A stretch of DNA of 64,000 bases, taken from Subsaximicrobium wynnwilliamsii (GTDB taxonomy: Bacteria > Bacteroidota > Bacteroidia > Flavobacteriales > Flavobacteriaceae). The first letter of the stretch is position 1; every line of letters begins with the position of its first letter. The stretch is from NCBI RefSeq assembly GCF_007997225.1, contig NZ_VORM01000005.1, positions 186,001 through 250,000 on the forward strand. Direction: 5' to 3'. Positions 1 to 64,000 of the stretch are shown piece after piece. The position numbers and the translations under genes were made by a program. The notes beneath the pieces are model-generated. The model worked only from the letters and a program-made list of their open reading frames with translations. It ran no database searches and was not told the origin of the DNA.

Positions 1-1
1 T

Positions 2-427
2 GGCGCAACAAATGGCATTGACATAGACGATGTGTTGATGGGTTTTGAAGCAGGCACTTTGCGATTTGATGCCATTGAGATTAAAGATATACCAGACGGA
101 TCTTGCGGTGGCACCACGCCTGGAGCAGATATTGACGCGGTTTGTGCCTTATCTTCAGTGACATTATCAACTGGCAATAAGGATTTGAACACCTCTTCAA
201 TCACGGTTTATCCTAATCCATTTTCCAGCAAAATCAAACTGCAACACAATCGATCTTCAAATACGCCAATGGCATACAAGATCTATAACATGCAAGGCCA
301 ACTGCTATTGAATGGATTGGTAAACAACAATCAAGAACTGGCACTAAATAATTTACAGTCGGGCTTGTATTACTTAACATTAAACATCGATTCTAAAACA
401 GTTTCCAAGAAGATCTTGAAAATATAA
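2..427 (+). CDS. C-terminal fragment of a T9SS-secreted protein (type A sorting domain)
   Basis: The frame is open from base 2, so the start lies left of the window. About 70 residues into the visible part is the motif YPNPF, followed by alternating beta-strand-like segments, a GLYYL motif and the basic end KKILKI. This is the pattern of the Por secretion system (type IX) C-terminal sorting domain, which is removed on export to the cell surface or medium. The preceding segment contains two cysteines and no recognisable catalytic domain, so the function of the passenger protein cannot be told from here. Confidence 0.85.
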   Translation, partial: GATNGIDIDDVLMGFEAGTLRFDAIEIKDIPDGSCGGTTPGADIDAVCALSSVTLSTGNKDLNTSSITVYPNPFSSKIKLQHNRSSNTPMAYKIYNMQGQLLLNGLVNNNQELALNNLQSGLYYLTLNIDSKTVSKKILKI

Positions 428-489
428 TTTCAATTTCAGCAAAGATTTGGCAAAGACGGCGAATGGCTTTTTTCTTAAGGTCTAAACTG

Positions 490-497
490 TATCTTTG
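490..497 (+). promoter_or_regulatory. Putative sdaA promoter -7 element (TATCTTTG)
   Basis: TATCTTTG matches the Bacteroidota sigma-A -7 consensus TAnnTTTG and ends 25 bp before the sdaA ATG. The SRP RNA promoter in this window has the identical word 5 nt before its RNA start, which suggests a leader of about 20 nt here. Confidence 0.5.
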
Positions 498-522
498 TTG
501 GCTCACTTAAACGATTGCGCAA

Positions 523-1950
523 ATGGAATGTATTTCGGTTTTTGATATGCTTAAAATTGGAGTTGGTCCGTCCAGCTCACATACACTCGGTCCTTGGCGG
601 GCTGCAGAACGTTGGATCAAGAAACTTAAAGAGACCAAACGTTTTGATAAGTTGGAACACATCCAGGTCGATCTTTACGGTTCCCTGTCCCTTACCGGGA
701 AAGGGCATGCCACCGATCTTGCGGTCATGCTGGGCCTTAGTGGTGCCGATCCCGAACACATTCCTGTAGATACCATTGATGTCATTATTTCTTCCATAAA
801 GAACAGTAACTCGCTAATGCTCAATAATGAGCGGAAGGTCGCCTTCGACGCCAAAGCCGATATTGTTTTCAATAAAAAATTCCTCCCCTTTCATTCTAAT
901 GGAATGATTTTTACCGCAACCATTAATGGACGACACTACAAGGAAACCTATTATTCCATTGGGGGCGGCTTCGTAGTGCAGGAAGAGCGGAAGATCTCTA
1001 AAATGAATAAAATCATTTTCTATTGCACCTTCCCCTACCCTGTTGAAAATGGCGTGAAATTGTTGGAGTTCTGCAAGCAGTTGAACTTGCCCGTTTCGGG
1101 TGTGGTTTTGGAAAACGAGAAATCCATTCGGGATGAAGCGACTATTGATTTTGAACTTGAGCGCATCTGGAACACCATGTTGGAATGTATGTACGTGGGC
1201 TGCCATACCGAAGGCCATCTTCCTGGCGGACTTAATGTGCGTCGTCGTGCTTTTGATATGCATAAGAATTTAATAAACAACGATGTCCCTTATGAAACGC
1301 CTTTGGAATGGTTGGAAAGCATCAGAAACAATGAAGTCAAATTCAGACAAATCCTAAAATGGGTTAGCTGTTTTGCTTTGTCGGTCAACGAAGTGAACGC
1401 CTCTTTGGGTCGCGTGGTCACAGCCCCCACCAACGGAAGTGCCGGTGTGATTCCTGCGGTATTGATGTATTATATGACCATTGAAAACCATGAAGCCACT
1501 TTTGAGCATGTCAAAAAATTCCTATTGGTGGCTGGCGAGATTGGGAGCATCTTTAAAAAAGGGGCTACGATTTCGGCGGCCATGGGTGGTTGTCAAGCTG
1601 AAATTGGCGTTTCCTCTGCCATGGCTGCTGCTGCGCTTACCGAATTGCTGGGCGGTACGCCAGAACAGGTTTTGGTCGCTGCAGAAATTGCTATGGAACA
1701 CCACCTTGGCCTTACCTGCGACCCCATTGGTGGCCTAGTGCAAATCCCGTGTATTGAACGCAACTCCATGGGCGCCATCAAAGCCATAAATGCTGCCGAA
1801 TTGGCGTTAGACACCGACCCAAAAAACGTAAAAGTGCCTTTGGACAAAGTGGTGCAAACCATGTGGGAAACCGCAAAAGACATGAGCTCTAAATATAAGG
1901 AAACCAGTGAAGGTGGCTTGGCCGTTGGGGTGCATTTATCCGATTGTTAA
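523..1950 (+). CDS. sdaA: L-serine ammonia-lyase (iron-sulfur serine deaminase)
   Basis: Converts L-serine to pyruvate and ammonia in the cytoplasm. The 475-residue protein has the single-chain layout with beta and alpha parts fused. The beta domain begins at once with the signature [12 protein letters not shown] (about residue 18). The alpha domain carries [30 protein letters not shown] and [15 protein letters not shown], and the chain ends in Cys. The cysteines of GGCQAE, TCDP and the C-terminus are those expected to hold the 4Fe-4S cluster. The ATG at 523 is supported by the promoter word 25 bp upstream and by the N-terminal match to the family. It stands alone, with repeat-rich spacer on its right. 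Confidence 0.95.
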
Positions 1951-1980
1951 TTTTAAGTCAAAGCGTTGAATTCTCGCAAA

Positions 1981-2233
1981 CCTGCCGGCAGGCAGGGGCG
2001 CAAAGGCGCGGAGATTCACTCACATGGATGTTTGTTAGTATTTCGAACTAAACCACTAAGGATTATAGTGCCATAGGTTTTCTTAAACAGACTGAAAGTC
2101 TGTTGAATTCGTGAAATTTTTGGTGACCAATTTACGCATGCAATTTCAGGGAGCGAGTGAACCAACCTACTGGTCATACAGGTTCGTGAAAACCAACCTA
2201 CCGGGCCTACAGGTTCGTGAAATTCGTGGCAAA
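1981..2233 (+). repeat. Intergenic repeat element, copy A (partner of the higB insertion)
   Basis: The 357-bp gap between sdaA and panB holds no credible gene. It begins with the GC-rich word CCTGCCGGCAGGCAGG (1981-1996). From 2047 it contains ACTAAACCACTA, CATAGGTTTT and the palindromic CAGACTGAAAGTCTG followed by TTGAATTCGTGAAAT, then at the right end GGTTCGTGAAATTCGTGGC. The same words in the same order occur at 14123-14325 inside the broken higB gene. Two direct copies of a sub-unit (ACCAACCTAC... CAGGTTCGTGAAA) lie at about 2161-2223. Confidence 0.7.
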
Positions 2234-2307
2234 ACCTTGAACCTTGAATATTGAACCTTGAATTCATTAAAAACACTGTATTTTTACAATTCATATAAAA
2301 ACAACAC

Positions 2308-3126
2308 ATGTCAACCGCAAAAAAAGACTATAAGAGAATTACCGTGAAATCCTTGGTGGAGATGAAACAAAACCACGAAAAAATTTCCATGCTCACTGCT
2401 TACGATTATACCATGGCCAAAATTGTGGATGGCGCTGGTGTGGACGTGATTTTGGTGGGCGATTCAGCAAGCAACGTGATGGCTGGCCATGAAACCACTT
2501 TGCCCATTACCTTAGACCAAATGATTTATCATGCCTCCTCGGTGGTAAGAGCTACAGAACGAGCGCTGGTAGTGGTTGATCTCCCCTTCGGAAGTTACCA
2601 AAGTGACCCCAAAGAAGCCTTGCGTTCTGCCATTAGAATCATGAAGGAATCTGGCGGACATGCGGTTAAGATGGAAGGCGGCAAGGAAGTCAAGGAATCC
2701 ATCAAGCGTATTCTGAATGCTGGCATTCCCGTGATGGGCCATTTGGGCTTAACGCCGCAATCCATCTATAAATTTGGGACTTACACCGTTCGTGCCAAAG
2801 AAGAGGAAGAAGCACAACGCCTTAAGGATGATGCGCTCATGCTGGAAAAAGCGGGTTGCTTCGCGCTTGTTCTGGAGAAAATTCCTGCAAAATTGGCAGA
2901 AGAAGTGGCCAAAAGTGTCTCTATCCCAGTCATTGGCATTGGCGCTGGCAATGGTGTTGACGGACAAGTACTGGTTCTACACGATATGATTGGCATGACT
3001 TACGAGTTCCAACCGCGATTTTTGCGACGCTACATGAATCTCTACGACGATATGACCACTGCCATTTCCCAATACGTGGATGATGTGAAAACGGTGGATT
3101 TTCCCAGTGATTCGGAGCAATACTGA
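2308..3126 (+). CDS. panB: 3-methyl-2-oxobutanoate hydroxymethyltransferase
   Basis: First committed step of pantothenate/CoA synthesis: transfers a hydroxymethyl group from 5,10-methylenetetrahydrofolate to alpha-ketoisovalerate, giving ketopantoate. The 272-residue protein is a full-length TIM-barrel family member. [20 protein letters not shown] (about 50-69) provides the Mg-binding Asp, HAVKMEGG the second ligand region, and [19 protein letters not shown] the C-terminal active-site loop. The stop codon TGA at 3124-3126 runs straight into a hexanucleotide array. No other pantothenate gene is adjacent. Confidence 0.96.
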
Positions 3127-3457
3127 AGACGAAGACGAAGACGAAGATGAAGATGAAGATGAAGATGAAATTGAAATTGAACTTGAACTTGAACTTGAAC
3201 TGAAGATGAAGATGAAGACGAAGATGAACTTGAACTGAAGACGAAGACGAAGACGAAGATGAAGATGAAGATGAAGATGAAGATGAAGATGAAGATGAAG
3301 ATGAAATTGAAATTGAACTTGAACTTGAACTTGAACTGAAGATGAAATTGAAGATGAAGATGAACTTGAACTGAAGACGAAGACGAAGATGAAGATGAAG
3401 ATGAAGATGAACTTGAACTTGAACTGAAGATGAAGGTGAAGATGAAGATGAAGACTG
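3125..3457 (+). repeat. Hexanucleotide array (GAAGAY / GAACTT)n, about 330 bp
   Basis: A purine-rich simple repeat built of six-base units GAAGAC, GAAGAT and GAACTT begins at the panB stop codon and runs about 330 bp, with higher-order blocks repeating in the order GAAGAT, GAAATT, GAACTT. It has no start codon and no hairpin. The following stretch to 3625 contains two copies of an ACCTGAAAAACGGTA-type unit and the AATTCGT words of the dispersed repeat family. Confidence 0.9.
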
Positions 3458-3625
3458 TTTAGTAAATTACAACCTATTCATTCCTTCTTAGCATTTGAAA
3501 CTTAAGATAACAACGGATAACATATTCGTGTTAACCAACCTGAAAAACGGTAACCAGATTCGTTATAATTCGTTTCAACCTACCTGAAAAACGGTAGGCA
3601 GGTTCGTTTTAATTAGTGATAATTA

Positions 3626-4339
3626 GTGAAATTCGTGTCTAAATTCGTGGTTAAACATTCAGATAAAAATAATTTACAAGTCCTTTACGAAGACAACCAC
3701 ATCATCATCGTGAATAAGCGCGCTGGGGATATTGTGCAGGGCGACAAGACTGGCGATAAACCTTTGAGCGAAGTCGTTAAAAGTTATATTAAGGATAAGT
3801 ACAACAAACCCGGCAAGGTCTATTTGGGCGTGGTGCACCGTTTGGACCGCCCAACCACAGGCATCGTGATGTTTGCCAAGACCAGTAAAGCCTTACCACG
3901 ACTCAATAAGCTCTTTGCTGAAAAAAAAACGAACAAGACCTATTGGGCCATTGTCAAAAATCCGCCAGTGAAAACGGAAGACACCTTGCTGCATTGGCTG
4001 AAAAAGAATCCCAAGAACAATAAATCGGCGGCACATCACAAGGAAATTTCCGACGGGAAAAAAGCCATTCTGCATTATACCACCCTAAAAACCTTAGACA
4101 ATTATACCTTGCTGGAAGTCACTTTGGAAACTGGGCGTCATCATCAAATACGCGTGCAACTGGCCAGCATCGGGTCGCCCATCAAAGGGGATTTGAAATA
4201 TGGCTTCAACCGAAGCAATCCCGATGGCAGCATCAGTTTACACGCCAGGCGTTTGCAGTTCGTGCATCCAGTTTCTAATGAAGCCATTGATATTGAGGCG
4301 CCTTTGCCCGAAGATGCCGTTTGGAATGCTTGTCTCTAA
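3626..4339 (+). CDS. RluA-family pseudouridine synthase
   Basis: Isomerises uridine to pseudouridine in rRNA or tRNA. The catalytic signature HRLDRPTTGIVMFAKT contains the essential Asp (about residue 75), and GRHHQIRVQL and GDLKYG follow at the usual spacing. There is no S4 domain, so this is the short form (237 residues from the first GTG). The start is uncertain: GTG codons lie at 3626, 3635 and 3647, all inside a copy of the dispersed AATTCGTGAAATTCGTGG repeat. The GTG at 3647 (reading VVKHSDKNNLQVLYEDNH) is as plausible as 3626, because the family domain begins only at LQVLYEDNHI. The exact target position cannot be assigned. Confidence 0.88.
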   Translation: MKFVSKFVVKHSDKNNLQVLYEDNHIIIVNKRAGDIVQGDKTGDKPLSEVVKSYIKDKYNKPGKVYLGVVHRLDRPTTGIVMFAKTSKALPRLNKLFAEKKTNKTYWAIVKNPPVKTEDTLLHWLKKNPKNNKSAAHHKEISDGKKAILHYTTLKTLDNYTLLEVTLETGRHHQIRVQLASIGSPIKGDLKYGFNRSNPDGSISLHARRLQFVHPVSNEAIDIEAPLPEDAVWNACL

Positions 4340-4364
4340 GGCCATTGAGAGCCTGTATAGTCAA

Positions 4365-4566
4365 GTCATTGTGAGCCTGCCTATCGCAAGATTTGGTGCA
4401 TTTAGGCGACGAAGCAATCTCAGGAACCGTGTACAGTCATGGCGAGCCCGCCTATCGCAAGATTTGGAGCTTTTGGGCGACGAAGCAATCTCATGATAGC
4501 ATCTAGATTCTGATTCAGCAGATTGCCGCGGTCGTACCTCCCCTGCCTATGCCGGCAGGCAGGCTC
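4365..4566 (+). repeat. Direct repeat pair plus GC-rich repeat motif
   Basis: Two 58-bp units at 4365-4422 and 4436-4493 share the block GCCTATCGCAAGATTTGG and end in GCGACGAAGCAATCTCA, with a few substitutions between them. Further right come AGATTGCCGCGGTCGTACCT and the GC-rich word GCCGGCAGGCAGGCTCGCAA (about 4554-4571). The arrangement resembles dispersed intergenic repeats common in this group. No gene fits here. Confidence 0.7.
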
Positions 4567-4599
4567 GCAATGACGAACCAAGAGGCCTCGCAATCACAA

Positions 4600-5418
4600 C
4601 TATTCCAAAGCATACGCGATCACAAGCAGCACCCCTTCATTCGGTTTCGATTTCAAATCAAATTGCGCCCCAATCAGTTGCGCTCGATGTTCCATGTTGA
4701 TGAGCCCCGAGCCTTTTTCCGCGGAAGCGATATCAAATCCAACGCCATTGTCGCTGGCAGTAATTAGAAGCTGTGTTTCTTGATAATCCAAAATGACCTT
4801 AATTCCGTCAGCTTCGGAATATTTCATGCTGTTGGAAAAGAATTCCTGTAAAATGCGGAATAAAACAAGTTCATGAGGTCGGTTGGGCAATGCTGTTTGA
4901 TCACCTTTAATAATCAATTCCGCAGAAGAAAACACCAAACGTTTTAAGCGGTCCAACTCATTCTGAAGGCTTTCAACCAAACTAGTATTGAGCAGCACCT
5001 CACTATTAAGGGATTTAGATAACGCGCGCACCTCTTCAAGACTATCGCTCACCATTTGTGAGGTCTCCTGAAAGCTGGCCGATAAACTAGTATCTACCTT
5101 GGCGTTGAGCATGCCCAACTGCATTTTGGCCAAGACCAGCATCTGCCCGACATTATCGTGCAATTCCCTGCCAACGTACATTAAGGTCTGCTCTTGGATT
5201 TCAGACTGGGTGCGGGCAATTTCAACGTCATAGGCTTTTTGTTGCGCGATTTGATCTAACAACAGTTTGTTTTTTCGTTTTTGAAAGGTCACAAAGAAAA
5301 TAATAACCATGGCAGATAAGAGCAGCACTACAATGGTCATATAACCAATGAGCGCTATTTCTTCCTCTTTGATTACTTGTTCTTGTAAAGCGAATAGATA
5401 AAACCGAATGAAAAACAT
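4600..5418 (-). CDS. NarL-type sensor histidine kinase (HisKA_3)
   Basis: The 272-residue protein has one membrane segment (about 25-46), a short coiled linker, the H-box HDNVGQ with the phospho-accepting His at about residue 87, an N-box around FSNSMKYS (about 194), and ATP-binding boxes DNGVGFD (223-229) and GSGLINM (236-242). It has no sensory domain of its own. The gene upstream encodes a multi-pass membrane protein and overlaps it by 46 bp, so the two are probably translated together and may form one receptor. No response regulator lies nearby. The ATG at 5418 is the only ATG/GTG/TTG that keeps the membrane segment. Confidence 0.88.
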   Translation of the reverse strand: MFFIRFYLFALQEQVIKEEEIALIGYMTIVVLLLSAMVIIFFVTFQKRKNKLLLDQIAQQKAYDVEIARTQSEIQEQTLMYVGRELHDNVGQMLVLAKMQLGMLNAKVDTSLSASFQETSQMVSDSLEEVRALSKSLNSEVLLNTSLVESLQNELDRLKRLVFSSAELIIKGDQTALPNRPHELVLFRILQEFFSNSMKYSEADGIKVILDYQETQLLITASDNGVGFDIASAEKGSGLINMEHRAQLIGAQFDLKSKPNEGVLLVIAYALE

Positions 5419-6080
5419 GAATAGGTCAAGATATTAATAATGAGTAATAATAAAACTCTGAATTGAATGAAATCTGTATTTACAGCTCTATAATAACTAC
5501 CAAATATAAAAAGAGGTGCAACACACAGATACCAAAATAACAATGCCACACTAATATAGAAAGATGGCAGTTTGTAAAATTTAAGCAAAACCTCACTCCT
5601 GATTAATTCCAAAAAGTACAAAACCACAAAAACACAAATAATCATTGTTCCCAGCAACATATTGTAGGGTAAACTCATAACGAAGAATGCATTTGTTTGA
5701 AGGAAAAATACAATTGTAAATAGACTATAAGCCACTATCGAACCTCGAATGATGATTTTAAACTTTTTAGAGCTTAGTAGGCCCGAGTAAAAAATACCAA
5801 TCAGTCCAATTGCTAAAAAAGAGTAAATATTATAAAGCCAAGTATTTGGGCAAAACACAGAATTTTTTAAAGCAATATACCACTCATAATCATAGTTGTT
5901 TTGCAAAATTTGAGTATAAACACCTAAAGTTTCCACAACCACAGTTAGCCATAAGTAATAAACAAATATTCTTATGGTTTTATGCTTTGTTTTATTTAAA
6001 TAAATACTACCAGATACGGCAGCAGCTAATTCAAAAAACTTAGTAAAAAATTCATCGTTATTGATGAGAAAATCCTGCAC
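5373..6080 (-). CDS. Multi-pass membrane protein, probable sensor partner of the kinase
   Basis: The 235-residue protein has about six hydrophobic segments (roughly 30-52, 75-100, 110-130, 135-158, 168-190, 205-232) and no recognised domain. Its 3' end overlaps the start of the downstream histidine kinase by 46 bp, and the gene upstream ends 9 bp before it. This suggests it supplies the membrane-sensing part of a two-gene receptor (inference). No catalytic motif is visible. Confidence 0.75.
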   Translation of the reverse strand: MQDFLINNDEFFTKFFELAAAVSGSIYLNKTKHKTIRIFVYYLWLTVVVETLGVYTQILQNNYDYEWYIALKNSVFCPNTWLYNIYSFLAIGLIGIFYSGLLSSKKFKIIIRGSIVAYSLFTIVFFLQTNAFFVMSLPYNMLLGTMIICVFVVLYFLELIRSEVLLKFYKLPSFYISVALLFWYLCVAPLFIFGSYYRAVNTDFIQFRVLLLLIINILTYSCFSFGFIYSLYKNK

Positions 6081-6089
6081 CTTGCAATT

Positions 6090-6614
6090 TTATTGAGGAT
6101 AATTAGCACCTGGAGGCTTCCCCTCTGAACCGTGGTTCAATCCACCAACGCCAGGAATATCGCCATCATCACCTCTTTTTAAACTTAGCCCTAACAAGTT
6201 GCCTTCAGATTTGTTCTGGTTGGCACTATACCCCGTTGGCATCATAAACATGGTGGTGTAGCCTTGGCCTTCGTTAGATTCTGGATAAGCACCTAAATAA
6301 ATGCGAATGCCATTCATGGTATAGTTGTTTTTCTTGGCCTGGTCTTCAGCATAATCCAAAAACGTTCTTACTTCTTCCAAAGCATACCAAGACGAGCGGT
6401 TATCGCCACCTTCACGGGTTACGATGGAGTCGCTAATTAATTTGTAGCGCGGGTCGTAAGCGCGATCAAGTGTTTTGGCTTCTTCAGCGGTAATCAAGCC
6501 TTTTGGCTCGGTTGGGTCCACACCCTCAAGGTCTGAACTGTTTTGTTGCACATAAAAATACATGGCAATGGCACCGATGATGATGCCCAAAATAAGTAAT
6601 CCGAAATTTTTCAT
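6090..6614 (-). CDS. Membrane-anchored hypothetical protein
   Basis: The 174-residue protein has an uncleaved-looking N-terminal membrane anchor (residues 4-22) and a soluble part rich in Asp, Glu and Gly, ending in a Gly/Pro-rich tail (GVGGLNHGSEGKPPGANYPQ). I do not recognise the family. It is the first gene of a minus-strand run followed at 9 bp by the membrane protein and then by the histidine kinase, so a role in the same signalling unit is possible but unproven. Confidence 0.7.
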   Translation of the reverse strand: MKNFGLLILGIIIGAIAMYFYVQQNSSDLEGVDPTEPKGLITAEEAKTLDRAYDPRYKLISDSIVTREGGDNRSSWYALEEVRTFLDYAEDQAKKNNYTMNGIRIYLGAYPESNEGQGYTTMFMMPTGYSANQNKSEGNLLGLSLKRGDDGDIPGVGGLNHGSEGKPPGANYPQ

Positions 6615-6782
6615 TATTGGTTGGTTTGATTAATTGCGCGACTAAAGTATTAAAATTTTAAGAGTTTTCTTATGAAATGAAGTAAAAATTGACTTAGGAC
6701 GTAGGACTAAAAAATGACATAAGACGTAAGACTAAATTGACTTAGGACGCTTTGACTAATGACGTAGGACTAAAATTTACTT

Positions 6783-6907
6783 GCTCAAGGCTCAAAACTC
6801 ACCACTCACAACTCAAAGCTCAAGACTCAAAGCTCAAGGCTCAAAACTCAAAGCTCAAGACTCAAGGCTCAAAACTCAAAGCTCAAGACTCAAAGCTCAA
6901 AACTCAA
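6783..6907 (+). repeat. Heptanucleotide array (RCTCAAR)n
   Basis: Eighteen or so imperfect 7-bp units of the types GCTCAAG, ACTCAAA and GCTCAAA. The array runs into the 3' end of pxpC: the last residues and the stop codon (6897-6899 on the minus strand) are made of repeat units. Further left, 6690-6780 holds a degenerate related stretch built of GACTTAGGACGTAGGACTAA-like words. Confidence 0.9.
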
Positions 6908-7742
6908 ACCGAAGCTCAGCCCCAATATTCTTTTGCGCCAGTCGGTCGATGGCTTGCTCGCTAAGCTGAAGTACTCTGGGATAACCGCCCGTGGTTTGGC
7001 AGTCGCGCATCAAAATCACCAATTGCCCAGATGGCGTTAATTGCACGCTGCCCGGTAAGACCAGAGAAGTGAATATGGGTTCCAATTCATTTTCAAAGTG
7101 CTCGTTTAATTGATAAGCCATGCGGTTGCTGTCTTTTGACACTGTAAAGGTTTTGGAAGTAAGCGCACGTTGCTGGGTTTCGCTTAAGGCATCATATTCC
7201 GGGCCTTTGAAGACCTCGATGAGCTTCGTGTCAAAATGTGCAGTCGGTGTTTTTACCGAAGCTTTTTGCAATTGTTTGGGCAAGGTCTGTTCCTTAATAG
7301 GCAAACGCGTTCCTTTTTTTAATCTGAATTCGGCTGTAATATTGGCATACTGACTCCTACTGCCCATGACCAATTCGGTTTGGAAGCCTCCCAAAACCGC
7401 GAGATACCCTCTACAGCCCTTCTGCGCAGCACCAAATGTCAAGGTATCGCCAGCTTGAATGCGCAAGGCCATATTTTGTTTGACAGCGTGTTTATTAATT
7501 TTCAAATCGCTAACCGCGCCAGTAACACAAATCAAAGCATTGCTATGGCATTTTAAGTTTGGCCCCAAGAGCGTCCACTCCAAAACCGCAGCATCATGGT
7601 GGTTTCCTAAAATCAAATTGGCGAGTTTTGCCGAGTACTGATCCATCGCACCAGAATATGGCACACCAAATTGCTGCAGGCTAAAGCGCCCTAAATCTTG
7701 TATGCTGTCGTATAAACCTGCTTTTAAGAGCTCAATCATCAC
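6897..7742 (-). CDS. pxpC: 5-oxoprolinase subunit PxpC (KipA/AHS2 family)
   Basis: One of three subunits of the ATP-dependent 5-oxoprolinase that opens pyroglutamate to glutamate. The 281-residue protein shows the family start (GLYDSIQDLGRFSLQQFG... PYSGAMDQYSAKLAN), the core GSRSQYANITAEFR and the C-terminal block LVILMRDCQTTGGYPRVLQL. It overlaps pxpB by 11 bp, so the subunits should be co-translated. The final codons (RFEF) and stop lie in the adjoining heptanucleotide array, so the original C-terminus may have been slightly altered. Confidence 0.93.
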   Translation of the reverse strand: MMIELLKAGLYDSIQDLGRFSLQQFGVPYSGAMDQYSAKLANLILGNHHDAAVLEWTLLGPNLKCHSNALICVTGAVSDLKINKHAVKQNMALRIQAGDTLTFGAAQKGCRGYLAVLGGFQTELVMGSRSQYANITAEFRLKKGTRLPIKEQTLPKQLQKASVKTPTAHFDTKLIEVFKGPEYDALSETQQRALTSKTFTVSKDSNRMAYQLNEHFENELEPIFTSLVLPGSVQLTPSGQLVILMRDCQTTGGYPRVLQLSEQAIDRLAQKNIGAELRFEF

Positions 7743-8475
7743 TATTTTCGAATTCTAGGTTATAGCTTCCATTTTTTATGGCTTCGGAAATTTTAGCGTG
7801 TTCATCCAGATCTGTTGGATAAAACCGTACTTGGTCGCCAGCTCTTGCAAAACAAGGTGGCTCCTTATTAACATCAAATAGTTCCAACGGACAATTGCCA
7901 ATCACATTCCAACCTGCCGGACTCGCATTGGGATAAATCCCAGTTTGAGAACCGCCAATCGCCACCGCACCTTTTTCGATGCGTTGTCTTGGTTTTGATT
8001 TCCGCGGCACATGAAGCTGTTCCTCCAATCCGCCCAAGTATAAAAAGCCGGGTAAAAACCCAATAAAATAAACCGTATAAATCGCTTCGGAATGTCGCTT
8101 GATAATATCCGCAATGGATAGCTTTTTCAACTCGGAAATTTCAGCCAAATCCAATCCGAAGTGTTCGTGATAACACACGGGGATGTTCCATAGTTTTGTA
8201 TCTCCTTTTTCAGTAGAGACACAAGCCTCATAAATCTGTTTTAGGGCTGAAACTTCAGTATTGAGGTTGTCAATAGTGACATGGTAAGTAATTAATATCG
8301 AATTATATGCGTTAGCTACTTGAAGTATTTGTTTAGCATTGTTTTTAAGCAGTTCATTTTTGAAGTTTAGCACATCTTCGAGAATAATGCGATTGATTTT
8401 TGGAGGCCATTGCACCAAAATAGAGCGCTCAGTAAAGCGTTTATAAATCAGTTTAAAATCAGTTTTTTCCATCAA
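7732..8475 (-). CDS. pxpB: 5-oxoprolinase subunit PxpB (KipI/AHS1 family)
   Basis: The 247-residue subunit carries the diagnostic block GFLPGFLYLGGL (about 140-151), then VPRKSKPRQRIEKGAVAIGG and SPAGWNVIGNCP. It overlaps pxpA by 4 bp at its start and pxpC by 11 bp at its end. PxpB and PxpC together resemble a single split carboxylase-like domain and act with PxpA in cytoplasmic 5-oxoproline hydrolysis. In Bacillus the homologues were first described as the kinase A inhibitor KipI and its partner, but the full pxpABC gene set here favours the oxoprolinase role. Confidence 0.93.
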   Translation of the reverse strand: MMEKTDFKLIYKRFTERSILVQWPPKINRIILEDVLNFKNELLKNNAKQILQVANAYNSILITYHVTIDNLNTEVSALKQIYEACVSTEKGDTKLWNIPVCYHEHFGLDLAEISELKKLSIADIIKRHSEAIYTVYFIGFLPGFLYLGGLEEQLHVPRKSKPRQRIEKGAVAIGGSQTGIYPNASPAGWNVIGNCPLELFDVNKEPPCFARAGDQVRFYPTDLDEHAKISEAIKNGSYNLEFENSDD

Positions 8476-9209
8476 GACATAGTTATGTGATGTGCCATTA
8501 ATTTAGTTCGCAAATGCTCAAGATTTTCCACAACATTTTTGCCATCGCCATGCACGCAAAACGTATCGGCTTTCATGCTCACCTCTACCCCATCGCGGGT
8601 TCTTACTTTTCCCTCAGAGACCATGCGATACACCTGGGCAAACATCTCGTCCGGATTATGGATGAGCGCCTGTTCGTGAGTTCTGGCCACCAAAGATAAG
8701 TCTGCATTATAATGCCTATCGGCAAAAGCCTCGAACATGACTGGAACACCCTGCGCCTTGGCAACTTTGGCAATGACCGATTGATAAGGCGCATAAAGGA
8801 TGAAATTTCCGCCAAAACCTTTGACCACCTCCACCACTACTTTCGCTGTTGCCTCGTCTTTTGCTGCCAAATTGTATAAAGCGCCATGAGGCTTGACGTG
8901 GTGCAGGTTTCCGTTTTTCTGTTTTAGAATCGTCATCAAACTTTCGATTTGAAAGGTCAAACTCTTCCGCAGTTCTTCCGCAGGAATTTGCATGACTTTG
9001 CGCCCAAAATTAGCTTTATCTGGAAATGAGGGATGCGCTCCAATCTTGACCTGATGCCTTTGCGCCAAATCCACCACAGTTTCCATAGTTGCAAGATCGC
9101 CCGCATGAGCGCCACAGGCAATGTTGCAGGACGAAATCAAGGGCATGATGCTAGCTTCGTTGCCCATGCCTTCACCTAAATCACAATTGATGTCAATGCT
9201 ACTATTCAT
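8472..9209 (-). CDS. pxpA: 5-oxoprolinase subunit PxpA (LamB/YcsF family)
   Basis: The 245-residue protein opens with the family signature DINCDLGEGMGNE and SCNIACGAHAGD, followed by IGAHPSFPDKANFGR, VKPHGALYN, EAFADRHYNADLSLVAR and FCVHGDGKN, in the standard order. It is the polysaccharide-deacetylase-like barrel subunit thought to bind 5-oxoproline. It sits 5 bp downstream of the Nramp-like transporter gene and overlaps pxpB by 4 bp. Confidence 0.95.
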   Translation of the reverse strand: MNSSIDINCDLGEGMGNEASIMPLISSCNIACGAHAGDLATMETVVDLAQRHQVKIGAHPSFPDKANFGRKVMQIPAEELRKSLTFQIESLMTILKQKNGNLHHVKPHGALYNLAAKDEATAKVVVEVVKGFGGNFILYAPYQSVIAKVAKAQGVPVMFEAFADRHYNADLSLVARTHEQALIHNPDEMFAQVYRMVSEGKVRTRDGVEVSMKADTFCVHGDGKNVVENLEHLRTKLMAHHITMS

Positions 9210-9214
9210 GCCTT

Positions 9215-10441
9215 CTAGATCAATTCAAATACCTTTAAAATACTTTTCGCCCCCAAAAAGAGCGCTATCGCTAAGATAAGAATTCCAAACACATTTTGAA
9301 TCGCTGTGTTTTTATACTTACCCAAAACAGCCGACTTGTTCATGATCCACAATAAAAATCCAGCGATGATTGGTAGTAACAATCCGTTGGCGACTTGGGC
9401 AAACTGGATGATTTCGATCGATTTAAAACCTATTGAAGAAAATAGCACGCCCAAAACCAAAATGAACATCCAAACCGCTTTGAAACCTTTGGAGGTCATT
9501 TGAGAATCCCAGCCCAAACACCCCGTCGCCACATAAGCTGCAGCCAAAGGCGCTGTAATGGCACTGGTAATGCCTGCTGCAAAGAGACCAACGGATAAAA
9601 AGTATGAGGCGTAATTGCCAAAAAATGGCTCTAAGCCTTTGGCCAGGTCTGCGGCATTGTCAACCTGAGCATCTTTTATTGCTGCAGCAGAAATGATAAT
9701 GCACATTGACACAACCCCTCCCAAAACCACTGCGATTATGGTGTCTTTTCGAGCGAATTTCAAATCAGAGGTTTGAGTCCATTTTTCCTTAACCAGTGAG
9801 GCATGCAAGAATAAGTTATAAGGTACAACCGTAGTGCCAACCAGCGCAATAATGGTTAAAATGCTCTCACTGGACACCTTGGGAACAAATAAGCCTTCAA
9901 GCACCAAACCTAAATCTGGCTTGGTCAAGATCGCAGTGACCAAAAACGCGACACTCATCACTATGACCAGTGAAATGAGTGCCCTTTCAAGTATTTTATA
10001 ATTTCCCAAATAGAGTATTACGAAAGCGATGACGCCAATACTGAGGCTCAATGCATTCAGTTTTAAAGCGCCGATCTGCAATGTGGGATTTCCTATTAAA
10101 GTCTCCAAACCCAACACGCTACCACTGATGTTTCCTGCTTCGTAAGCGGCGTTTCCTACGACAATGGCAGCTAAAATGAGAAGAATGGCTAAGGTTCTTA
10201 GAATTGGGTTTGAGATTTCGGTTCTTATGACTTCCGACAATCCTTTTTGCGACACAATGCCCAGACGTGCCGACATTTCCTGCAGCACCACCGTTGCCAG
10301 AATAGATAGCAACATTGCCCAAAGCAAGGCAAAGCCAAAATTAACGCCTGCCAAGGTGCATACTGTAACCGTTCCTGGACCAATAAACGCAGCAGCAACC
10401 AAGGGTCCTGGGCCAATATTTTTAAACCAGTTTCTAATCAC
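9215..10441 (-). CDS. Nramp-fold transporter with non-canonical metal site
   Basis: A 408-residue, roughly 11-helix membrane protein of the Nramp (SLC11) fold. Two metal-binding signatures of true Nramp transporters are changed. Helix 1 DPGN reads GPGT (residues 21-24), losing the Asp and Asn ligands, and the helix 6 MPH reads VPY (206-208), losing the Met and His. The general helix 1 and 6 context (GPGPLVAAAF, NLFLHAS) is kept. It lies 5 bp upstream of pxpA and overlaps the DUF2891 gene by 8 bp. Family annotation would say divalent metal transport. The context and lost ligands suggest uptake of 5-oxoproline or a related acid instead (inference). Confidence 0.9.
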   Translation of the reverse strand: MIRNWFKNIGPGPLVAAAFIGPGTVTVCTLAGVNFGFALLWAMLLSILATVVLQEMSARLGIVSQKGLSEVIRTEISNPILRTLAILLILAAIVVGNAAYEAGNISGSVLGLETLIGNPTLQIGALKLNALSLSIGVIAFVILYLGNYKILERALISLVIVMSVAFLVTAILTKPDLGLVLEGLFVPKVSSESILTIIALVGTTVVPYNLFLHASLVKEKWTQTSDLKFARKDTIIAVVLGGVVSMCIIISAAAIKDAQVDNAADLAKGLEPFFGNYASYFLSVGLFAAGITSAITAPLAAAYVATGCLGWDSQMTSKGFKAVWMFILVLGVLFSSIGFKSIEIIQFAQVANGLLLPIIAGFLLWIMNKSAVLGKYKNTAIQNVFGILILAIALFLGAKSILKVFELI

Positions 10442-11555
10442 GCGCTACCGAATTTAGCGCATAAAGTGCAAAACTGCCCAACCAGTGACCGCCTTCATAA
10501 CTATCGCCCACAATGCTGGGCAATGAGTAGTTGATATGTTGATTGGCGATATTTTGAAGATGTGCATACTCCGGCAAATCCCTCGAAATTTCGTTTAGGC
10601 TCCAGGCCCTTGAGAAATTCACGCCATCGAGATGCACCAGTTTTCCATCGGTTCTATCACTTACTTTTCCAGTATCTAGTGTAAATTTTTCATCTTTTAA
10701 CTGCGGAAGGAAATCGGACAACCAATTTTTAAATTCATCCATCGGAAGCACCCGCTTCATCAAGGCAGCTTCCTCAAAGCAGGGCGACAAGAAATCGAAT
10801 CCGCTTGGCTCCCAACTTAAGGGACAGGCAGCATCTTTGAGATAAAAATCCTTTGCACGTTGCTCTATGAGTGATTTTAATTGTGAATTCCCAACAGTGG
10901 TTGCATAATCGTGGGCGAATGAGAGTCCGAAGGCTGTATTGGGATGCTCTCCAACACGAATTGGGTAGTTCAGCTTCGGAAGGAATGCTTCATAGTTTGC
11001 AACCATTAGCTCTGTAAGTGGCTGTAGATTTTGCTCCAACTGTCTCGCCAGTGGGTCGTCCCAGGTATGCAGCTCTTCCGCAAGTTTAAGCAGCCAGGCC
11101 CAACCGTAAGTGCGCTCGTAAGTTGCATTGTGCTTTCCGTAGAAATAATCGACTTCGGCTTTGATGTTGGCTTCAGACATAGTTTCCAAAAGCATTTTCT
11201 CAATCGCTGCTCGATTTTCCAATTCTGGAAACTGCTTCAAAAGGTTAACCAAACTCCAATGTCCATGCACGGAAGAATGCCAATCAAAACAACCATAAAA
11301 CGCAGGATGCAAGGTTTTGGGCGATTGTAAATCGGCCTCACTCCCGATGGTTTGATTGAGCTTGTTTGGGTATTCGGTTTGGATGCAATTGAGTGGTAAC
11401 TGCGCTAAGCGATTTGCTTGTTCTAAATTGATTATAGGCGTTTTGGCGACTTCCATTTGAAGTTTTTGTTGATTAGCTGTTGTTTGCTTTTCTTCGGAAG
11501 TATTGCAGTTGAAAAGTGTAAGTGTTAGAAGGATAAGAAGCAATTGTTTTTTCAT
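10434..11555 (-). CDS. DUF2891 lipoprotein, first gene of the pxp operon
   Basis: The 373-residue protein has a lipoprotein signal (LLLILLTLTLFNC, Cys about residue 17), so it should be anchored in a membrane facing the periplasm. The conserved core reads HPAFYGCFDWHSSVHGHWSL (about 103-122), and further His/Trp/Glu-rich motifs follow (YGWAWLLKLAEEL, HDYATTVGN, GGHWLGSFALYAL), as in DUF2891. The predicted fold is all helical. No function is established that I know of. Its last 8 bp overlap the Nramp-like gene, which ties it to 5-oxoproline metabolism, for example as an enzyme releasing or binding the substrate outside the cytoplasm. Confidence 0.88.
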   Translation of the reverse strand: MKKQLLLILLTLTLFNCNTSEEKQTTANQQKLQMEVAKTPIINLEQANRLAQLPLNCIQTEYPNKLNQTIGSEADLQSPKTLHPAFYGCFDWHSSVHGHWSLVNLLKQFPELENRAAIEKMLLETMSEANIKAEVDYFYGKHNATYERTYGWAWLLKLAEELHTWDDPLARQLEQNLQPLTELMVANYEAFLPKLNYPIRVGEHPNTAFGLSFAHDYATTVGNSQLKSLIEQRAKDFYLKDAACPLSWEPSGFDFLSPCFEEAALMKRVLPMDEFKNWLSDFLPQLKDEKFTLDTGKVSDRTDGKLVHLDGVNFSRAWSLNEISRDLPEYAHLQNIANQHINYSLPSIVGDSYEGGHWLGSFALYALNSVARD

Positions 11556-11625
11556 TTTTGAATTTTAGTTAGGCTGTCTGGATAATCATCTTGAGCGCAT
11601 TCCGTTTTGATTGGTGTTGTGGATT

Positions 11626-11658
11626 AAACCTTTCAGGTTTTGAAAACCTGACTGGTTT
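11626..11658 (+). repeat. Palindromic repeat, degenerate copy
   Basis: Two 16-bp arms around one central G: AAACCTTTCAGGTTTT and AAAACCTGACTGGTTT, with two mismatches in the pairing. It is a variant of the perfect palindrome at 11916-11948. Confidence 0.7.
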
Positions 11659-11915
11659 GGCACGAAATGTCGTAAAGCTAATGAAATTAAAAACTAAATA
11701 AATTATGTGTTGTCGGTTTTTGGTTGCTGAATAAACCTCATTCGTTATGGCGAACTGATTGTTCTGTAACGAAGCATGAAATGAATGGAATTGTCATTTT
11801 AGACTGATTAATTGGGCTTGGTTTGCTGTGAACTGGGATTTTTTGAGTGATGAGGGTTTCTGAATTCGCTGCGTAAAGTATCGAATTGCGAAATCGTTCA
11901 ATGGGATTCTCGCTT

Positions 11916-11948
11916 AGACCTAACAGGTTTTGAAAACCTGTTAGGTCT
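11916..11948 (+). repeat. Perfect 33-bp palindrome (REP-like)
   Basis: AGACCTAACAGGTTTT and AAAACCTGTTAGGTCT are exact reverse complements separated by a single G. Together with the copy at 11626 it occupies the 522-bp gap between the DUF2891 lipoprotein and comM, which contains no convincing gene. There is no T-run on either side, so it is not an ordinary terminator. It looks like a dispersed palindromic repeat. Confidence 0.8.
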
Positions 11949-12035
11949 GAATTTGAGTTGACTAATTCCATTTTTTACTGATGATGGTTTCTGAATTATC
12001 ACCGTAAAGTTCGGGAATTCAGGGGTTCATCATGA

Positions 12036-12077
12036 GACTCCTGCCCCTACCTATCGGTAGGCGGGTGCGCAGGAATT
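12036..12077 (+). repeat. Short GC-rich hairpin repeat at the 3' end of comM
   Basis: CTCCTGCCCCTACCTATCGG followed by TAGGCGGGTGCGCAGGAAT can fold on itself (CCTGC... GCAGG; CTACC... GGTAG). It touches the comM stop. A closely similar sequence (CCTGCCTCTGCCAATCGGC... GCAGGAAT) touches the lpdA stop at 35694-35735. Confidence 0.6.
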
Positions 12078-13616
12078 TTAGCCCAGCCAGCCTTCCCGAT
12101 CCATGCTTCTGTATTGAATGGCCTCACTAATGTGCGATCCGTTGATATCGTTTGCAGCTTCCAAATCGGCAATGGTTCTTGAGACTTTTAAAATACGGTC
12201 ATAAGCCCTTGCGGAAAGGTTTAATCGTTCCATAGCGGTTTTTAGCAGTTGCATGGAGGCGTCATCGAGTTTGCAATGTTTTCTAATTTGCTTGGTGTTC
12301 ATTTGGGCGTTGTAATGCACGGTTTCAGAATCTTCAAAGCGAAGGGTCTGAAGCTCACGGGCGGCAGTCACTCGTTTTCTGATGTCCACTGAAGACTCGC
12401 CCTTACGCTCATCTGCCAATTTCTCAAACGGAACCGGCGTGACTTCAATATGGATATCGATACGGTCCAATAAAGGGCCAGAAATCTTGCTGAGATAACG
12501 CTGCATTTCGGCTGGCGACGAGGTAACAGGAGACCCCGGATCGTTGAAATACCCACTCGGACTCGGGTTCATACTCGCCACCAACATAAAGGACGAGGGA
12601 TAAGTGACCGTGAACTTTGCTCTGGAAATGGTTACCTCCCTATCCTCCAAAGGTTGCCGCATCACTTCCAGCACCTCACGTTTGAATTCTGGCAATTCAT
12701 CCAAAAACAGAACCCCATTGTGTGATAAGGAAATTTCTCCCGGTTGCGGGTAACTGCCGCCGCCAACCAGGGCGACGTTCGAAATTGTGTGATGTGGACT
12801 CCTAAACGGCCGCTGCGCCATCAATCCCGTATGTGCCTTAACCCGCCCAACGACGGAATGAATTTTTGTGGTTTCCAAAGCTTCGTGCAAGGTCATGGGT
12901 GGCAAAATGCTTGGCAACCGTTTTGCCAGCATGGTTTTTCCCGCGCCCGGCGGCCCGATAAGAATGATGTTATGTCCGCCAGCGGCTGCAATTTCCATGC
13001 AACGTTTGATACTTTCCTGACCCTTGACATCACTAAAATCGTGTTCGGGAAAATCGAGATTTTTGTAGAATTCTTCGCGGGTGTTGATGATGGTTTGTTC
13101 CATTGGTTCGTTTCTATCGAAAAAACCGATGACTTCAGAAATGTTTTCGACGCCATATACTTCCAATCCGTCAACAATAGCGGCTTCCTTGGCGTTTTGC
13201 TTCGGAAGGATAAATCCCTTAAAACCCTCCTCCTTAGCTTTCACAGCAATGGGAAGCGCACCTCTAATGGGTTGTAGGTTTCCGTCGAGCGCCAACTCGC
13301 CCATGATAAGGTATTTTTCCAGTTCTTCCGCCTTGATTTGATCGGTGGCCACGAGGATGCCAATGGCCAAAGTGAGGTCGTAGGCAGAACCTTCCTTACG
13401 CAAATCGGCAGGAGACATGTTGATGATGATTTTCTTTCCGGGAATTTTATAACCGTTGTTCTGCAAAGCTGCAGCGATACGGAAACTGCTTTCTTTTATG
13501 GCGTTATCTGGAAGTCCCACCAAATGGTAACCAATTCCAGAATCTACATTGACTTCCACAGTAATTGTTGTGGCTTCAACGCCAAACACCGCACTCCCAA
13601 ATACTTTTTTCAGCAT
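12078..13616 (-). CDS. comM: YifB/ComM family Mg-chelatase-like AAA ATPase
   Basis: The 512-residue protein has the three-part ComM layout: an N-terminal Lon-protease-like ChlI domain (about 20-145), a central AAA domain with Walker A GPPGAGKTMLAKR (about 221-233) and Walker B GVLFLDELPEF, and a C-terminal Mg-chelatase helical domain. In naturally competent bacteria ComM is a hexameric helicase that promotes branch migration during uptake of foreign DNA. No other competence gene is adjacent. Confidence 0.94.
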   Translation of the reverse strand: MLKKVFGSAVFGVEATTITVEVNVDSGIGYHLVGLPDNAIKESSFRIAAALQNNGYKIPGKKIIINMSPADLRKEGSAYDLTLAIGILVATDQIKAEELEKYLIMGELALDGNLQPIRGALPIAVKAKEEGFKGFILPKQNAKEAAIVDGLEVYGVENISEVIGFFDRNEPMEQTIINTREEFYKNLDFPEHDFSDVKGQESIKRCMEIAAAGGHNIILIGPPGAGKTMLAKRLPSILPPMTLHEALETTKIHSVVGRVKAHTGLMAQRPFRSPHHTISNVALVGGGSYPQPGEISLSHNGVLFLDELPEFKREVLEVMRQPLEDREVTISRAKFTVTYPSSFMLVASMNPSPSGYFNDPGSPVTSSPAEMQRYLSKISGPLLDRIDIHIEVTPVPFEKLADERKGESSVDIRKRVTAARELQTLRFEDSETVHYNAQMNTKQIRKHCKLDDASMQLLKTAMERLNLSARAYDRILKVSRTIADLEAANDINGSHISEAIQYRSMDREGWLG

Positions 13617-13886
13617 AATCTGTTGGTTTGCTTAAATGTACGTAAATAATTAGGATGGGATTAAATTGGGTAAAAAAATTGTATGGTTTAATTTTAATTT
13701 GATTTTTCCAAAAATATCTAAAATCACTTGAACTTAGTATTGTCAAAAAAATACAGCAGTCTAAGTAGCTTTTGTTTGACCCCCTAATGCTGAACACATA
13801 CCTAGTCAAGCAGTTAAACCTTATTTTTAGTTAACACTTAATAGATATCATTTTCTAAAAAATAGTTCAAAATGATCAAGTTTACT

Positions 13887-13894
13887 TACTTTTG
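13887..13894 (+). promoter_or_regulatory. Putative higBA promoter -7 element (TACTTTTG)
   Basis: TACTTTTG fits TAnnTTTG and ends 21 bp before the higB ATG. The promoter therefore looks intact although the toxin gene is broken. Confidence 0.5.
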
Positions 13895-14122
13895 GCGTTA
13901 GTAACATAAAACGATATGATTACATCCTTTGGTTCAAAAAATACCCAGAACATTTGGAACGGGGTTAAAATCAAGACACTGCCAATTGACATCCAAAACA
14001 CAGGACGAAGAAAATTGAGAATGCTGAACAATTCCCAGGATATTGCAGATTTAAGAATTCCGCCATCAAACCGGCTTGAAAAATTGAGTGGAAAATTAAG
14101 TGATTTTTACAGTATCTGGATT

Positions 14123-14379
14123 ACTAAATCACTATGGCCTTTAAGTTCATAGGTTTTTTGAAACAGACTGAAAGTCTGTTGAATTCGTGAAATGAATAGT
14201 ATCTCACTGTGAACGCGTTTAGATAACAAGCGGTTTCGTGAAAACCTACCTACCTACCTACCTACCTACCTACCTACCTACCTACCTACCGGCCAGGCAG
14301 GTTCGTGAAATTCGTGGCAAAGCATTTTTAGAAGCTAAAGCGAAATGCACTAAAATACATAGTTTTAACTCTATTTGAG
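14123..14379 (+). repeat. Repeat element copy B inserted in higB
   Basis: Shares with copy A (2047-2233) the left end ACTAAATCACTA, CATAGGTTTT, the palindrome CAGACTGAAAGTCTG with TTGAATTCGTGAAAT, and the right part CAGGTTCGTGAAATTCGTGG. It has no open frame. The last 55 bp or so before 14380 are not found in copy A. A possible short target duplication is ACTAA at the left and ACCAA at the right junction. Confidence 0.75.
14244..14290 (+). repeat. Tetranucleotide array (CCTA)n, about 11 copies
   Basis: Uninterrupted CCTA/ACCT units inside the higB insertion. The equivalent place in copy A carries only two diverged units (ACCAACCTACTGG, ACCAACCTACCGG), so the array seems to have expanded from the ACCTACC word of the element. 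Confidence 0.95.
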
Positions 14380-14468
14380 ACCAATAAACAATGACGAATT
14401 ATTTTCATTTGGGAAAAAGGAAATGCAAGTCAAGTAGAAATAATCGATTACCATTAAGACACAAAAAC

Positions 14469-14771
14469 ATGGAAAAATTAGCAAATATACATCCTGGCAA
14501 AATATTAAATCAAGAATTTCTTGAGCCTTTAGAGATTACCGCTTATCGACTCTCAAAAGATTTGAGCATCCCGCAGACGCGCATATCGGAAATTATAAAA
14601 GGAAAACGCCGAATTACTTCAGACACCGCTTTACGATTGAGCAAGTATTTTGGAAATTCAGCCAAATTCTGGCTCGGTCTCCAAAATGATTTTGACATCG
14701 AAGAAGGACAGCAATCAAAAGCATCGGAATTGAATCAAATCAAACATTACAGCGATAAAAACGTCGCATAA
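14469..14771 (+). CDS. higA: HigA-type antitoxin (XRE family)
   Basis: The 100-residue protein begins LANIHPGKILNQEFLEPL, the typical HigA/VapI start, followed by a helix-turn-helix (YRLSKDLSIPQTRISEIIKG, then TSDTALRLSKYF) and FWLGLQNDFDIEE. It binds its own promoter and neutralises HigB in intact systems. I use the ATG at 14469. An in-frame ATG at 14391 exists, but the extra 26 residues are an out-of-frame reading of the higB tail. The gene looks intact, although its partner toxin is broken. Confidence 0.92.
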   Translation: MEKLANIHPGKILNQEFLEPLEITAYRLSKDLSIPQTRISEIIKGKRRITSDTALRLSKYFGNSAKFWLGLQNDFDIEEGQQSKASELNQIKHYSDKNVA

Positions 14772-14849
14772 TTATGCTTCACTTGGCGTACGTCAATCTT
14801 TTGTCCAATGCATGTTCAAATTGGCGTTTAGTTGTTAATTTAAGTCTTC

Positions 14850-15180
14850 TTAAGCCAAAACCGCATCAATCACAGCCTCTAAATTCTGGTGCGTCGAAAG
14901 CCCTTCTAACCATTTAGAAGTGGTTTCATGGTCTAGAAATGTGTTTAAGCCCCCGTGAGATTGTGTTTTTGAACTGTTGCAATTGTTTAACGACTGCTTC
15001 CAAATTATGCAACAATACTATCGGCGACACTTTATCTTCCGTAAACTTAAAGGCGATTTTGCCGGTAAGGTCTAAGCATTTGAGATAGTTGGTCTTGGTG
15101 CTAATGGCGTATCGATCTCCAATCTGCCAAAGTCGTCATTGACGAAATTTTAGTGTTTTTACTAAAAGCGGAACAGCCAC
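14850..15180 (-). pseudogene. Decayed gene remnant, product unknown
   Basis: Minus-strand frames can be joined into one protein-like reading: VAVPLLVKTLKFRQ, a stop, RLWQIGDRYAISTKTNYLKC, then LTGKIAFKFTEDKVSPIVLL and LEAVVKQLQQFKNTISRG. After a frameshift near 14950 comes GLNTFLDHETTSKWLEGLST and the end AVIDAVLA with a stop at 14850. One internal TGA and at least one frameshift show decay. I do not recognise the family. The rest of the 495-bp gap between higA and the DASS transporter shows nothing else. Confidence 0.5.
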
Positions 15181-15266
15181 GATAATGTACGAACATTACT
15201 GGCGCCAAATAAAATCTTCTAGTCTGTGGTTAATTTTAATACCTTAGTCTGTTTAAAAAGCCATCC

Positions 15267-16736
15267 ATGACTCTTACCAAACGCATCGGCCTCCTATTGG
15301 GTCCGCTTTTATTCGTTTTGATTATACTGTTCTTCAAACCGGAAGGCCTTTCAGCCGAAGCCAATGCCGTATTGGCATCCACCGCCTGGATTGCGGTTTG
15401 GTGGATTACCGAGGCCATCCCCATTGCCATTACTGCCCTATTGCCCATTGTGCTGTTTCCTTTGACTGGCGGATTGGAGCTCTCCACTACCACCAGCGCT
15501 TTTGGGCATAAATATGTATTTTTATATCTAGGCGGGTTCATTATTGCCATCACCATCGAAAAATGGAATCTCCACCGCCGTATCGCACTCAATATCATAA
15601 AGATCATAGGTAGCGATGTGCGCAAGATCATCTTGGGTTTTATGGTGGCGACCGCTTTTTTATCGATGTGGATTAGTAATACCGCAACCTCTGTGATGAT
15701 GCTGCCCATTGGTATCGCCATCATTAAACAACTAAAGGACAACCCTGATACTGCCGAAGATGAAAACGAGATTTTTGGCAAAGCGCTTATGTTGGCCATT
15801 GCTTACAGTGCCTCCATTGGTGGCATTGCGACACTCATTGGCACTCCTCCCAATTTGGTTTTGGCCGGCGTTGTGCATGATATTTACAACTATGAAATCA
15901 CTTTTTTGCAATGGTTTATATTCGGGTTTCCCATTTCTATGTTGCTGCTTTTTATCTGTTGGAAATACCTTACCAGTGTCGCCTTTACATTTAAACAGAA
16001 AACTTTTCCCGGCGGAACACAGGAAATCAATCGGCTTCTAAAAGCCCTCGGGAATATTAGTTATGAAGAGAAATTGGTGTCTATCATTTTTGCGCTAACC
16101 GCCTTTTGTTGGATTACACGTTCCTTCTTGTTGCAAGGCTTTTTGCCTGCTTTAGATGATACCATCATTGCGGTCTTTTTCGCAATTGTACTGTTCCTGA
16201 TTCCGTCTAAGGACAAAAAGGAGCGTTTGATCAATTGGGACGAAGCCGTAAAATTACCTTGGGGCATCATTTTGTTATTTGGTGGCGGCATGGCCTTGGC
16301 CCAAGGTTTTGAGAGCAGCGGACTCGCAGCTTGGATTGGCAGCCAGATGACCTTATTCGCTGGTGTGACCACGATCTTATTGATTTTCCTGTTGATTGCC
16401 GCAGTCAACTTTTTAACTGAAATCACCTCCAACTTAGCCACAACTGCCATGTTATTGCCCGTTTTGGCACCCATGGCAATCACTGTTGACATACACCCAT
16501 TTATCTTAATGGTTGGTGCAGCGGTTGCAGCATCCTGTGCATTTATGCTACCTGTGGCGACGCCTCCCAATGCGGTGGTCTTTGGTTCGGGCTATTTGCG
16601 CATTCCAGATATGGTAAGCAAAGGGATTGTGATGAATGTGATTTCCATCATTGTGTTGACTTTATTCGTGTATTTTGTGTTGCCAGAGCTTTGGGGTATT
16701 GTGGTTGAGGGGTTTCCGGCAGAATTAAGGCAATGA
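15267..16736 (+). CDS. DASS/SLC13-family sodium:dicarboxylate-type transporter
   Basis: The 489-residue protein has about 12 membrane segments and both SNT-type substrate/sodium motifs: SNTATSVMMLPIG (about 132-144) and TSNLATTAMLLPVLAP (about 390), each paired with a proline loop (TLIGTPPNLVLAG and VATPPNAVVFGSGY). These are hallmarks of the divalent-anion:Na+ symporters that import succinate, malate, citrate or sulfate. The substrate cannot be decided from sequence. It stands alone on the plus strand. The GC-rich repeat word CCTACCGGCAGGCAGG follows at 16755-16770. Confidence 0.93.
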   Translation: MTLTKRIGLLLGPLLFVLIILFFKPEGLSAEANAVLASTAWIAVWWITEAIPIAITALLPIVLFPLTGGLELSTTTSAFGHKYVFLYLGGFIIAITIEKWNLHRRIALNIIKIIGSDVRKIILGFMVATAFLSMWISNTATSVMMLPIGIAIIKQLKDNPDTAEDENEIFGKALMLAIAYSASIGGIATLIGTPPNLVLAGVVHDIYNYEITFLQWFIFGFPISMLLLFICWKYLTSVAFTFKQKTFPGGTQEINRLLKALGNISYEEKLVSIIFALTAFCWITRSFLLQGFLPALDDTIIAVFFAIVLFLIPSKDKKERLINWDEAVKLPWGIILLFGGGMALAQGFESSGLAAWIGSQMTLFAGVTTILLIFLLIAAVNFLTEITSNLATTAMLLPVLAPMAITVDIHPFILMVGAAVAASCAFMLPVATPPNAVVFGSGYLRIPDMVSKGIVMNVISIIVLTLFVYFVLPELWGIVVEGFPAELRQ

Positions 16737-16880
16737 GAAAAAAGAATATAGATCCTACCGGCAGGCAGGCGCTGCGCTCTTAAAATCAAGAACTAAGACC
16801 TGAATGTTTAACGATGTCATAGTCGAAATAGTCGTTAGGTTAGTGCGAAAACTTTGTCAATTCAAGCTTAATGCGACTTG

Positions 16881-17876
16881 TTAAAATTCAGATCCTTCCA
16901 AAGTAAACCCAAAAACCGTTCTGTTCTCATACGTTTCACTTGGCAGTAAAAGGCTCGAAGGGAAATGAATGTTGTTGGGCGCATCGGGATAATTCTGGGC
17001 TTCGAAGCAAATCGCCGGATAGTCTGTATAGGTCAAACCTTCCTTAAACGATAAATTACTGAAGGCTTTTGGTGTGAAAATAACAAGCACCGGTTGGTTG
17101 GTGCCCACGGTCATTTTAATACCAGTCTCCTCGGAAATGAGTGTGGTGGAAGCTTCTTCAGCAGTCAAAATAAAAGTATCGTCATAACCTGAAAAATCGT
17201 CACGCCCCAATTTGGAAAGTTCCATACGACTTCTGTTCGTTTCCAAGGAATACAACTCTTTACCAGTGGGAATTGTGTGTTCATCCACTTCCAAATAACG
17301 ATCACTTTGCACCTGAAGCTGATGCTCAAGTACCGATCCTTCTCCGTTGAGGTTAAAATAAGCGTGGCTGGTCAAATTGACATGCGTCGGCTGGTCTGTG
17401 GTTGCTTTGTAGGTAATGATGAGCGCATTGGTTTCAGTAAGTTGGTAGGACACACTGACCTGCAAATTTCCCGGATACCCCTCTTCGCCATCCTCACTAT
17501 GGTAAGTCAAGGTCATCATAGGATTTTCATCCCGAATCACTTCCTCAAAATGCCAATAGCGTTTGTCAAATCCTTTGAAACCGCCGTGCAAATGATGTCC
17601 GTTACGTTGTGAAAGCTCATAAAAGGTGTCGTCAATGGTGAATCCACCCTTTGAAATCCGTCCCGCATATCTACCAATAGAACTCCCCAAACATCGGTTC
17701 TGCTCCAAATAGTCTTCCTTAAGATAATCCAATGGCGAAGACAGGCCAACAACCACTTCGGTTAGGCCATCGTTTTTGTTGGGTACCTTCAAACTCAAAA
17801 TGCTTGCCCCAAAATTGGAGACATGGAGTTCCATGCCATTTCTGTTGGTTATAATAGCCGTTTTTAGTGTTGACAT
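16881..17876 (-). CDS. galM: Galactose mutarotase (aldose 1-epimerase)
   Basis: Interconverts alpha and beta anomers of aldoses. The 331-residue protein has the expected catalytic residues: His in NGHHLHGG (about 92-99), His in HAYFNLNGEG (about 175) and the catalytic Glu in AICFEAQNYPDAPN near the C-terminus. The substrate Asp is in DGYDD-like FSGYDDTF. It starts 12 bp after the YheT-type hydrolase gene and is probably transcribed with it. No galactose-catabolic genes are adjacent, so its sugar partner is unclear. Confidence 0.94.
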   Translation of the reverse strand: MSTLKTAIITNRNGMELHVSNFGASILSLKVPNKNDGLTEVVVGLSSPLDYLKEDYLEQNRCLGSSIGRYAGRISKGGFTIDDTFYELSQRNGHHLHGGFKGFDKRYWHFEEVIRDENPMMTLTYHSEDGEEGYPGNLQVSVSYQLTETNALIITYKATTDQPTHVNLTSHAYFNLNGEGSVLEHQLQVQSDRYLEVDEHTIPTGKELYSLETNRSRMELSKLGRDDFSGYDDTFILTAEEASTTLISEETGIKMTVGTNQPVLVIFTPKAFSNLSFKEGLTYTDYPAICFEAQNYPDAPNNIHFPSSLLLPSETYENRTVFGFTLEGSEF

Positions 17877-17888
17877 TTTTGTGAATTA

Positions 17889-18848
17889 TCAGATGACAGA
17901 ATTAACAAATTCCAAAGCGCGTTTCTCATTGTAATATACATTGTTCTTTAAAATAAACCCAACATGTCCGCCATATTTTGGCATTTCCAAATAGACATTA
18001 TCATTCTTTTTGGCGACTTTTATTGGGTAGCATTCCGAAGATAAAAACGAATCATTCAAGGCATTGATGATGAGCGTTGGCACGATGATATTTTTTAGAA
18101 ACTGGAGACTGCTGCATTGCGTGTAATAGTCCATCGCATCTTTGAAACCGTGTGCTTTTGAGCTGTAAAACTCATCAAACTCTCTTAATGTTTTGATTTG
18201 ATCCAGGTCTTCATCTTTCAGTCTATCAGGGAATTGCTTTTGTTTGATTCGCAATTTATCAAGCAAGTGTTTTCTAAACCGAATTGCAAAGGCTCTATTC
18301 TTCATTTTATGCAACTCGGTAGCAGAACCGTCTAAATGCATTGGTACCGAAATGGCTATGGCCGCTTTGATTTGCTTCGGAAGCATTCGGTCTTCACCCA
18401 AATATTTTAGAATCACATTGCCGCCGAGACTGACGCCTTTTAAAATGATTTTCGAATAGTTTTTCTGCTGAAGGCAATGCTTGACCACGTCATCCAGATC
18501 ATCGGTTGCGCCAGAATGATAACTCCTATAAAAGCGATTGTCCTCACCGCTACAGCCTCTAAAATTCATGCAAACCGCATCCATCCCATTTTGGTTGAAC
18601 AACTTCGCAGCACCGGTCACATAGGGACGCTGGGCATGACCTTCAAGACCGTGCAAAAGAATAATCAAGGTATCTGAAGAGCTTTCAGCATAACTCCAAT
18701 CCAAATCCAAAAAATCACCATCCCGAGTATCCATGCGCTCGCGTTGCTGCTCAAGTGGCACTTTACGAACCAAACCAGAATATATGGTGGCTAGAAATCC
18801 GTTTTTGAATTGAAAAGGTGGTTTGTAGGTAGAATCTAATATTGGCAT
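17889..18848 (-). CDS. YheT-family alpha/beta hydrolase
   Basis: The 319-residue protein has the alpha/beta-hydrolase fold with oxyanion loop LHGLEGHAQRPY (about 65-76), nucleophile elbow GVSLGGN (about 137-143) and the C-terminal His in GGHVGF. Asp in NALNDSFLS completes the triad. Members are carboxylesterases of uncertain natural substrate. It shares a likely transcript with galM 12 bp downstream. A short-repeat array lies in its 5' flank. Confidence 0.92.
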   Translation of the reverse strand: MPILDSTYKPPFQFKNGFLATIYSGLVRKVPLEQQRERMDTRDGDFLDLDWSYAESSSDTLIILLHGLEGHAQRPYVTGAAKLFNQNGMDAVCMNFRGCSGEDNRFYRSYHSGATDDLDDVVKHCLQQKNYSKIILKGVSLGGNVILKYLGEDRMLPKQIKAAIAISVPMHLDGSATELHKMKNRAFAIRFRKHLLDKLRIKQKQFPDRLKDEDLDQIKTLREFDEFYSSKAHGFKDAMDYYTQCSSLQFLKNIIVPTLIINALNDSFLSSECYPIKVAKKNDNVYLEMPKYGGHVGFILKNNVYYNEKRALEFVNSVI

Positions 18849-18860
18849 TTTTTTTAATCA

Positions 18861-18937
18861 GTTATCGGTTATCGGTTATCGGTTGTGTGTTGTGTGTTGC
18901 CCGTTATCTGTTGTCTGTTGTCTGTTGTCTGTTGTGT
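18861..18937 (+). repeat. Heptanucleotide array (GTTATCG / GTTGTCT)n
   Basis: Three units of GTTATCG are followed by GTTGTGT-type and then about four GTTGTCT units, all with a 7-bp period, just upstream of the YheT gene start on the minus strand. Confidence 0.85.
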
Positions 18938-19073
18938 ACTGCGAAAAGTAAGAACTTCTCGAGGTAATCATTATCTATTATTTTCATTTAAACTTCATAA
19001 CAATTCCCAACACATTGCAAATTAAATTTTACAGTAAGCTAGTTTGAGAGAGACTTCACTTCATTGCCATTAA

Positions 19074-19630
19074 CCAGGAATCAGGATTCAAATATATCTC
19101 TGTGCTCACTCCGCGTATCTCAGCGAAACAACCTTGATTACTTCGCCATAAAACAATAAGCTCCGACTTAAAATAGGTCTCTGCGACTTATGCTCGCCGA
19201 TGAAAGCCAAGCCAAGCCAACACAATTAAACTAGAATCAGAACTCAATAAAATCTCTGCGCAGCTCTGTGCTCACTCCGCGTATCTCAGCGAAACAACCT
19301 TGATTACTTCGCCATAAAACAATAAGCTGCGACTCCAAATAGGTCTCTGCGACTTATGCTCGCCGATGAAAGCCAAGCCAAGCCAACACAATTAAACTAG
19401 AATCAGAACTCAATAAAATCTCTGCGCCGCTCTGTGCTCACTCCGCGTATCTCAGCGAAACAACCTTGATTACTTCGCCATAAAACAATAAGCTGCGACT
19501 CCAAATAGGTCTCTGCGACTTATGCTCGCCGATGAAAGCCAAGCCAAGCCAACACAATTAAACTAGAATCAGAACTCAATAAAATCTCTGCGCAGCTCTG
19601 TGCTCACTCTGCGTATCTCAGCGAAACAGC
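19074..19630 (+). repeat. 166-bp tandem repeat, three units plus partial
   Basis: The word TGTGCTCACT recurs at 19101, 19267, 19433 and 19599, exactly 166 bp apart each time. The unit contains CGCGTATCTCAGCGAAACA, GATTACTTCGCCATAAAAC, GACTTATGCTCGCCGATGAA and CAATAAAATCTCTGCGC. Units 2 and 3 are nearly identical and unit 1 is a little diverged. It lies in a 784-bp gap at the 3' end of the CocE-type gene. There are no spacers of unrelated sequence, so it is not a CRISPR array. Confidence 0.95.
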
Positions 19631-19632
19631 CA

Positions 19633-21492
19633 CTACTCCAACACCATAAATTCAATAGCCGAATCATTATAAACCTTATGGGTTTGTTTCTTAAAGTCGG
19701 CTTCTGTTGCTTCAAATATATTATCGACATAGGTTTGCGGATTCACATCTATATAAGGAAACATCGTGCTTTGAACCTGTACTTGTATCTTATGCCCCTT
19801 CTTAAACGTATGGAATACATCCTGTAATTTCAAAGGCACCGCCGTTTTTTGATTTGGTACAAAGGGTTCGGGCTGGCTCATGCTATTTCTAAATCGGCCT
19901 CGTATCACTTCACTGCGCAGCATCATGTGATAATTGCTCAGTTTTAAGTGGTCTTGAACATCGCTGGTGTTTTTGGTATCTGCAGGAAACACATCTATTA
20001 CCTTTACAACCCAATCGGCTGCTGTGCCTGTTGTTGAGACGTTAAGCGTCGTTAAAATAGCGCCTGCAAGCGTGATGTCTTTTTCCAATACTTCAGTTTC
20101 AAAAACCAAAACATCAGGACGTCTGGCAGCAAAACGCTGATCGTCGGTCATGAACTTTCTTGGTGTGAACACCACTTTAATAGCTTCGGAATAAGGTACT
20201 GGCTTTTTGGGATCGCTTACAAAATCGGAAGTCGCAAACATGCGATTGGCCTGTTGGGTCAATTGTTCGTAAGGCTGCATAAAGTAGGTTTGTTTTTTGA
20301 CGTTCTTTGGCGGCCAGCTGTCAAAAGACTCCCATTCTTTGGTGCCTGTATTGAACATTCTGGCTTCTGGTAATGCACTTGTTTCGACGCCCTTCAAATA
20401 TTTGTTGAAAAATTTGGTCTCAATCTCCTTTTGAAAATAATCGGATAGACCGTCCCCAAAATCAATATTTCCTATAACCTGTCGGTCTGAGCCTCTCGCC
20501 CAATCCCCATGGCTCCAAGGTCCAAAAACAACGGTGTTTTCGTTAGTGCTGTTTTCTTCAATGGTTTTGTAAGTGGTAAACGGACCGTATAAATCTTCAG
20601 CGTCAAAAAGTCCGCCCACAATCAATGTCGCAGGTTTTATGTTTTTTAAATGCTGAATGATGCCTCTGCTCTGCCAAAATTCGTCATAGTTGGGATGTGC
20701 TTGAATTTGATTCCAAAATACATTTTCATCGCCATAGTATTGGTCTAGATTACTCAAAGGCCCAGCATCTAAAAAGAATTGATACTGATCTTCGGTTCCT
20801 ATTTCGGGAAACTTATACCAAGCTTCTTTGGTTGGCTGATCTTTCATGTACCCAAAAACCGAAGTCGCTCTCCAATAGCTCAACAAAAATGCACCATTGT
20901 GAATAAAATCATCAAAAAAGAAATCGGCGATACAGGCTTGAGGTGAAGCAGCCTTCAAGGCGGGATGTCCCGATAATAAAGAGTAAGTCGCATAAAACCC
21001 AGGATAGGAGATACCCCAAGTGCCCACATTGCCATTATTGTTTTCAACGTTGTTGATCAGCCATTCAATCGTGTCATAGGTATCACTGGCTTCATCCACT
21101 TCATTGCCGGTTTTATTGGGAATATAAGCCCGCATGTTATCATAAACACCCTCGCTATTCCAGCGCCCACGAACGTCTTGGTAAACCATGATGTTACCTT
21201 CTTTCATAAGGTACTCATTGGGTCCAATCTTTTTACGAAATGTAGTTTCACCGTAAGGCTGGCTGCTGTAGGGCGTTCGCATCATAAGCATTGGGTAGCT
21301 TTGAGCCTTGTCCTTAGGCGTGTAAATGCTGGTGTGCAAATGGATGCCATCGCGCATCTCAATCATGACCTCTTGCTTGTTGTAATGGTCTTCAACCTGA
21401 TAGGTTTGAGTACTTTTTGATAAGGTTTCCTGAGAAAAAACGGAAGATGTCGTGACCAAAAACGCCACAACCAGACATTGTATAAATTTCAT
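19633..21492 (-). CDS. CocE/NonD family hydrolase (X-Pro dipeptidyl-peptidase-like)
   Basis: The 619-residue exported protein has signal peptide FIQCLVVAFLVTTSSVFS. The catalytic domain follows with nucleophile GISYPGFYA (about 160), Asp in GGLFDAEDLYG (about 298) and His in FGPWSHGDW (about 325). The C-terminal jelly-roll domain (about 420-619) is typical of the family. Members hydrolyse acyl esters, beta-lactam side chains or proline peptides. The family does not allow the substrate to be chosen. The gene ends at the edge of the 166-bp tandem repeat. Confidence 0.92.
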   Translation of the reverse strand: MKFIQCLVVAFLVTTSSVFSQETLSKSTQTYQVEDHYNKQEVMIEMRDGIHLHTSIYTPKDKAQSYPMLMMRTPYSSQPYGETTFRKKIGPNEYLMKEGNIMVYQDVRGRWNSEGVYDNMRAYIPNKTGNEVDEASDTYDTIEWLINNVENNNGNVGTWGISYPGFYATYSLLSGHPALKAASPQACIADFFFDDFIHNGAFLLSYWRATSVFGYMKDQPTKEAWYKFPEIGTEDQYQFFLDAGPLSNLDQYYGDENVFWNQIQAHPNYDEFWQSRGIIQHLKNIKPATLIVGGLFDAEDLYGPFTTYKTIEENSTNENTVVFGPWSHGDWARGSDRQVIGNIDFGDGLSDYFQKEIETKFFNKYLKGVETSALPEARMFNTGTKEWESFDSWPPKNVKKQTYFMQPYEQLTQQANRMFATSDFVSDPKKPVPYSEAIKVVFTPRKFMTDDQRFAARRPDVLVFETEVLEKDITLAGAILTTLNVSTTGTAADWVVKVIDVFPADTKNTSDVQDHLKLSNYHMMLRSEVIRGRFRNSMSQPEPFVPNQKTAVPLKLQDVFHTFKKGHKIQVQVQSTMFPYIDVNPQTYVDNIFEATEADFKKQTHKVYNDSAIEFMVLE

Positions 21493-21637
21493 AGATGTTT
21501 TTTAGACCCTAAAGATATGTAAAATTATTACTTCTATTTTCCTGAAACCGTATCAAATCGTCGCACATCTTGGGGATTACCAAACGGCACAAATCAGAAA
21601 CCATCATAAATAACCATTTTTGTGGGCACAGAAAAAA

Positions 21638-23281
21638 TCAATCCACCTCAAGTGAGACAAACTCAAAAGCTTTGCCGTCAAACAAGCCCTTATCGCTTAG
21701 CTTTAAGGACGGAATTACCAACAAAGCCATAAACGACAATGTCATGTAAGGCGCATTCAAACTGCTTCCCAACTGTTTCGCCATACGATCCAAATCGGCG
21801 TATTGCCTTCCAATGGTCGCGCCGTCTTTATCACTCATGATGCCTGCCACTGGCAGCGGTACAATTTTTTCCATCTTCTCGGCAGACAGGTCTTCGGAAG
21901 AGTTCACGGCACAAATCCCACCTTTGTTTTTGATGATGAGATTGACTGCTTTGCACAGCATCTCGTCAGAAACGCCAACGGCAACGATATTATGTGAGTC
22001 ATGACCTACAGATGAGGCGATAGCACCTTCCTTCAAACCAAAATTCTTGATAAACCCCAAGGCTGGCGCATCATCATTATAACGGTTTACCACTGCCATC
22101 TTTAAAACATCGGTTGCGGTGTTTGAAATGAGGTTTCCGTTTTTGATAGTGGTCTTTTCAATAAGCTGGTTGGTTACCAATTGCCCTTCCATAGCTTCGA
22201 TAACGCGAATGTGTTTGGCTTCGGAAGGCAACCTAAACGCTGAAACTTCTTTTTCTGAAGTATTGAAATTATTGAGATTTTCAAAAGGCAGGGATTTCAA
22301 TTTAGAAACCCCATGTTCACTTACCAAATGGCCATCAATATAAGTTTCAAGCACTTTAAAATCGGTTAGATTCTCGACAACGATGAAATCTGCTGCATCG
22401 CCAATTTCCAATTGACCAAGCTCTAGATTATAATGCTTTACTGGATTCACACAGGCTGCCTGCAATACCTGAAACACATCCATACCCTTAGCAACGGCTC
22501 TAGCGCACAAGGTATTGATATGACCAATCATCAAATCATCGGGATGTTTGTCGTCACTGCAGAACATGATATTTTCAAAATGCTCGGGCAACAAATCAAT
22601 CAAAGCCTCAAAATTCTTGGCTGCACTCCCCTCACGAATCAGGATTTTCATGCCTTTGTTCAACTTTTCCAGACCTTCTTCATAGGTAAAACACTCGTGA
22701 TCTGTAGAAATGCCGGCATTGATGTATTTTGTAATGTCATCTCCCAAAACTCCAGGCGCATGGCCATCAACCGGTTTTTGATAGTGTTTGGCCCAGGCGA
22801 TTTTTTTAAGCACTTCGGGATCATCAAATAAAACGCCAGGATAATTCATGAGCTCGGCAAGGTATTTTATGTCGGGATTTGCCATCAATTCTTTGATCCC
22901 TTCGGAATCGATTACAGCACCTGCCGACTCAAAAGTGGTCGCAGGCACGCAGGAAGGCGCACCAAAGTTGAACTTAAACGGACTTTGTTTCCCGTTTTCA
23001 ATCATGAAATTTACGCCTTCAATGCCGAGCACATTAGCGATCTCATGAGGATCGGAAACGGTTGCCACCGTACCGTGAGTTACTGCTATTCGAGCAAATT
23101 CGCTGGGCACGAGCATTGAACTTTCAATATGAATGTGTGCATCGATAAAGCCCGGCATGATATAGTTTTCCACATCATGGTCTTGCGCTTGGATGGCTGT
23201 GATTTTACCTTCAATAATACTTACTTCTCCTTTATAGATGCGCCTGTTTTTAATATCGACAATGTTTCCTTTGATCTTCAT
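21638..23281 (-). CDS. ade: Adenine deaminase
   Basis: Deaminates adenine to hypoxanthine for purine salvage. It is a metal-dependent amidohydrolase, with [16 protein letters not shown] and [15 protein letters not shown] near the N-terminus, then [27 protein letters not shown] and [11 protein letters not shown] supplying metal ligands. The C-terminal part has [12 protein letters not shown] and GGICAV. I take the ATG at 23281 (547 residues, beginning [13 protein letters not shown]) because it starts 4 bp after the tilS stop and matches the family start. An upstream in-frame ATG at 23332 would overlap tilS. Confidence 0.94.
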
Positions 23282-23285
23282 GGAT

Positions 23286-24632
23286 TCAATCTTTTGGCGT
23301 TCCAAACTCCTTGGAAGGTACAGCCAGTTCAATTTTTAAAATATGTTTCGTTTGTTCTGTCACTTTAAACCGCTCATCGGCTCGCATTCCAATTACCCAG
23401 ACGATTTTGTCTTGAGAACACAAGAGCCAAACCTGTTCCTTCTCAATGAGCGATAGTTTTTCGTCCTTGAAAAATTTACTGAGCTTCTTTTTGCCAGTCA
23501 TACCGAAGGGATGAAAAGCATCCCCAGTTCCCCATTTGCGCAGTTTCAACGGATATTTCAGGCGGTCTTTATCAACAAAAATAGTGTTGTTAGTAAGCGC
23601 CGAAATTTCAGCATTTTTCTCAAAAGTGACTGTTCCTGCAGGTGTTTGGAGGGTTTCAGTTTGAGCTGAGATTAGAATTTCTTTATGCTGGCCCTTTTCA
23701 GAAATTTCTGTTAAGATCAAATAATCCCTATCCTTCAATAAACAATGTGTTGCTGAAAACACTTGTTTCCCAGATTGTGCATCGAGTAAATCGCTAACAT
23801 CCTCCCAGGCTTTGAACCCGTAATCTTTCAACAGTTCGTAAAGATATGCCTTGGGGTTTTTCAACGTTTTCAATTCGGAAATACGGTATTTTGAAATTGC
23901 GTTTTCAGAAGAATCAATGGCACGCTTTGAGAGCGCCTTGATGCTATCATCGATGATTTCGGAAGCAGCGTTGAGGTGTTCTAAGGTTGTTTTAAAATTT
24001 TTATGCAATTCAGGATTGATGTCCTTTAAGATAGGAATCACTTCGTGTCGCAATTTATTGCGAAGGTATTTGTTGGTCGCGTTGCTGCTATCCTCCTGCC
24101 ATCGTATCTTGTGTTCATGCGCATAATGTTCTAAAGCCTCACGAGAAAAAGGAAGCAACGGCCTTACGATGTTGCCATTCACTTCAGGAATCCCTGTCAA
24201 GCCTTTTAAGCCAGTGCCCCTACTTAGATTGATTAAAACCGTTTCGAGGTTATCACCGGCGTGATGCGCGGTTAGGATGTAGTCAAAACCCAGACTGCTT
24301 GATACTTCAGAAAACCAGTTATAACGTAGTTCTCGTGCTGCCATTTGTATGGAAAGTTTCTGGTTTTTGGCATAAGCTTCGGTGTCAAAACTTTCTATAA
24401 AAATTTCAAGGTCTAGGTTTTCAGCCAATTCCAAAACGAAATCCTCATCGCTGTCGCTCTCCATTCCGCGGAGATTGAAATTACAATGCGCCAAAGCAAA
24501 ACTGAGGCCCAACTTATGGCACAAATGTGTCAATACCACACTGTCCAAGCCGCCAGAAATGGCTATGAGCAGTCTGCTTTCCATGAGGAAACTGAGGTTT
24601 TGGCGGATATGTGAGTCGAATGCTGTTTGCAC
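23286..24632 (-). CDS. tilS: tRNA(Ile)-lysidine synthetase
   Basis: Modifies C34 of the CAU-anticodon isoleucine tRNA to lysidine so that it reads AUA codons; this is an essential enzyme. The 448-residue protein has PP-loop SGGLDS (26-31), [20 protein letters not shown] (about 135-154), then [15 protein letters not shown] and [11 protein letters not shown], and the TilS C-terminal domain with [20 protein letters not shown]. One difference is GD for the usual AD in HHADD. It is directly followed by ade. Confidence 0.95.
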
Positions 24633-24639
24633 GTTTCAA

Positions 24640-24722
24640 AATTATTATACAGGAATTACGGCGAATTTATATGAATTATTACGAATTGCCACGTTTTTGA
24701 ACCAGATTACACGAATCACAGT
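24640..24722 (-). repeat. Dispersed AATTCGTG-type repeat
   Basis: Read on the minus strand the tilS upstream region contains GATTCGTGTAATCTGGTTC, CGTGGCAATTCGTAATAATT and AAATTCGCCGTAATTCC. These are relatives of the AATTCGTG words at 2214, 3631 and 14304. Confidence 0.5.
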
Positions 24723-24788
24723 TGAAACCTAAATACTACTGAATATCTAAGTAGGCCACCACAGCACACTGAAACTGCGACTAGATAA

Positions 24789-26096
24789 TCAAGACTCGAG
24801 CACCTCGCGCATCGCCTTGGCTTTGAGCATACATTCCTCATATTCCTTGAGCGGCTCGCTTTTAGAAGTGATCGCGCTGCCAACAGAATAAGATACGTAT
24901 TGCTTGGTTTCATTATATAAAATACTGCGGATGACCACGTTGAAATCAAAATCATTCTCTGGAGAAAAATAGCCAACCGCTCCAGAATAGAGTCCGCGTT
25001 TGCTGGCCTCGAACTCCTCAATGAGCTGCATGGCAGAGATTTTTGGTGCTCCGGTCATGCTGCCCATCGGGAAGGTGGTTTTGAGAATATCTACAGGGTG
25101 CACGCTGGCTTTTACCGTTGACGTGACCGTGGAAATCATTTGGTGTACCTGCTCAAACGAATGGATTTTACAAAGTTCTACGACGTTTACACTTCCTTTT
25201 TTGGCCGTTTTGGAAAGGTCATTGCGCACCAAATCGACAATCATGATGTTTTCACTGCGTTCCTTTTGGTCTTCAGAAAGTTTTTGTTTTAGCAGTTCAT
25301 CTTCCGAAGGGTTCGAGGCACGTTTGGCGGTGCCTTTTATGGGTTGGGAAATGATGCGATCGCCTTCCTTTTTGAGATAGCGCTCTGGCGAGGCCGACAA
25401 CAAGAATTGATCGTGATTTTTGAGATAACAGGCAAATGGCGGTTTTGAAATCGCGTTGAGTTTCTTGAAGATTTCGAAGGCTTGAATTTTAGAACCTTCC
25501 GCATAAAACTCCTGACAAAAATTAGCTTCGTAAATATTGCCACGATGAATGTGGGTAAGCATTTGAGTTGCCTTTTCAAGATAGGCGTCTTTTGAAATAC
25601 GCGGTTTAATGGTGATTGGTAGGACTTCGGAAGGCATTTCCGTTTTATCAAAACTCTGACTTTCCATAGCTAAAATCTGCTCAAGATCCTGAGTGATTTC
25701 ATCGCTTACCAAATTGAGATACTGAATTTCCAAAGCATTCCCTTTAAGCAAAAACAGTTTTTTTGGCTGAAAAAAGAAAAGTTCGGGGAATGTTAGTCCG
25801 TCGTGATTTTGAGAGGACAAGCGCTCCACATCATTCTTCAAATCGTAAGACAGGTAGCCAAAAATCCAATCTTTGGTCAATGTTTGGTAGTCCTTCAACT
25901 GCTCAAAAGCATTGTGGGAATCGGTTTGAAGCACCGTAAAGGCTTCTGCCGCCAAAACCGCATCGTAACTGGGATAGCTGTGCTTATAATCATTGCTATC
26001 CAACCAAAGCAGCTCGTCAAATTGCTGGCTCCATTGCAAGAGCTTGTTCTTGAATTGTTCCGGGTTGGCGATATGCTCAAAATGTGTTTTTCTCAA
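24789..26096 (-). CDS. pabB: Aminodeoxychorismate synthase component I / anthranilate synthase I family
   Basis: Uses chorismate and ammonia to make 4-amino-4-deoxychorismate for folate. The chorismate-binding domain carries CYLKNHDQFLLSASPERYLK, QPIKGTAKR, the long DQKERSENIMIVDLVRNDL, FPMGSMTGAPKISAM and the end GLYSGAVGYFSP. The PIKGTAKR form favours PabB over TrpE. I place the start at TTG 26096 (RKTHFEHIANPEQFKNKLLQ), where family similarity begins. An in-frame ATG at 26189 adds a hydrophobic N-terminus that overlaps the start of the divergent helicase gene and is probably not translated. Confidence 0.88.
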   Translation of the reverse strand: MRKTHFEHIANPEQFKNKLLQWSQQFDELLWLDSNDYKHSYPSYDAVLAAEAFTVLQTDSHNAFEQLKDYQTLTKDWIFGYLSYDLKNDVERLSSQNHDGLTFPELFFFQPKKLFLLKGNALEIQYLNLVSDEITQDLEQILAMESQSFDKTEMPSEVLPITIKPRISKDAYLEKATQMLTHIHRGNIYEANFCQEFYAEGSKIQAFEIFKKLNAISKPPFACYLKNHDQFLLSASPERYLKKEGDRIISQPIKGTAKRASNPSEDELLKQKLSEDQKERSENIMIVDLVRNDLSKTAKKGSVNVVELCKIHSFEQVHQMISTVTSTVKASVHPVDILKTTFPMGSMTGAPKISAMQLIEEFEASKRGLYSGAVGYFSPENDFDFNVVIRSILYNETKQYVSYSVGSAITSKSEPLKEYEECMLKAKAMREVLES

Positions 26097-26167
26097 GGCT
26101 GAAAATTGAAAAACAAAGAACCGAATTAATGCGATGAATAACAAGCCCAATATTCCGAAGTAAAATT

Positions 26168-26175
26168 TATCTTTG
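26168..26175 (+). promoter_or_regulatory. Putative DEAD-box gene promoter (TATCTTTG), possibly leaderless
   Basis: TATCTTTG ends only 4 bp before the ATG at 26180. The identical word in front of the SRP RNA ends 5 nt before the RNA's 5' end. By that spacing transcription would start at or next to the A of the ATG. Confidence 0.5.
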
Positions 26176-26179
26176 CAGC

Positions 26180-27541
26180 ATGGAAGCAACGACCACTTTT
26201 CACGATTTGAACCTCAATACGCCATTGTACAATGCCTTGGGCGATTTGGGTTTTGAAATTCCCACACCCATCCAAGCACAGGCCTTTAATGTAGTCGCAT
26301 CTGGCAAAGATGTGGTTGGCATTGCACAAACAGGTACAGGAAAGACCTTTGCCTACATGTTGCCCATTTTGAGACATCTCAAATACTCGCAGCAAGAAAA
26401 TCCACGTATTTTGGTTTTAGTACCAACACGTGAGCTTGTGGTTCAGGTAGTGGATGAAATTGGAAAACTCGCGGCCTATACCAATGTTAGGGTTTTAGGC
26501 GTTTACGGCGGCACCAATATCAATACCCAAAAACAGGCGATTGCGCAAGGACAGGACATTATTGTCGCCACACCTGGCCGACTTTTTGATTTGGCGCTAA
26601 GTCATGTGCTGCATTTAAAATCCATACAAAAACTAGTGATTGATGAAGTGGATGTGATGCTCGATTTGGGCTTTAGACACCAACTGCTCAATATTTTTGA
26701 CATCTTGCCAGAGCGCCGACAAAACATTATGTTCTCTGCCACGATGACCGAGGATGTGGATGCACTTATCAATGAATTCTTTACCAAACCCGAATGGGTC
26801 ACGGTTGCAGTTTCGGGCACACCATTGCATAATATTGAGCAGCAGCGCTATGAAGTGGCCAATTTTTACACGAAGGTCAATCTCTTGGAGCATTTGCTTC
26901 AAGATAAAGATGCGTTTCATCGCGTGCTTATCTTTGTGGCCTATAAGAAAATGGCCGACAAGCTTTTTGAAGCATTGGAAGCCCATTTTCCCGATACGGT
27001 TTGCGTGATACATTCCAACAAGACCCAAAATTATCGGTTGCGAAGTATTGAGCAATTTCGCGCAGGCGAAAACCGCATCCTTATTGCCACAGATGTGATG
27101 GCCAGAGGTCTCGATATTGAAAACATTAGCCATGTCATCAATTTTGACACGCCAAAATATCCCGAGAATTACATGCATCGCATCGGTAGAACCGGTCGTG
27201 CCGAATTAGAAGGCCATGCGCTTACTTTTTCTACGGAAAGCGAACAGGAATACATTGAGAGCATCGAAGAATACATGGAAAAAAGCATTGCATTGCTGGA
27301 GTTGCCTGAAGCTGTGGAAATTTCAAAAGAATTGATTGCAGAAGAACGTCCGCAAATCAAGGAGCACAACAATCCCTTCAAAAGAATTGATGACGATAGC
27401 GTGGGCCCTGCCTATCACGATAAAATAGATAAAAACAAGAAAGAGAATCTTGGTGGCTCCTATAAATTTAAGATTGCCGCGAAATACAAAAAACCCAAAA
27501 CCAGAGGCGATAAGAATTACAATAAACGGAATAAGAAGTAG
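26180..27541 (+). CDS. DEAD-box RNA helicase
   Basis: ATP-dependent RNA unwinding in ribosome assembly or RNA turnover. The 453-residue protein has the Q motif FHDLNLNTPLYNAL... PTPIQ, Walker A AQTGTGKT (about 53-60), PTRELVVQ, TPGR, the DEVD variant of DEAD (about 155) and SAT, then in the second RecA domain ARGLD and HRIGRTGR. Its basic C-terminal tail (KFKIAAKYKKPKTRGDKNYN) probably binds RNA. The third residue of DEAD is V (DEVD), which is common in this subfamily. A 7-bp repeat array begins immediately after the stop codon. Confidence 0.95.
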   Translation: MEATTTFHDLNLNTPLYNALGDLGFEIPTPIQAQAFNVVASGKDVVGIAQTGTGKTFAYMLPILRHLKYSQQENPRILVLVPTRELVVQVVDEIGKLAAYTNVRVLGVYGGTNINTQKQAIAQGQDIIVATPGRLFDLALSHVLHLKSIQKLVIDEVDVMLDLGFRHQLLNIFDILPERRQNIMFSATMTEDVDALINEFFTKPEWVTVAVSGTPLHNIEQQRYEVANFYTKVNLLEHLLQDKDAFHRVLIFVAYKKMADKLFEALEAHFPDTVCVIHSNKTQNYRLRSIEQFRAGENRILIATDVMARGLDIENISHVINFDTPKYPENYMHRIGRTGRAELEGHALTFSTESEQEYIESIEEYMEKSIALLELPEAVEISKELIAEERPQIKEHNNPFKRIDDDSVGPAYHDKIDKNKKENLGGSYKFKIAAKYKKPKTRGDKNYNKRNKK

Positions 27542-27638
27542 TCTTCAGTTTGCAGTCTTCAGTCTTCGGTCTTCGGTCTTCAGTCTTCGGTCTTCGGTCT
27601 TCAGTCTTCAGTCTTCGGTCTTCGGTCTTCGGTCTTCT
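27541..27638 (+). repeat. Heptanucleotide array (CAGTCTT / CGGTCTT)n
   Basis: About 13 units of CAGTCTT and CGGTCTT begin at the last base of the helicase stop codon and end 33 bp before the S1/P1 nuclease gene. Confidence 0.92.
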
Positions 27639-27670
27639 AAGAAATACAAAAACATTTAAAATACAACTCA

Positions 27671-28450
27671 ATGAAATCCAGTTTTTTTGCTCTATTATTT
27701 ACCATTTCAATACTTACAACTTATGCAAACACCCAACCCACTTGGGGCAGAACGGGGCATCGCGTGGTTGGAGCTATAGCCGATAACTATTTAAACAACA
27801 GCACCAAACGGAAAATTGAAAAAATTCTCAACCATGAGTCTTTGGCTTTGGTATCCACTTTCCCCGATGAAATTAAATACGATGAGCGTTATGACCAATT
27901 CAAGACTTGGCATTATGTGAATATGAGCCTGGACGAGACCTATGGCACTTCAGAAAAAAATCCTGAAGGAGACATGGTGACCGGGATTGAATTTTGCAAA
28001 CAAGTCTTGACCAATGAGAATTCCACTGCCGCGGATAAGGCGTTTTATCTTAAGATGCTCATTCATTTGATTGGCGATTTGCACCAACCTATGCACTTGG
28101 GGCTTAAGGAAGACCGTGGTGGTAACGATTTTGATGTGCAATGGTTCTACAAAGATTCCAACCTGCACAAAGTTTGGGATTCACAGATGGTTGAGGGCTA
28201 TGACATGAGTTATTCTGAACTCGTCACGAATTCGCCATACCTTAGCAAAGATGAGATTGAGGCCATTGAAAGAGGAAGCCTTTCAGACTGGGTTACTGAA
28301 ACCCACAAATTGACCAAGATTGTTTACGCTTCTGCGGAAAAGGGCGACAACCTTCGGAACGAATATGCTTTTAAATATCTAGGCTTAGCTAGGGAACAAA
28401 TGCAGAAAGCCGGAATACGGTTGGCTGTGGTTTTGAACGATATTTTATGA
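27671..28450 (+). CDS. S1/P1 family zinc nuclease (exported)
   Basis: Degrades single-stranded DNA or RNA, or 3'-nucleotides, outside the cytoplasm. Signal peptide residues 1-19 end near TYANTQP. The mature part starts with WGRTGHRVVGAIAD, supplying the N-terminal Trp and His zinc ligands. Further ligands lie in KTWHYVNM, LIGDLHQPMHLG (about 134-145), DRGGNDFDVQWF and NLHKVWDSQM, so the complete trinuclear zinc site is present. The 259-residue length is normal. A hairpin with a weak T-run follows. Confidence 0.94.
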   Translation: MKSSFFALLFTISILTTYANTQPTWGRTGHRVVGAIADNYLNNSTKRKIEKILNHESLALVSTFPDEIKYDERYDQFKTWHYVNMSLDETYGTSEKNPEGDMVTGIEFCKQVLTNENSTAADKAFYLKMLIHLIGDLHQPMHLGLKEDRGGNDFDVQWFYKDSNLHKVWDSQMVEGYDMSYSELVTNSPYLSKDEIEAIERGSLSDWVTETHKLTKIVYASAEKGDNLRNEYAFKYLGLAREQMQKAGIRLAVVLNDIL

Positions 28451-28510
28451 TGCTGTGATTGGATAAATGTTTAAGGCCATGCCATAGCTTCTTCTTATTC
28501 TGCAAAACAG

Positions 28511-28554
28511 CAAATGCCACTTTTACGAGATTCGTAGCAGTGGCATTTGTCTTT
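28511..28554 (+). terminator. Hairpin terminator after the S1/P1 nuclease
   Basis: Arms CAAATGCCAC (28511-28520) and GTGGCATTTG (28540-28549) followed by TCTTTT. The T-run is short, so it is a moderate candidate. Confidence 0.55.
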
Positions 28555-28571
28555 TACTGGAGTTAATTCAT

Positions 28572-29027
28572 CTATACTTTTACTTCCAGTTCAGACTTTT
28601 GTTTGAGCATTGCCCTTAAGATGAGTATCCCCAGTCGCGACAGCAAAAACACAAAGGCGCCAAAAAGTACCGTTAAAAAAGACACCTTTAAGCCGCTGGC
28701 CATCATTCCTGTACTAATATCGCCAAGCATTTCGATGGAATCAAAGGCGGAGATCATCCCTAAAATTGATCCTAAAAAGCCTAGCACCAAACCTAAAAGA
28801 CTGGCATCGCTGGCCAATTCGCGCATTTTATGGGCAAGCATTGGATTCTTTTTGGCATTCAAAAAGCCTCTGACAAGGAAAAAAAGCGCAATCAATAAAC
28901 AGATCAAGATGAGCGACATCATAATTGGTCCGCCATCATTAAAAATATTGACGATTAGAAAATGAGATTGTAAACTTGTGATTGACATTGAGATTGACAT
29001 TGAGATTGACATTGAGATTGTGTTCAT
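28572..29027 (-). CDS. MotA/TolQ/ExbB-like proton-channel family protein
   Basis: The 151-residue protein has three membrane segments (about 36-52, 75-97, 112-138) with the conserved GLVLGFLGSILGMISAF and MMASGLKVSFLTVLFG stretches, as in small ExbB-like proteins that form inner-membrane proton channels. The first 20 residues are repetitive (ISMSISMSISMSIT) because the 5' end of the gene is a 12-bp repeat. The family domain starts only at NDGGPIMMSLILICL. No ExbD or TonB gene is adjacent. Confidence 0.75.
   Translation of the reverse strand: MNTISMSISMSISMSITSLQSHFLIVNIFNDGGPIMMSLILICLLIALFFLVRGFLNAKKNPMLAHKMRELASDASLLGLVLGFLGSILGMISAFDSIEMLGDISTGMMASGLKVSFLTVLFGAFVFLLSRLGILILRAMLKQKSELEVKV
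28979..29020 (-). repeat. 12-bp tandem repeat inside the start of the ExbB-like gene
   Basis: ATTGACATTGAG is repeated about 3.5 times and is read on the minus strand as the repeated residues SMSI. Because 12 is a multiple of three, copy changes keep the frame. Confidence 0.9.
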
Positions 29028-29309
29028 GATATTGAATTTAGTTAAACATCCCCAAACTTAAAAATTAAACACATTCTAATTTTTCTTTTGCGACCAGCAG
29101 CCAAATTAGAACGCGTTATAACAATCTTGCAGAATCCACCGCTAAATCCGTTATTCGTCTCACAAGCTTTTAGAGCCTTCAGAATTATAGTATCATTGTG
29201 GTACATTAAAAAAAGAATCCAGACCGTCCCGATCGCTATCAGGACTGCTAGAATCAAAAAACACAGATTTGATTTGAACTCACTAAGAACGCGTCTTGGG
29301 TTTTAGGTG

Positions 29310-30419
29310 ATGATATTTCAGCATTACTTTATAATTATAAACCAACGAGAAACGGTGTACAGCAAAGAATTTCTTCTTAAAAAATTTGGCCAATTATTGC
29401 TACATGTGCTATTCTGGGCAGGCGTGCTATTTTTCTATACCTATTTTTTCAGTTTCGGCACTAAGGCTGTTTCTTATGTGCTTTCGTTTTCATTGTTTTT
29501 GATGCCTATTACGATGGCAACCACTTATGTGAGCATTTATAAACTCATTCCCGATTATCTTATTACAAAACGCTATTTGCAATTTGGGGTGTATAGCCTT
29601 TATACGCTCATTATTTCAATCTATTTGATTGTAATTTCCATTTTCTTCGGCTTGGTTTATCTTTCCAATTTTGAGTCGCACAAGATGGCGCCCATCAGTA
29701 AAAACCTGTTGTTCGTGGCCATTGCCGTTTACTTGATTGTTATTGTGGTAAGCGCCTTCAAGATTCTCAAAATCAACTTGAACATCGCCAAGAAAACCAA
29801 GGCATTGGAAACCAAAATCCTAGAAACCCAATTACAACTCAAGGCGCAGCAGTTGGCCTATCTCAAAATGCAAATCCATCCGCATTTTTTGTTCAATACG
29901 CTCAATACCTTATATGCCTTCAGCTTAAAACAATCGAAGCAAGCGCCAGATATGATCTTGAAATTATCAAATCTCTTGGATTACTTACTCTATCAAAGTG
30001 ACAAGCCATTGGTGCCCATAGAGGAAGAAGTGCAACATATCAAAGATTATATCGCTTTAGAAAAAATGCGTTTTAATGAGACGCTGCTTATCGATTTTGA
30101 AATGCAGCCACCCCATGAACTCCTAGCCATACCACCCATGCTCCTACTCCCTTTTGTGGAAAATAGTTTTAAACATGGTGCCATAATCCATGGTAAACTT
30201 CACATTGCCATTTTAATTGAAACAACCCCCAACAGCCTTGTTTTCAGTATCAAAAACTCCGCTCGTGTTGAGAGCATTACTTCGGAAGGTATTGGTTTGG
30301 AGAACATCAAAAAACGCTTGGAGTTGCTGTACCCTAAGCATCATGATTTAAAAATTGAAACCAATAAAGACGAATTCAAAATAACCTTGAAATTATTTCT
30401 GAATGAGCACTCAAACTAA
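29310..30419 (+). CDS. LytS-type sensor histidine kinase
   Basis: The 369-residue protein has four membrane helices (about 27-48, 55-80, 92-118, 130-152) and a coiled stretch. The His_kinase domain reads MQIHPHFLFNTLNTLYAF with the phospho-accepting His at about residue 192, then QSDKPLVPIEEEVQHIKDYI, and a HATPase part with LLLPFVENSFKHGA and EGIGLENIKKRL. It overlaps the LytTR regulator by 17 bp, so both are co-translated. I choose the ATG at 29310; a GTG directly upstream (29307) is equally possible. Confidence 0.92.
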   Translation: MIFQHYFIIINQRETVYSKEFLLKKFGQLLLHVLFWAGVLFFYTYFFSFGTKAVSYVLSFSLFLMPITMATTYVSIYKLIPDYLITKRYLQFGVYSLYTLIISIYLIVISIFFGLVYLSNFESHKMAPISKNLLFVAIAVYLIVIVVSAFKILKINLNIAKKTKALETKILETQLQLKAQQLAYLKMQIHPHFLFNTLNTLYAFSLKQSKQAPDMILKLSNLLDYLLYQSDKPLVPIEEEVQHIKDYIALEKMRFNETLLIDFEMQPPHELLAIPPMLLLPFVENSFKHGAIIHGKLHIAILIETTPNSLVFSIKNSARVESITSEGIGLENIKKRLELLYPKHHDLKIETNKDEFKITLKLFLNEHSN

Positions 30420-31122
30420 ACCCATCGCCTGCCTAATTGTTGACGATGAGCCTGCTGCCAGGGACATCATCGCGATGCATCTCTCTCAAATCGAAAACAT
30501 ACGGGTGATTGCCCAATGCGAATCGGCGGTGGAAGCATTTCAACACATACAGCGGCAAAACATAGATTTGATTTTTTTGGATATCAATATGCCCGAGGTT
30601 TCGGGAATAGCATTCGCAAAATCCATCAATTCGAGCATCCAAGTTATTTTTACAACCGCTTACAGAGATTATGCCGTGGAAGGATTTGAATTGAAAGCGG
30701 TGGACTACTTACTGAAGCCCATTTCATTTGAGCGTTTAAAAAAGGCAGTGCAGCGCTATTTTGAAATTCAGGAGCAAGCCAGTCCGAAAATACAAGAGTC
30801 TGAAAATGCTTCAGAATTCATGTTTGTGCGCGCCGACCGAAAAATGCTTAAAATAGATTTTGAAGCCATTTTTTACATTGAAAGTATTGGGGATTATTTG
30901 AAAATCCATTTGGCTTCAAAAACCATAGTAACACGGGAGACCATGACCGTTGTGGAGGCCAAATTGCCGAATGCACATTTTATGCGCATTCATCGCTCAT
31001 TTATAATCAATATTCCAAAGCTGCAGTCGTTTACCAGTGAACACATCACTATTTTAAATAGCGCTTTGCCCATTAGCCGAAGTTATAAAAAGAGTGTGCT
31101 CAACTACTTGGAAAAATTCTAA
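30403..31122 (+). CDS. LytTR-family response regulator
   Basis: The 239-residue protein has a receiver domain with acid pocket DD (14-15), phospho-accepting Asp about 60 in IFLDINMP, the switch TTAYRDYAVEGFEL and Lys in DYLLKPIS. The LytTR DNA-binding domain (about 135-239) includes FYIESIGDYLKIHL and MRIHRSFIIN. It is translationally coupled to its kinase by the 17-bp overlap. Target genes are not evident, and the next gene has its own promoter word. Confidence 0.95.
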   Translation: MSTQTKPIACLIVDDEPAARDIIAMHLSQIENIRVIAQCESAVEAFQHIQRQNIDLIFLDINMPEVSGIAFAKSINSSIQVIFTTAYRDYAVEGFELKAVDYLLKPISFERLKKAVQRYFEIQEQASPKIQESENASEFMFVRADRKMLKIDFEAIFYIESIGDYLKIHLASKTIVTRETMTVVEAKLPNAHFMRIHRSFIINIPKLQSFTSEHITILNSALPISRSYKKSVLNYLEKF

Positions 31123-31168
31123 ACCGCTTTCATTTTTTAAAGAATAATTAAGTTGAGCTAATAATTCC

Positions 31169-31176
31169 TATTTTTG
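31169..31176 (+). promoter_or_regulatory. Putative promoter -7 element (TATTTTTG)
   Basis: TATTTTTG fits TAnnTTTG and ends 15 bp before the ATG at 31192. This argues against the in-frame TTG at 31174, which lies within the promoter word. Confidence 0.5.
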
Positions 31177-31191
31177 TGTAAACCTGCTTTT

Positions 31192-31785
31192 ATGAAAAAT
31201 GCCCTGCTCAATAGTATCCCTAACCTAAAACCCTTCAACCACGACTTGCACTTAAATTCGGTTTTTATAGGTAAACACTGGGTTTTAGTCAATGGACTGA
31301 GTGAGAAAAAGTCGGTTTATGTATTTGAAGATGATAATATCCTTAAAATTTCAGAGGCAGAATCGGTTAGCAAAACCTCTTGGAACATAGACATCAAAGA
31401 CGTCTTTTCGATCGAGACTGAAGATGGACTCATCACCGTAAAAGCGTATTTTAAGGATGATGATGTTTTGGTGTTGGACCATCAAGACAAACCCGACTTT
31501 GCGCTTTTTATCAACGAAAGCAATTACGAGGAAGAGTTGAACACGGTAGGCGATGTTCGGAAATTCTTACGTGATAAGTACAAACAAAAAGTGACCAGGC
31601 TCATCTATGCCCACAAATTCTATTATATCGAAAACTTCAAGGAATTTGGTCCGTTTACGGTTGAAGAGCTCTCTGAAAAAGTAAAGGCAGAAGACATAAG
31701 TGCCTATTGTTTTGTGCGCGATATCAATGAAGCTGATTACAGTAACCGACTGCGTATTTGGGATTTGATCAAGGAGTTGGGGTAA
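31192..31785 (+). CDS. Hypothetical protein with C-terminal GYF_2-like domain
   Basis: The 197-residue soluble protein has an N-terminal region of mixed beta structure (about 1-130) that I do not recognise. The C-terminal 50 residues (FYYIENFKEFGPFTVEELSE... RLRIWDLIKEL) resemble the GYF_2/DUF4339 fold, whose usual pattern is WY... GPFS..EL. Such domains often bind protein partners. The start at ATG 31192 is favoured by the promoter word just upstream. A 7-bp repeat begins within a few bases of the stop. Confidence 0.75.
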   Translation: MKNALLNSIPNLKPFNHDLHLNSVFIGKHWVLVNGLSEKKSVYVFEDDNILKISEAESVSKTSWNIDIKDVFSIETEDGLITVKAYFKDDDVLVLDHQDKPDFALFINESNYEEELNTVGDVRKFLRDKYKQKVTRLIYAHKFYYIENFKEFGPFTVEELSEKVKAEDISAYCFVRDINEADYSNRLRIWDLIKELG

Positions 31786-31789
31786 TAGT

Positions 31790-31857
31790 TTTGAGTTGTG
31801 GGTTGTGGGTTGTGGGTCGGGGGTCGTGGGTTTTGGGCTGTGGGTTATGGGTTGTGA
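31790..31857 (+). repeat. Heptanucleotide array (GTGGGTT)n
   Basis: About nine imperfect GTGGGTT units (variants GTGGGTC, TTGGGCT, TGGGTTA) starting five bases after the GYF_2 gene stop. The remaining 175 bp to the methyltransferase contain nothing recognisable apart from the CCGTTAACACAACAAAA word at about 31948. Confidence 0.85.
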
Positions 31858-32035
31858 AATTGCAGAATATTGGTGTTTCTAGATAGTTTTGGTTGAAAAG
31901 TTGCAATTTGTTTGTTTAATAGGGTTTGGTGCCTAAGGCAAAAAAATCCGTTAACACAACAAAAATCCATAACTTTGGAAAATGGAATATTGGGAAGTAA
32001 TAAATAACAAACTATAACCTTGGATTGACACTGAA

Positions 32036-33012
32036 TTGAATAAAACAGTGCTTGACCTTTTTGCAGGTTGCGGTGGACTTTCCCTTGGTTTCGAAGCTAA
32101 TGGTTTTAAGACTATAGGCTATGAAATGGATGAGCAAGCCTCTAATACTTATAATGAAAATTTAATCGGAGAGTGTGTCAACGAAAAATTAACAATTGAA
32201 TCTAAATACCAGAAAGCTGATATAGTAATTGGTGGCCCACCTTGTCAACCTTTTAGTGTGGGTGGAAAACAATTGGGATTAAAGGATTCTAGAGATGGTT
32301 TTCCTATATTTTTATCTGCGATTAAACAACTTGAACCAGAAGTTCTTCTTTTTGAAAATGTTAGAGGAATGCTCTACAAAAACAAATGGTATTTAAAAGA
32401 AGTTATTGAAGAACTTGAAAGTTTAGGATATTACATTAATTATGGCCTTTTAAATGCAAAAAATTACGAAGTTCCTCAAAATAGAGAGAGAGTAATCGTA
32501 ATTGGCTCGAAGCAAAAAATTAATCTTCCAAAAAAATTAATAAACAAGTAACCGCAGGTCAAGCTTTAGGAGAACTTGCGTTTCAATTTGACGAAAAATC
32601 CAAGTTTTTTACGGAATCTATGGACAGATATGTTGCTAAATATGAAACAGCATCAAAATGCATTAATCCGAGAGATTTGTATTTAGATAGACCAGCAAGA
32701 ACTCTGACTTGCAGAAATTTGGCAGGTGCAACAGGAGATATGCACCGAGTTAGATTGAAAGATGGTCGCAGAAGAAGGATTACAGTTCGAGAAGCCGCTA
32801 GACTTCAAAGTTTTCCCGATTGGTTTGACTTTTCAGGAACAGAAACAAACCAATATAACCAAATTGGAAATGCTGTAGCACCAAATTTTGCATATAATTT
32901 AGCTTTAAACATCAAAAATTATTTAATGTGCGATAATGACTATCCTTATATTCTAGCAGAAAATGAACAATTAAAATTATTTGAGAATGAAGCAATATAT
33001 CAGTCCCGATGA
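32036..33012 (+). pseudogene. DNA cytosine-C5 methyltransferase of a type II R-M system, frameshifted at an A7 run
   Basis: The N-terminal part (32036-32551, TTG start) carries motif I DLFAGCGGLSLGFE, motif IV GGPPCQPFSVGG with the catalytic Cys, motif VI ENVRGML and motif VIII PQNRERVIVIG. The C-terminal part in the next frame carries [28 protein letters not shown] and motif [14 protein letters not shown]. The frames meet at seven A's (32530-32536). One more A would fuse them into a normal enzyme of about 325 residues. The run is written A AAA AAA in the zero frame, the form of a -1 slippery site, with a stop 13 bases on. It may be dead, phase-variable, recoded or a sequencing error. The last 26 bp overlap the nuclease gene. 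Confidence 0.88.
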
Positions 33013-33517
33013 ATCAAAAACTTTTAGAAAAAAAACACCACAGGTTCAGCAACTGATAAATACAACACTTTATATCCTTGAAACTTTTGGAATTCCTTTA
33101 GATACTACACCGAGAAGACTAGAAAGAATGGCAATTGCATTTCTAGCTAGTGCTGATGTAAAGAAAACAGCAGATTTTAAAAAGGCAAAAGACTTAAATA
33201 ATGGATATGCTCATAAAACAAGAGATATAATAATTTACGTCAATAATCATTTTGGAGAAAGTATAAGTTCAGGTTCTTATGACGACATTCGTAGAAAAGA
33301 CTTGAAATTACTAACAGTGGCAGAAGTGATTTTGCAATCAAGTCCAAACTCTGCGACAAACGACTCAACACGAGGTTATTCAATTAATCCAACTTATGCT
33401 GAACTCGTTAGAGATTTTGGCTCAAAAAATTGGGAGAAAAAAGTTTCCGAAAAGTTGAAGAATATTGAGCCATTAAGTAAAAAACTAAAAAAAGAGAGAG
33501 AGAAATTGTTAAAGTGA
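32987..33517 (+). CDS. BsuBI/PstI-type restriction endonuclease, N-terminal domain on its own frame
   Basis: The 176-residue protein corresponds to the helical/winged-helix N-terminal region of BsuBI/PstI endonucleases: [46 protein letters not shown], then a Thr/Asn-rich linker and [20 protein letters not shown]. It stops at 33517, four bases into the frame of the nuclease domain (overlap GTGA). I use the ATG at 32987; a TTG at 32981 is in frame. The overlap with the methyltransferase is 26 bp. It may be a separate specificity subunit or half of a frameshifted gene. Confidence 0.82.
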
Positions 33518-34005
33518 ATGTTACCCTTCCTTCAGGTGGCGAACTGACATTTTCAGCAGGAGAACACAATGATTTACAAAAAGCGATTATTGAAGATTTT
33601 TTACCAAAATATGGGCACGGTGCAGAAATCTTTTATGTTGGAGATACCTCTGACAAATACCTCTATTTGGAAAAAGAAAAGCTTGAAGAACTAAACTTCT
33701 TTAAAATATCACACGAAGAATTACCTGATGTTATCGCTTATTCAAAGAAAAAAAATTGGCTCTATTTAATAGAAGCAGTTCACTACCCGGGTCCGATTAG
33801 CGAATTGAGACCAATCCAACTTCAAAAACTAACAAAAGACTGTGAAGCTGACATAGTGTATGTCACAGCATTTTTGAACAGACCAAAGTTCAGACAGTTT
33901 ATGACTGATGTTGCTTGGGAAACGGAAGTATGGATTGCTGATAATCCAGACCATTTAATACATTTTAATGGAGACAAATTTCTCGGACCATACAAACCGG
34001 AATAA
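33514..34005 (+). CDS. BsuBI/PstI-type restriction endonuclease, catalytic domain
   Basis: The 163-residue protein matches the C-terminal nuclease domain: EIFYVGDTSDKYLYLEKEKL, LPDVIAYSKKKNWLYLIEAV, GPISELRPIQL, VYVTAFLNRPKFRQFM and the very conserved end AWETEVWIADNPDHLIHFNG. The PD... E pattern (about 69-88) is the expected catalytic site. The GTG start at 33514 overlaps the stop of the N-terminal frame by 4 bp. Typical family members are one chain of about 320 residues, so here the enzyme is split at the domain boundary. Confidence 0.88.
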   Translation: MNVTLPSGGELTFSAGEHNDLQKAIIEDFLPKYGHGAEIFYVGDTSDKYLYLEKEKLEELNFFKISHEELPDVIAYSKKKNWLYLIEAVHYPGPISELRPIQLQKLTKDCEADIVYVTAFLNRPKFRQFMTDVAWETEVWIADNPDHLIHFNGDKFLGPYKPE

Positions 34006-34038
34006 AAAGCACTAGGCACAACAAAGTCGCGTATAATT

Positions 34039-34127
34039 AATTGCTTGGGCTTGTCATGCTCATGAAAATCCTCGCGGAATTCCAAGTTCGTTTTTATTTG
34101 CTAAATTTACTGCTTGGGACACGCAAC
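34039..34127 (+). repeat. Cassette-like spacer, copy 1
   Basis: AATTGCTTGGGCTTGTC, GAAAATCCTCGCGGAATTCC, TTCGTTTTTATTTGCTAAAT and TTACTGCTTGGGACACGCAAC. It aligns over nearly 90 bp with 35203-35289. It contains a direct repeat of TGCTTGGG and an imperfect inverted repeat GAAAATCC/GGAATTCC. Confidence 0.75.
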
Positions 34128-34171
34128 TTTCCTCACACATAAACCTTGGCAGCAAGGTAAAATTTACAAGT

Positions 34172-34477
34172 ATGGATACAGACGACTTATCGACAGAAGC
34201 GTACAAGGGAATAATAATAGAATCAGAAAAATTCAATCGTGATTTGACACTTCAGTTCGGAGTTTTAGCATCAGCCTGCAAAGACGAAGAAGACTACTTA
34301 AACAAATCCGAACAGCTGATTTCTGAGCTTCGATCATGCGATAAAGAAGATTTGATTTATATTTTTTTCGGGAATCTTCCCGACATCAAATCTTTAAATT
34401 TGACACTTGATCGCATTACTGAAAATATAGACAGCGTGAGAAAAACACCTAAAGAACAAAGACATTATGAATTTTAG
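34172..34477 (+). CDS. Small hypothetical protein
   Basis: The 101-residue acidic, probably helical cytoplasmic protein contains EKFNRDLTLQFGVLASAC and DLIYIFFGNLPDIKSL and has no signal or membrane segment. I do not recognise a characterised family. It sits between two copies of a cassette-like spacer in the AT-rich island downstream of the restriction system. This fits an accessory gene acquired on its own. Confidence 0.65.
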   Translation: MDTDDLSTEAYKGIIIESEKFNRDLTLQFGVLASACKDEEDYLNKSEQLISELRSCDKEDLIYIFFGNLPDIKSLNLTLDRITENIDSVRKTPKEQRHYEF

Positions 34478-34604
34478 TCGCGCTTTTTCCGCCCTACTAT
34501 ATTTACCTACTATATCTATACGAATACGCTATCCATAATACCGATTTCCCCTAAACTATTCTGAAAACGGAATGAACTTTGATTCCTTTAATCAAACCAT
34601 TTTC

Positions 34605-35179
34605 ATGAAAAAACCAACCCTAGTTTTACTTTTAGTGATTTTTAGCTTTAGTAAATCTCTCAAGATTTAGTTTGTTTGAACTACAAACTTTACAATGCTG
34701 ATTACGATGTAACTGAGATAACTGATAAGAAATCAAAGGATCCGGCATCTTTTAAAACTAGTTCAAAATCAAACGCAATAGACTTGACCGTTTTTAAAGA
34801 TTCTTTGGTTGAATCCTCGAAATCTTCCTATAATAGCATAAAACGTCTTTTTGTTGGATTTACAGCAATTCTAACTAACTCTTCCAGGAATGAAGTAAGT
34901 CTATCGAATAAGGATGGAAGAATCACAATTGTTCGGCAAGCGCTCTACAAAAACAAATGGGAAAACGTAAAATCTTTCAATAAGACTCCAAGTCGCGTAT
35001 GTGGAAATAGTTATATGAGCAAAAGAACTATCAATGCCAATAGCTCCTTAATATTTGTTATACCGTGTTTAGATGGTAATGTAGAAACAACATTTAGACT
35101 CGTTCTATATCAAAAAAACAGAAAAGTCATATACTCGAATGAATTTCAAGGATTCGTATCAAGTGAGCTCTTAGAATAA
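34605..35179 (+). pseudogene. Exported hypothetical protein with a frameshift after the signal peptide
   Basis: An ATG at 34605 encodes a good signal peptide (KKPTLVLLLVIFSFSKS) but the frame stops at 34670. The mature protein continues in another frame as SQDLVCLNYKLYNADYDVTE, open from about 34655 to the stop at 35179 (about 170 residues), with RLFVGFTAILTN, RTINANSSLIFVIPC and TTFRLVLYQKNRKVIYS. The sharp join between signal peptide and mature start at AGTAAATCTC indicates a single indel. The product is unknown. An internal TTG at 34676 could only give a product without a signal. Confidence 0.65.
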
Positions 35180-35202
35180 GTACTATGGCTAAGGTGTAAA
35201 GT

Positions 35203-35289
35203 AAATTGCTGGTTCTGCGTACTCGGAAATTCTTTCAGATTTCCCTCTGTTTCGTTTTCATTTACTAATTTAGTTCCTAAGCCAACAAC
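35203..35289 (+). repeat. Cassette-like spacer, copy 2
   Basis: AATTGCTGGTTCTGCG, GGAAATTCTTTCAGATTTCC (inverted repeat GGAAAT/ATTTCC), TTCGTTTTCATTTACTAATTT and the end CCAACAAC. It is homologous throughout to 34039-34127. Confidence 0.75.
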
Positions 35290-35398
35290 TAATCTTATAC
35301 ATGACCATTGATTCTAAACACGTGTTAACATAAAACTATTTGCACGTATTTGGAAATTATTTTTGAATTTGTAAACAGCCACTCATAATCTCATTGTT

Positions 35399-35548
35399 AT
35401 GAATACAAAGTTGACCTTAGCAATAGACAAGGAAATAATTAAAAACGGTGCCTTTGTTCTCATTCAATTGTCAAAGGATTTAGAGAATAGAATTCCAGAG
35501 CTTATGCATCAAAAGAAAACCAAGGATGAAGTAATGACTTTTCTATAA
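35399..35548 (+). CDS. Short ORF, possible remnant of a DUF6364-type antitoxin
   Basis: The 49-residue reading starts MNTKLTLAIDKEIIK, like the first strand of small DUF6364/ribbon-helix-helix antitoxins (usually MKTKLTLTIDK...). It then departs (NGAFVLIQLSKDLENRIPEL) and stops at 35546-35548. It is shorter than the usual 75-85 residues. No toxin gene follows. It may be a truncated antitoxin or a chance ORF. Confidence 0.35.
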   Translation: MNTKLTLAIDKEIIKNGAFVLIQLSKDLENRIPELMHQKKTKDEVMTFL

Positions 35549-35635
35549 GGCTATTTTCAACTTTTGATAATCCTCTCAATTTATTCAGTTCAGTTTATCC
35601 GTCAATTTCTAATTTTAGAATTGCCGAACTCATAT

Positions 35636-35678
35636 AAAAAAAAGAACCTCCACTAACTTTTCGATAGTATGGAGGTTC
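35636..35678 (-). terminator. Rho-independent terminator of lpdA
   Basis: On the minus strand the arms GAACCTCCA and TGGAGGTTC enclose a loop of about 17 nt and are followed by a run of eight T (A's at 35636-35643 on the plus strand). Confidence 0.85.
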
Positions 35679-35693
35679 GTTATCATAGTATTG

Positions 35694-35735
35694 GATTCCT
35701 GCCTCTGCCAATCGGCAGAAAGGTTCGCAGGAATA
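35694..35735 (+). repeat. Short GC-rich hairpin repeat at the 3' end of lpdA
   Basis: ATTCCTGCCTCTGCCAATCG followed by GCAGAAAGGTTCGCAGGAAT folds on itself and touches the lpdA stop. It resembles the sequence at 12036-12077 touching the comM stop. Confidence 0.6.
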
Positions 35736-37136
35736 TTAGACGTGAAGCGCTCTATCTTCAGTAGCCGCCAATGCTGCTTCCTTTACAGCTTCGGCATAGG
35801 TTGGATGTGCATGCGACATTCTCGCGATATCCTCGGCACTGGCTTTGTACTCCATTGCGACGACTGCTTCAGCAATCAAATCGGCACAACGTGCGCCAAT
35901 CATGTGTACTCCCAAAATCTCATCGGTTTTCTTGTCGGCAAGGATTTTTACGAATCCGTCGGTGTCCATACTGGCGCGACTTCGGCCTAAAGCTCGCATT
36001 GGGAATTGTCCTGTTTTGTATTCGGTGCCAGCTTCTTTCAATTCTTCCTCGGTTTTTCCGACAGAAGCGACTTCTGGCCAAGTATAAACCACACCTGGAA
36101 TAAGGTTATAATCAATATGCGGTTTTTGACCTGCTAAAACTTCAGCAACAAAAACGCCTTCTTCCTCGGCTTTATGTGCCAGCATCGCACCTTTGATAAC
36201 ATCACCAATGGCATAGATGTTCTTCACATTCGTTTGTAAATGGCCGTTGACTTCCACTTGGCCTCTATCGTTGATGTTCACGCCAGCAGCTTCAGCATTG
36301 AGCCCATCGGTATATGGTCGTCGCCCTACTGAAACCAAGCAATAATCGCCTTTAAACTCTACTTCCTCGCCTTTTTTGTTATCGGCCTTGACGATGACTT
36401 CATCACCTTTGCGTTCAACCGATTTTACTTTATGTGAAACATTGATGTTGAATTTTGCCTTTTTAAAGACCTTGTTGAGCTCTTTGGAGAGGCCAGCATC
36501 CATCGAAGGAATGATGCGGTCCATATACTCCACAACCGTGACTTCCGCACCCAAACGTTTGTAAACTTGGCCCAATTCCAACCCAATCACACCGCCACCA
36601 ATGATGATCATGTGTTTAGGGATTTCTTTGAGTTTTAGGGCTTCAGTCGAAGTGATGATTCGCTCCTTGTCCAATTTGATAAATGGTAAATTAGCCGGTT
36701 TGGAACCTGTGGCGATAATGATGTTTTTAGCCTCAATTTCCAAAGATTCCTTCCCTTCTATTTTAATATGTGTGGCATCTTTAAAACTACCCATACCTTC
36801 ATAGACATCTATCTTATTTTTTTTCATCAAGAAATCAATCCCACTGGTGGTTTGATCTACCACAGCTTGTTTACGCGAGATCATTTGTTTTAGATTAACC
36901 TTGATCTCACCTGGAATATCGATGCCATGCTCCTCAAAATGTTTGATGGCATCATCATAGTGATGGGACGAGTCCAATAGCGCCTTACTCGGGATGCAGC
37001 CCACATTGAGGCAAGTGCCGCCAAGGGTTGAATATTTTTCGATTATTGCGGTTTTCATACCCAATTGTGCGCAACGTATGGCTGCAACATAACCTCCAGG
37101 TCCAGAACCGATAATTGCGACGTCGTAAGATTTCAT
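35736..37136 (-). CDS. lpdA: Dihydrolipoyl dehydrogenase
   Basis: E3 flavoprotein of the 2-oxoacid dehydrogenase complexes and glycine cleavage. The 466-residue enzyme has FAD-binding DVAIIGSGPGGYVAAI, the redox-active disulfide GGTCLNVGCIPSKALL (about 40-55), NAD-binding IIGGGVIGLELG, YAIGDV and the dimer-interface His-Glu in MSHAHPTYAEAVKEA. The start is set at ATG 37136 (KSYDVAIIGSG). The longer in-frame reading to 37289 overlaps the neighbouring peptidase gene and is not homologous. No E1 or E2 gene is adjacent. Confidence 0.96.
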   Translation of the reverse strand: MKSYDVAIIGSGPGGYVAAIRCAQLGMKTAIIEKYSTLGGTCLNVGCIPSKALLDSSHHYDDAIKHFEEHGIDIPGEIKVNLKQMISRKQAVVDQTTSGIDFLMKKNKIDVYEGMGSFKDATHIKIEGKESLEIEAKNIIIATGSKPANLPFIKLDKERIITSTEALKLKEIPKHMIIIGGGVIGLELGQVYKRLGAEVTVVEYMDRIIPSMDAGLSKELNKVFKKAKFNINVSHKVKSVERKGDEVIVKADNKKGEEVEFKGDYCLVSVGRRPYTDGLNAEAAGVNINDRGQVEVNGHLQTNVKNIYAIGDVIKGAMLAHKAEEEGVFVAEVLAGQKPHIDYNLIPGVVYTWPEVASVGKTEEELKEAGTEYKTGQFPMRALGRSRASMDTDGFVKILADKKTDEILGVHMIGARCADLIAEAVVAMEYKASAEDIARMSHAHPTYAEAVKEAALAATEDRALHV

Positions 37137-37242
37137 AAGAAAATATTTATTAGATTTTATAGTGCGATTCCCTCCCAATAGTTCTTGGGATGTTGAGAAC
37201 TGCGGTGCAAAAATACGACTTTGATTAAAGATTTGCGAATTT

Positions 37243-38895
37243 TTAAAACCTATAATTAGCAGCATTATTGATTCCCTTTTTTGCTTCAATATCTTTTAAA
37301 ACCCATTCTAACTCTGGATCAATATGGTTGAGCCTATCTTGGTAAGTTGGGATAATCTCAACATCTGGTTTTACACCATAACCATCTGTATCTACTTTTT
37401 GCTTTGTGTCTATTTTCATCAAGCCTATTCTTACTTCCACCTTTGTGTTAGGCAATTCGTAGATTTTAAATAATCCCGCTACTGTACCATTATAAGCACC
37501 TCCTGTTTCTTCTCCTACAAAAGTAGCTCTATTGGTTCCATGCAATTGTGATGCAAGTACCGATGAGGCTGAAAATGAATTTCCATTGATTAACACATAA
37601 ACTTTCCCGTTAAAATTCAATGGTTTTGGTTCTTGCTCTTGAGCCGATTTAAATTTACGGTAAAGCTGACCATCTTTTTTACTTACCCGAAGCACATCTG
37701 CCATAGCCAAACCAGGTGATAACAGGCCAGCAAACATCTTAAGACCTAACGAATTTGAATTACTCATCAAACTTTTTAGAATGGGAAATCTAGTATTGGT
37801 TTCACTTTTATTTAAAAATGTATAATTTTCATCTGTGAGATACCCGTACAAATACTCGATTTCATTTAAACGTCCTCCAAAATTATTCCTCAAGTCTAAG
37901 ATAAGTATTTCGGTTTTGAGTGAATCCAATACTGTAAAGGTGTCATCGTAAAACCCCTTATAATTTCCATTTTGAAATCCTTTGATCTTAATCATTGCCA
38001 CTGTGCTGTCCTTACCTACAAAGTTTAAGTTTCTAGTGTAGTTTTTCACGTTTGGCATGTTTGGTGTTGGCACAAAACCATATTTGCTATTATATTTTCG
38101 TTTGGCTTTATTCTCTAATTTTTTTGCTTTTCGTTCAGCTTTAGTCAGTTTTGGCTTTGTCTTATTTGCCAGTTTAATAGAATCTCTTTTGATGGAATCG
38201 TTCTTTATTTGAAGTTGGTCTCTCAAAGGTCTTCTCTTATAATTTTTAACAAATGTAGAATCTGCATTTCTTAAGGTTAATGAAATACTATCAAAACGTC
38301 CTTTATCACTTGCATAATAGCGTAAAAAACGATTGCCAACTACACGGTTATGAAATGTGGTATTGTAGCCATCCGAAGCAATCAAATCTTTATACTTTCT
38401 AATCAAATCTTGAGATGATTCGTCTTCAATTTTTAAAATTTCAGCATTGATTAAAACAGAATCCTTACCCACAGCATCAGTGATAAATAGCTTACCGTCC
38501 AAATACTCAAAACTTAGATAACTAATATCAAAACGAGTCTTTAGGAGTTCCTTTCGTTGATCCCTAGATAATTTTGTACTAGGAGGTGAAATTGACGTGT
38601 GACCTTGACCAATATGTTTAGTAACCATTGCTAATTGCTTATAAAACGTACGACCATCCATGGGTTCATTGATCGCCTTTTTTAGGCTGTCAAACTTAAA
38701 ATCCAACGTTTCTTTAGGGACATATTGATATAATCGTGGGTGATGACGTTGGAGTTGCGTGTATGCTTTATCAATATCTTCATGCACATCTTTAACGGGA
38801 TGAAGTTGTGTAACTTGTAAGTTGTACTTTTCTATACTTCCACAAGAGACCAAAACGATGAGCGTACAAAGCGTTAATACTATTTTTTTAATCAT
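37243..38895 (-). CDS. S41-family peptidase lipoprotein
   Basis: The 550-residue protein has a lipoprotein signal (IVLTLCTLIVLVSCGS, Cys 19), an N-terminal helical domain, a Lys/Arg-rich insert at about 230-275 and the tail-specific protease core: ILDLRNNFGGRLNEI, VYVLINGNSFSASSVLASQL with the nucleophile Ser, and FVGEETGGAYNGTV. The PDZ domain is not obvious. It probably acts at the cell envelope on unknown substrates. Confidence 0.9.
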   Translation of the reverse strand: MIKKIVLTLCTLIVLVSCGSIEKYNLQVTQLHPVKDVHEDIDKAYTQLQRHHPRLYQYVPKETLDFKFDSLKKAINEPMDGRTFYKQLAMVTKHIGQGHTSISPPSTKLSRDQRKELLKTRFDISYLSFEYLDGKLFITDAVGKDSVLINAEILKIEDESSQDLIRKYKDLIASDGYNTTFHNRVVGNRFLRYYASDKGRFDSISLTLRNADSTFVKNYKRRPLRDQLQIKNDSIKRDSIKLANKTKPKLTKAERKAKKLENKAKRKYNSKYGFVPTPNMPNVKNYTRNLNFVGKDSTVAMIKIKGFQNGNYKGFYDDTFTVLDSLKTEILILDLRNNFGGRLNEIEYLYGYLTDENYTFLNKSETNTRFPILKSLMSNSNSLGLKMFAGLLSPGLAMADVLRVSKKDGQLYRKFKSAQEQEPKPLNFNGKVYVLINGNSFSASSVLASQLHGTNRATFVGEETGGAYNGTVAGLFKIYELPNTKVEVRIGLMKIDTKQKVDTDGYGVKPDVEIIPTYQDRLNHIDPELEWVLKDIEAKKGINNAANYRF

Positions 38896-38995
38896 GTTGA
38901 CTATATGTAATTAAGGATTGTGATACTGGTTTGTACTTTATAGACGCAAAAAAATGGATAATGGTTGCTTTGACATTTTTTTTATACTGAAATAG

Positions 38996-39622
38996 TTACG
39001 ACGGAAACCCAAGCATGTCACCCATCCCTACCGTAAACAACCAGCACCCATAAATGGCGTGTTCTAAAGAAACCAATAGCGTTGATTTTGTTTTTTTATA
39101 AGTTAAGGCGAACAATAGTCCACCAACGAAGGTCAGGACCATGACCAGCACATTGCCGAAGAACAGATGCGCCAAAGAAAATAAAGCAGCATTTAAAAGT
39201 ATGAAGCCCATTTCATTTTTAACCAATGATTGATACCGCTTAAAAAACAAGGTTCTATAAATGAGCTCCTGAGGATACACCGAAAAAAGACTGTAAAAAA
39301 ACAGAATGGCGAGCCACAATAAAGGTTTATTAAGTACGACCATATAAAGATTTTGGCGATCTACAAACCACATATACAAGGTGGTGAGCACAGCAATGAT
39401 TACCAATTGGCTGAAAGTACGTTGCAAAAATGACCTCCAATTAATTTGTGCTGCGATTTCAAACTTGATCTTTTCAACGCGCATCAACACAAACAAGACG
39501 TATAAAAACCCGATCGTCCCAATCGTCATTTTTAACCAAATTGCATAATCAATGGCGAAACTTACCGGTATAAAAATAAAAATTATAAATAATTCGGAAA
39601 TTTTATAAACGTAGGATTGCAT
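38996..39622 (-). CDS. CPBP-type intramembrane protease (Abi family)
   Basis: The 208-residue protein has about six membrane helices with the three CPBP motifs: YPQELIYR (about 116-123), FSLAH (148-152) and HAIYG (188-192). Known enzymes carry EExxxR in motif 1. Here the first Glu is Gln (QELIYR), while the second Glu, the Arg and both His are kept. It may still cut peptides with one Glu, or act as an inactive relative. It is 17 bp downstream of the lrp-type gene and could share its transcript. Confidence 0.85.
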   Translation of the reverse strand: MQSYVYKISELFIIFIFIPVSFAIDYAIWLKMTIGTIGFLYVLFVLMRVEKIKFEIAAQINWRSFLQRTFSQLVIIAVLTTLYMWFVDRQNLYMVVLNKPLLWLAILFFYSLFSVYPQELIYRTLFFKRYQSLVKNEMGFILLNAALFSLAHLFFGNVLVMVLTFVGGLLFALTYKKTKSTLLVSLEHAIYGCWLFTVGMGDMLGFPS

Positions 39623-39639
39623 TTTCTAAAGTTATAAAT

Positions 39640-40104
39640 TTAAACGACACTAATTGCAGTGGTATGTTTGACTTCGCTAATCATAAAAGCGCTGTGGGTA
39701 CTCCCAATATGACTAATGCTGGTCAACTTCTCAACCATGAATTTCCGAAACTCCTCCATGTCGCCAACCAGCACTTTCAACAAGTAATCGTAATCACCAC
39801 TGGTATGGTAACACTCTAAAACCTCCTTGAGTTTAATGACTTCCTTTTCAAATTGCCTCACATGATCCTGGGTATGTTGCGTCAATTTAATGCTACAAAA
39901 GCTCACAAAACTTTTGTTGACCTTGCTTTTATCTACCAAGGCCACGTATTTGGAAATGACCTGGGCACGCTCCAATTTTTTGATGCGCTCATAAACCGCG
40001 GTCACGGAAAGATTAAGTTGCAGTGCCAGTTGTTTGTTGGTTTGTTTGCTGTCGTTCTGCAATATCTTCAGCAGCATTTTATCTATGGGATCTAAGTTTG
40101 TCAT
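39640..40104 (-). CDS. Lrp/AsnC-family transcriptional regulator
   Basis: The 154-residue protein has an N-terminal helix-turn-helix (KMLLKILQNDSKQTNKQLAL... VYERIKKLE) and a C-terminal RAM/ligand-binding domain with ECYHTSGDYDYLLKV. It is divergently placed from a Met/Cys-type PLP lyase gene with a 161-bp region between the starts, so it most likely controls that gene in response to an amino acid (inference). Confidence 0.93.
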   Translation of the reverse strand: MTNLDPIDKMLLKILQNDSKQTNKQLALQLNLSVTAVYERIKKLERAQVISKYVALVDKSKVNKSFVSFCSIKLTQHTQDHVRQFEKEVIKLKEVLECYHTSGDYDYLLKVLVGDMEEFRKFMVEKLTSISHIGSTHSAFMISEVKHTTAISVV

Positions 40105-40265
40105 TTTTGAAAGATTTTCGGGATTGGGTTTTGCATCTCAACAAAATAACAATTAAAATCTATAACAATCCGTTTAATTAGTTTTATATGCTGAATAATG
40201 AGTCTTCCATTGATAAATCATCTAATAGTTCGCATATTTGGTGTCTAACTATAAATTTATTAGCA

Positions 40266-41465
40266 ATGGCATTTAAACCCGCAAATAATATCCAGGATTT
40301 ACAATATTTTGGCGAATTTGGAGGCGTCAATCCTTCAATTTCCGATTCTTCCACCTATACATTTTTGTCTGCAAAGACCATGTTTGATACCTTTGAGGGC
40401 AATGCCGACGGGTGTTATCTCTACTCACGGCACTCCTCGCCTTCCAATTTGTATTTAGGCGAAGCCTTAGCAGCTATGGAAGGCACCGAAACAGCAAATG
40501 TCTCGGCCTCTGGCATGGGCGCCATCTCTCCGGTATTGATGCAATTATGTGGGGCTGGCGAACATATTGTTTCTAGCCGAACGATTTACGGAGGCACCTA
40601 TGCCTTTCTAAAAAACTTTATCCCTCGATTTAAGGTAAGCACCTCATTTGTGGATATTACCAATTTGGAAGCCGTTGAGGCTGCCATCAACAAAAACACC
40701 AAAGTCTTGTATTGCGAATCGGTAAGCAATCCCCTATTGGAAGTTGCAGATATTAAAGGTCTGGCAGAAATCGCTAAACGTCACCATTTGCAATTAGTGG
40801 TCGATAATACGTTTTCGCCGCTATCCATTTCACCCGCGCAATTGGGCGCTGATATTGTAATTCACAGTTTGACCAAGTTCATCAATGGCTCCAGTGACAC
40901 TGTAGGTGGTGTGGTTTGTGGCACTCAGGAATTCATCAACGAATTGCGAAGCGTAAACGATGGCGCTTCTATGCTGTTGGGTTCTACAATGGACAGCTTG
41001 CGCGCGGCTTCGGTTTTAAAAAACTTGAGAACGCTGCACATTCGCATGCAACAGCACAGTCACAACGCCAATTATTTGGCTGAAAAATTTGAACACGACG
41101 GACTCAAAACCGTTTATCCAGGTTTAGCTTCCCATCCATCGCACCAATTATTCAAATCGATGATGAACGAAAAATATGGATATGGCGGTATGCTTACCAT
41201 TGATGTTGGCAGTTTGGATAAGGCCAATGCGCTCATGGAGATGATGCAAAACGAAAATCTGGGGTATTTGGCAGTAAGCCTTGGGTTTTACAAAACCTTG
41301 TTCTCTGCTCCAAGCAGCTCTACATCTTCTGAAATTTCTGAAGAAGAGCAGGCTGAAATGGGCTTAAGCGACGGCCTCATTCGATTTTCAATTGGCTTGG
41401 ATGCCGATATTGAGCGTACCTATCAAGTGATGCGTTCTTGTATGGAAAAATTGGATATTTTATAA
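40266..41465 (+). CDS. Cys/Met-metabolism PLP enzyme (methionine gamma-lyase-like)
   Basis: The 399-residue fold-type I PLP enzyme has SRHSSPSNLYLGEALAAMEG (PLP phosphate contacts), SASGMGAISPVLMQL, DNTFSPLSISPAQLGAD (Asp to pyridine N) and the PLP-binding Lys in HSLTKFINGSSD. The family includes methionine gamma-lyase, cystathionine gamma-lyase and O-acylhomoserine sulfhydrylases; the exact reaction is not settled. The start is set at ATG 40266 (AFKPANNIQDLQYF). An upstream ATG at 40188 lies in the regulatory region shared with the divergent Lrp gene. Confidence 0.88.
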   Translation: MAFKPANNIQDLQYFGEFGGVNPSISDSSTYTFLSAKTMFDTFEGNADGCYLYSRHSSPSNLYLGEALAAMEGTETANVSASGMGAISPVLMQLCGAGEHIVSSRTIYGGTYAFLKNFIPRFKVSTSFVDITNLEAVEAAINKNTKVLYCESVSNPLLEVADIKGLAEIAKRHHLQLVVDNTFSPLSISPAQLGADIVIHSLTKFINGSSDTVGGVVCGTQEFINELRSVNDGASMLLGSTMDSLRAASVLKNLRTLHIRMQQHSHNANYLAEKFEHDGLKTVYPGLASHPSHQLFKSMMNEKYGYGGMLTIDVGSLDKANALMEMMQNENLGYLAVSLGFYKTLFSAPSSSTSSEISEEEQAEMGLSDGLIRFSIGLDADIERTYQVMRSCMEKLDIL

Positions 41466-41607
41466 ATCAAAAAACAAGACTTTTTACTTTAAATGGGCTC
41501 ATTGTGAGTTGGCTTCAAACATTACAGCAAAAGGACAGAAAACATAAATTGGCTACTTACTCGCTTTAGGGTTTCTGTCATAAGTCCTTAATAAAACCTA
41601 GCAACTA

Positions 41608-41636
41608 ACAGACTCATAACTCGAGTCTGTTTTTTA
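41608..41636 (+). terminator. Rho-independent terminator after the PLP lyase
   Basis: Arms ACAGACTC (41608-41615) and GAGTCTGT (41623-41630), loop ATAACTC, then TTTTTATT. The rest of the 314-bp gap to the nhaC gene shows nothing recognisable. Confidence 0.85.
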
Positions 41637-41779
41637 TTAAAACATAGCCTCTAAAATAACAACCTAAAACTCCAATTTACTTGATTTTTATATTCGTTAG
41701 GATTTAGAACACAATGTCGCAATTTGCAGAATAGCCAACATTATTGTAACATTACGAGACCAAAAACTAAATCTTATTT

Positions 41780-43453
41780 ATGGAAGACGATAAAAATAGT
41801 TCAGAATTCGAAGCAGGTGGACAGCATATCGTTGAAAATAGGGAACTTAATCTTTTTGAGGCGCTCATTCCGGTTGTGATTTTGATGGGAATGCTGGCCT
41901 ATAATATTTTTTTCGTTGAAGGCCAAGAATGGTTTGGCACTTATACCAATCAAATTATCCTGTTATTGGGTGGTGGAGTTGCCGCCGTGGTTGGATTTTT
42001 CAATAAAGTCCGATTTAAAAGGATGCTAAAGGAAATCTGGGAAAATCTCCAAAGTGTTTTTGTACCCATCATGATTCTGTTCCTCGTAGGTGCTTTGGCA
42101 GGCACCTGGCTTATTAGTGGCGTCATCCCTGCCATGGTCTATTACGGTCTCCAAGTCTTGAGTCCGGCGATATTTTTGCCGGCTTCCGTAGTGATTGCGG
42201 CGGTCATTTCCATAGCCACTGGAAGTTCCTGGACCACATCGGCCACCGTTGGCATTGCCTTAGTTGGCATTGGCACAGCTTTGGGCATCAATCCTGGGAT
42301 GATTGCTGGAGCAGTGATTTCCGGCGCTTATTTTGGAGATAAAATGTCCCCTTTGAGTGACACAACCAATTTGGCACCTGCCATGGCGGGAACCGATTTG
42401 TTCACCCACATAAAATACATGGCATTTACCACCGTGCCAACAATTTTGATTACGCTAATTGTCTTCGGAATCATTAGCGCTTCCTTGCAAACCACCGGTA
42501 ATGCTGATATCTCGCAAATTCTCGAAACCATAGCTGCAACCTTCAACATCACACCTTGGCTTTTTTTAGTGCCAATTGCAGTGGTGGGTTTGATTCTTTT
42601 AAAAACCAAACCACTTATCGCACTGGGGACTGGCGTGGTATTAGCCGGCATCTTTGCGTTCGTTTTTCAACCAGAGGTTCTTGAAAATGTGACGGGTTCA
42701 AAAACCGAAACCATAGTAAAAGCGGTACTTACCGATACTAATATCCCAATTGATGACAAATCTTACACGGCTAACCTCAATGAACAAGATCGTGAGGCCA
42801 TAGCCAACAATGCCGATCTCGCTCCTTTATTTAAAGAGGGTGGTATCGAAAAAAACTTTAGCGATGAAGAATTGGCAAAACTCTTTTCTGAAACCACTTA
42901 TGACCAAGCCACCTTGGATGAAAAAGTGGATAGCATTAGTAAATTATTGACCATCGATAAACTGAAACAACTTTTTGGTTCCGGCGGCATGGAAGGCATG
43001 ATTTGGACGATACTATTGATTTGCTGTGCCATGGTTTTTGGTGGTATTATGGATGCTATTGGCGCACTTGCACGCGTTACAAAGGCGCTGCTCTCGGTGG
43101 CTTCGTCTATTTTCGGATTGTTCGCCAGTACCGTTGCCAGTTGTATTGGCTTAAACATAGTGGCTTCAGACCAATACCTAGCCATCGTTATCCCTGGCAA
43201 GATGTTCAAAAAAGCCTTTGAGGACCGCGATTTGGCGCCTGAGAACTTGAGTCGTACCTTGGAAGATTCTGGGACGGTAACTTCAGTACTTATTCCATGG
43301 AATACCTGTGGCGCCTATCAATCTGGTGTTTTGGGTGTTGGTGTTGGTGAGTACTTTTTCTATGCAATATTCAATTGGTTGAGTCCGTTTATGACCTTAA
43401 CTTTTGCAGCTTTGTCAATTAAGATACGAATGCGCTCAAAGACTAATTCCTAA
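41780..43453 (+). CDS. nhaC: NhaC-family Na+/H+ antiporter
   Basis: The 557-residue protein has about 11-12 membrane helices and the family stretches GSSWTTSATVGIAL (about 154), GAVISGAYFGDKMSPLSDT (about 176) and a C-terminal SGTVTSVLIPWNTCGAYQSG. A hydrophilic acidic insert of roughly 90 residues (about 310-400, TETIVKAVLTDTN... KVDSISKLLTIDKL) makes it longer than usual NhaC proteins of about 460-490. The substrate could be sodium or, in relatives, malate-lactate. The gene stands alone. Confidence 0.9.
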   Translation: MEDDKNSSEFEAGGQHIVENRELNLFEALIPVVILMGMLAYNIFFVEGQEWFGTYTNQIILLLGGGVAAVVGFFNKVRFKRMLKEIWENLQSVFVPIMILFLVGALAGTWLISGVIPAMVYYGLQVLSPAIFLPASVVIAAVISIATGSSWTTSATVGIALVGIGTALGINPGMIAGAVISGAYFGDKMSPLSDTTNLAPAMAGTDLFTHIKYMAFTTVPTILITLIVFGIISASLQTTGNADISQILETIAATFNITPWLFLVPIAVVGLILLKTKPLIALGTGVVLAGIFAFVFQPEVLENVTGSKTETIVKAVLTDTNIPIDDKSYTANLNEQDREAIANNADLAPLFKEGGIEKNFSDEELAKLFSETTYDQATLDEKVDSISKLLTIDKLKQLFGSGGMEGMIWTILLICCAMVFGGIMDAIGALARVTKALLSVASSIFGLFASTVASCIGLNIVASDQYLAIVIPGKMFKKAFEDRDLAPENLSRTLEDSGTVTSVLIPWNTCGAYQSGVLGVGVGEYFFYAIFNWLSPFMTLTFAALSIKIRMRSKTNS

Positions 43454-43615
43454 ATTCTCAATAAACAAAAGCCATTATTCGTGTTTTCGAATATTCCGAC
43501 CTCTAAAATCATGAATTTAGCACAAACTGCCATACTTTCACTTAACTATTAACTTTTGCTATTCGATTATAATTTTTCATAATCAATTCCTATGGAAACA
43601 GCCTCCTTTGTTGTC

Positions 43616-43623
43616 TATCTTTG
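43616..43623 (+). promoter_or_regulatory. Putative peroxiredoxin promoter -7 element (TATCTTTG)
   Basis: TATCTTTG ends 41 bp before the ATG at 43665, leaving a leader of about 35 nt. The in-frame TTG at 43608 lies upstream of this word, so it cannot be the start from this promoter. Confidence 0.55.
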
Positions 43624-43664
43624 TCGTAGTTAAAACAAACATAAATAACAAAAAATTTAAGATA

Positions 43665-44309
43665 ATGGCATTAGTAGGAAAACAGTTCCCAGACATCAAT
43701 GTAAACGCAATGAATGATATGGGAGACACGTTTAAATTAAACGTTCTAGAAGAAGCAGTAAACAATAAGAAAAAAGTGGTTTTATTTTGGTATCCAAAGG
43801 ATTTTACCTTCGTGTGCCCAACAGAACTTCACGCTTTTCAATCTGCTATCAAAGAATTTGAAAAAAGAAATACGCTAGTAATTGGCGCCTCTTGTGACAC
43901 TCCAGAAGTACATTTCGCATGGTTGAGCACTGCCAAAGATAACGGTGGTATTGAAGGTGTAACTTATCCAATCCTTGCAGATTCAAACAGAAATCTTTCA
44001 AGTGTTCTAGGTATCTTGGATATCCAAAACGAAGTTTACGACGAAAAAACAGATAGTATGCAAGTTGAAGGTGACAATGTCACTTATAGAGCAACTTATA
44101 TTATCGATGAAGAAGGTAAGATTGTACATGAAAGTGTTAATGATATGCCACTTGGTCGTAATGTAAATGAATATTTACGCTTGATTGATGCTTACACACA
44201 CGTTCAAGAAAAAGGTGAAGTATGTCCTGCAAATTGGGAAGATGGCCAAGCAGCCATGCAACCAAATGCAAATAGCACAAAAGAATATTTAAAAGCTCAA
44301 TTGAACTAA
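43665..44309 (+). CDS. 2-Cys peroxiredoxin (AhpC/Prx1 type)
   Basis: Reduces hydrogen peroxide and organic peroxides. The 214-residue protein has the peroxidatic Cys in FWYPKDFTFVCPTELHAF (about residue 53), the resolving Cys in GEVCPANW near the C-terminus, and Thr and Arg of the active site (PTEL; GASCDTPEVHFAW). The ATG at 43665 is supported by the promoter position and family start (ALVGKQFPDINV). It is followed after a hairpin by a thioredoxin gene that may reduce it. Confidence 0.94.
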   Translation: MALVGKQFPDINVNAMNDMGDTFKLNVLEEAVNNKKKVVLFWYPKDFTFVCPTELHAFQSAIKEFEKRNTLVIGASCDTPEVHFAWLSTAKDNGGIEGVTYPILADSNRNLSSVLGILDIQNEVYDEKTDSMQVEGDNVTYRATYIIDEEGKIVHESVNDMPLGRNVNEYLRLIDAYTHVQEKGEVCPANWEDGQAAMQPNANSTKEYLKAQLN

Positions 44310-44333
44310 GCTTTGATAGCTTAAATCATTTTT

Positions 44334-44370
44334 CAAATCCCAAATTAATTTAGTTTGGGATTTGACTTTT
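44334..44370 (+). terminator. Hairpin between peroxiredoxin and thioredoxin genes
   Basis: Arms CAAATCCCAAA and TTTGGGATTTG around a 9-nt loop, followed by ACTTTT. It probably lowers read-through into the thioredoxin gene. Confidence 0.7.
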
Positions 44371-44390
44371 AACAACTAAAAACAAGACAC

Positions 44391-44699
44391 ATGGTACAGG
44401 AATTAGAAAAAGATAATTTAAAGGAAATCATTTCAGAAAATGATATTGTAATGGTACAATATTCAGCGACGTGGTGCGGCAATTGCAAAATCATGAAGCC
44501 TAAGTTCAAAAAACTGGCAACAGAACACGAGAATGCGAGTTTTGTAATCGCTGATGCTGAAAAGTTTCCAGAAAGTAGAACTTTGGCAAAAGTGGACAAT
44601 CTTCCAACCTTTGCTTTGTTCAAGAATGGCGAATTGGTAAATCAAGTACAAACCAACAAATTTGACGTACTGAAGGAGTTGGTGGCTGAAATGAATTGA
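44391..44699 (+). CDS. Thioredoxin-family protein
   Basis: The 102-residue single-domain thioredoxin fold has active site WCGNCKIMKPKF (about 28-39) and cis-Pro in NLPTFALFKNG. CGNC differs from the CGPC of housekeeping thioredoxin. The position directly behind a 2-Cys peroxiredoxin suggests a role in peroxide detoxification. A 7-bp repeat array starts about 10 bp after the stop codon. Confidence 0.92.
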   Translation: MVQELEKDNLKEIISENDIVMVQYSATWCGNCKIMKPKFKKLATEHENASFVIADAEKFPESRTLAKVDNLPTFALFKNGELVNQVQTNKFDVLKELVAEMN

Positions 44700-44708
44700 G
44701 GGCGAAAT

Positions 44709-44852
44709 AGACGGAAGACGGAAGATTGAAGACGGAAGACGGAAGATTGAAGACGGAAGACGGAAGACGGAAGACGGAAGATTGAAGGCGGAAGACTGAA
44801 GACTGAAGACTGAAGACTGAAGACTTAAGACTTAAGACTTAAGACGGAAGAT
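44709..44852 (+). repeat. Heptanucleotide array (GAAGACG / GAAGATT / GACTGAA)n
   Basis: About 20 imperfect 7-bp units in blocks: GAAGACG and GAAGATT, then GACTGAA, then GACTTAA. It fills most of the 274-bp gap between the thioredoxin gene and the next small gene. Confidence 0.9.
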
Positions 44853-44973
44853 AAGTGCAATTAAAAAAATGAGCTCCAATTGGTCTTAAGTCATAAGCTT
44901 ATTCGTCCTGAGTACTTATTTAAATCTATTGACATAACTTTTAAACCACCCGATTTACTTCGGAAGAACTATT

Positions 44974-45231
44974 ATGAAACTACCAGTAATAAAACACCTT
45001 ACCGATTTTATAGAAGCCAACGATGAGGACTTTATCAATGAAACCATTGAAACCTTGGAGGCTTTGACGGAAGTACCTTCTTTAAAGGACGAAGAGCTCG
45101 ATGTGATTGGTGAATTAATCTCCAACATGTATGGTGCACTTGAAGTTCATAAAATGATCAAGGATGGCACACCGCGAAAAGAAGCGCTCAATGCGTTTAT
45201 GAAACGGGTTTTGGGCTCCATTGATAAGTAG
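44974..45231 (+). CDS. Small conserved protein, DUF6952-like
   Basis: The 85-residue acidic helical protein reads LPVIKHLTDFIEANDEDFIN, SLKDEELDVIGELISNMYGA and EALNAFMKRVLGS. It resembles small Flavobacteriaceae proteins named DUF6952 that I recall next to peroxiredoxin/thioredoxin genes; the name is from memory. There is no membrane segment or catalytic motif. It lies downstream of the thioredoxin gene, separated by the 7-bp array, and ends before a bidirectional terminator. Confidence 0.75.
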   Translation: MKLPVIKHLTDFIEANDEDFINETIETLEALTEVPSLKDEELDVIGELISNMYGALEVHKMIKDGTPRKEALNAFMKRVLGSIDK

Positions 45232-45319
45232 GTATGAGCTGTGAGGAATTTGGGATTAGGAATTAGGAATGTAGTAATTTTAGATTCGTCAAATCCTAAA
45301 CTTTGTACTTCAAAAACGA

Positions 45320-45361
45320 AAAAAAATCCACTTTACATTAATTTGTAAAGTGGATTTTTTT
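45320..45361. terminator. Bidirectional terminator between the DUF6952-like gene and katG
   Basis: Arms AAATCCACTTTACA (45324-45337) and TGTAAAGTGGATTT (45344-45357) around TTAATT, with an A-run on the left and a T-run on the right, so it serves both convergent genes. Confidence 0.92.
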
Positions 45362-45379
45362 CGGTTTATTCCAATACTG

Positions 45380-47641
<2,262 letters not shown>

Positions 47642-47778
47642 TTATTTTTGAGATTATTTTTAACTAAATTAGATAAAAACACTCAAAATGCTAATTAATT
47701 TGTCATATTATTATATTATTCGCAGATTGAGGAAATGAATAAAGGGGGTTTTAGGCGCAACTATCGCCATCCATTAAA

Positions 47779-47812
47779 CAAAAAAATCCCGCCAAATAAT
47801 GACGGGATTTTA
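47779..47812 (-). terminator. Terminator of the fasciclin gene
   Basis: On the minus strand arms AAATCCCG and CGGGATTT around an 11-nt loop, followed by a T-run (A's at 47779-47786 on the plus strand). Confidence 0.8.
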
Positions 47813-47842
47813 ATGAAATATATACTAATCTCAATGAAAGTC

Positions 47843-48499
47843 TTATGCTTTTGGCAAAACAACAGCATCCACAACGTGAATTACACCATTGGATTGGTTA
47901 ACATCTGCGATAGTCACTTCAGCAGAATTTCCGTTTTCATCGGTAATATAGACTTTTCCGTTTTTTGCAGTGGCGATTAAATTTCCACCAGCAACGGTTG
48001 CTAATTTAGCTTCCCCGTTGTTGTCCGCTATCAATTTTCCAATTGATGCTGCCGAATAGTTTCCAGCAACGACGTGATATTTAAGAATGCTTTGCAATTG
48101 ATCTTTATTTTCTGGCTTTAATAAAGTCGCCACTGTTCCTTCTGGTAAAGCTTCAAATGCTTCGTTAGTTGGCGCAAAGACCGTAAATGGACCTTCACTT
48201 GTTAAAGTCTCTACCAAGTCTGCTGCTTTTACTGCTGCTACCAATGTGGTATGATCTTTAGAATTAATGGCGTTCTCCACAATATTACGGGTTGGAAACA
48301 TTTTAGCGCCTCCAACAGTTTTGACCTCTGCGTCTGGCATCATTGTTTTTTCAACAGACATCTTTTTATCCATTTTCTTTTCCACCTTATTGGCCATTTC
48401 CTTTTTGGTTTCTTTTTTCTCTTGGGCTGTACCGTTAAATCCTACAAACATGGTGGCAGAAAGTAATGCAATTCCGACTAATTTTTTTGAAGTTTTCAT
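47843..48499 (-). CDS. Exported fasciclin (FAS1) domain protein
   Basis: The 218-residue protein has a signal peptide (LVGIALLSATMFVGFNGTAQ), a Lys/Glu/Met-rich linker (about 26-60) and one FAS1 domain with NIVENAINSKDHTTLVAAVK, FTVFAPTNEAFEALPEGTV and YHVVAGNYSA, ending GVIHVVDAVVLPK. Such proteins mediate adhesion or act as surface proteins of unclear role. A terminator follows. Confidence 0.93.
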   Translation of the reverse strand: MKTSKKLVGIALLSATMFVGFNGTAQEKKETKKEMANKVEKKMDKKMSVEKTMMPDAEVKTVGGAKMFPTRNIVENAINSKDHTTLVAAVKAADLVETLTSEGPFTVFAPTNEAFEALPEGTVATLLKPENKDQLQSILKYHVVAGNYSAASIGKLIADNNGEAKLATVAGGNLIATAKNGKVYITDENGNSAEVTIADVNQSNGVIHVVDAVVLPKA

Positions 48500-48751
48500 A
48501 ATGCGTTTTTGATTTAATTAATTGTTGTTTGCCTTATCTACGCATCAATTAAAGTCATGGTTCCATTCAAGTACGATATTAACAGTTTATTAACCTAAGC
48601 TTGGGAAATTGTCATAATTGCAATAAATCCCCTAAATATTCGAAAAAGATTCAATAGTATTGCCATTTAAGTTAGAATTAAGCATTATTTATTTTAACTA
48701 GGTATACTTATTTTTTCGTAACTTGATTATTAATCAATAAAACTAAACATC

Positions 48752-49003
48752 ATGTCTGAAACAGATTATACAAAGATTTTTGAAGGCAACTTCATCATCG
48801 TTCAACTCGCTATGGATAGACTTCACAGTGCTGGAATACAGGCCATTCTAAAAGACGAATCTGAATCTGGGCGACTCGCAGGTTTTGGATCTTCCATCCA
48901 AGGCTATCAAGAATTGTTTGTAAATAATGATGAGCTGGATCAAGCCAGACCTATCATAAGCGCGGTAAAAGAAGAATTGGAATCACGAGATATGGAGGGT
49001 TGA
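48752..49003 (+). CDS. DUF2007 domain protein
   Basis: The 83-residue cytoplasmic protein reads YTKIFEGNFIIVQLAMDRLH, then AGIQAILKDES and YQELFVNNDELDQARPII. It is the DUF2007 ferredoxin-like fold, often labelled putative signal-transducing protein. No function is established. It stands alone between fasciclin and ABC-F genes. Confidence 0.88.
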   Translation: MSETDYTKIFEGNFIIVQLAMDRLHSAGIQAILKDESESGRLAGFGSSIQGYQELFVNNDELDQARPIISAVKEELESRDMEG

Positions 49004-49152
49004 TCCATATCCCCTTTATTGTTGCCTTTGATTTGAAGCAACAATTTAATAATCGTTTTTCAATTTAAAAGTATTGAGGAAATAGGACCTAGGCGTTTCT
49101 GGTGCTTTGCAGGACATGGCTCAACAGTTGACCCTAAGAGCTTCAAAGGAAA

Positions 49153-50778
49153 CTAAGCTGTGACCGCATACATTTTATCGCGATGTTCCTTGATTTTCTT
49201 ATCGTCCATATAGTCATCAAAAGTCATGAAGCGATCAATAACCCCATTTGGAGTCAACTCAATAACCCGGGTGGCCAAGGTTTGAGCAAATTCATGATCA
49301 TGGGTGGTAAACATGATGGTGCCCTTAAAGTTTTTTAGGGAATTGTTAAAAGCGGTAATACTCTCCAAATCCAAATGGTTGGTGGGTTCATCCAACATCA
49401 AAACATTGGCTCTAACCATCATCATTCGGCTAAGCATACAGCGTACTTTTTCTCCACCAGACAATACATTGGAAGTTTTCAGGGCTTCCTCACCACTAAA
49501 AATCATTTTGCCCAAGAAGCCACGAATGTACACTTCTTCGCGCTCCTCTTCAGTCGTTGCCCACTGACGCAACCAATCGACTAAGCTTAAATTATTATCA
49601 AAAAACGAGCTGTTATCCAATGGCAAATAGGATTGTGAAGTGGTCACACCCCAAGAATATTTGCCAGAATCTGCTTTCTCTTTATTATTGATTATTTGGT
49701 AAAAAGCGCTTGTGGCGCGAGAATCTCTGGAGTAAACCACCACCTTGTCGCCTTTGTTCAAATTGATATCAATGTTATGGAATAGAACCTCACCGTCAAG
49801 CGAGGCCGATAAATTTTCAACACTTAGAATTTGGTCTCCTGCCTCACGATCGCGATCAAAAATGATTGCGGGATAACGTCTACTGGACGGTCTGATGTCT
49901 GAAATATTCAATTTATCAATCATCTTCTTTCTACTGGTCGCCTGTTTCGATTTGGCGACATTTGCAGAAAAACGTCTAATAAACTCTTCCAGTTCCTTTT
50001 TCTTCTCCTCGGCTTTCTTGTTTTGTTGTGAACGCTGTCTGGCGGCCAACTGCGAAGACTCATACCAAAACGAGTAGTTTCCTGAGAAATGATTGATTTT
50101 TCCGAAGTCAATGTCGGAGATATGCGTACAGACCGAATCTAAAAAGTGCCTGTCGTGAGAGACAACAATCACACAGTTTTCATAATTGGCAAGAAAGTGC
50201 TCCAACCAAGAGATGGTTTCATAATCCAAATCATTTGTAGGCTCATCCATGATCAAAACGTCTGGGTTTCCAAAAAGAGCCTGAGCCAAAAGCACGCGCA
50301 CTTTTTGTTTACCATCCAAATCCTTCATCAAAGTATAATGATTCTCTTCTTTAATGCCAAGGTTAGACAACATTGCAGCTGCGTCACTGTCGGCATTCCA
50401 ACCATTCATTTCTTCAAACTCGACTTGAAGCTCCCCAATTTTTTCAGCATTGTCATCGGTATAATTGGCATAGAGTGCATCAATTTCCGATTTCAGTTTG
50501 AATAAGGGCTTGTTACCAATCAAAACGGTCTCCAAAACGGAATGTTCATCATAAAGATTGTGGTCTTGCTCTAAAACCGACATGCGTTTGCTTGGCTCCA
50601 AATGCACATGACCAGAGGTTGGATCCTGCTTCCCTGCCAATATTTTTAAAAAAGTGGATTTCCCAGCACCATTGGCGCCAATGATTCCGTAGCAATTGCC
50701 ATTGTGAAAAGTTGTGCTCACTTCGTCAAAAAGCACACGTTTACCAAATTGAACCGATAAGTTTGAAACTGATAGCAT
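49153..50778 (-). CDS. ABC-F family ATPase with one degenerate ATP site
   Basis: The 541-residue soluble protein has two ABC domains without membrane helices and a linker (about 235-290), as in translation factors of the ABC-F family. Domain 1 has Walker A GANGAGKST (34-42) but a degraded signature LDGKQ (154-158). Domain 2 has an intact signature LSGGE (439-443), but its Walker A is replaced by YSRDSRATS (349-357). Both Walker B motifs (IMDEPTND, MLDEPTNH) are kept. Because composite sites pair Walker A of one domain with the signature of the other, one site is intact and the other doubly degenerate. The nearest named group is probably YbiT-like. Confidence 0.92.
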   Translation of the reverse strand: MLSVSNLSVQFGKRVLFDEVSTTFHNGNCYGIIGANGAGKSTFLKILAGKQDPTSGHVHLEPSKRMSVLEQDHNLYDEHSVLETVLIGNKPLFKLKSEIDALYANYTDDNAEKIGELQVEFEEMNGWNADSDAAAMLSNLGIKEENHYTLMKDLDGKQKVRVLLAQALFGNPDVLIMDEPTNDLDYETISWLEHFLANYENCVIVVSHDRHFLDSVCTHISDIDFGKINHFSGNYSFWYESSQLAARQRSQQNKKAEEKKKELEEFIRRFSANVAKSKQATSRKKMIDKLNISDIRPSSRRYPAIIFDRDREAGDQILSVENLSASLDGEVLFHNIDINLNKGDKVVVYSRDSRATSAFYQIINNKEKADSGKYSWGVTTSQSYLPLDNSSFFDNNLSLVDWLRQWATTEEEREEVYIRGFLGKMIFSGEEALKTSNVLSGGEKVRCMLSRMMMVRANVLMLDEPTNHLDLESITAFNNSLKNFKGTIMFTTHDHEFAQTLATRVIELTPNGVIDRFMTFDDYMDDKKIKEHRDKMYAVTA

Positions 50779-50975
50779 ATCTAAAATTTTTAAAATTCAA
50801 CTTTGACAACGCTCCTTATTCCGAAGAAAAAACTTCAAAGTTTGATTTTGCAAAAGTAAAAAATCCATTCCATTGTAAGAAACTTAAAGCGGTATTTTTA
50901 CTACACAAAATGGACTATAAACACAGTCTATACAACATTTAACAACGTATTAACAAGACTTTTTAAAGCATACTC

Positions 50976-50983
50976 TATTTTTG
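50976..50983 (+). promoter_or_regulatory. Putative promoter -7 element (TATTTTTG)
   Basis: TATTTTTG ends 34 bp before the GTG start of the thioredoxin-like lipoprotein at 51018. Confidence 0.45.
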
Positions 50984-51017
50984 TTAGATTCAAACTAATC
51001 TGACCATCGGTACTCCT

Positions 51018-52433
51018 GTGAAATTTTACGTAGTTGCTTTTTTGACGGCCTCACTTCTACTTAGTTGTGATGGTAAGTCAAAGGATAAAAACATTGTTTA
51101 TTTGGGCGGCCAAATTGTAAACCCGAACAATAACTACATAACACTCAGCAATCCCAATACAGAAAAGGACACCATTTTTCTAGATCAAAACAATAGATTT
51201 TCTTACCAAATCAAGGATTTAACCCCTGGCCTGTACACCTTTACTCATGGTGGTGAGATGCAAACAGTGCTTTTAGAGCCTAGAGACAGCTTGCTTTTTA
51301 GATTAAATACCAACGATTTTGACGAATCCCTGGTTTATACTGGAAAGGGGTCCAAAAAGAACAATTTCTTGATCCAGGCATTTTTAAGAGACGAAATTGA
51401 AAATAAGGCGTTTAAAAACAGTCATCAACTAGAACCAGAAGCATTTGAGAAACACCTCGACAGTTTAAAAAGCTTGAAGCAAAAAAATCTAGATCGATTT
51501 TATGCAAGTTATGAAACCTCTGAGCTCTTCTATAAAATTGCCGATGCTGGGATTGCCTATAATTATTACGCTTACAAAGAAATGTACCCCTTTGGTTACT
51601 ATGGGAATAACAAATTGATACACGTCAAAGATTTACCAGATGGCTTTTATGACTATCGATCCAATGTAAACTTCAACGATATCAATTTGACGGGTGTCTA
51701 TGCCTACAATAATTTTTTGAATTGGTATTTTCACAATACAGCGCTCAAAAAATATTATCACAATGGTCAACACCTAGCCTTCAATAGACAGGCCTTAGAT
51801 TACAACCTCGAGAAATTGAGACTAATTGATAGCGTAATTGAAAATGAGACCATTCAAAACTACGTGCTCAAATATGCCACACGTGAATTTATCTTCAATA
51901 GCTCAAGTGCAAATGAATCTTTAGCAATGCTAGACTCTTATATTGAAAAGAGCACCGATTTGAATGATAAGACCTATTTAACCAATCTGGCGTCATCAAC
52001 CATTAAGTTGTATCCTGGCAACAAGTTACCAGAGATAGACGTGGTAGATTATAATAGCAACACGCGTAAATTAAGTGCTTTGATAAAACGCCCTACGGTA
52101 ATTTACTGTTGGTCTTCCAATTTCAAAATGCATTACCGCAACAGTCATTATATGATGCGGTCCCTGAAGGCAAGGTATCCTGAAATGGACTATATCGCCA
52201 TCAATATCAATGACATGAATTCCAGCTCTTGGAAAAAAACCTTGGAACAACTGGAGTATCCTACAGAGAACGAATATCTCTTCAAAAATCCCAATGAAGC
52301 CGTGCAAACCTTCGCAATTGCCTATTCCCACAAGGTAATCTTGGTGGATGCCGATGGAATACTCATAGAATCAAATGCCAACTTATTTAGCCCAAACATT
52401 GCAGAAAGTATTGAGAAGCTTATCAAAGAATAA
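51018..52433 (+). CDS. Thioredoxin-fold lipoprotein lacking the CXXC motif
   Basis: The 471-residue lipoprotein starts at GTG with signal VVAFLTASLLLSCDG (Cys about 17). An N-terminal DUF4369-like beta domain (about 25-110) is followed by a helical middle and a C-terminal TlpA/thioredoxin-like fold (about 335-471; LYPGNKLPEIDVVDYNSNTR, RPTVIYCWSSNFKMHYR, AININDMNSSSW, VILVDADGILIES). Where related thiol oxidoreductases have WCxxC, this has WSSNFKMH, with no cysteine pair. It should not act as a disulfide reductase and may serve in binding or sensing. It is monocistronic. Confidence 0.8.
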   Translation: MKFYVVAFLTASLLLSCDGKSKDKNIVYLGGQIVNPNNNYITLSNPNTEKDTIFLDQNNRFSYQIKDLTPGLYTFTHGGEMQTVLLEPRDSLLFRLNTNDFDESLVYTGKGSKKNNFLIQAFLRDEIENKAFKNSHQLEPEAFEKHLDSLKSLKQKNLDRFYASYETSELFYKIADAGIAYNYYAYKEMYPFGYYGNNKLIHVKDLPDGFYDYRSNVNFNDINLTGVYAYNNFLNWYFHNTALKKYYHNGQHLAFNRQALDYNLEKLRLIDSVIENETIQNYVLKYATREFIFNSSSANESLAMLDSYIEKSTDLNDKTYLTNLASSTIKLYPGNKLPEIDVVDYNSNTRKLSALIKRPTVIYCWSSNFKMHYRNSHYMMRSLKARYPEMDYIAININDMNSSSWKKTLEQLEYPTENEYLFKNPNEAVQTFAIAYSHKVILVDADGILIESNANLFSPNIAESIEKLIKE

Positions 52434-52486
52434 AAGTCTCCAACAAAGCATTGGGATAAGCCATCAAAGGCTGTGGTTCTCAAATA

Positions 52487-52531
52487 AAAAATCCACCCAA
52501 TGGTAAGTATTGACCAGATTGGGTGGATTTT
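52487..52531. terminator. Bidirectional terminator between the lipoprotein and transaldolase genes
   Basis: Arms AAAATCCACCCAAT and ATTGGGTGGATTTT around a 16-nt loop, A-rich on the left and T-rich on the right. It serves both convergent genes. Confidence 0.85.
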
Positions 52532-52570
52532 GAATTACAGATCTAATGAGATCTGTTGAGCGATTTCGTG

Positions 52571-53224
52571 TTAATTTCCTTTGTTATAGTCTTCCAGAAA
52601 TTTAGCCAAGCCATTATCGGTTAGAGGATGTTTCAATAAACCTGTAATCGAGCTCAAAGGGCCTGTCATCACATCTGCGCCTAACTTGGCACAATCAATC
52701 ACATGCATGGTATGGCGCACCGAAGCTGCCAAAATCTCAGTTTCAAAACCGTAGTTATCGTAGATTAATCTAATTTCGGCAATCAGGTTGAGACCATCTG
52801 TTGAAATATCGTCCAAACGGCCAATAAATGGCGAAACGTAAGTAGCTCCTGCTTTAGCTGCCAAAAGGGCCTGCCCCGGAGAAAACACCAAGGTCATGTT
52901 GGTTTTTATTCCTTTATCAGAAAAATACTTACAAGCCTTAATGCCATCCTTGATCATGGGAAGTTTCACAACGATTTGACCATGTAGATCGGCAAGCGCC
53001 TCTCCTTCTCTTACCATGCCTTCATAATCGGTGGCAATCACTTCTGCAGAAACATCGCCATCCACAATATTGCAGATACTGATATAATGTTTCATAATGT
53101 TGTCATGACCGGTAATACCTTCCTTGGCCATCAACGACGGATTGGTGGTTACACCATCTAAAATCCCCATGTCCTGGGCTTCTTTGATTTGCTCTATGTT
53201 AGCTGTATCGATAAAAAATTTCAT
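52571..53224 (-). CDS. fsa: Small transaldolase / fructose-6-phosphate aldolase family
   Basis: The 217-residue single TIM barrel opens with [16 protein letters not shown] and [13 protein letters not shown]. The Schiff-base Lys lies in [12 protein letters not shown] (about 85), then [30 protein letters not shown] and ILAASVRH. This short form acts either as transaldolase in the pentose phosphate pathway or as fructose-6-phosphate aldolase. The family usually needs assay to tell the two apart. It is monocistronic with a terminator. Confidence 0.93.
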
Positions 53225-53349
53225 AATAATTGTGTTTTAATGCAGTCACGCTTTCGCGGAAACTGTTAGCTAGTTTTATGGTTTATAATCGGCTACGAAT
53301 TTACGATATTATGTAGGGAACTAAAGAAAATGTTGGGAAATAAAAAAGT

Positions 53350-53381
53350 TCAAAGCTCAAAGCTCAAAGCTCAAAGCTCAA
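53350..53381 (+). repeat. Heptanucleotide array (CAAAGCT)n, four units
   Basis: Four perfect CAAAGCT units in the 297-bp gap between the transaldolase and SDR genes. The rest of the gap shows nothing recognisable. Confidence 0.9.
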
Positions 53382-53521
53382 TATTAAAAGTTAGGAGCAA
53401 TTAAACTCGATGCTGCACGCATGCGTTGCTTTCTTATTTTTTTACCAAGATCAAGTAATTCTACTGAAACCGTTCTTTTGGACATTTTTCCAAGCTCCAA
53501 CTTCTAGCTTCTAACTGTCGT

Positions 53522-54325
53522 TCACAACTCAAAATGCTTCATCAGCATTTTTTCATAGATTTTATCGGGAAGTGTTCGCTTTAGGACGATAGAAAATTTC
53601 TGCATAAAGTTTCCAATCTTATAATGGATTTTTGGATGCCTTGTTTGAATGATTTGATACACTGCTCTCGCCATGAGTTCAGGATTTTCGCCTTGATCCA
53701 CATGGGCATTCATGAGTTCCAGCGCATTGCCATAGGATTTTTGATAAGGCGACCCTTCTGTAACTGGCGCATGATAACGCCCTGCGGCAATATTAGTGGC
53801 AAAATCCCCTGGCGCCACATTACACATGTGAATGTTGAACGATTTGATTTCCATGCGGAAGGCTTCCGTGATCAATTCCAACGCGCCCTTGCTGGCACTA
53901 TATACGCCACGATAAGGCAAGCCCATGTATCCCGCAATGGAAGTCACGTTGATGATCATCCCGTTATTTTGGCTTCGCATGTGTGGCAATACCGCTTTGA
54001 TGACCTTAATTGGCCCAAAAAGATTGGTCTCAAAATTTCGCTTGATCTCCGCTTCGGGTATTTCTTCAATGGGTCCAGTAATCCCGGCACCGGCATTATT
54101 GATGAGCACGTCTAAGCGACCTTCGGTTTCAAGAATATGATTTACCGATTGTGAAATGGAATCGGTATTGGACAGGTCTAACTTTACCAGTTTGAATTTG
54201 GAATCTGCATAGCGCTCTGGGTTTCTACTCGTGCCATAGACTACAAAACCCTTATCGGATAAAAACTCACCAATGGATTTTCCAATTCCAGAGGACCCTC
54301 CTGTGATTAAAACTACTTTAGACAT
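53522..54325 (-). CDS. SDR-family oxidoreductase
   Basis: The 267-residue classical short-chain dehydrogenase has NAD(P)-binding ITGGSSGIGKSIG (about 6-18), NNAGAG, catalytic Ser in NVTSIAGYMG, Tyr-Lys in YSASKGALE (about 154-162), and RNPERY after strand 2, which hints at NADP preference. The extended C-terminus is like that of YqjQ-type short-chain proteins. The substrate is unknown. Confidence 0.92.
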   Translation of the reverse strand: MSKVVLITGGSSGIGKSIGEFLSDKGFVVYGTSRNPERYADSKFKLVKLDLSNTDSISQSVNHILETEGRLDVLINNAGAGITGPIEEIPEAEIKRNFETNLFGPIKVIKAVLPHMRSQNNGMIINVTSIAGYMGLPYRGVYSASKGALELITEAFRMEIKSFNIHMCNVAPGDFATNIAAGRYHAPVTEGSPYQKSYGNALELMNAHVDQGENPELMARAVYQIIQTRHPKIHYKIGNFMQKFSIVLKRTLPDKIYEKMLMKHFEL

Positions 54326-54516
54326 ACCGTATAAATTTACGAGTTACAAATTACAAATTCCATCCATAACCAGAATTAAGACAAGGTTTTTTTAAGAGGC
54401 GAAGCAACAAAAAATAATGGTGAGGTGGTTATTTCAAAACTGAAAACCAGTAAATAATGGAAGATTGAAAGCTGGAGACTGAGCTCTGGAGACTTTGAAA
54501 TTGGGCACAAAAAAAA

Positions 54517-54610
54517 GGCAAGTTACCTACATCACACCGCTACGACCATTTACCTTTGCTTCGTTCCCGACCTGGAGGATTCAACAGGAGCTGGTTGTGT
54601 AGGACTTGCC
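54517..54610 (-). ncRNA. ffs: Small signal recognition particle RNA (4.5S type)
   Basis: Read on the minus strand the RNA starts GGCAAGTCC and ends GGTAACTTGCC, so the ends pair. The apical domain has the conserved CCAGGTCGGGAACGAAGCA, the SRP54/Ffh-binding internal loop and GGAA-type tetraloop region, and GTGTGATGTAGG on the descending arm. A run of eight T (A's at 54509-54516) terminates it, and TATCTTTG lies 5 nt upstream. It is about 94 nt with no Alu domain. Confidence 0.93.
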
Positions 54611-54615
54611 AGCAG

Positions 54616-54623
54616 CAAAGATA
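54616..54623 (-). promoter_or_regulatory. SRP RNA promoter -7 element (TATCTTTG)
   Basis: Reverse complement of CAAAGATA. The word ends 5 nt before the paired 5' end of the SRP RNA, which gives an internal estimate of the distance from TAnnTTTG to the transcription start in this genome. Confidence 0.7.
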
Positions 54624-54698
54624 CAATCTTTTAATACTTATGCAATGATTTTTTAAACTGAATTTTATTAAATAACTTGCGTCAAAATTATCTAAAAA

Positions 54699-55730
54699 AT
54701 GATCTCATTTAAAAGTTTCATTCTCATAAGCTTAAGCCTGCTTTTTATTAATTGTGGCAATCAAGTCGCCAATAAAAGCCGCTTCGAAATCAAGACCAAC
54801 GCCAAGGAAGACGTGATTTCTTTGGGCGAAACCTTGAACTTATCACTCAAAAACCCGAAAAATGTGGAGATTAGTGCCGTCTCTTATCAGCTAAACGGAA
54901 AGTCGGTTGGGGAATCCATTACCTTGGCCAACGAAAAATTGGGCCAACAAACACTCACTGCCATTATAAATACAGGAGATTCCGAAGAAAAAATCAATAC
55001 CCAAATCACGATTCTCAATAACAAAACTCCTGAAATTTATGGTTTTAAAATTATAAACGAGTATCCGCATGACATCACTTCTTACACCCAGGGCTTGGAG
55101 TTTCACAAAGGCGAACTTTATGAAAGCACGGGCCAATATAAAGAGTCCAAATTGCGTAAAGTGGATTACAAAACCGGCGAGGTCTTAAAAAACATCGATC
55201 TGGCCGATCAATATTTCGCGGAAGGCATTACAATTTTAGATCATAAAATCTACCAACTAACCTGGCAGGAAAATACAGGTTTTGTATATGATGTGGAGAC
55301 TTTTGAAAAGATAAATAGTTTCAAATACGGAAAAAGCGAGGAAGGCTGGGGACTTTGCCAAGATGGTAAGGTCATTTACAAATCTGATGGCACCGAGGAT
55401 ATTTGGACACTAGACCCAGAAACTTTGGAAGAAATCTCCAAAACGCAAGTCTACACCAACAAAGGCAAAATCGTTGGCATCAACGAAATGGAATGGATCA
55501 ACGGAAAAATCTATGCCAACCGCTATCAAAAAAATGGGGTCGCGATCATAAATCCGGTAAATGGTGCGGTTGAAGCCGTGATTGATTTCTCACCGCTCCA
55601 TAACATGGTAACTCAACATAAAGATCTAGATGTACTCAATGGGATTGCCTATAACCCAGAGACCAAAACCATCTTTGTGACTGGAAAACGTTGGGATAAA
55701 TTATTTGAGGTGGAGGTTTTTAAGAAGTGA
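54699..55730 (+). CDS. Glutaminyl-peptide cyclotransferase lipoprotein
   Basis: Cyclises N-terminal glutamine of peptides to pyroglutamate. The 343-residue protein has a lipoprotein signal (ILISLSLLFINCGN, Cys about 18) and an N-terminal beta domain. The beta-propeller QC domain (about 110-343) contains HDITSYTQGLEFHKGELYES, ADQYFAEGITIL, KSEEGWGLCQDG, KSDGTEDIW and EMEWINGKIYANRY. This plant/bacterial-type family (PF05096) is unrelated to the animal zinc enzyme. It acts outside the cytoplasmic membrane and could be a source of pyroglutamate. Confidence 0.92.
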   Translation: MISFKSFILISLSLLFINCGNQVANKSRFEIKTNAKEDVISLGETLNLSLKNPKNVEISAVSYQLNGKSVGESITLANEKLGQQTLTAIINTGDSEEKINTQITILNNKTPEIYGFKIINEYPHDITSYTQGLEFHKGELYESTGQYKESKLRKVDYKTGEVLKNIDLADQYFAEGITILDHKIYQLTWQENTGFVYDVETFEKINSFKYGKSEEGWGLCQDGKVIYKSDGTEDIWTLDPETLEEISKTQVYTNKGKIVGINEMEWINGKIYANRYQKNGVAIINPVNGAVEAVIDFSPLHNMVTQHKDLDVLNGIAYNPETKTIFVTGKRWDKLFEVEVFKK

Positions 55731-55945
55731 GTTTTTGTGAATTCATCATTTTTTGAATTTTAACAACCCAGCTTCCGCGGTACCCTAATTAAAAAAACGC
55801 CAACACTAGCAATGTGCTTCAAAAACAACCTAAATTTTGAATCTTGTGGCTCAGCCTTCCGCAGTAAAAACGAGGGATAAATAAGTACTATAGTTTTCAA
55901 AAAAGCTAATTAATCTATAATTTTAGGATATTAAAATCGAAAATC

Positions 55946-56335
55946 ATGCAAACGTACGAGAAACATATTGTTGTAGCCCAAGAAGATATTGACATTCGCA
56001 GTCATGTGAACAATGTGCGTTACGTGGAGTGGGTGCAGGATATCGCACAAGAACATTGGGATTCTAAAATCACTGAAAAGCTAAAAAAGACCTATTATTG
56101 GATCATGTTGAGCCATTTCATCGAATACAAGGCAGAAGCTATTTTGGGAGACGTGCTGCGTTTGGAAACCTTTGTGACCAAGGCAGATGGTGTGCGTTCT
56201 ACCCGCCAAGTGCGCATTTACGATAAAAACACCAATAAGCTGCTCACAAGCTCTGAGACCATGTGGTGTTTCATGTCTCATAAAACCAATCGGCCTACAC
56301 GCATCACTGAAGAAATTCAATCCCTTTTTAGTTAA
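55946..56335 (+). CDS. Acyl-CoA thioesterase (4HBT hotdog family)
   Basis: The 129-residue hotdog-fold protein has the YbgC/4-hydroxybenzoyl-CoA thioesterase pattern DIRSHVNNVRYVEWVQDIAQ, with the usual catalytic Asp replaced by Asn in HVNNVRY as in many acyl-ACP thioesterase relatives, and then YKAEAILGDVLRLETFV. It hydrolyses acyl-CoA or acyl-ACP thioesters; the chain is unknown. It ends 97 bp before the tandem hypothetical genes. Confidence 0.9.
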   Translation: MQTYEKHIVVAQEDIDIRSHVNNVRYVEWVQDIAQEHWDSKITEKLKKTYYWIMLSHFIEYKAEAILGDVLRLETFVTKADGVRSTRQVRIYDKNTNKLLTSSETMWCFMSHKTNRPTRITEEIQSLFS

Positions 56336-56432
56336 AAGAACACTAAATGCCTTGTTAAATTCTCTTAAAGCTGAATTTTCCGTAAGAACAAATGACTTTA
56401 TTTACAGATAGCCAATCATTTTAGTTGAATCT

Positions 56433-57155
56433 ATGAGGATAATTCTACTTGTTTCATTTTTTATCCTGTCTACCATGGTTAGCGCCCAAACCGTTTCTGG
56501 GATTGTCTATGATTCAGAAAACACCGTTAAAGGCGCTCGCCTTTACAATGAAGCCCAAAACAAGCTCAATTACACAAAAGACGATGGCCGTTTTGAATTA
56601 GAAGCAACCTTGGGAGATGTGCTCATCATCTACAGTTTGTTCCATCAAAAATTAAGAGTGACCGTTACGCCCGAGTTTTACGAGGATGTGGTGGTTTTTG
56701 AACTCAAGCAAATCACCAATGCTTTGGACGAGGTGGAAGTTCATAAAGTGATTGAGCGAAAATATGATTCCACCGCCTTTCAAAATGATTTGAGTATTCC
56801 CGCAAGAGCGCCCAAAACACCAGTGCTTCGAAGCGGTTCCAATTATGAGCCCACCCTAAATCTAATAAGTCTGGCGAGCGCTATTGGCCGGCTTTTTAAA
56901 AGGAAAAAAATCGACGTGCCAACAATCAAAGCAGCGGATTTTGAGAAACTATTTAAGACCGATTCATTTTTTACCATTGATTTTCTTCGGAAGGATCTCC
57001 AGATCGAAGAAAAAAAGGAGTATCTGTTTTTTGAATACTGTGCCAATCAAAAACTCGCTCCTGCCCTACTCAACAATCAATTGTTAATGGTGGAGGCACT
57101 TTTAAAATGCAGTGCCAATTTTAGAATTGCCAAAGAGTCTCCCAATACAAATTGA
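56433..57155 (+). CDS. Exported CarboxypepD_reg-like protein
   Basis: The 240-residue protein has a signal peptide (IILLVSFFILSTMVSAQ) and a carboxypeptidase-regulatory-like beta sandwich (about 19-100; VSGIVYDSENTVKGARLYNE, DDGRFELEATLGDVLIIYS). The C-terminal helical half contains AIGRLFKRKK, FEKLFKTDSFFTIDFLRKDL and YLFFEYCANQ. Stand-alone members occur near TonB-dependent systems, but the function is unknown. The following gene is a decayed paralogue. Confidence 0.85.
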   Translation: MRIILLVSFFILSTMVSAQTVSGIVYDSENTVKGARLYNEAQNKLNYTKDDGRFELEATLGDVLIIYSLFHQKLRVTVTPEFYEDVVVFELKQITNALDEVEVHKVIERKYDSTAFQNDLSIPARAPKTPVLRSGSNYEPTLNLISLASAIGRLFKRKKIDVPTIKAADFEKLFKTDSFFTIDFLRKDLQIEEKKEYLFFEYCANQKLAPALLNNQLLMVEALLKCSANFRIAKESPNTN

Positions 57156-57178
57156 ATCCCCTATGAAAACACCGCCAC

Positions 57179-58038
57179 TTGAAACCATTCTACGTTCTCC
57201 TGCTTATATTTTGTCCATTTTCATTGATGGCGCAAAGCATTACAGGAATCATTTACGATGCAGAAACCACTATTAAGGGCGTGAAAATTTTTAATGACAC
57301 CCAAAACAAAGTCGATTTTAGTGATGCCAGGGGAAATTTCAAAATCGAAGCTTCCGTTGGGGACCAATTATCTGTCATCAGTTTGTTTCATGAACCGCTG
57401 GTCGTCACAGTTCAATCTTCATTTTTTGATGCTCCTGTGGTGTTTGAACTAAAAAAAGTTACCAATGAACTCGATGAAGTACAGCTCATGAATGTGGTCG
57501 AAAAAAAAATTTGACAGCGTACAGATCAATACTGAGGTGCAGCTACAATTAAATCCCTCCAGAGGGTTTTATTCCCCGAGGCTTGCCTAGAAACACAAGG
57601 GACATCTTTCAATTTATACCTTGTGGGCTTGCCCCGATGTTATTGATTTATGATATCAAAAACAGACCTTGGCTCTATGAACCCGTTCCTAGTGGTAACT
57701 CGGATTTCAATAAAATTGGCGCACTCATCGCCAGCCTTTTTAAAAGGAAGCAGTATTCATCTGAAATTATTTATGTGAAACCAGAGGATCTTCAGAGCTT
57801 GTTCGCTTCGAATTCATTCTTTACCAAGAAAATGATTTCTAAAGAATTGAACATTATTGAAGACTACCAATTTCTGTTTTTCGAGTTTTGCAGCGCACAG
57901 CAAATCGATATGCAACTGATATCAGAAAAGAAATCCTTGGAATTATTGGAATTGCTTATGGCTTATAGCAGAGATTTTAAAAGTTTCCTGCTTGAAAATC
58001 CAAAAGATGGAGTCGTAATTTTTAACGGGCAATACTAG
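57179..58038 (+). pseudogene. Decayed paralogue of the preceding CarboxypepD_reg-like gene
   Basis: The N-terminal part (57179-57514, TTG start) has a signal peptide and QSITGIIYDAETTIKGVKIF, closely like its upstream neighbour. The frame then shifts at nine A's (57501-57509), where one less A gives KKFDSVQINTEVQLQL. A stop follows, and a stretch with CCCCGAGGCTTGCC and GTGGGCTTGCCCCG words resembles an inserted palindromic repeat. The C-terminal part resumes in a third frame from about 57640 (NKIGALIASLFKRKQYSSEI, FASNSFFTKKMISKELNI, QFLFFEFCSAQQ) to the stop at 58038. Two frame changes plus an insertion make it non-functional. Confidence 0.85.
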
Positions 58039-58087
58039 ATGTTGCATTCAAAAGTTATATTTTTATCCCAACTTATGATTCGACTTA

Positions 58088-59653
58088 ATGAAACGCATTT
58101 TATACTTTCTGTTTACTGGCTTTATTATCCTTTTTTGGAGTTCCTGCAGAAACGATTTCGATTTTTCTCCAAGCACCGGAGGCCTTGAATTCTCAAAGGA
58201 TACCATTTACTTGGATACGGTTTTTAGCAACATTGGCTCCAGCACCTACAATCTTAAGGTTTACAACCGAAGCAACGAAGATATTTCCATACCAACCGTT
58301 CGTCTAGGCGAAGGCCAAGGCTCAAGATACCGTCTCAATGTAGACGGAATTGCAGGAAAAGAATTTAATGACGTCGAACTTCTGGCCAAAGATAGCCTGT
58401 ATATCTTCGTTGAAACCACCGCAGATATTCAGAGCCTGTCACAAAACAGTTTGCAGTTTTTATATACAGATGTCATAGCGTTTGATTCTGGAACAAATTT
58501 CCAAAAGGTAGAGTTAGTGACCTTGGTCAAAGATGCCAATTTTATTTATCCCAATAAAAACGCGGCCACAGGCATTATTGAAACCTTGAGCTTTGACGTG
58601 GACGGCGATGGCGAAATTGATCAAACCAATTTACAGGGCCGTTTTCTCGAGGCCGATGAACTCACGTTCACCAATGAAAAACCGTATGTGATTTACGGAT
58701 TTGCTGCAGTGAATGCTGGTGATGTGCTCACTATAGATGCTGGTGCGCGCGTGCATTTTCATGCGAATTCAGGCTTATTGGTTACTAATAATGCCTCGTT
58801 AAAAGTCAATGGTGAGTTAAGCATCGATCAAGAGCTCTTGGAAAATGAGGTTATTTTTGAAAGTGACCGTTTAGAACCTGGCTTTGCAAATGTTCCCGGC
58901 CAATGGTCTACCATTTATTTATTTAATGGAAGTGTTGCCAATGAGATCAATTATGCCACAATAAAAAACGCAACGGTGGGTATTTTAACGGAAGGCAATC
59001 AAGACGCACCAAACCCAAAACTAAGCATTCGCAACTCACAGATTTATAACTCAAGTGCGTTTGGGATTTTGGCCACCGCAAGCTCAATCACTGCGAAAAA
59101 CCTTGTCCTCAACAATTCTGGGCAATCCTCATTTGCAGGCACAGGTGGCGGTCGCTATAACTTTACGCATTGCAGCATTGCCAATTACTGGAACACTGGT
59201 TTTAGGCAGTTCCCATCTTTATTTCTAACCAATTATGTGACCGGTAGTGATGGCAATGATGTGGGCAACAATCTCGCAGAAGCAAATTTCAACAACTGCA
59301 TCATCTATGGTAACGACAATCCGGAACTCACTTTTGATGAACTGAATGGTTTTGATCTCAATTTCAAATTCACAAATTGTTTGATTCGTTTTCAGGATAC
59401 CAATGGAAATTTCATTGGTGAGAATTATAATTTCAGTAATACTGACCGCTACGAAAATTGTATCCTAAATGGCGAACCTGATTTTAAAGCCCCTTTTGAA
59501 AACGAACTCATGATTGGTAACGCTTCGGCCGCCAATGGCCAAGGCAATAGCGATTTTGCCAATCAAGTGCCATTTGACATTTTAAATACAGGAAGAACAG
59601 CTTCTCCAGATTTGGGCGCTTATCAACACCTTACTTTTGAGGACGAGGATTGA
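58088..59653 (+). CDS. Large beta-helix-like lipoprotein
   Basis: The 521-residue protein has a lipoprotein signal (LFTGFIILFWSSC, Cys about 20), an N-terminal Ig-like domain (about 30-145; SKDTIYLDTVFSNIGSSTYN) and a long region of short repeated beta strands typical of right-handed parallel beta-helix proteins (GARVHFHANSGLLVTNNASL, NSQIYNSSAFGILATAS, CSIANYWNTGF). It is probably anchored in the outer membrane. No enzymatic residues are evident. The promoter region of the MerR gene follows after a 256-bp gap with no other feature. Confidence 0.85.
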   Translation: MKRILYFLFTGFIILFWSSCRNDFDFSPSTGGLEFSKDTIYLDTVFSNIGSSTYNLKVYNRSNEDISIPTVRLGEGQGSRYRLNVDGIAGKEFNDVELLAKDSLYIFVETTADIQSLSQNSLQFLYTDVIAFDSGTNFQKVELVTLVKDANFIYPNKNAATGIIETLSFDVDGDGEIDQTNLQGRFLEADELTFTNEKPYVIYGFAAVNAGDVLTIDAGARVHFHANSGLLVTNNASLKVNGELSIDQELLENEVIFESDRLEPGFANVPGQWSTIYLFNGSVANEINYATIKNATVGILTEGNQDAPNPKLSIRNSQIYNSSAFGILATASSITAKNLVLNNSGQSSFAGTGGGRYNFTHCSIANYWNTGFRQFPSLFLTNYVTGSDGNDVGNNLAEANFNNCIIYGNDNPELTFDELNGFDLNFKFTNCLIRFQDTNGNFIGENYNFSNTDRYENCILNGEPDFKAPFENELMIGNASAANGQGNSDFANQVPFDILNTGRTASPDLGAYQHLTFEDED

Positions 59654-59880
59654 GAATCTGGTTTCATGCCCTAAAAACAACGGCAATAGACAAACGCCCC
59701 CTAAAGTATCGCAGCACATTACTACACAAAAACAAGACTCCTGTTACACATTCAAGTCGTAAATCAAAAATCGCAAATAGGTTTGAATCACTGCGCAAAT
59801 AAATTTCAAAAATGGTAATTATTTAACACATTTTAATCAAGATCCTTGTGGTTACATGGATTTTATTAGTAAAAAATAAC

Positions 59881-59888
59881 TATTTTTG
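59881..59888 (+). promoter_or_regulatory. Putative carH-like gene promoter -7 element (TATTTTTG)
   Basis: TATTTTTG ends 21 bp before the ATG at 59910. The in-frame TTG at 59886 lies in this word and is unlikely to be the start. Confidence 0.5.
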
Positions 59889-59909
59889 TTTAACTTCTTG
59901 ACAAAAAAA

Positions 59910-60809
59910 ATGAACAATATAAAAAGCAGCTTTAGCATAAAAGATCTTGAAAACCTAACCGGGATCAAAGCACATACCATCCGAATTTGGGAGAAGCGGT
60001 ATAAATTGATTGAGCCAGATCGCACCGATACCAACATTCGTCTGTATAGTCTAGAAAACCTGCAGTTGTTGCTCAACATAAGTTATCTCAAAGCCAATGG
60101 ATACAAAATATCAAAAATTGCAGAACTTGAGATTAATGCCATTCCAGAATTAGTAAAAGAAATTGCCAAGAAAGATTCAACGCATAACCATGCCATGAGC
60201 ACTTTCAAGTTGGCCATGCTAAATTTTGACCAAAAATTGTTTTATGAAACCTACGCTAGCCTTGAAAAAGAAAAAGGGTTCTTACAACTTTTCCATGAAG
60301 ATCTCGTGCCATTCATGGGAGAAATTGGCTTATTATGGCAAACCGATACGATAACGCCTGCCCATGAACATTTTCTAATGAATCTCATTAGGCAGAAACT
60401 CTTGGTTAGTACTGAAGAATTACAATCACGCAATCAAATCGATCATAAACAGATATTTGTACTGTTTCTCCCAGATAACGAAGTACATGAGTTGGGTTTG
60501 ATGTTAGTCAATTATGAAGTCATCTCCAAAGGCTACCAAGCCATTTACCTTGGTCAAAGCGTGCCCATTGACAGTCTTAAGGATTTGCTCAATTATTATG
60601 ATGAAATCACATTTATATCTTATTTCACGGTAAAGCCAGAAAAGGCTCATATCAACGATTACATTAAGGAATTTGAGCAAAAGCTTTTGATGAGCAAAAA
60701 AATAAACTTATGGCTGCTTGGTCGTATGGTAAAAGAAATTGATCTTAGTAAATTAAATAAGCAGATCGTATCCTTCAAATCCATTGAAGAATTAGTTAAA
60801 AAACTTTAA
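59910..60809 (+). CDS. CarH/LitR-like MerR-family regulator with B12-binding photoreceptor domain
   Basis: The 299-residue protein has an N-terminal MerR helix-turn-helix (FSIKDLENLTGIKAHTIRIW, about 8-27), a four-helix middle (about 90-170) and a B12-binding Rossmann domain. The helical bundle keeps the CarH signature W-x9-EH (Trp143, Glu153, His154), and ExHxxG (EVHELG, 191-196) supplies the lower cobalt ligand. In known CarH, adenosylcobalamin binding makes a DNA-bound tetramer that light breaks up, derepressing carotenoid genes. Gln144 replaces the His that follows the Trp in Thermus CarH. It heads the crt cluster 54 bp before crtI. Confidence 0.9.
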   Translation: MNNIKSSFSIKDLENLTGIKAHTIRIWEKRYKLIEPDRTDTNIRLYSLENLQLLLNISYLKANGYKISKIAELEINAIPELVKEIAKKDSTHNHAMSTFKLAMLNFDQKLFYETYASLEKEKGFLQLFHEDLVPFMGEIGLLWQTDTITPAHEHFLMNLIRQKLLVSTEELQSRNQIDHKQIFVLFLPDNEVHELGLMLVNYEVISKGYQAIYLGQSVPIDSLKDLLNYYDEITFISYFTVKPEKAHINDYIKEFEQKLLMSKKINLWLLGRMVKEIDLSKLNKQIVSFKSIEELVKKL

Positions 60810-60848
60810 AAAAAAATGCGTAAAAGCTAACCTTGTTTAGCATTTATG

Positions 60849-60856
60849 TACTTTTG
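60849..60856 (+). promoter_or_regulatory. Putative crtI promoter -7 element (TACTTTTG)
   Basis: TACTTTTG ends 7 bp before the crtI ATG, so the transcript would have almost no leader by the SRP RNA spacing. This short stretch between the regulator and crtI is the expected place for the CarH-like operator. Confidence 0.5.
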
Positions 60857-60863
60857 TTGAACA

Positions 60864-62327
60864 ATGAAAACATCCATCGGTATCATCGGTTCTGGCTTCT
60901 CTGCCTTATCTGCAGCCTGCTATCTTGCAAAAGCGGGTAATCACGTAAGCATGTATGAAAAAAATGACACGCTTGGCGGGCGTTGCAGACAATTTAAAAA
61001 AGAAGGTTTTACCTTTGATATTGGCCCCAGTTGGTATTGGATGCCAGATATTTTTGAAAAATTCTTCAACGACTTCGGAAAGAAGGTTTCAGATTATTAT
61101 GAATTGGATAAATTGGATCCAGCTTACAAGATTTTTTTTGATGACGATACCATAACTATTGGAGATACACTTGAAAAGATTTCTGCAGAATTTGAACGTA
61201 TAGAATCCGGAAGTTCCGTAGCACTCAACAAATTTATTGCTAAAGCAGCTTCCAATTATGACATTGCCATCAATAAAGTGGTTTTAAAGCCCGGCATCTC
61301 CCCTTTTGAGTTGGTCACTAAAGACACGATCACAAGGGTAGACCAGTTTTTCAAGACCATCTCTTCGGAGGTGCGCAAGAATTTTAAGAACCCCAAGTTG
61401 ATCTCCACCTTAGAGTTTCCAGTGTTATTTCTAGGCGCAAAACCAGGCAATACTCCCGCTTTTTATAGTTTTATGAATTATGCCGACTTTGGCCTCGGCA
61501 CTTGGCATCCTAAGGGTGGCATGTACGAGATCGTTAAAGCCATGACCGCTTTGGCGAAAAGTTTGGGAGTTGAGATTCATACAGAAAGTCCCGTTTCACA
61601 AATCAACGTGAGCGATAAAAAAGCGACTTCTGTAGTTGTGAATGGCAAGACACTTCAATTTGATGTGGTGCTGAGTGGTGCCGATTATCACCACTCTGAA
61701 ACTTTACTTGAAGAACAACATCGCCAGTATAGCGAAGCCTATTGGAGCAAAAAGACCTTCGCCCCTTCATCACTCTTGTTTTACGTGGGCTATGATAAGA
61801 AATTAAAAAATATTGAGCATCACAATCTTTTTTTCGATACGAGTTTCGAGACCCACGCCGAAGCCATTTACGATGATCCTAAATGGCCAGAAGCGCCGTT
61901 GTTCTATGCTAATTTTCCATCAAAAACTGATGCGTCAATGGCACCAGAAGGCTGTGAAACAGGCTTCTTCTTGATACCCATCGCTCCTGATTTAGAAGAC
62001 ACACCAGAACTTAGGGAAACTTACTTTAAAAAGATTATGGAACGTTTTGAGCGATTAACTGGACAAAGCATTGAAAAAAATATTATATTTAAAGAGTCCT
62101 TTTGTGTAAAGGATTTTATTAGCGAATACAACTCGTATAAAGGAAATGCCTATGGGATGGCAAATACGCTCTCTCAGACTGCTTTTCTAAGACCCAAATT
62201 AAAAAGTAAGAAAATAAAAAATCTCTATTTCACAGGACAATTAACGGTTCCAGGCCCAGGAGTTCCTCCGGCACTGATTTCCGGTAAGTTGGTGTCCGAA
62301 CTCATAAAAAAACATCACAACTTGTAA
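60864..62327 (+). CDS. crtI: Phytoene desaturase
   Basis: FAD-dependent enzyme that desaturates phytoene to lycopene. The 487-residue protein has dinucleotide-binding GIIGSGFSALSAACYLAKAG (about 6-25), then GGRCRQFKKEGFTFDIGPSW, and the C-terminal CrtI signature FTGQLTVPGPGVPPALISGK. It is separated from crtB by one base, so the two should be translationally coupled. Confidence 0.96.
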   Translation: MKTSIGIIGSGFSALSAACYLAKAGNHVSMYEKNDTLGGRCRQFKKEGFTFDIGPSWYWMPDIFEKFFNDFGKKVSDYYELDKLDPAYKIFFDDDTITIGDTLEKISAEFERIESGSSVALNKFIAKAASNYDIAINKVVLKPGISPFELVTKDTITRVDQFFKTISSEVRKNFKNPKLISTLEFPVLFLGAKPGNTPAFYSFMNYADFGLGTWHPKGGMYEIVKAMTALAKSLGVEIHTESPVSQINVSDKKATSVVVNGKTLQFDVVLSGADYHHSETLLEEQHRQYSEAYWSKKTFAPSSLLFYVGYDKKLKNIEHHNLFFDTSFETHAEAIYDDPKWPEAPLFYANFPSKTDASMAPEGCETGFFLIPIAPDLEDTPELRETYFKKIMERFERLTGQSIEKNIIFKESFCVKDFISEYNSYKGNAYGMANTLSQTAFLRPKLKSKKIKNLYFTGQLTVPGPGVPPALISGKLVSELIKKHHNL

Positions 62328-62328
62328 T

Positions 62329-63168
62329 ATGAAATCAATTTTTGATAGCGTTTCCCATAAGTGTTCTAAGGTTGTCACCAACTCTTACAGCACCTCATTT
62401 TCCTTGGCCACAAAAATGTTGTCTGACTCCATACGTCAAGACATCTATAACATCTATGGTTTCGTGAGGTTTGCAGATGAAATTGTAGACTCCTTTCACG
62501 ATTACGATAAGGAAATGCTCTTTGCCGAATTCAATAGAGCGCTTGAAATGGCTTTGGAACATAAGATTAGTCTTAATCCAATTTTGAATTCCTTTCAGGA
62601 AACCTATCATAAATACAGTATCGATAAGCATTTGGTTGATTCCTTTATGAAAAGCATGAGAACCGATTTACATAAGAACACCTACCTTACCGATGCGGAG
62701 TATAAACAATACATCTATGGCTCTGCCGACGTGGTTGGGTTAATGTGTTTAAAAGTTTTTGTGAAAGGCAATCAAGAGAAATACGACGAACTAAAAGAAT
62801 CTGCCATGAGTTTGGGCTCGGCGTTTCAAAAGGTAAATTTTCTTAGGGATCTAAAAGCAGATTTTGAGGATTTGAGTAGAACTTATTTTCCAAACACCGA
62901 CCTCAATCATTTGGATGAGGCCTCAAAACAGGCGATTATCACTGATATAGAAAATGATTTTTATAAAGGACTTCAGGGCATCAAGAATTTGCCCATTGAA
63001 GCAAAATTTGGGGTGTTTATGGCCTATCGCTATTACAGCCAATTACTTAAAAGGCTCAAAAAAACACCAGCATTGGAAATAAAATCCACTCGTATTAGAG
63101 TCCCAAACTACAAAAAATTTGAACTTCTCACTAGAAGCTACGTCAAGTATCAACTTAATTTAATGTAA
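62329..63168 (+). CDS. crtB: Phytoene synthase
   Basis: Condenses two geranylgeranyl diphosphates to phytoene. The 279-residue all-helical prenyl synthase has the first Asp-rich motif in FVRFADEIVDSFHDYD (about 47-62), the second in GSAFQKVNFLRDLKADFEDL (about 163-182), and YIYGSADVVGLMCLKVF between them. It follows crtI by one base and precedes crtZ by 5 bp. Confidence 0.95.
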   Translation: MKSIFDSVSHKCSKVVTNSYSTSFSLATKMLSDSIRQDIYNIYGFVRFADEIVDSFHDYDKEMLFAEFNRALEMALEHKISLNPILNSFQETYHKYSIDKHLVDSFMKSMRTDLHKNTYLTDAEYKQYIYGSADVVGLMCLKVFVKGNQEKYDELKESAMSLGSAFQKVNFLRDLKADFEDLSRTYFPNTDLNHLDEASKQAIITDIENDFYKGLQGIKNLPIEAKFGVFMAYRYYSQLLKRLKKTPALEIKSTRIRVPNYKKFELLTRSYVKYQLNLM

Positions 63169-63173
63169 TTATT

Positions 63174-63623
63174 ATGCATACCCTATATTGGATCCTTATA
63201 TTTCTAGGCGTTTTTAGCACCATGGAATTTATGGCTTGGTTCACACATAAATACATCATGCATGGTTTTTTATGGAGTCTCCACAAAGACCACCATCACA
63301 AAGACCATAAAAACTGGTTTGAGCGCAATGATGCCTTTTTTATTTTTTACGCCGTGGTAAGCATGATTTGCTTTTATCTGTGGAGCTATGAAAATGTGTG
63401 GTACTTTTTGCCAATCGCTTTTGGTATCATGGGTTATGGTGCAGCGTACTTTTTGGTACACGATATATTCATACACCAACGCTTTAAGGTTTTTAGAAAC
63501 GCCAATAATTGGTATGCCAAAGGTGTGAGACGTGCGCATAAAATTCACCATAAACATCTGGGTAAAGGGGATGGCGAATGCTTCGGAATGCTCTTAGTGC
63601 CATTTAAATATTTCAAAAGATAG
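63174..63623 (+). CDS. crtZ: Beta-carotene hydroxylase (sterol desaturase/fatty acid hydroxylase superfamily)
   Basis: Hydroxylates the ionone rings of beta-carotene to give zeaxanthin. The 149-residue membrane protein has four hydrophobic segments and the His clusters of the di-iron site: HKYIMHG, HKDHHHKDH, HDIFIHQRF and HKIHHKH. It starts 5 bp after crtB. The following 177-bp gap contains short GC-rich words (GCCAAGGCGCAGCGCACGTC) and no gene. Confidence 0.95.
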   Translation: MHTLYWILIFLGVFSTMEFMAWFTHKYIMHGFLWSLHKDHHHKDHKNWFERNDAFFIFYAVVSMICFYLWSYENVWYFLPIAFGIMGYGAAYFLVHDIFIHQRFKVFRNANNWYAKGVRRAHKIHHKHLGKGDGECFGMLLVPFKYFKR

Positions 63624-63800
63624 TTTTTTCTGTCTTTGCGTATTTACCTCGCCAAGGCGCAGCGCACGTCGCTGTTAGGCATAAGATCAAAGACTTGAAT
63701 CCAATTAACTAATAACAATTGTTAGTTCTTATTTTTCTACTGAAATGAGTTCTTTTGTTTAATATCGTAGAAAAAAAACAGCAGCTGCCTTCAATCTTAA

Positions 63801-64000
63801 ATGTCTCCCATGACCAAAACTTCCAAGCATTATGACTATGTGATTATAGGTAATGGCTTATCTGGTTTACAGTTAGCTTTAAAAATGGCTAAAGACGTTT
63901 ATTTCAATTCTATGCGTATTGCACTTATTGACCCTTCGGAAAAGGACGAGAACGACAGATCTTGGTCATTTTGGGAAATTGGCAAAGGGCAGTGGGATGC
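63801..64000 (+). CDS. crtY: Lycopene beta-cyclase, 5' part (runs off the window)
   Basis: Cyclises lycopene to beta-carotene. The frame from ATG 63801 (alternative ATG 63810, in frame) remains open to the end: dinucleotide-binding YDYVIIGNGLSGLQLALKM, strand-2 acid region IALIDPSEKDENDRSW and SFWEIGKGQWD, as in bacterial lycopene cyclases. It lies downstream of crtI-crtB-crtZ and completes a zeaxanthin pathway. The C-terminus is beyond base 64000. Confidence 0.9.
   Translation, partial: MSPMTKTSKHYDYVIIGNGLSGLQLALKMAKDVYFNSMRIALIDPSEKDENDRSWSFWEIGKGQWD

Follow-up and report, generated by a model that had tools for sequence, protein, structure and literature searches.

What does an Nramp-fold protein carry when the residues of the metal site are gone and its gene lies among those of a 5-oxoprolinase? 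Nramp-related proteins of pxp-type operons have been described in conflicting ways, as Mn importers (MumT, MntG) or as 5-oxoproline importers (YcsG, PxpT), and a clade whose metal site is entirely altered, and whose partner is either of two unrelated lactam-type ring-opening enzyme families, provides a clean test case. Judged from genomics, the carrier described here, with GPGT and VPY in place of the DPGN and MPH of canonical Nramps, probably imports 5-oxoproline or a near lactam rather than a metal. If so, it would help to explain how the site of a LeuT-fold protein changes over from metal ion to organic acid or back, and DUF2891 would gain a pathway.

Gene layout and annotation of the locus

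In the window (the whole stretch of 64,000 nucleotides analysed), five genes follow one another on the minus strand from 11555 to 6897, encoding a DUF2891 lipoprotein, the Nramp-fold carrier, PxpA, PxpB and PxpC, in that order. The lipoprotein (373 aa; 10434–11555; ORF, Pfam) is assigned to DUF2891 (PF11199) by profile and predicted fold and has a lipobox (...LTLFNC) with Cys17 at 11505–11507. The next gene (408 aa, GTG start; 9215–10441; ORF, Pfam, predicted structure) encodes an Nramp-related LeuT-fold carrier, the candidate 5-oxoproline importer. pxpA (5-oxoprolinase subunit A, LamB/YcsF; 8472–9209) and pxpB (subunit B, CT_C_D; 7732–8475, ATG at 8472) were annotated from ORFs, Pfam and NCBIfam, and pxpC (subunit C, CT_A_B; 6897–7742, ATG at 7739) from its ORF and Pfam. 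The lipoprotein and Nramp genes overlap by 8 bp and the Nramp gene is separated from pxpA by 5 bp, coordinates that agree with the original prediction, which had also described pxpA, pxpB and pxpC as overlapping in series; these overlaps are 4 bp (pxpA/pxpB) and 11 bp (pxpB/pxpC) with the listed TTG/GTG starts, or 1 bp and 8 bp if the start is the ATG one codon in.

The identification of the last three genes as pxpABC is borne out by Pfam for all three subunits (LamB_YcsF 295, CT_C_D 222 and CT_A_B 257 bits; DUF2891 461 and Nramp 303 for the two preceding genes) and by NCBIfam for PxpB (172 vs a cut-off of 145.55 bits) and for the PxpA subfamily model (276 vs 226), but the pxpC product falls below the PxpC equivalog cut-off (188.6 vs 500 bits) and the locus below that of TIGR00724 (226.1 vs 230.2 bits). 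A tandem array at 6783–6908, with a 7/14-base unit (GCTCAAA; 18 copies of the 7-mer), ends at the 3′ end of pxpC. The same genome also encodes a Hydantoinase_B protein (L278, contig C33, 515 bits), on a contig other than that of the Nramp gene.

Metal-site residues and place in the Nramp family

A Pfam Nramp domain and the Nramp fold place the carrier in the SLC11/Nramp superfamily, and both helix breaks are kept in its predicted model. As predicted, all four metal-site residues are gone: read from the DNA (minus strand), the TM1 break has GPGT (G21, T24; 10370–10381) in place of DPGN and the TM6 break VPY (V206, Y208; 9818–9826) in place of MPH. All 45 rows of the window's clade, including two from haloarchaea, have G, T, V and Y at the four columns, against D, N, M and H in 9/9 canonical rows; the central P of TM6 is present in 95%, with G in the two haloarchaeal rows. 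At the column of the TM3 proton-path residue E134 of DraNramp, matched by hand from the PDB-match alignment, the clade has N in 45/45 (N104 in the window) and canonical rows E in 9/9. A transceptor or inactive paralogue, sensing rather than transporting, would be in keeping with the loss of both the canonical substrate residues and the glutamate at the E134 position, but is hardly credible for a full-length clade under such strong conservation (41 columns are invariant across 43 rows, the rows picked by motif) and with both breaks in the model.

When a large share, though not the full set, of the Nramp-family matches from 148 Bacteroidota genomes was scored, with flanks, at the motif columns, they separated into canonical DPGN/MPH, DAGG and DPSG, GTGS, GVSH and others, GPGF/GGY, and GPGT/VPY types. 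A quick tree (119 rows) gave SH-aLRT values of 98 for a GPGT superclade (81 rows), 100 for canonical Nramps and 100 for GPGF/GGY, the last on a very long branch. The window protein shares at least 48% identity with the Bacteroidota members of its own clade, 32–39% with a sister GPGT group, 24–28% with canonical and 21–26% with GPGF/GGY rows. The window's clade and GPGF/GGY are separate in this tree, from which YcsG and PxpT themselves are absent, but the AU test did not reject a joint clade (p-AU 0.42 with the superclade as a whole; 0.495 with the two pxp-linked clades alone, 46-row tree), so that the tree does not show separate origins of the two.

The window carrier has the fold and helix breaks of canonical DraNramp/MntH, which differ in having DPGN/MPH and E134 where it has GPGT/VPY and N. 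Its best PDB sequence match is 7qia (2.4e-36), the Mg transporter EleNRMT, also a non-canonical Nramp fold, which by alignment reading keeps an aspartate at the TM1 position, unlike the window carrier. The YcsG model 9a52 is 23% identical to the window protein, a value too low for the window's clade and its sister but compatible with the canonical group. YcsG, PxpT and PxpG (B. subtilis, C. glutamicum, C. difficile) are likewise Nramp-related and encoded with pxpABC; they were placed in the GPGF/GGY clade by operon context, not by sequence, since the YcsG operon includes ycsI, which we take to be of the D-Glu cyclase family, the one found beside GPGF/GGY genes.

The idea of a 5-oxoproline carrier is the best reading on genomics, but is already published for these relatives. 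PxpT is reported to be required for growth on 5-oxoproline, as YcsG is stated to be in the same source, a text search of which gave no uptake assay and no labeled substrate (PMC13274462). YcsG has since been renamed MntG as a Mn importer and the earlier 5-oxoproline result put down to possible polarity, the promoter of its operon being repressed by MntR (PMC10448178); in A. baumannii, deletion of mumT lowers Mn (ICP-MS) and is complemented in trans, and Mn import is reported (PMC5050338). Like the window carrier, MumT is Nramp-related and encoded in an operon, and the homologous A. baumannii locus examined (strain X4-300; equated with MumT on the basis of species and neighbouring genes) has homologues of pxpA, pxpB and pxpC and a GPGF/GGY protein without the TM1 aspartate, so a missing TM1 aspartate need not exclude an effect on metal.

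Could the window carrier, then, still import a divalent metal through another ligand set and supply it to the oxoprolinase or its partners? No other Nramp-family gene was found in this genome (profile match, 4.9 Mb, 132 contigs), which would suit a metal role. This alternative is nevertheless unlikely: none of the four metal-site positions keeps its residue and the substitutes are fixed in 45/45 rows, aspartate 56 of DraNramp is reported to be strictly required for Mn, the enzyme partner is either PxpABC or the unrelated HyuAB/OPLAH, and the PxpT growth phenotype on 5-oxoproline is reported with complementation (PMC13274462). Mn uptake, named by the original prediction as evidence against it, is reported for two proteins assigned to the other pxp-linked clade, not the window's (PMC5050338, PMC10448178). 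The window protein passes the NCBIfam model ‘Nramp family divalent metal transporter’ (92.1 vs 50 bits), and the evidence suggests that this name is misleading for it; that the label is wrong for the clade, as predicted, is probable, although Mn roles are reported for MumT and MntG.

The description of the carrier as ‘repurposed’ assumes descent from a metal carrier, and a 2026 preprint reports Nramp-related proteins as paraphyletic to canonical Nramps, from which it follows that the glycine motif may predate the metal site (PMC12873925). The preprint puts MntG in a ‘G-motif 3’ group, lists NRMT-like proteins as characterised, and describes the remaining Nramp-related groups as uncharacterised (PMC12873925). 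In the literature searched, no experimental work or transport assay on the window's clade, nor its double enzyme partnership or connection to DUF2891, was found. What is new here is that PxpABC or the unrelated HyuAB/OPLAH is encoded in 34/34 Bacteroidota genomes that have a GPGT/VPY carrier.

Linkage to two unrelated ring-opening enzymes

Among 148 evenly drawn Bacteroidota genomes, 94 had an Nramp-family match, 35 a LamB_YcsF match (34 over the cut-off) and 23 a Hydantoinase_B match. The recurrent pxp linkage expected by the original prediction is present: all 24 genomes with the window's clade have pxpA, ≤3 kb away in 21 and elsewhere in the genome in the remaining three (G053, G076, G111). 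The sister GPGT/VPY group is found in 10 genomes, with HyuA-HyuB or an OPLAH fusion <4 kb away in eight and pxpA elsewhere in the other two (G049, G064). PxpABC or HyuAB/OPLAH is encoded in 34/34 genomes with a GPGT/VPY carrier, vs 56/148 overall (hypergeometric 6e-19, which overstates independence because the genomes are related and kinship is uncorrected), and carrier and enzyme genes lie within 4 kb in 29 of the 34. Conversely, a glycine-motif Nramp of these types is present somewhere in 31 of the 34 pxpA genomes, with none among the matches read in G047, G128 and G143. Five GPGF/GGY genes in the set adjoin pxpA, their sequences having been chosen for exactly that. None of 32 canonical DPGN/MPH open frames (most with only ~1.5 kb of flank) was linked; canonical Nramp and pxpA occur together in five genomes (G033, G047, G072, G138, G146), separated by 763 kb in G033 and located on different contigs in the others (coordinates, by eye). 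Because these four residues are also found in the sister group, which adjoins another enzyme, the motif alone is no marker of pxp linkage.

In a wider draw of 395 genomes, 78 had a match to the clade alignment (E≤1e-60), with linkage defined as same strand and <4 kb. GPGT/VPY accounts for 65 of these (37 near pxpA, 15 near Hyu/OPLAH, 13 near neither) and GPGS/VPY for two, both near Hyu; the other 11 (10 GPGT/VTY, one GPGT/VAY) show no linkage to pxp or Hyu (0/11), leaving 24/78 with neither enzyme nearby. Among the 13 unlinked GPGT/VPY genes, one has OPLAH 0.6 kb off on the opposite strand (G282) and two have part of OPLAH (G171) or pxpA (G320) ~5 kb away, while the others have neither enzyme in the stretch examined. 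Pfam confirms the scanned Hyu/OPLAH neighbours, as a single protein combining Hydantoinase A and B parts (L068) or as separate subunits (L079, L083, L113). The VTY and VAY types form a third branch of the GPGT superclade (L247-L258, L268), and in L247 the VTY-type gene is directly 3′ of what appear, by translation, to be 2-oxoacid:ferredoxin oxidoreductase genes.

A scan of the genomes of 84,980 species confirmed at least 593 relatives; in the best 80 of these, with early contig ends scored as misses, pxpA is downstream in 75 (≤300 bp in 74) and DUF2891 upstream in 56 (53 at ≤300 bp, three at ~3 kb). In L033 (5199–5939) and L177 (7258–8343) the Nramp gene and pxpA are separated by an unrelated gene on the opposite strand. 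Haloarchaeal plasmid homologues (Haladaptatus, 51.2% identity; Haloferax gibbonsii, 49.2%) have GPGT/VGY and directly precede HyuA and HyuB, and a third plasmid homologue, from Qipengyuania citrea, has neither enzyme near it.

In many bacteria and some archaea the carrier adjoins one of two unrelated enzymes of the 5-oxoproline-breakdown type. That the carrier is kept while its partner is swapped for an unrelated lactam-type ring-opening family suggests, independently of the residues, a lactam as common substrate. The HyuAB neighbours could instead be hydantoinases, pointing to hydantoins. Import of some other small organic solute, whether hydantoin, glutamine or a different amino acid or lactam, with 5-oxoproline breakdown secondary, appears improbable for the window's clade, near which the enzyme is mostly 5-oxoprolinase (37/43 Bacteroidota rows). 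The 11 VTY/VAY rows and 13 unlinked GPGT/VPY genes indicate that some members may carry other substrates.

DUF2891 and a candidate 5-oxoproline salvage module

The analysis establishes the order of the genes, the missing residues, a fold prediction, recurrent linkage to either of two unrelated enzyme families and DUF2891-DUF969-DUF979 linkage; what the carrier of this putative module transports, in which direction and with which ion, whether the genes are co-transcribed and what each product does are inferred. The five genes would form one salvage unit, in which 5-oxoproline (pyroglutamate) outside the cytoplasm may enter through the GPGT/VPY carrier, the site between broken helices TM1 and TM6 accommodating a small lactam acid in place of the divalent metal, and PxpABC with ATP would open the ring to give glutamate. 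The hydantoin carrier Mhp1, of a family different from Nramp, is a LeuT-fold protein that carries a five-membered cyclic amide. One possible source of 5-oxoproline is the N-terminal pyroglutamate of exported Bacteroidetes proteins, reported under the Q-rule for most Sec-exported proteins cleaved by signal peptidase I (PMC10653852).

In many but not all genomes, the DUF2891 lipoprotein, treated at first as a mere neighbour, appears to belong to the module. Its predicted fold is a helical barrel like that of C. jejuni Cj0554, and it may act outside the inner membrane on 5-oxoproline or a precursor. DUF2891 occurs in only 17/148 Bacteroidota genomes and adjoins the carrier in six. In 5/8 plasmid loci examined it is adjoined by DUF969-DUF979, a proposed 5-oxoproline transporter that shares a DUF2891 neighbour with the window locus but belongs to a protein family other than the Nramp type; in one locus the set is beside a hydantoinase/oxoprolinase gene. 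DUF979 was found in 0/148 Bacteroidota genomes. A broader scheme for pyroglutamate salvage in Bacteroidota can be offered only tentatively: DUF2891 would be a new enzyme freeing 5-oxoproline outside the inner membrane (for example by releasing it from pyroglutamyl peptides that derive from Q-rule proteins, or by converting the D-form), the Nramp-related clade would import the lactam, and both carriers (GPGT Nramp, GPGF Nramp, DUF969-DUF979) and ring-openers (PxpABC, HyuAB/OPLAH) would be exchangeable.

On Klebsiella plasmids (L195, L270) a GPGF/GGY Nramp gene is accompanied by pxpA, a member of the D-glutamate cyclase family (PF07286) and a gene of the urea amidolyase type; L270 also has a DUF969-DUF979-DUF2891 set, ~9 kb away from its Nramp gene.
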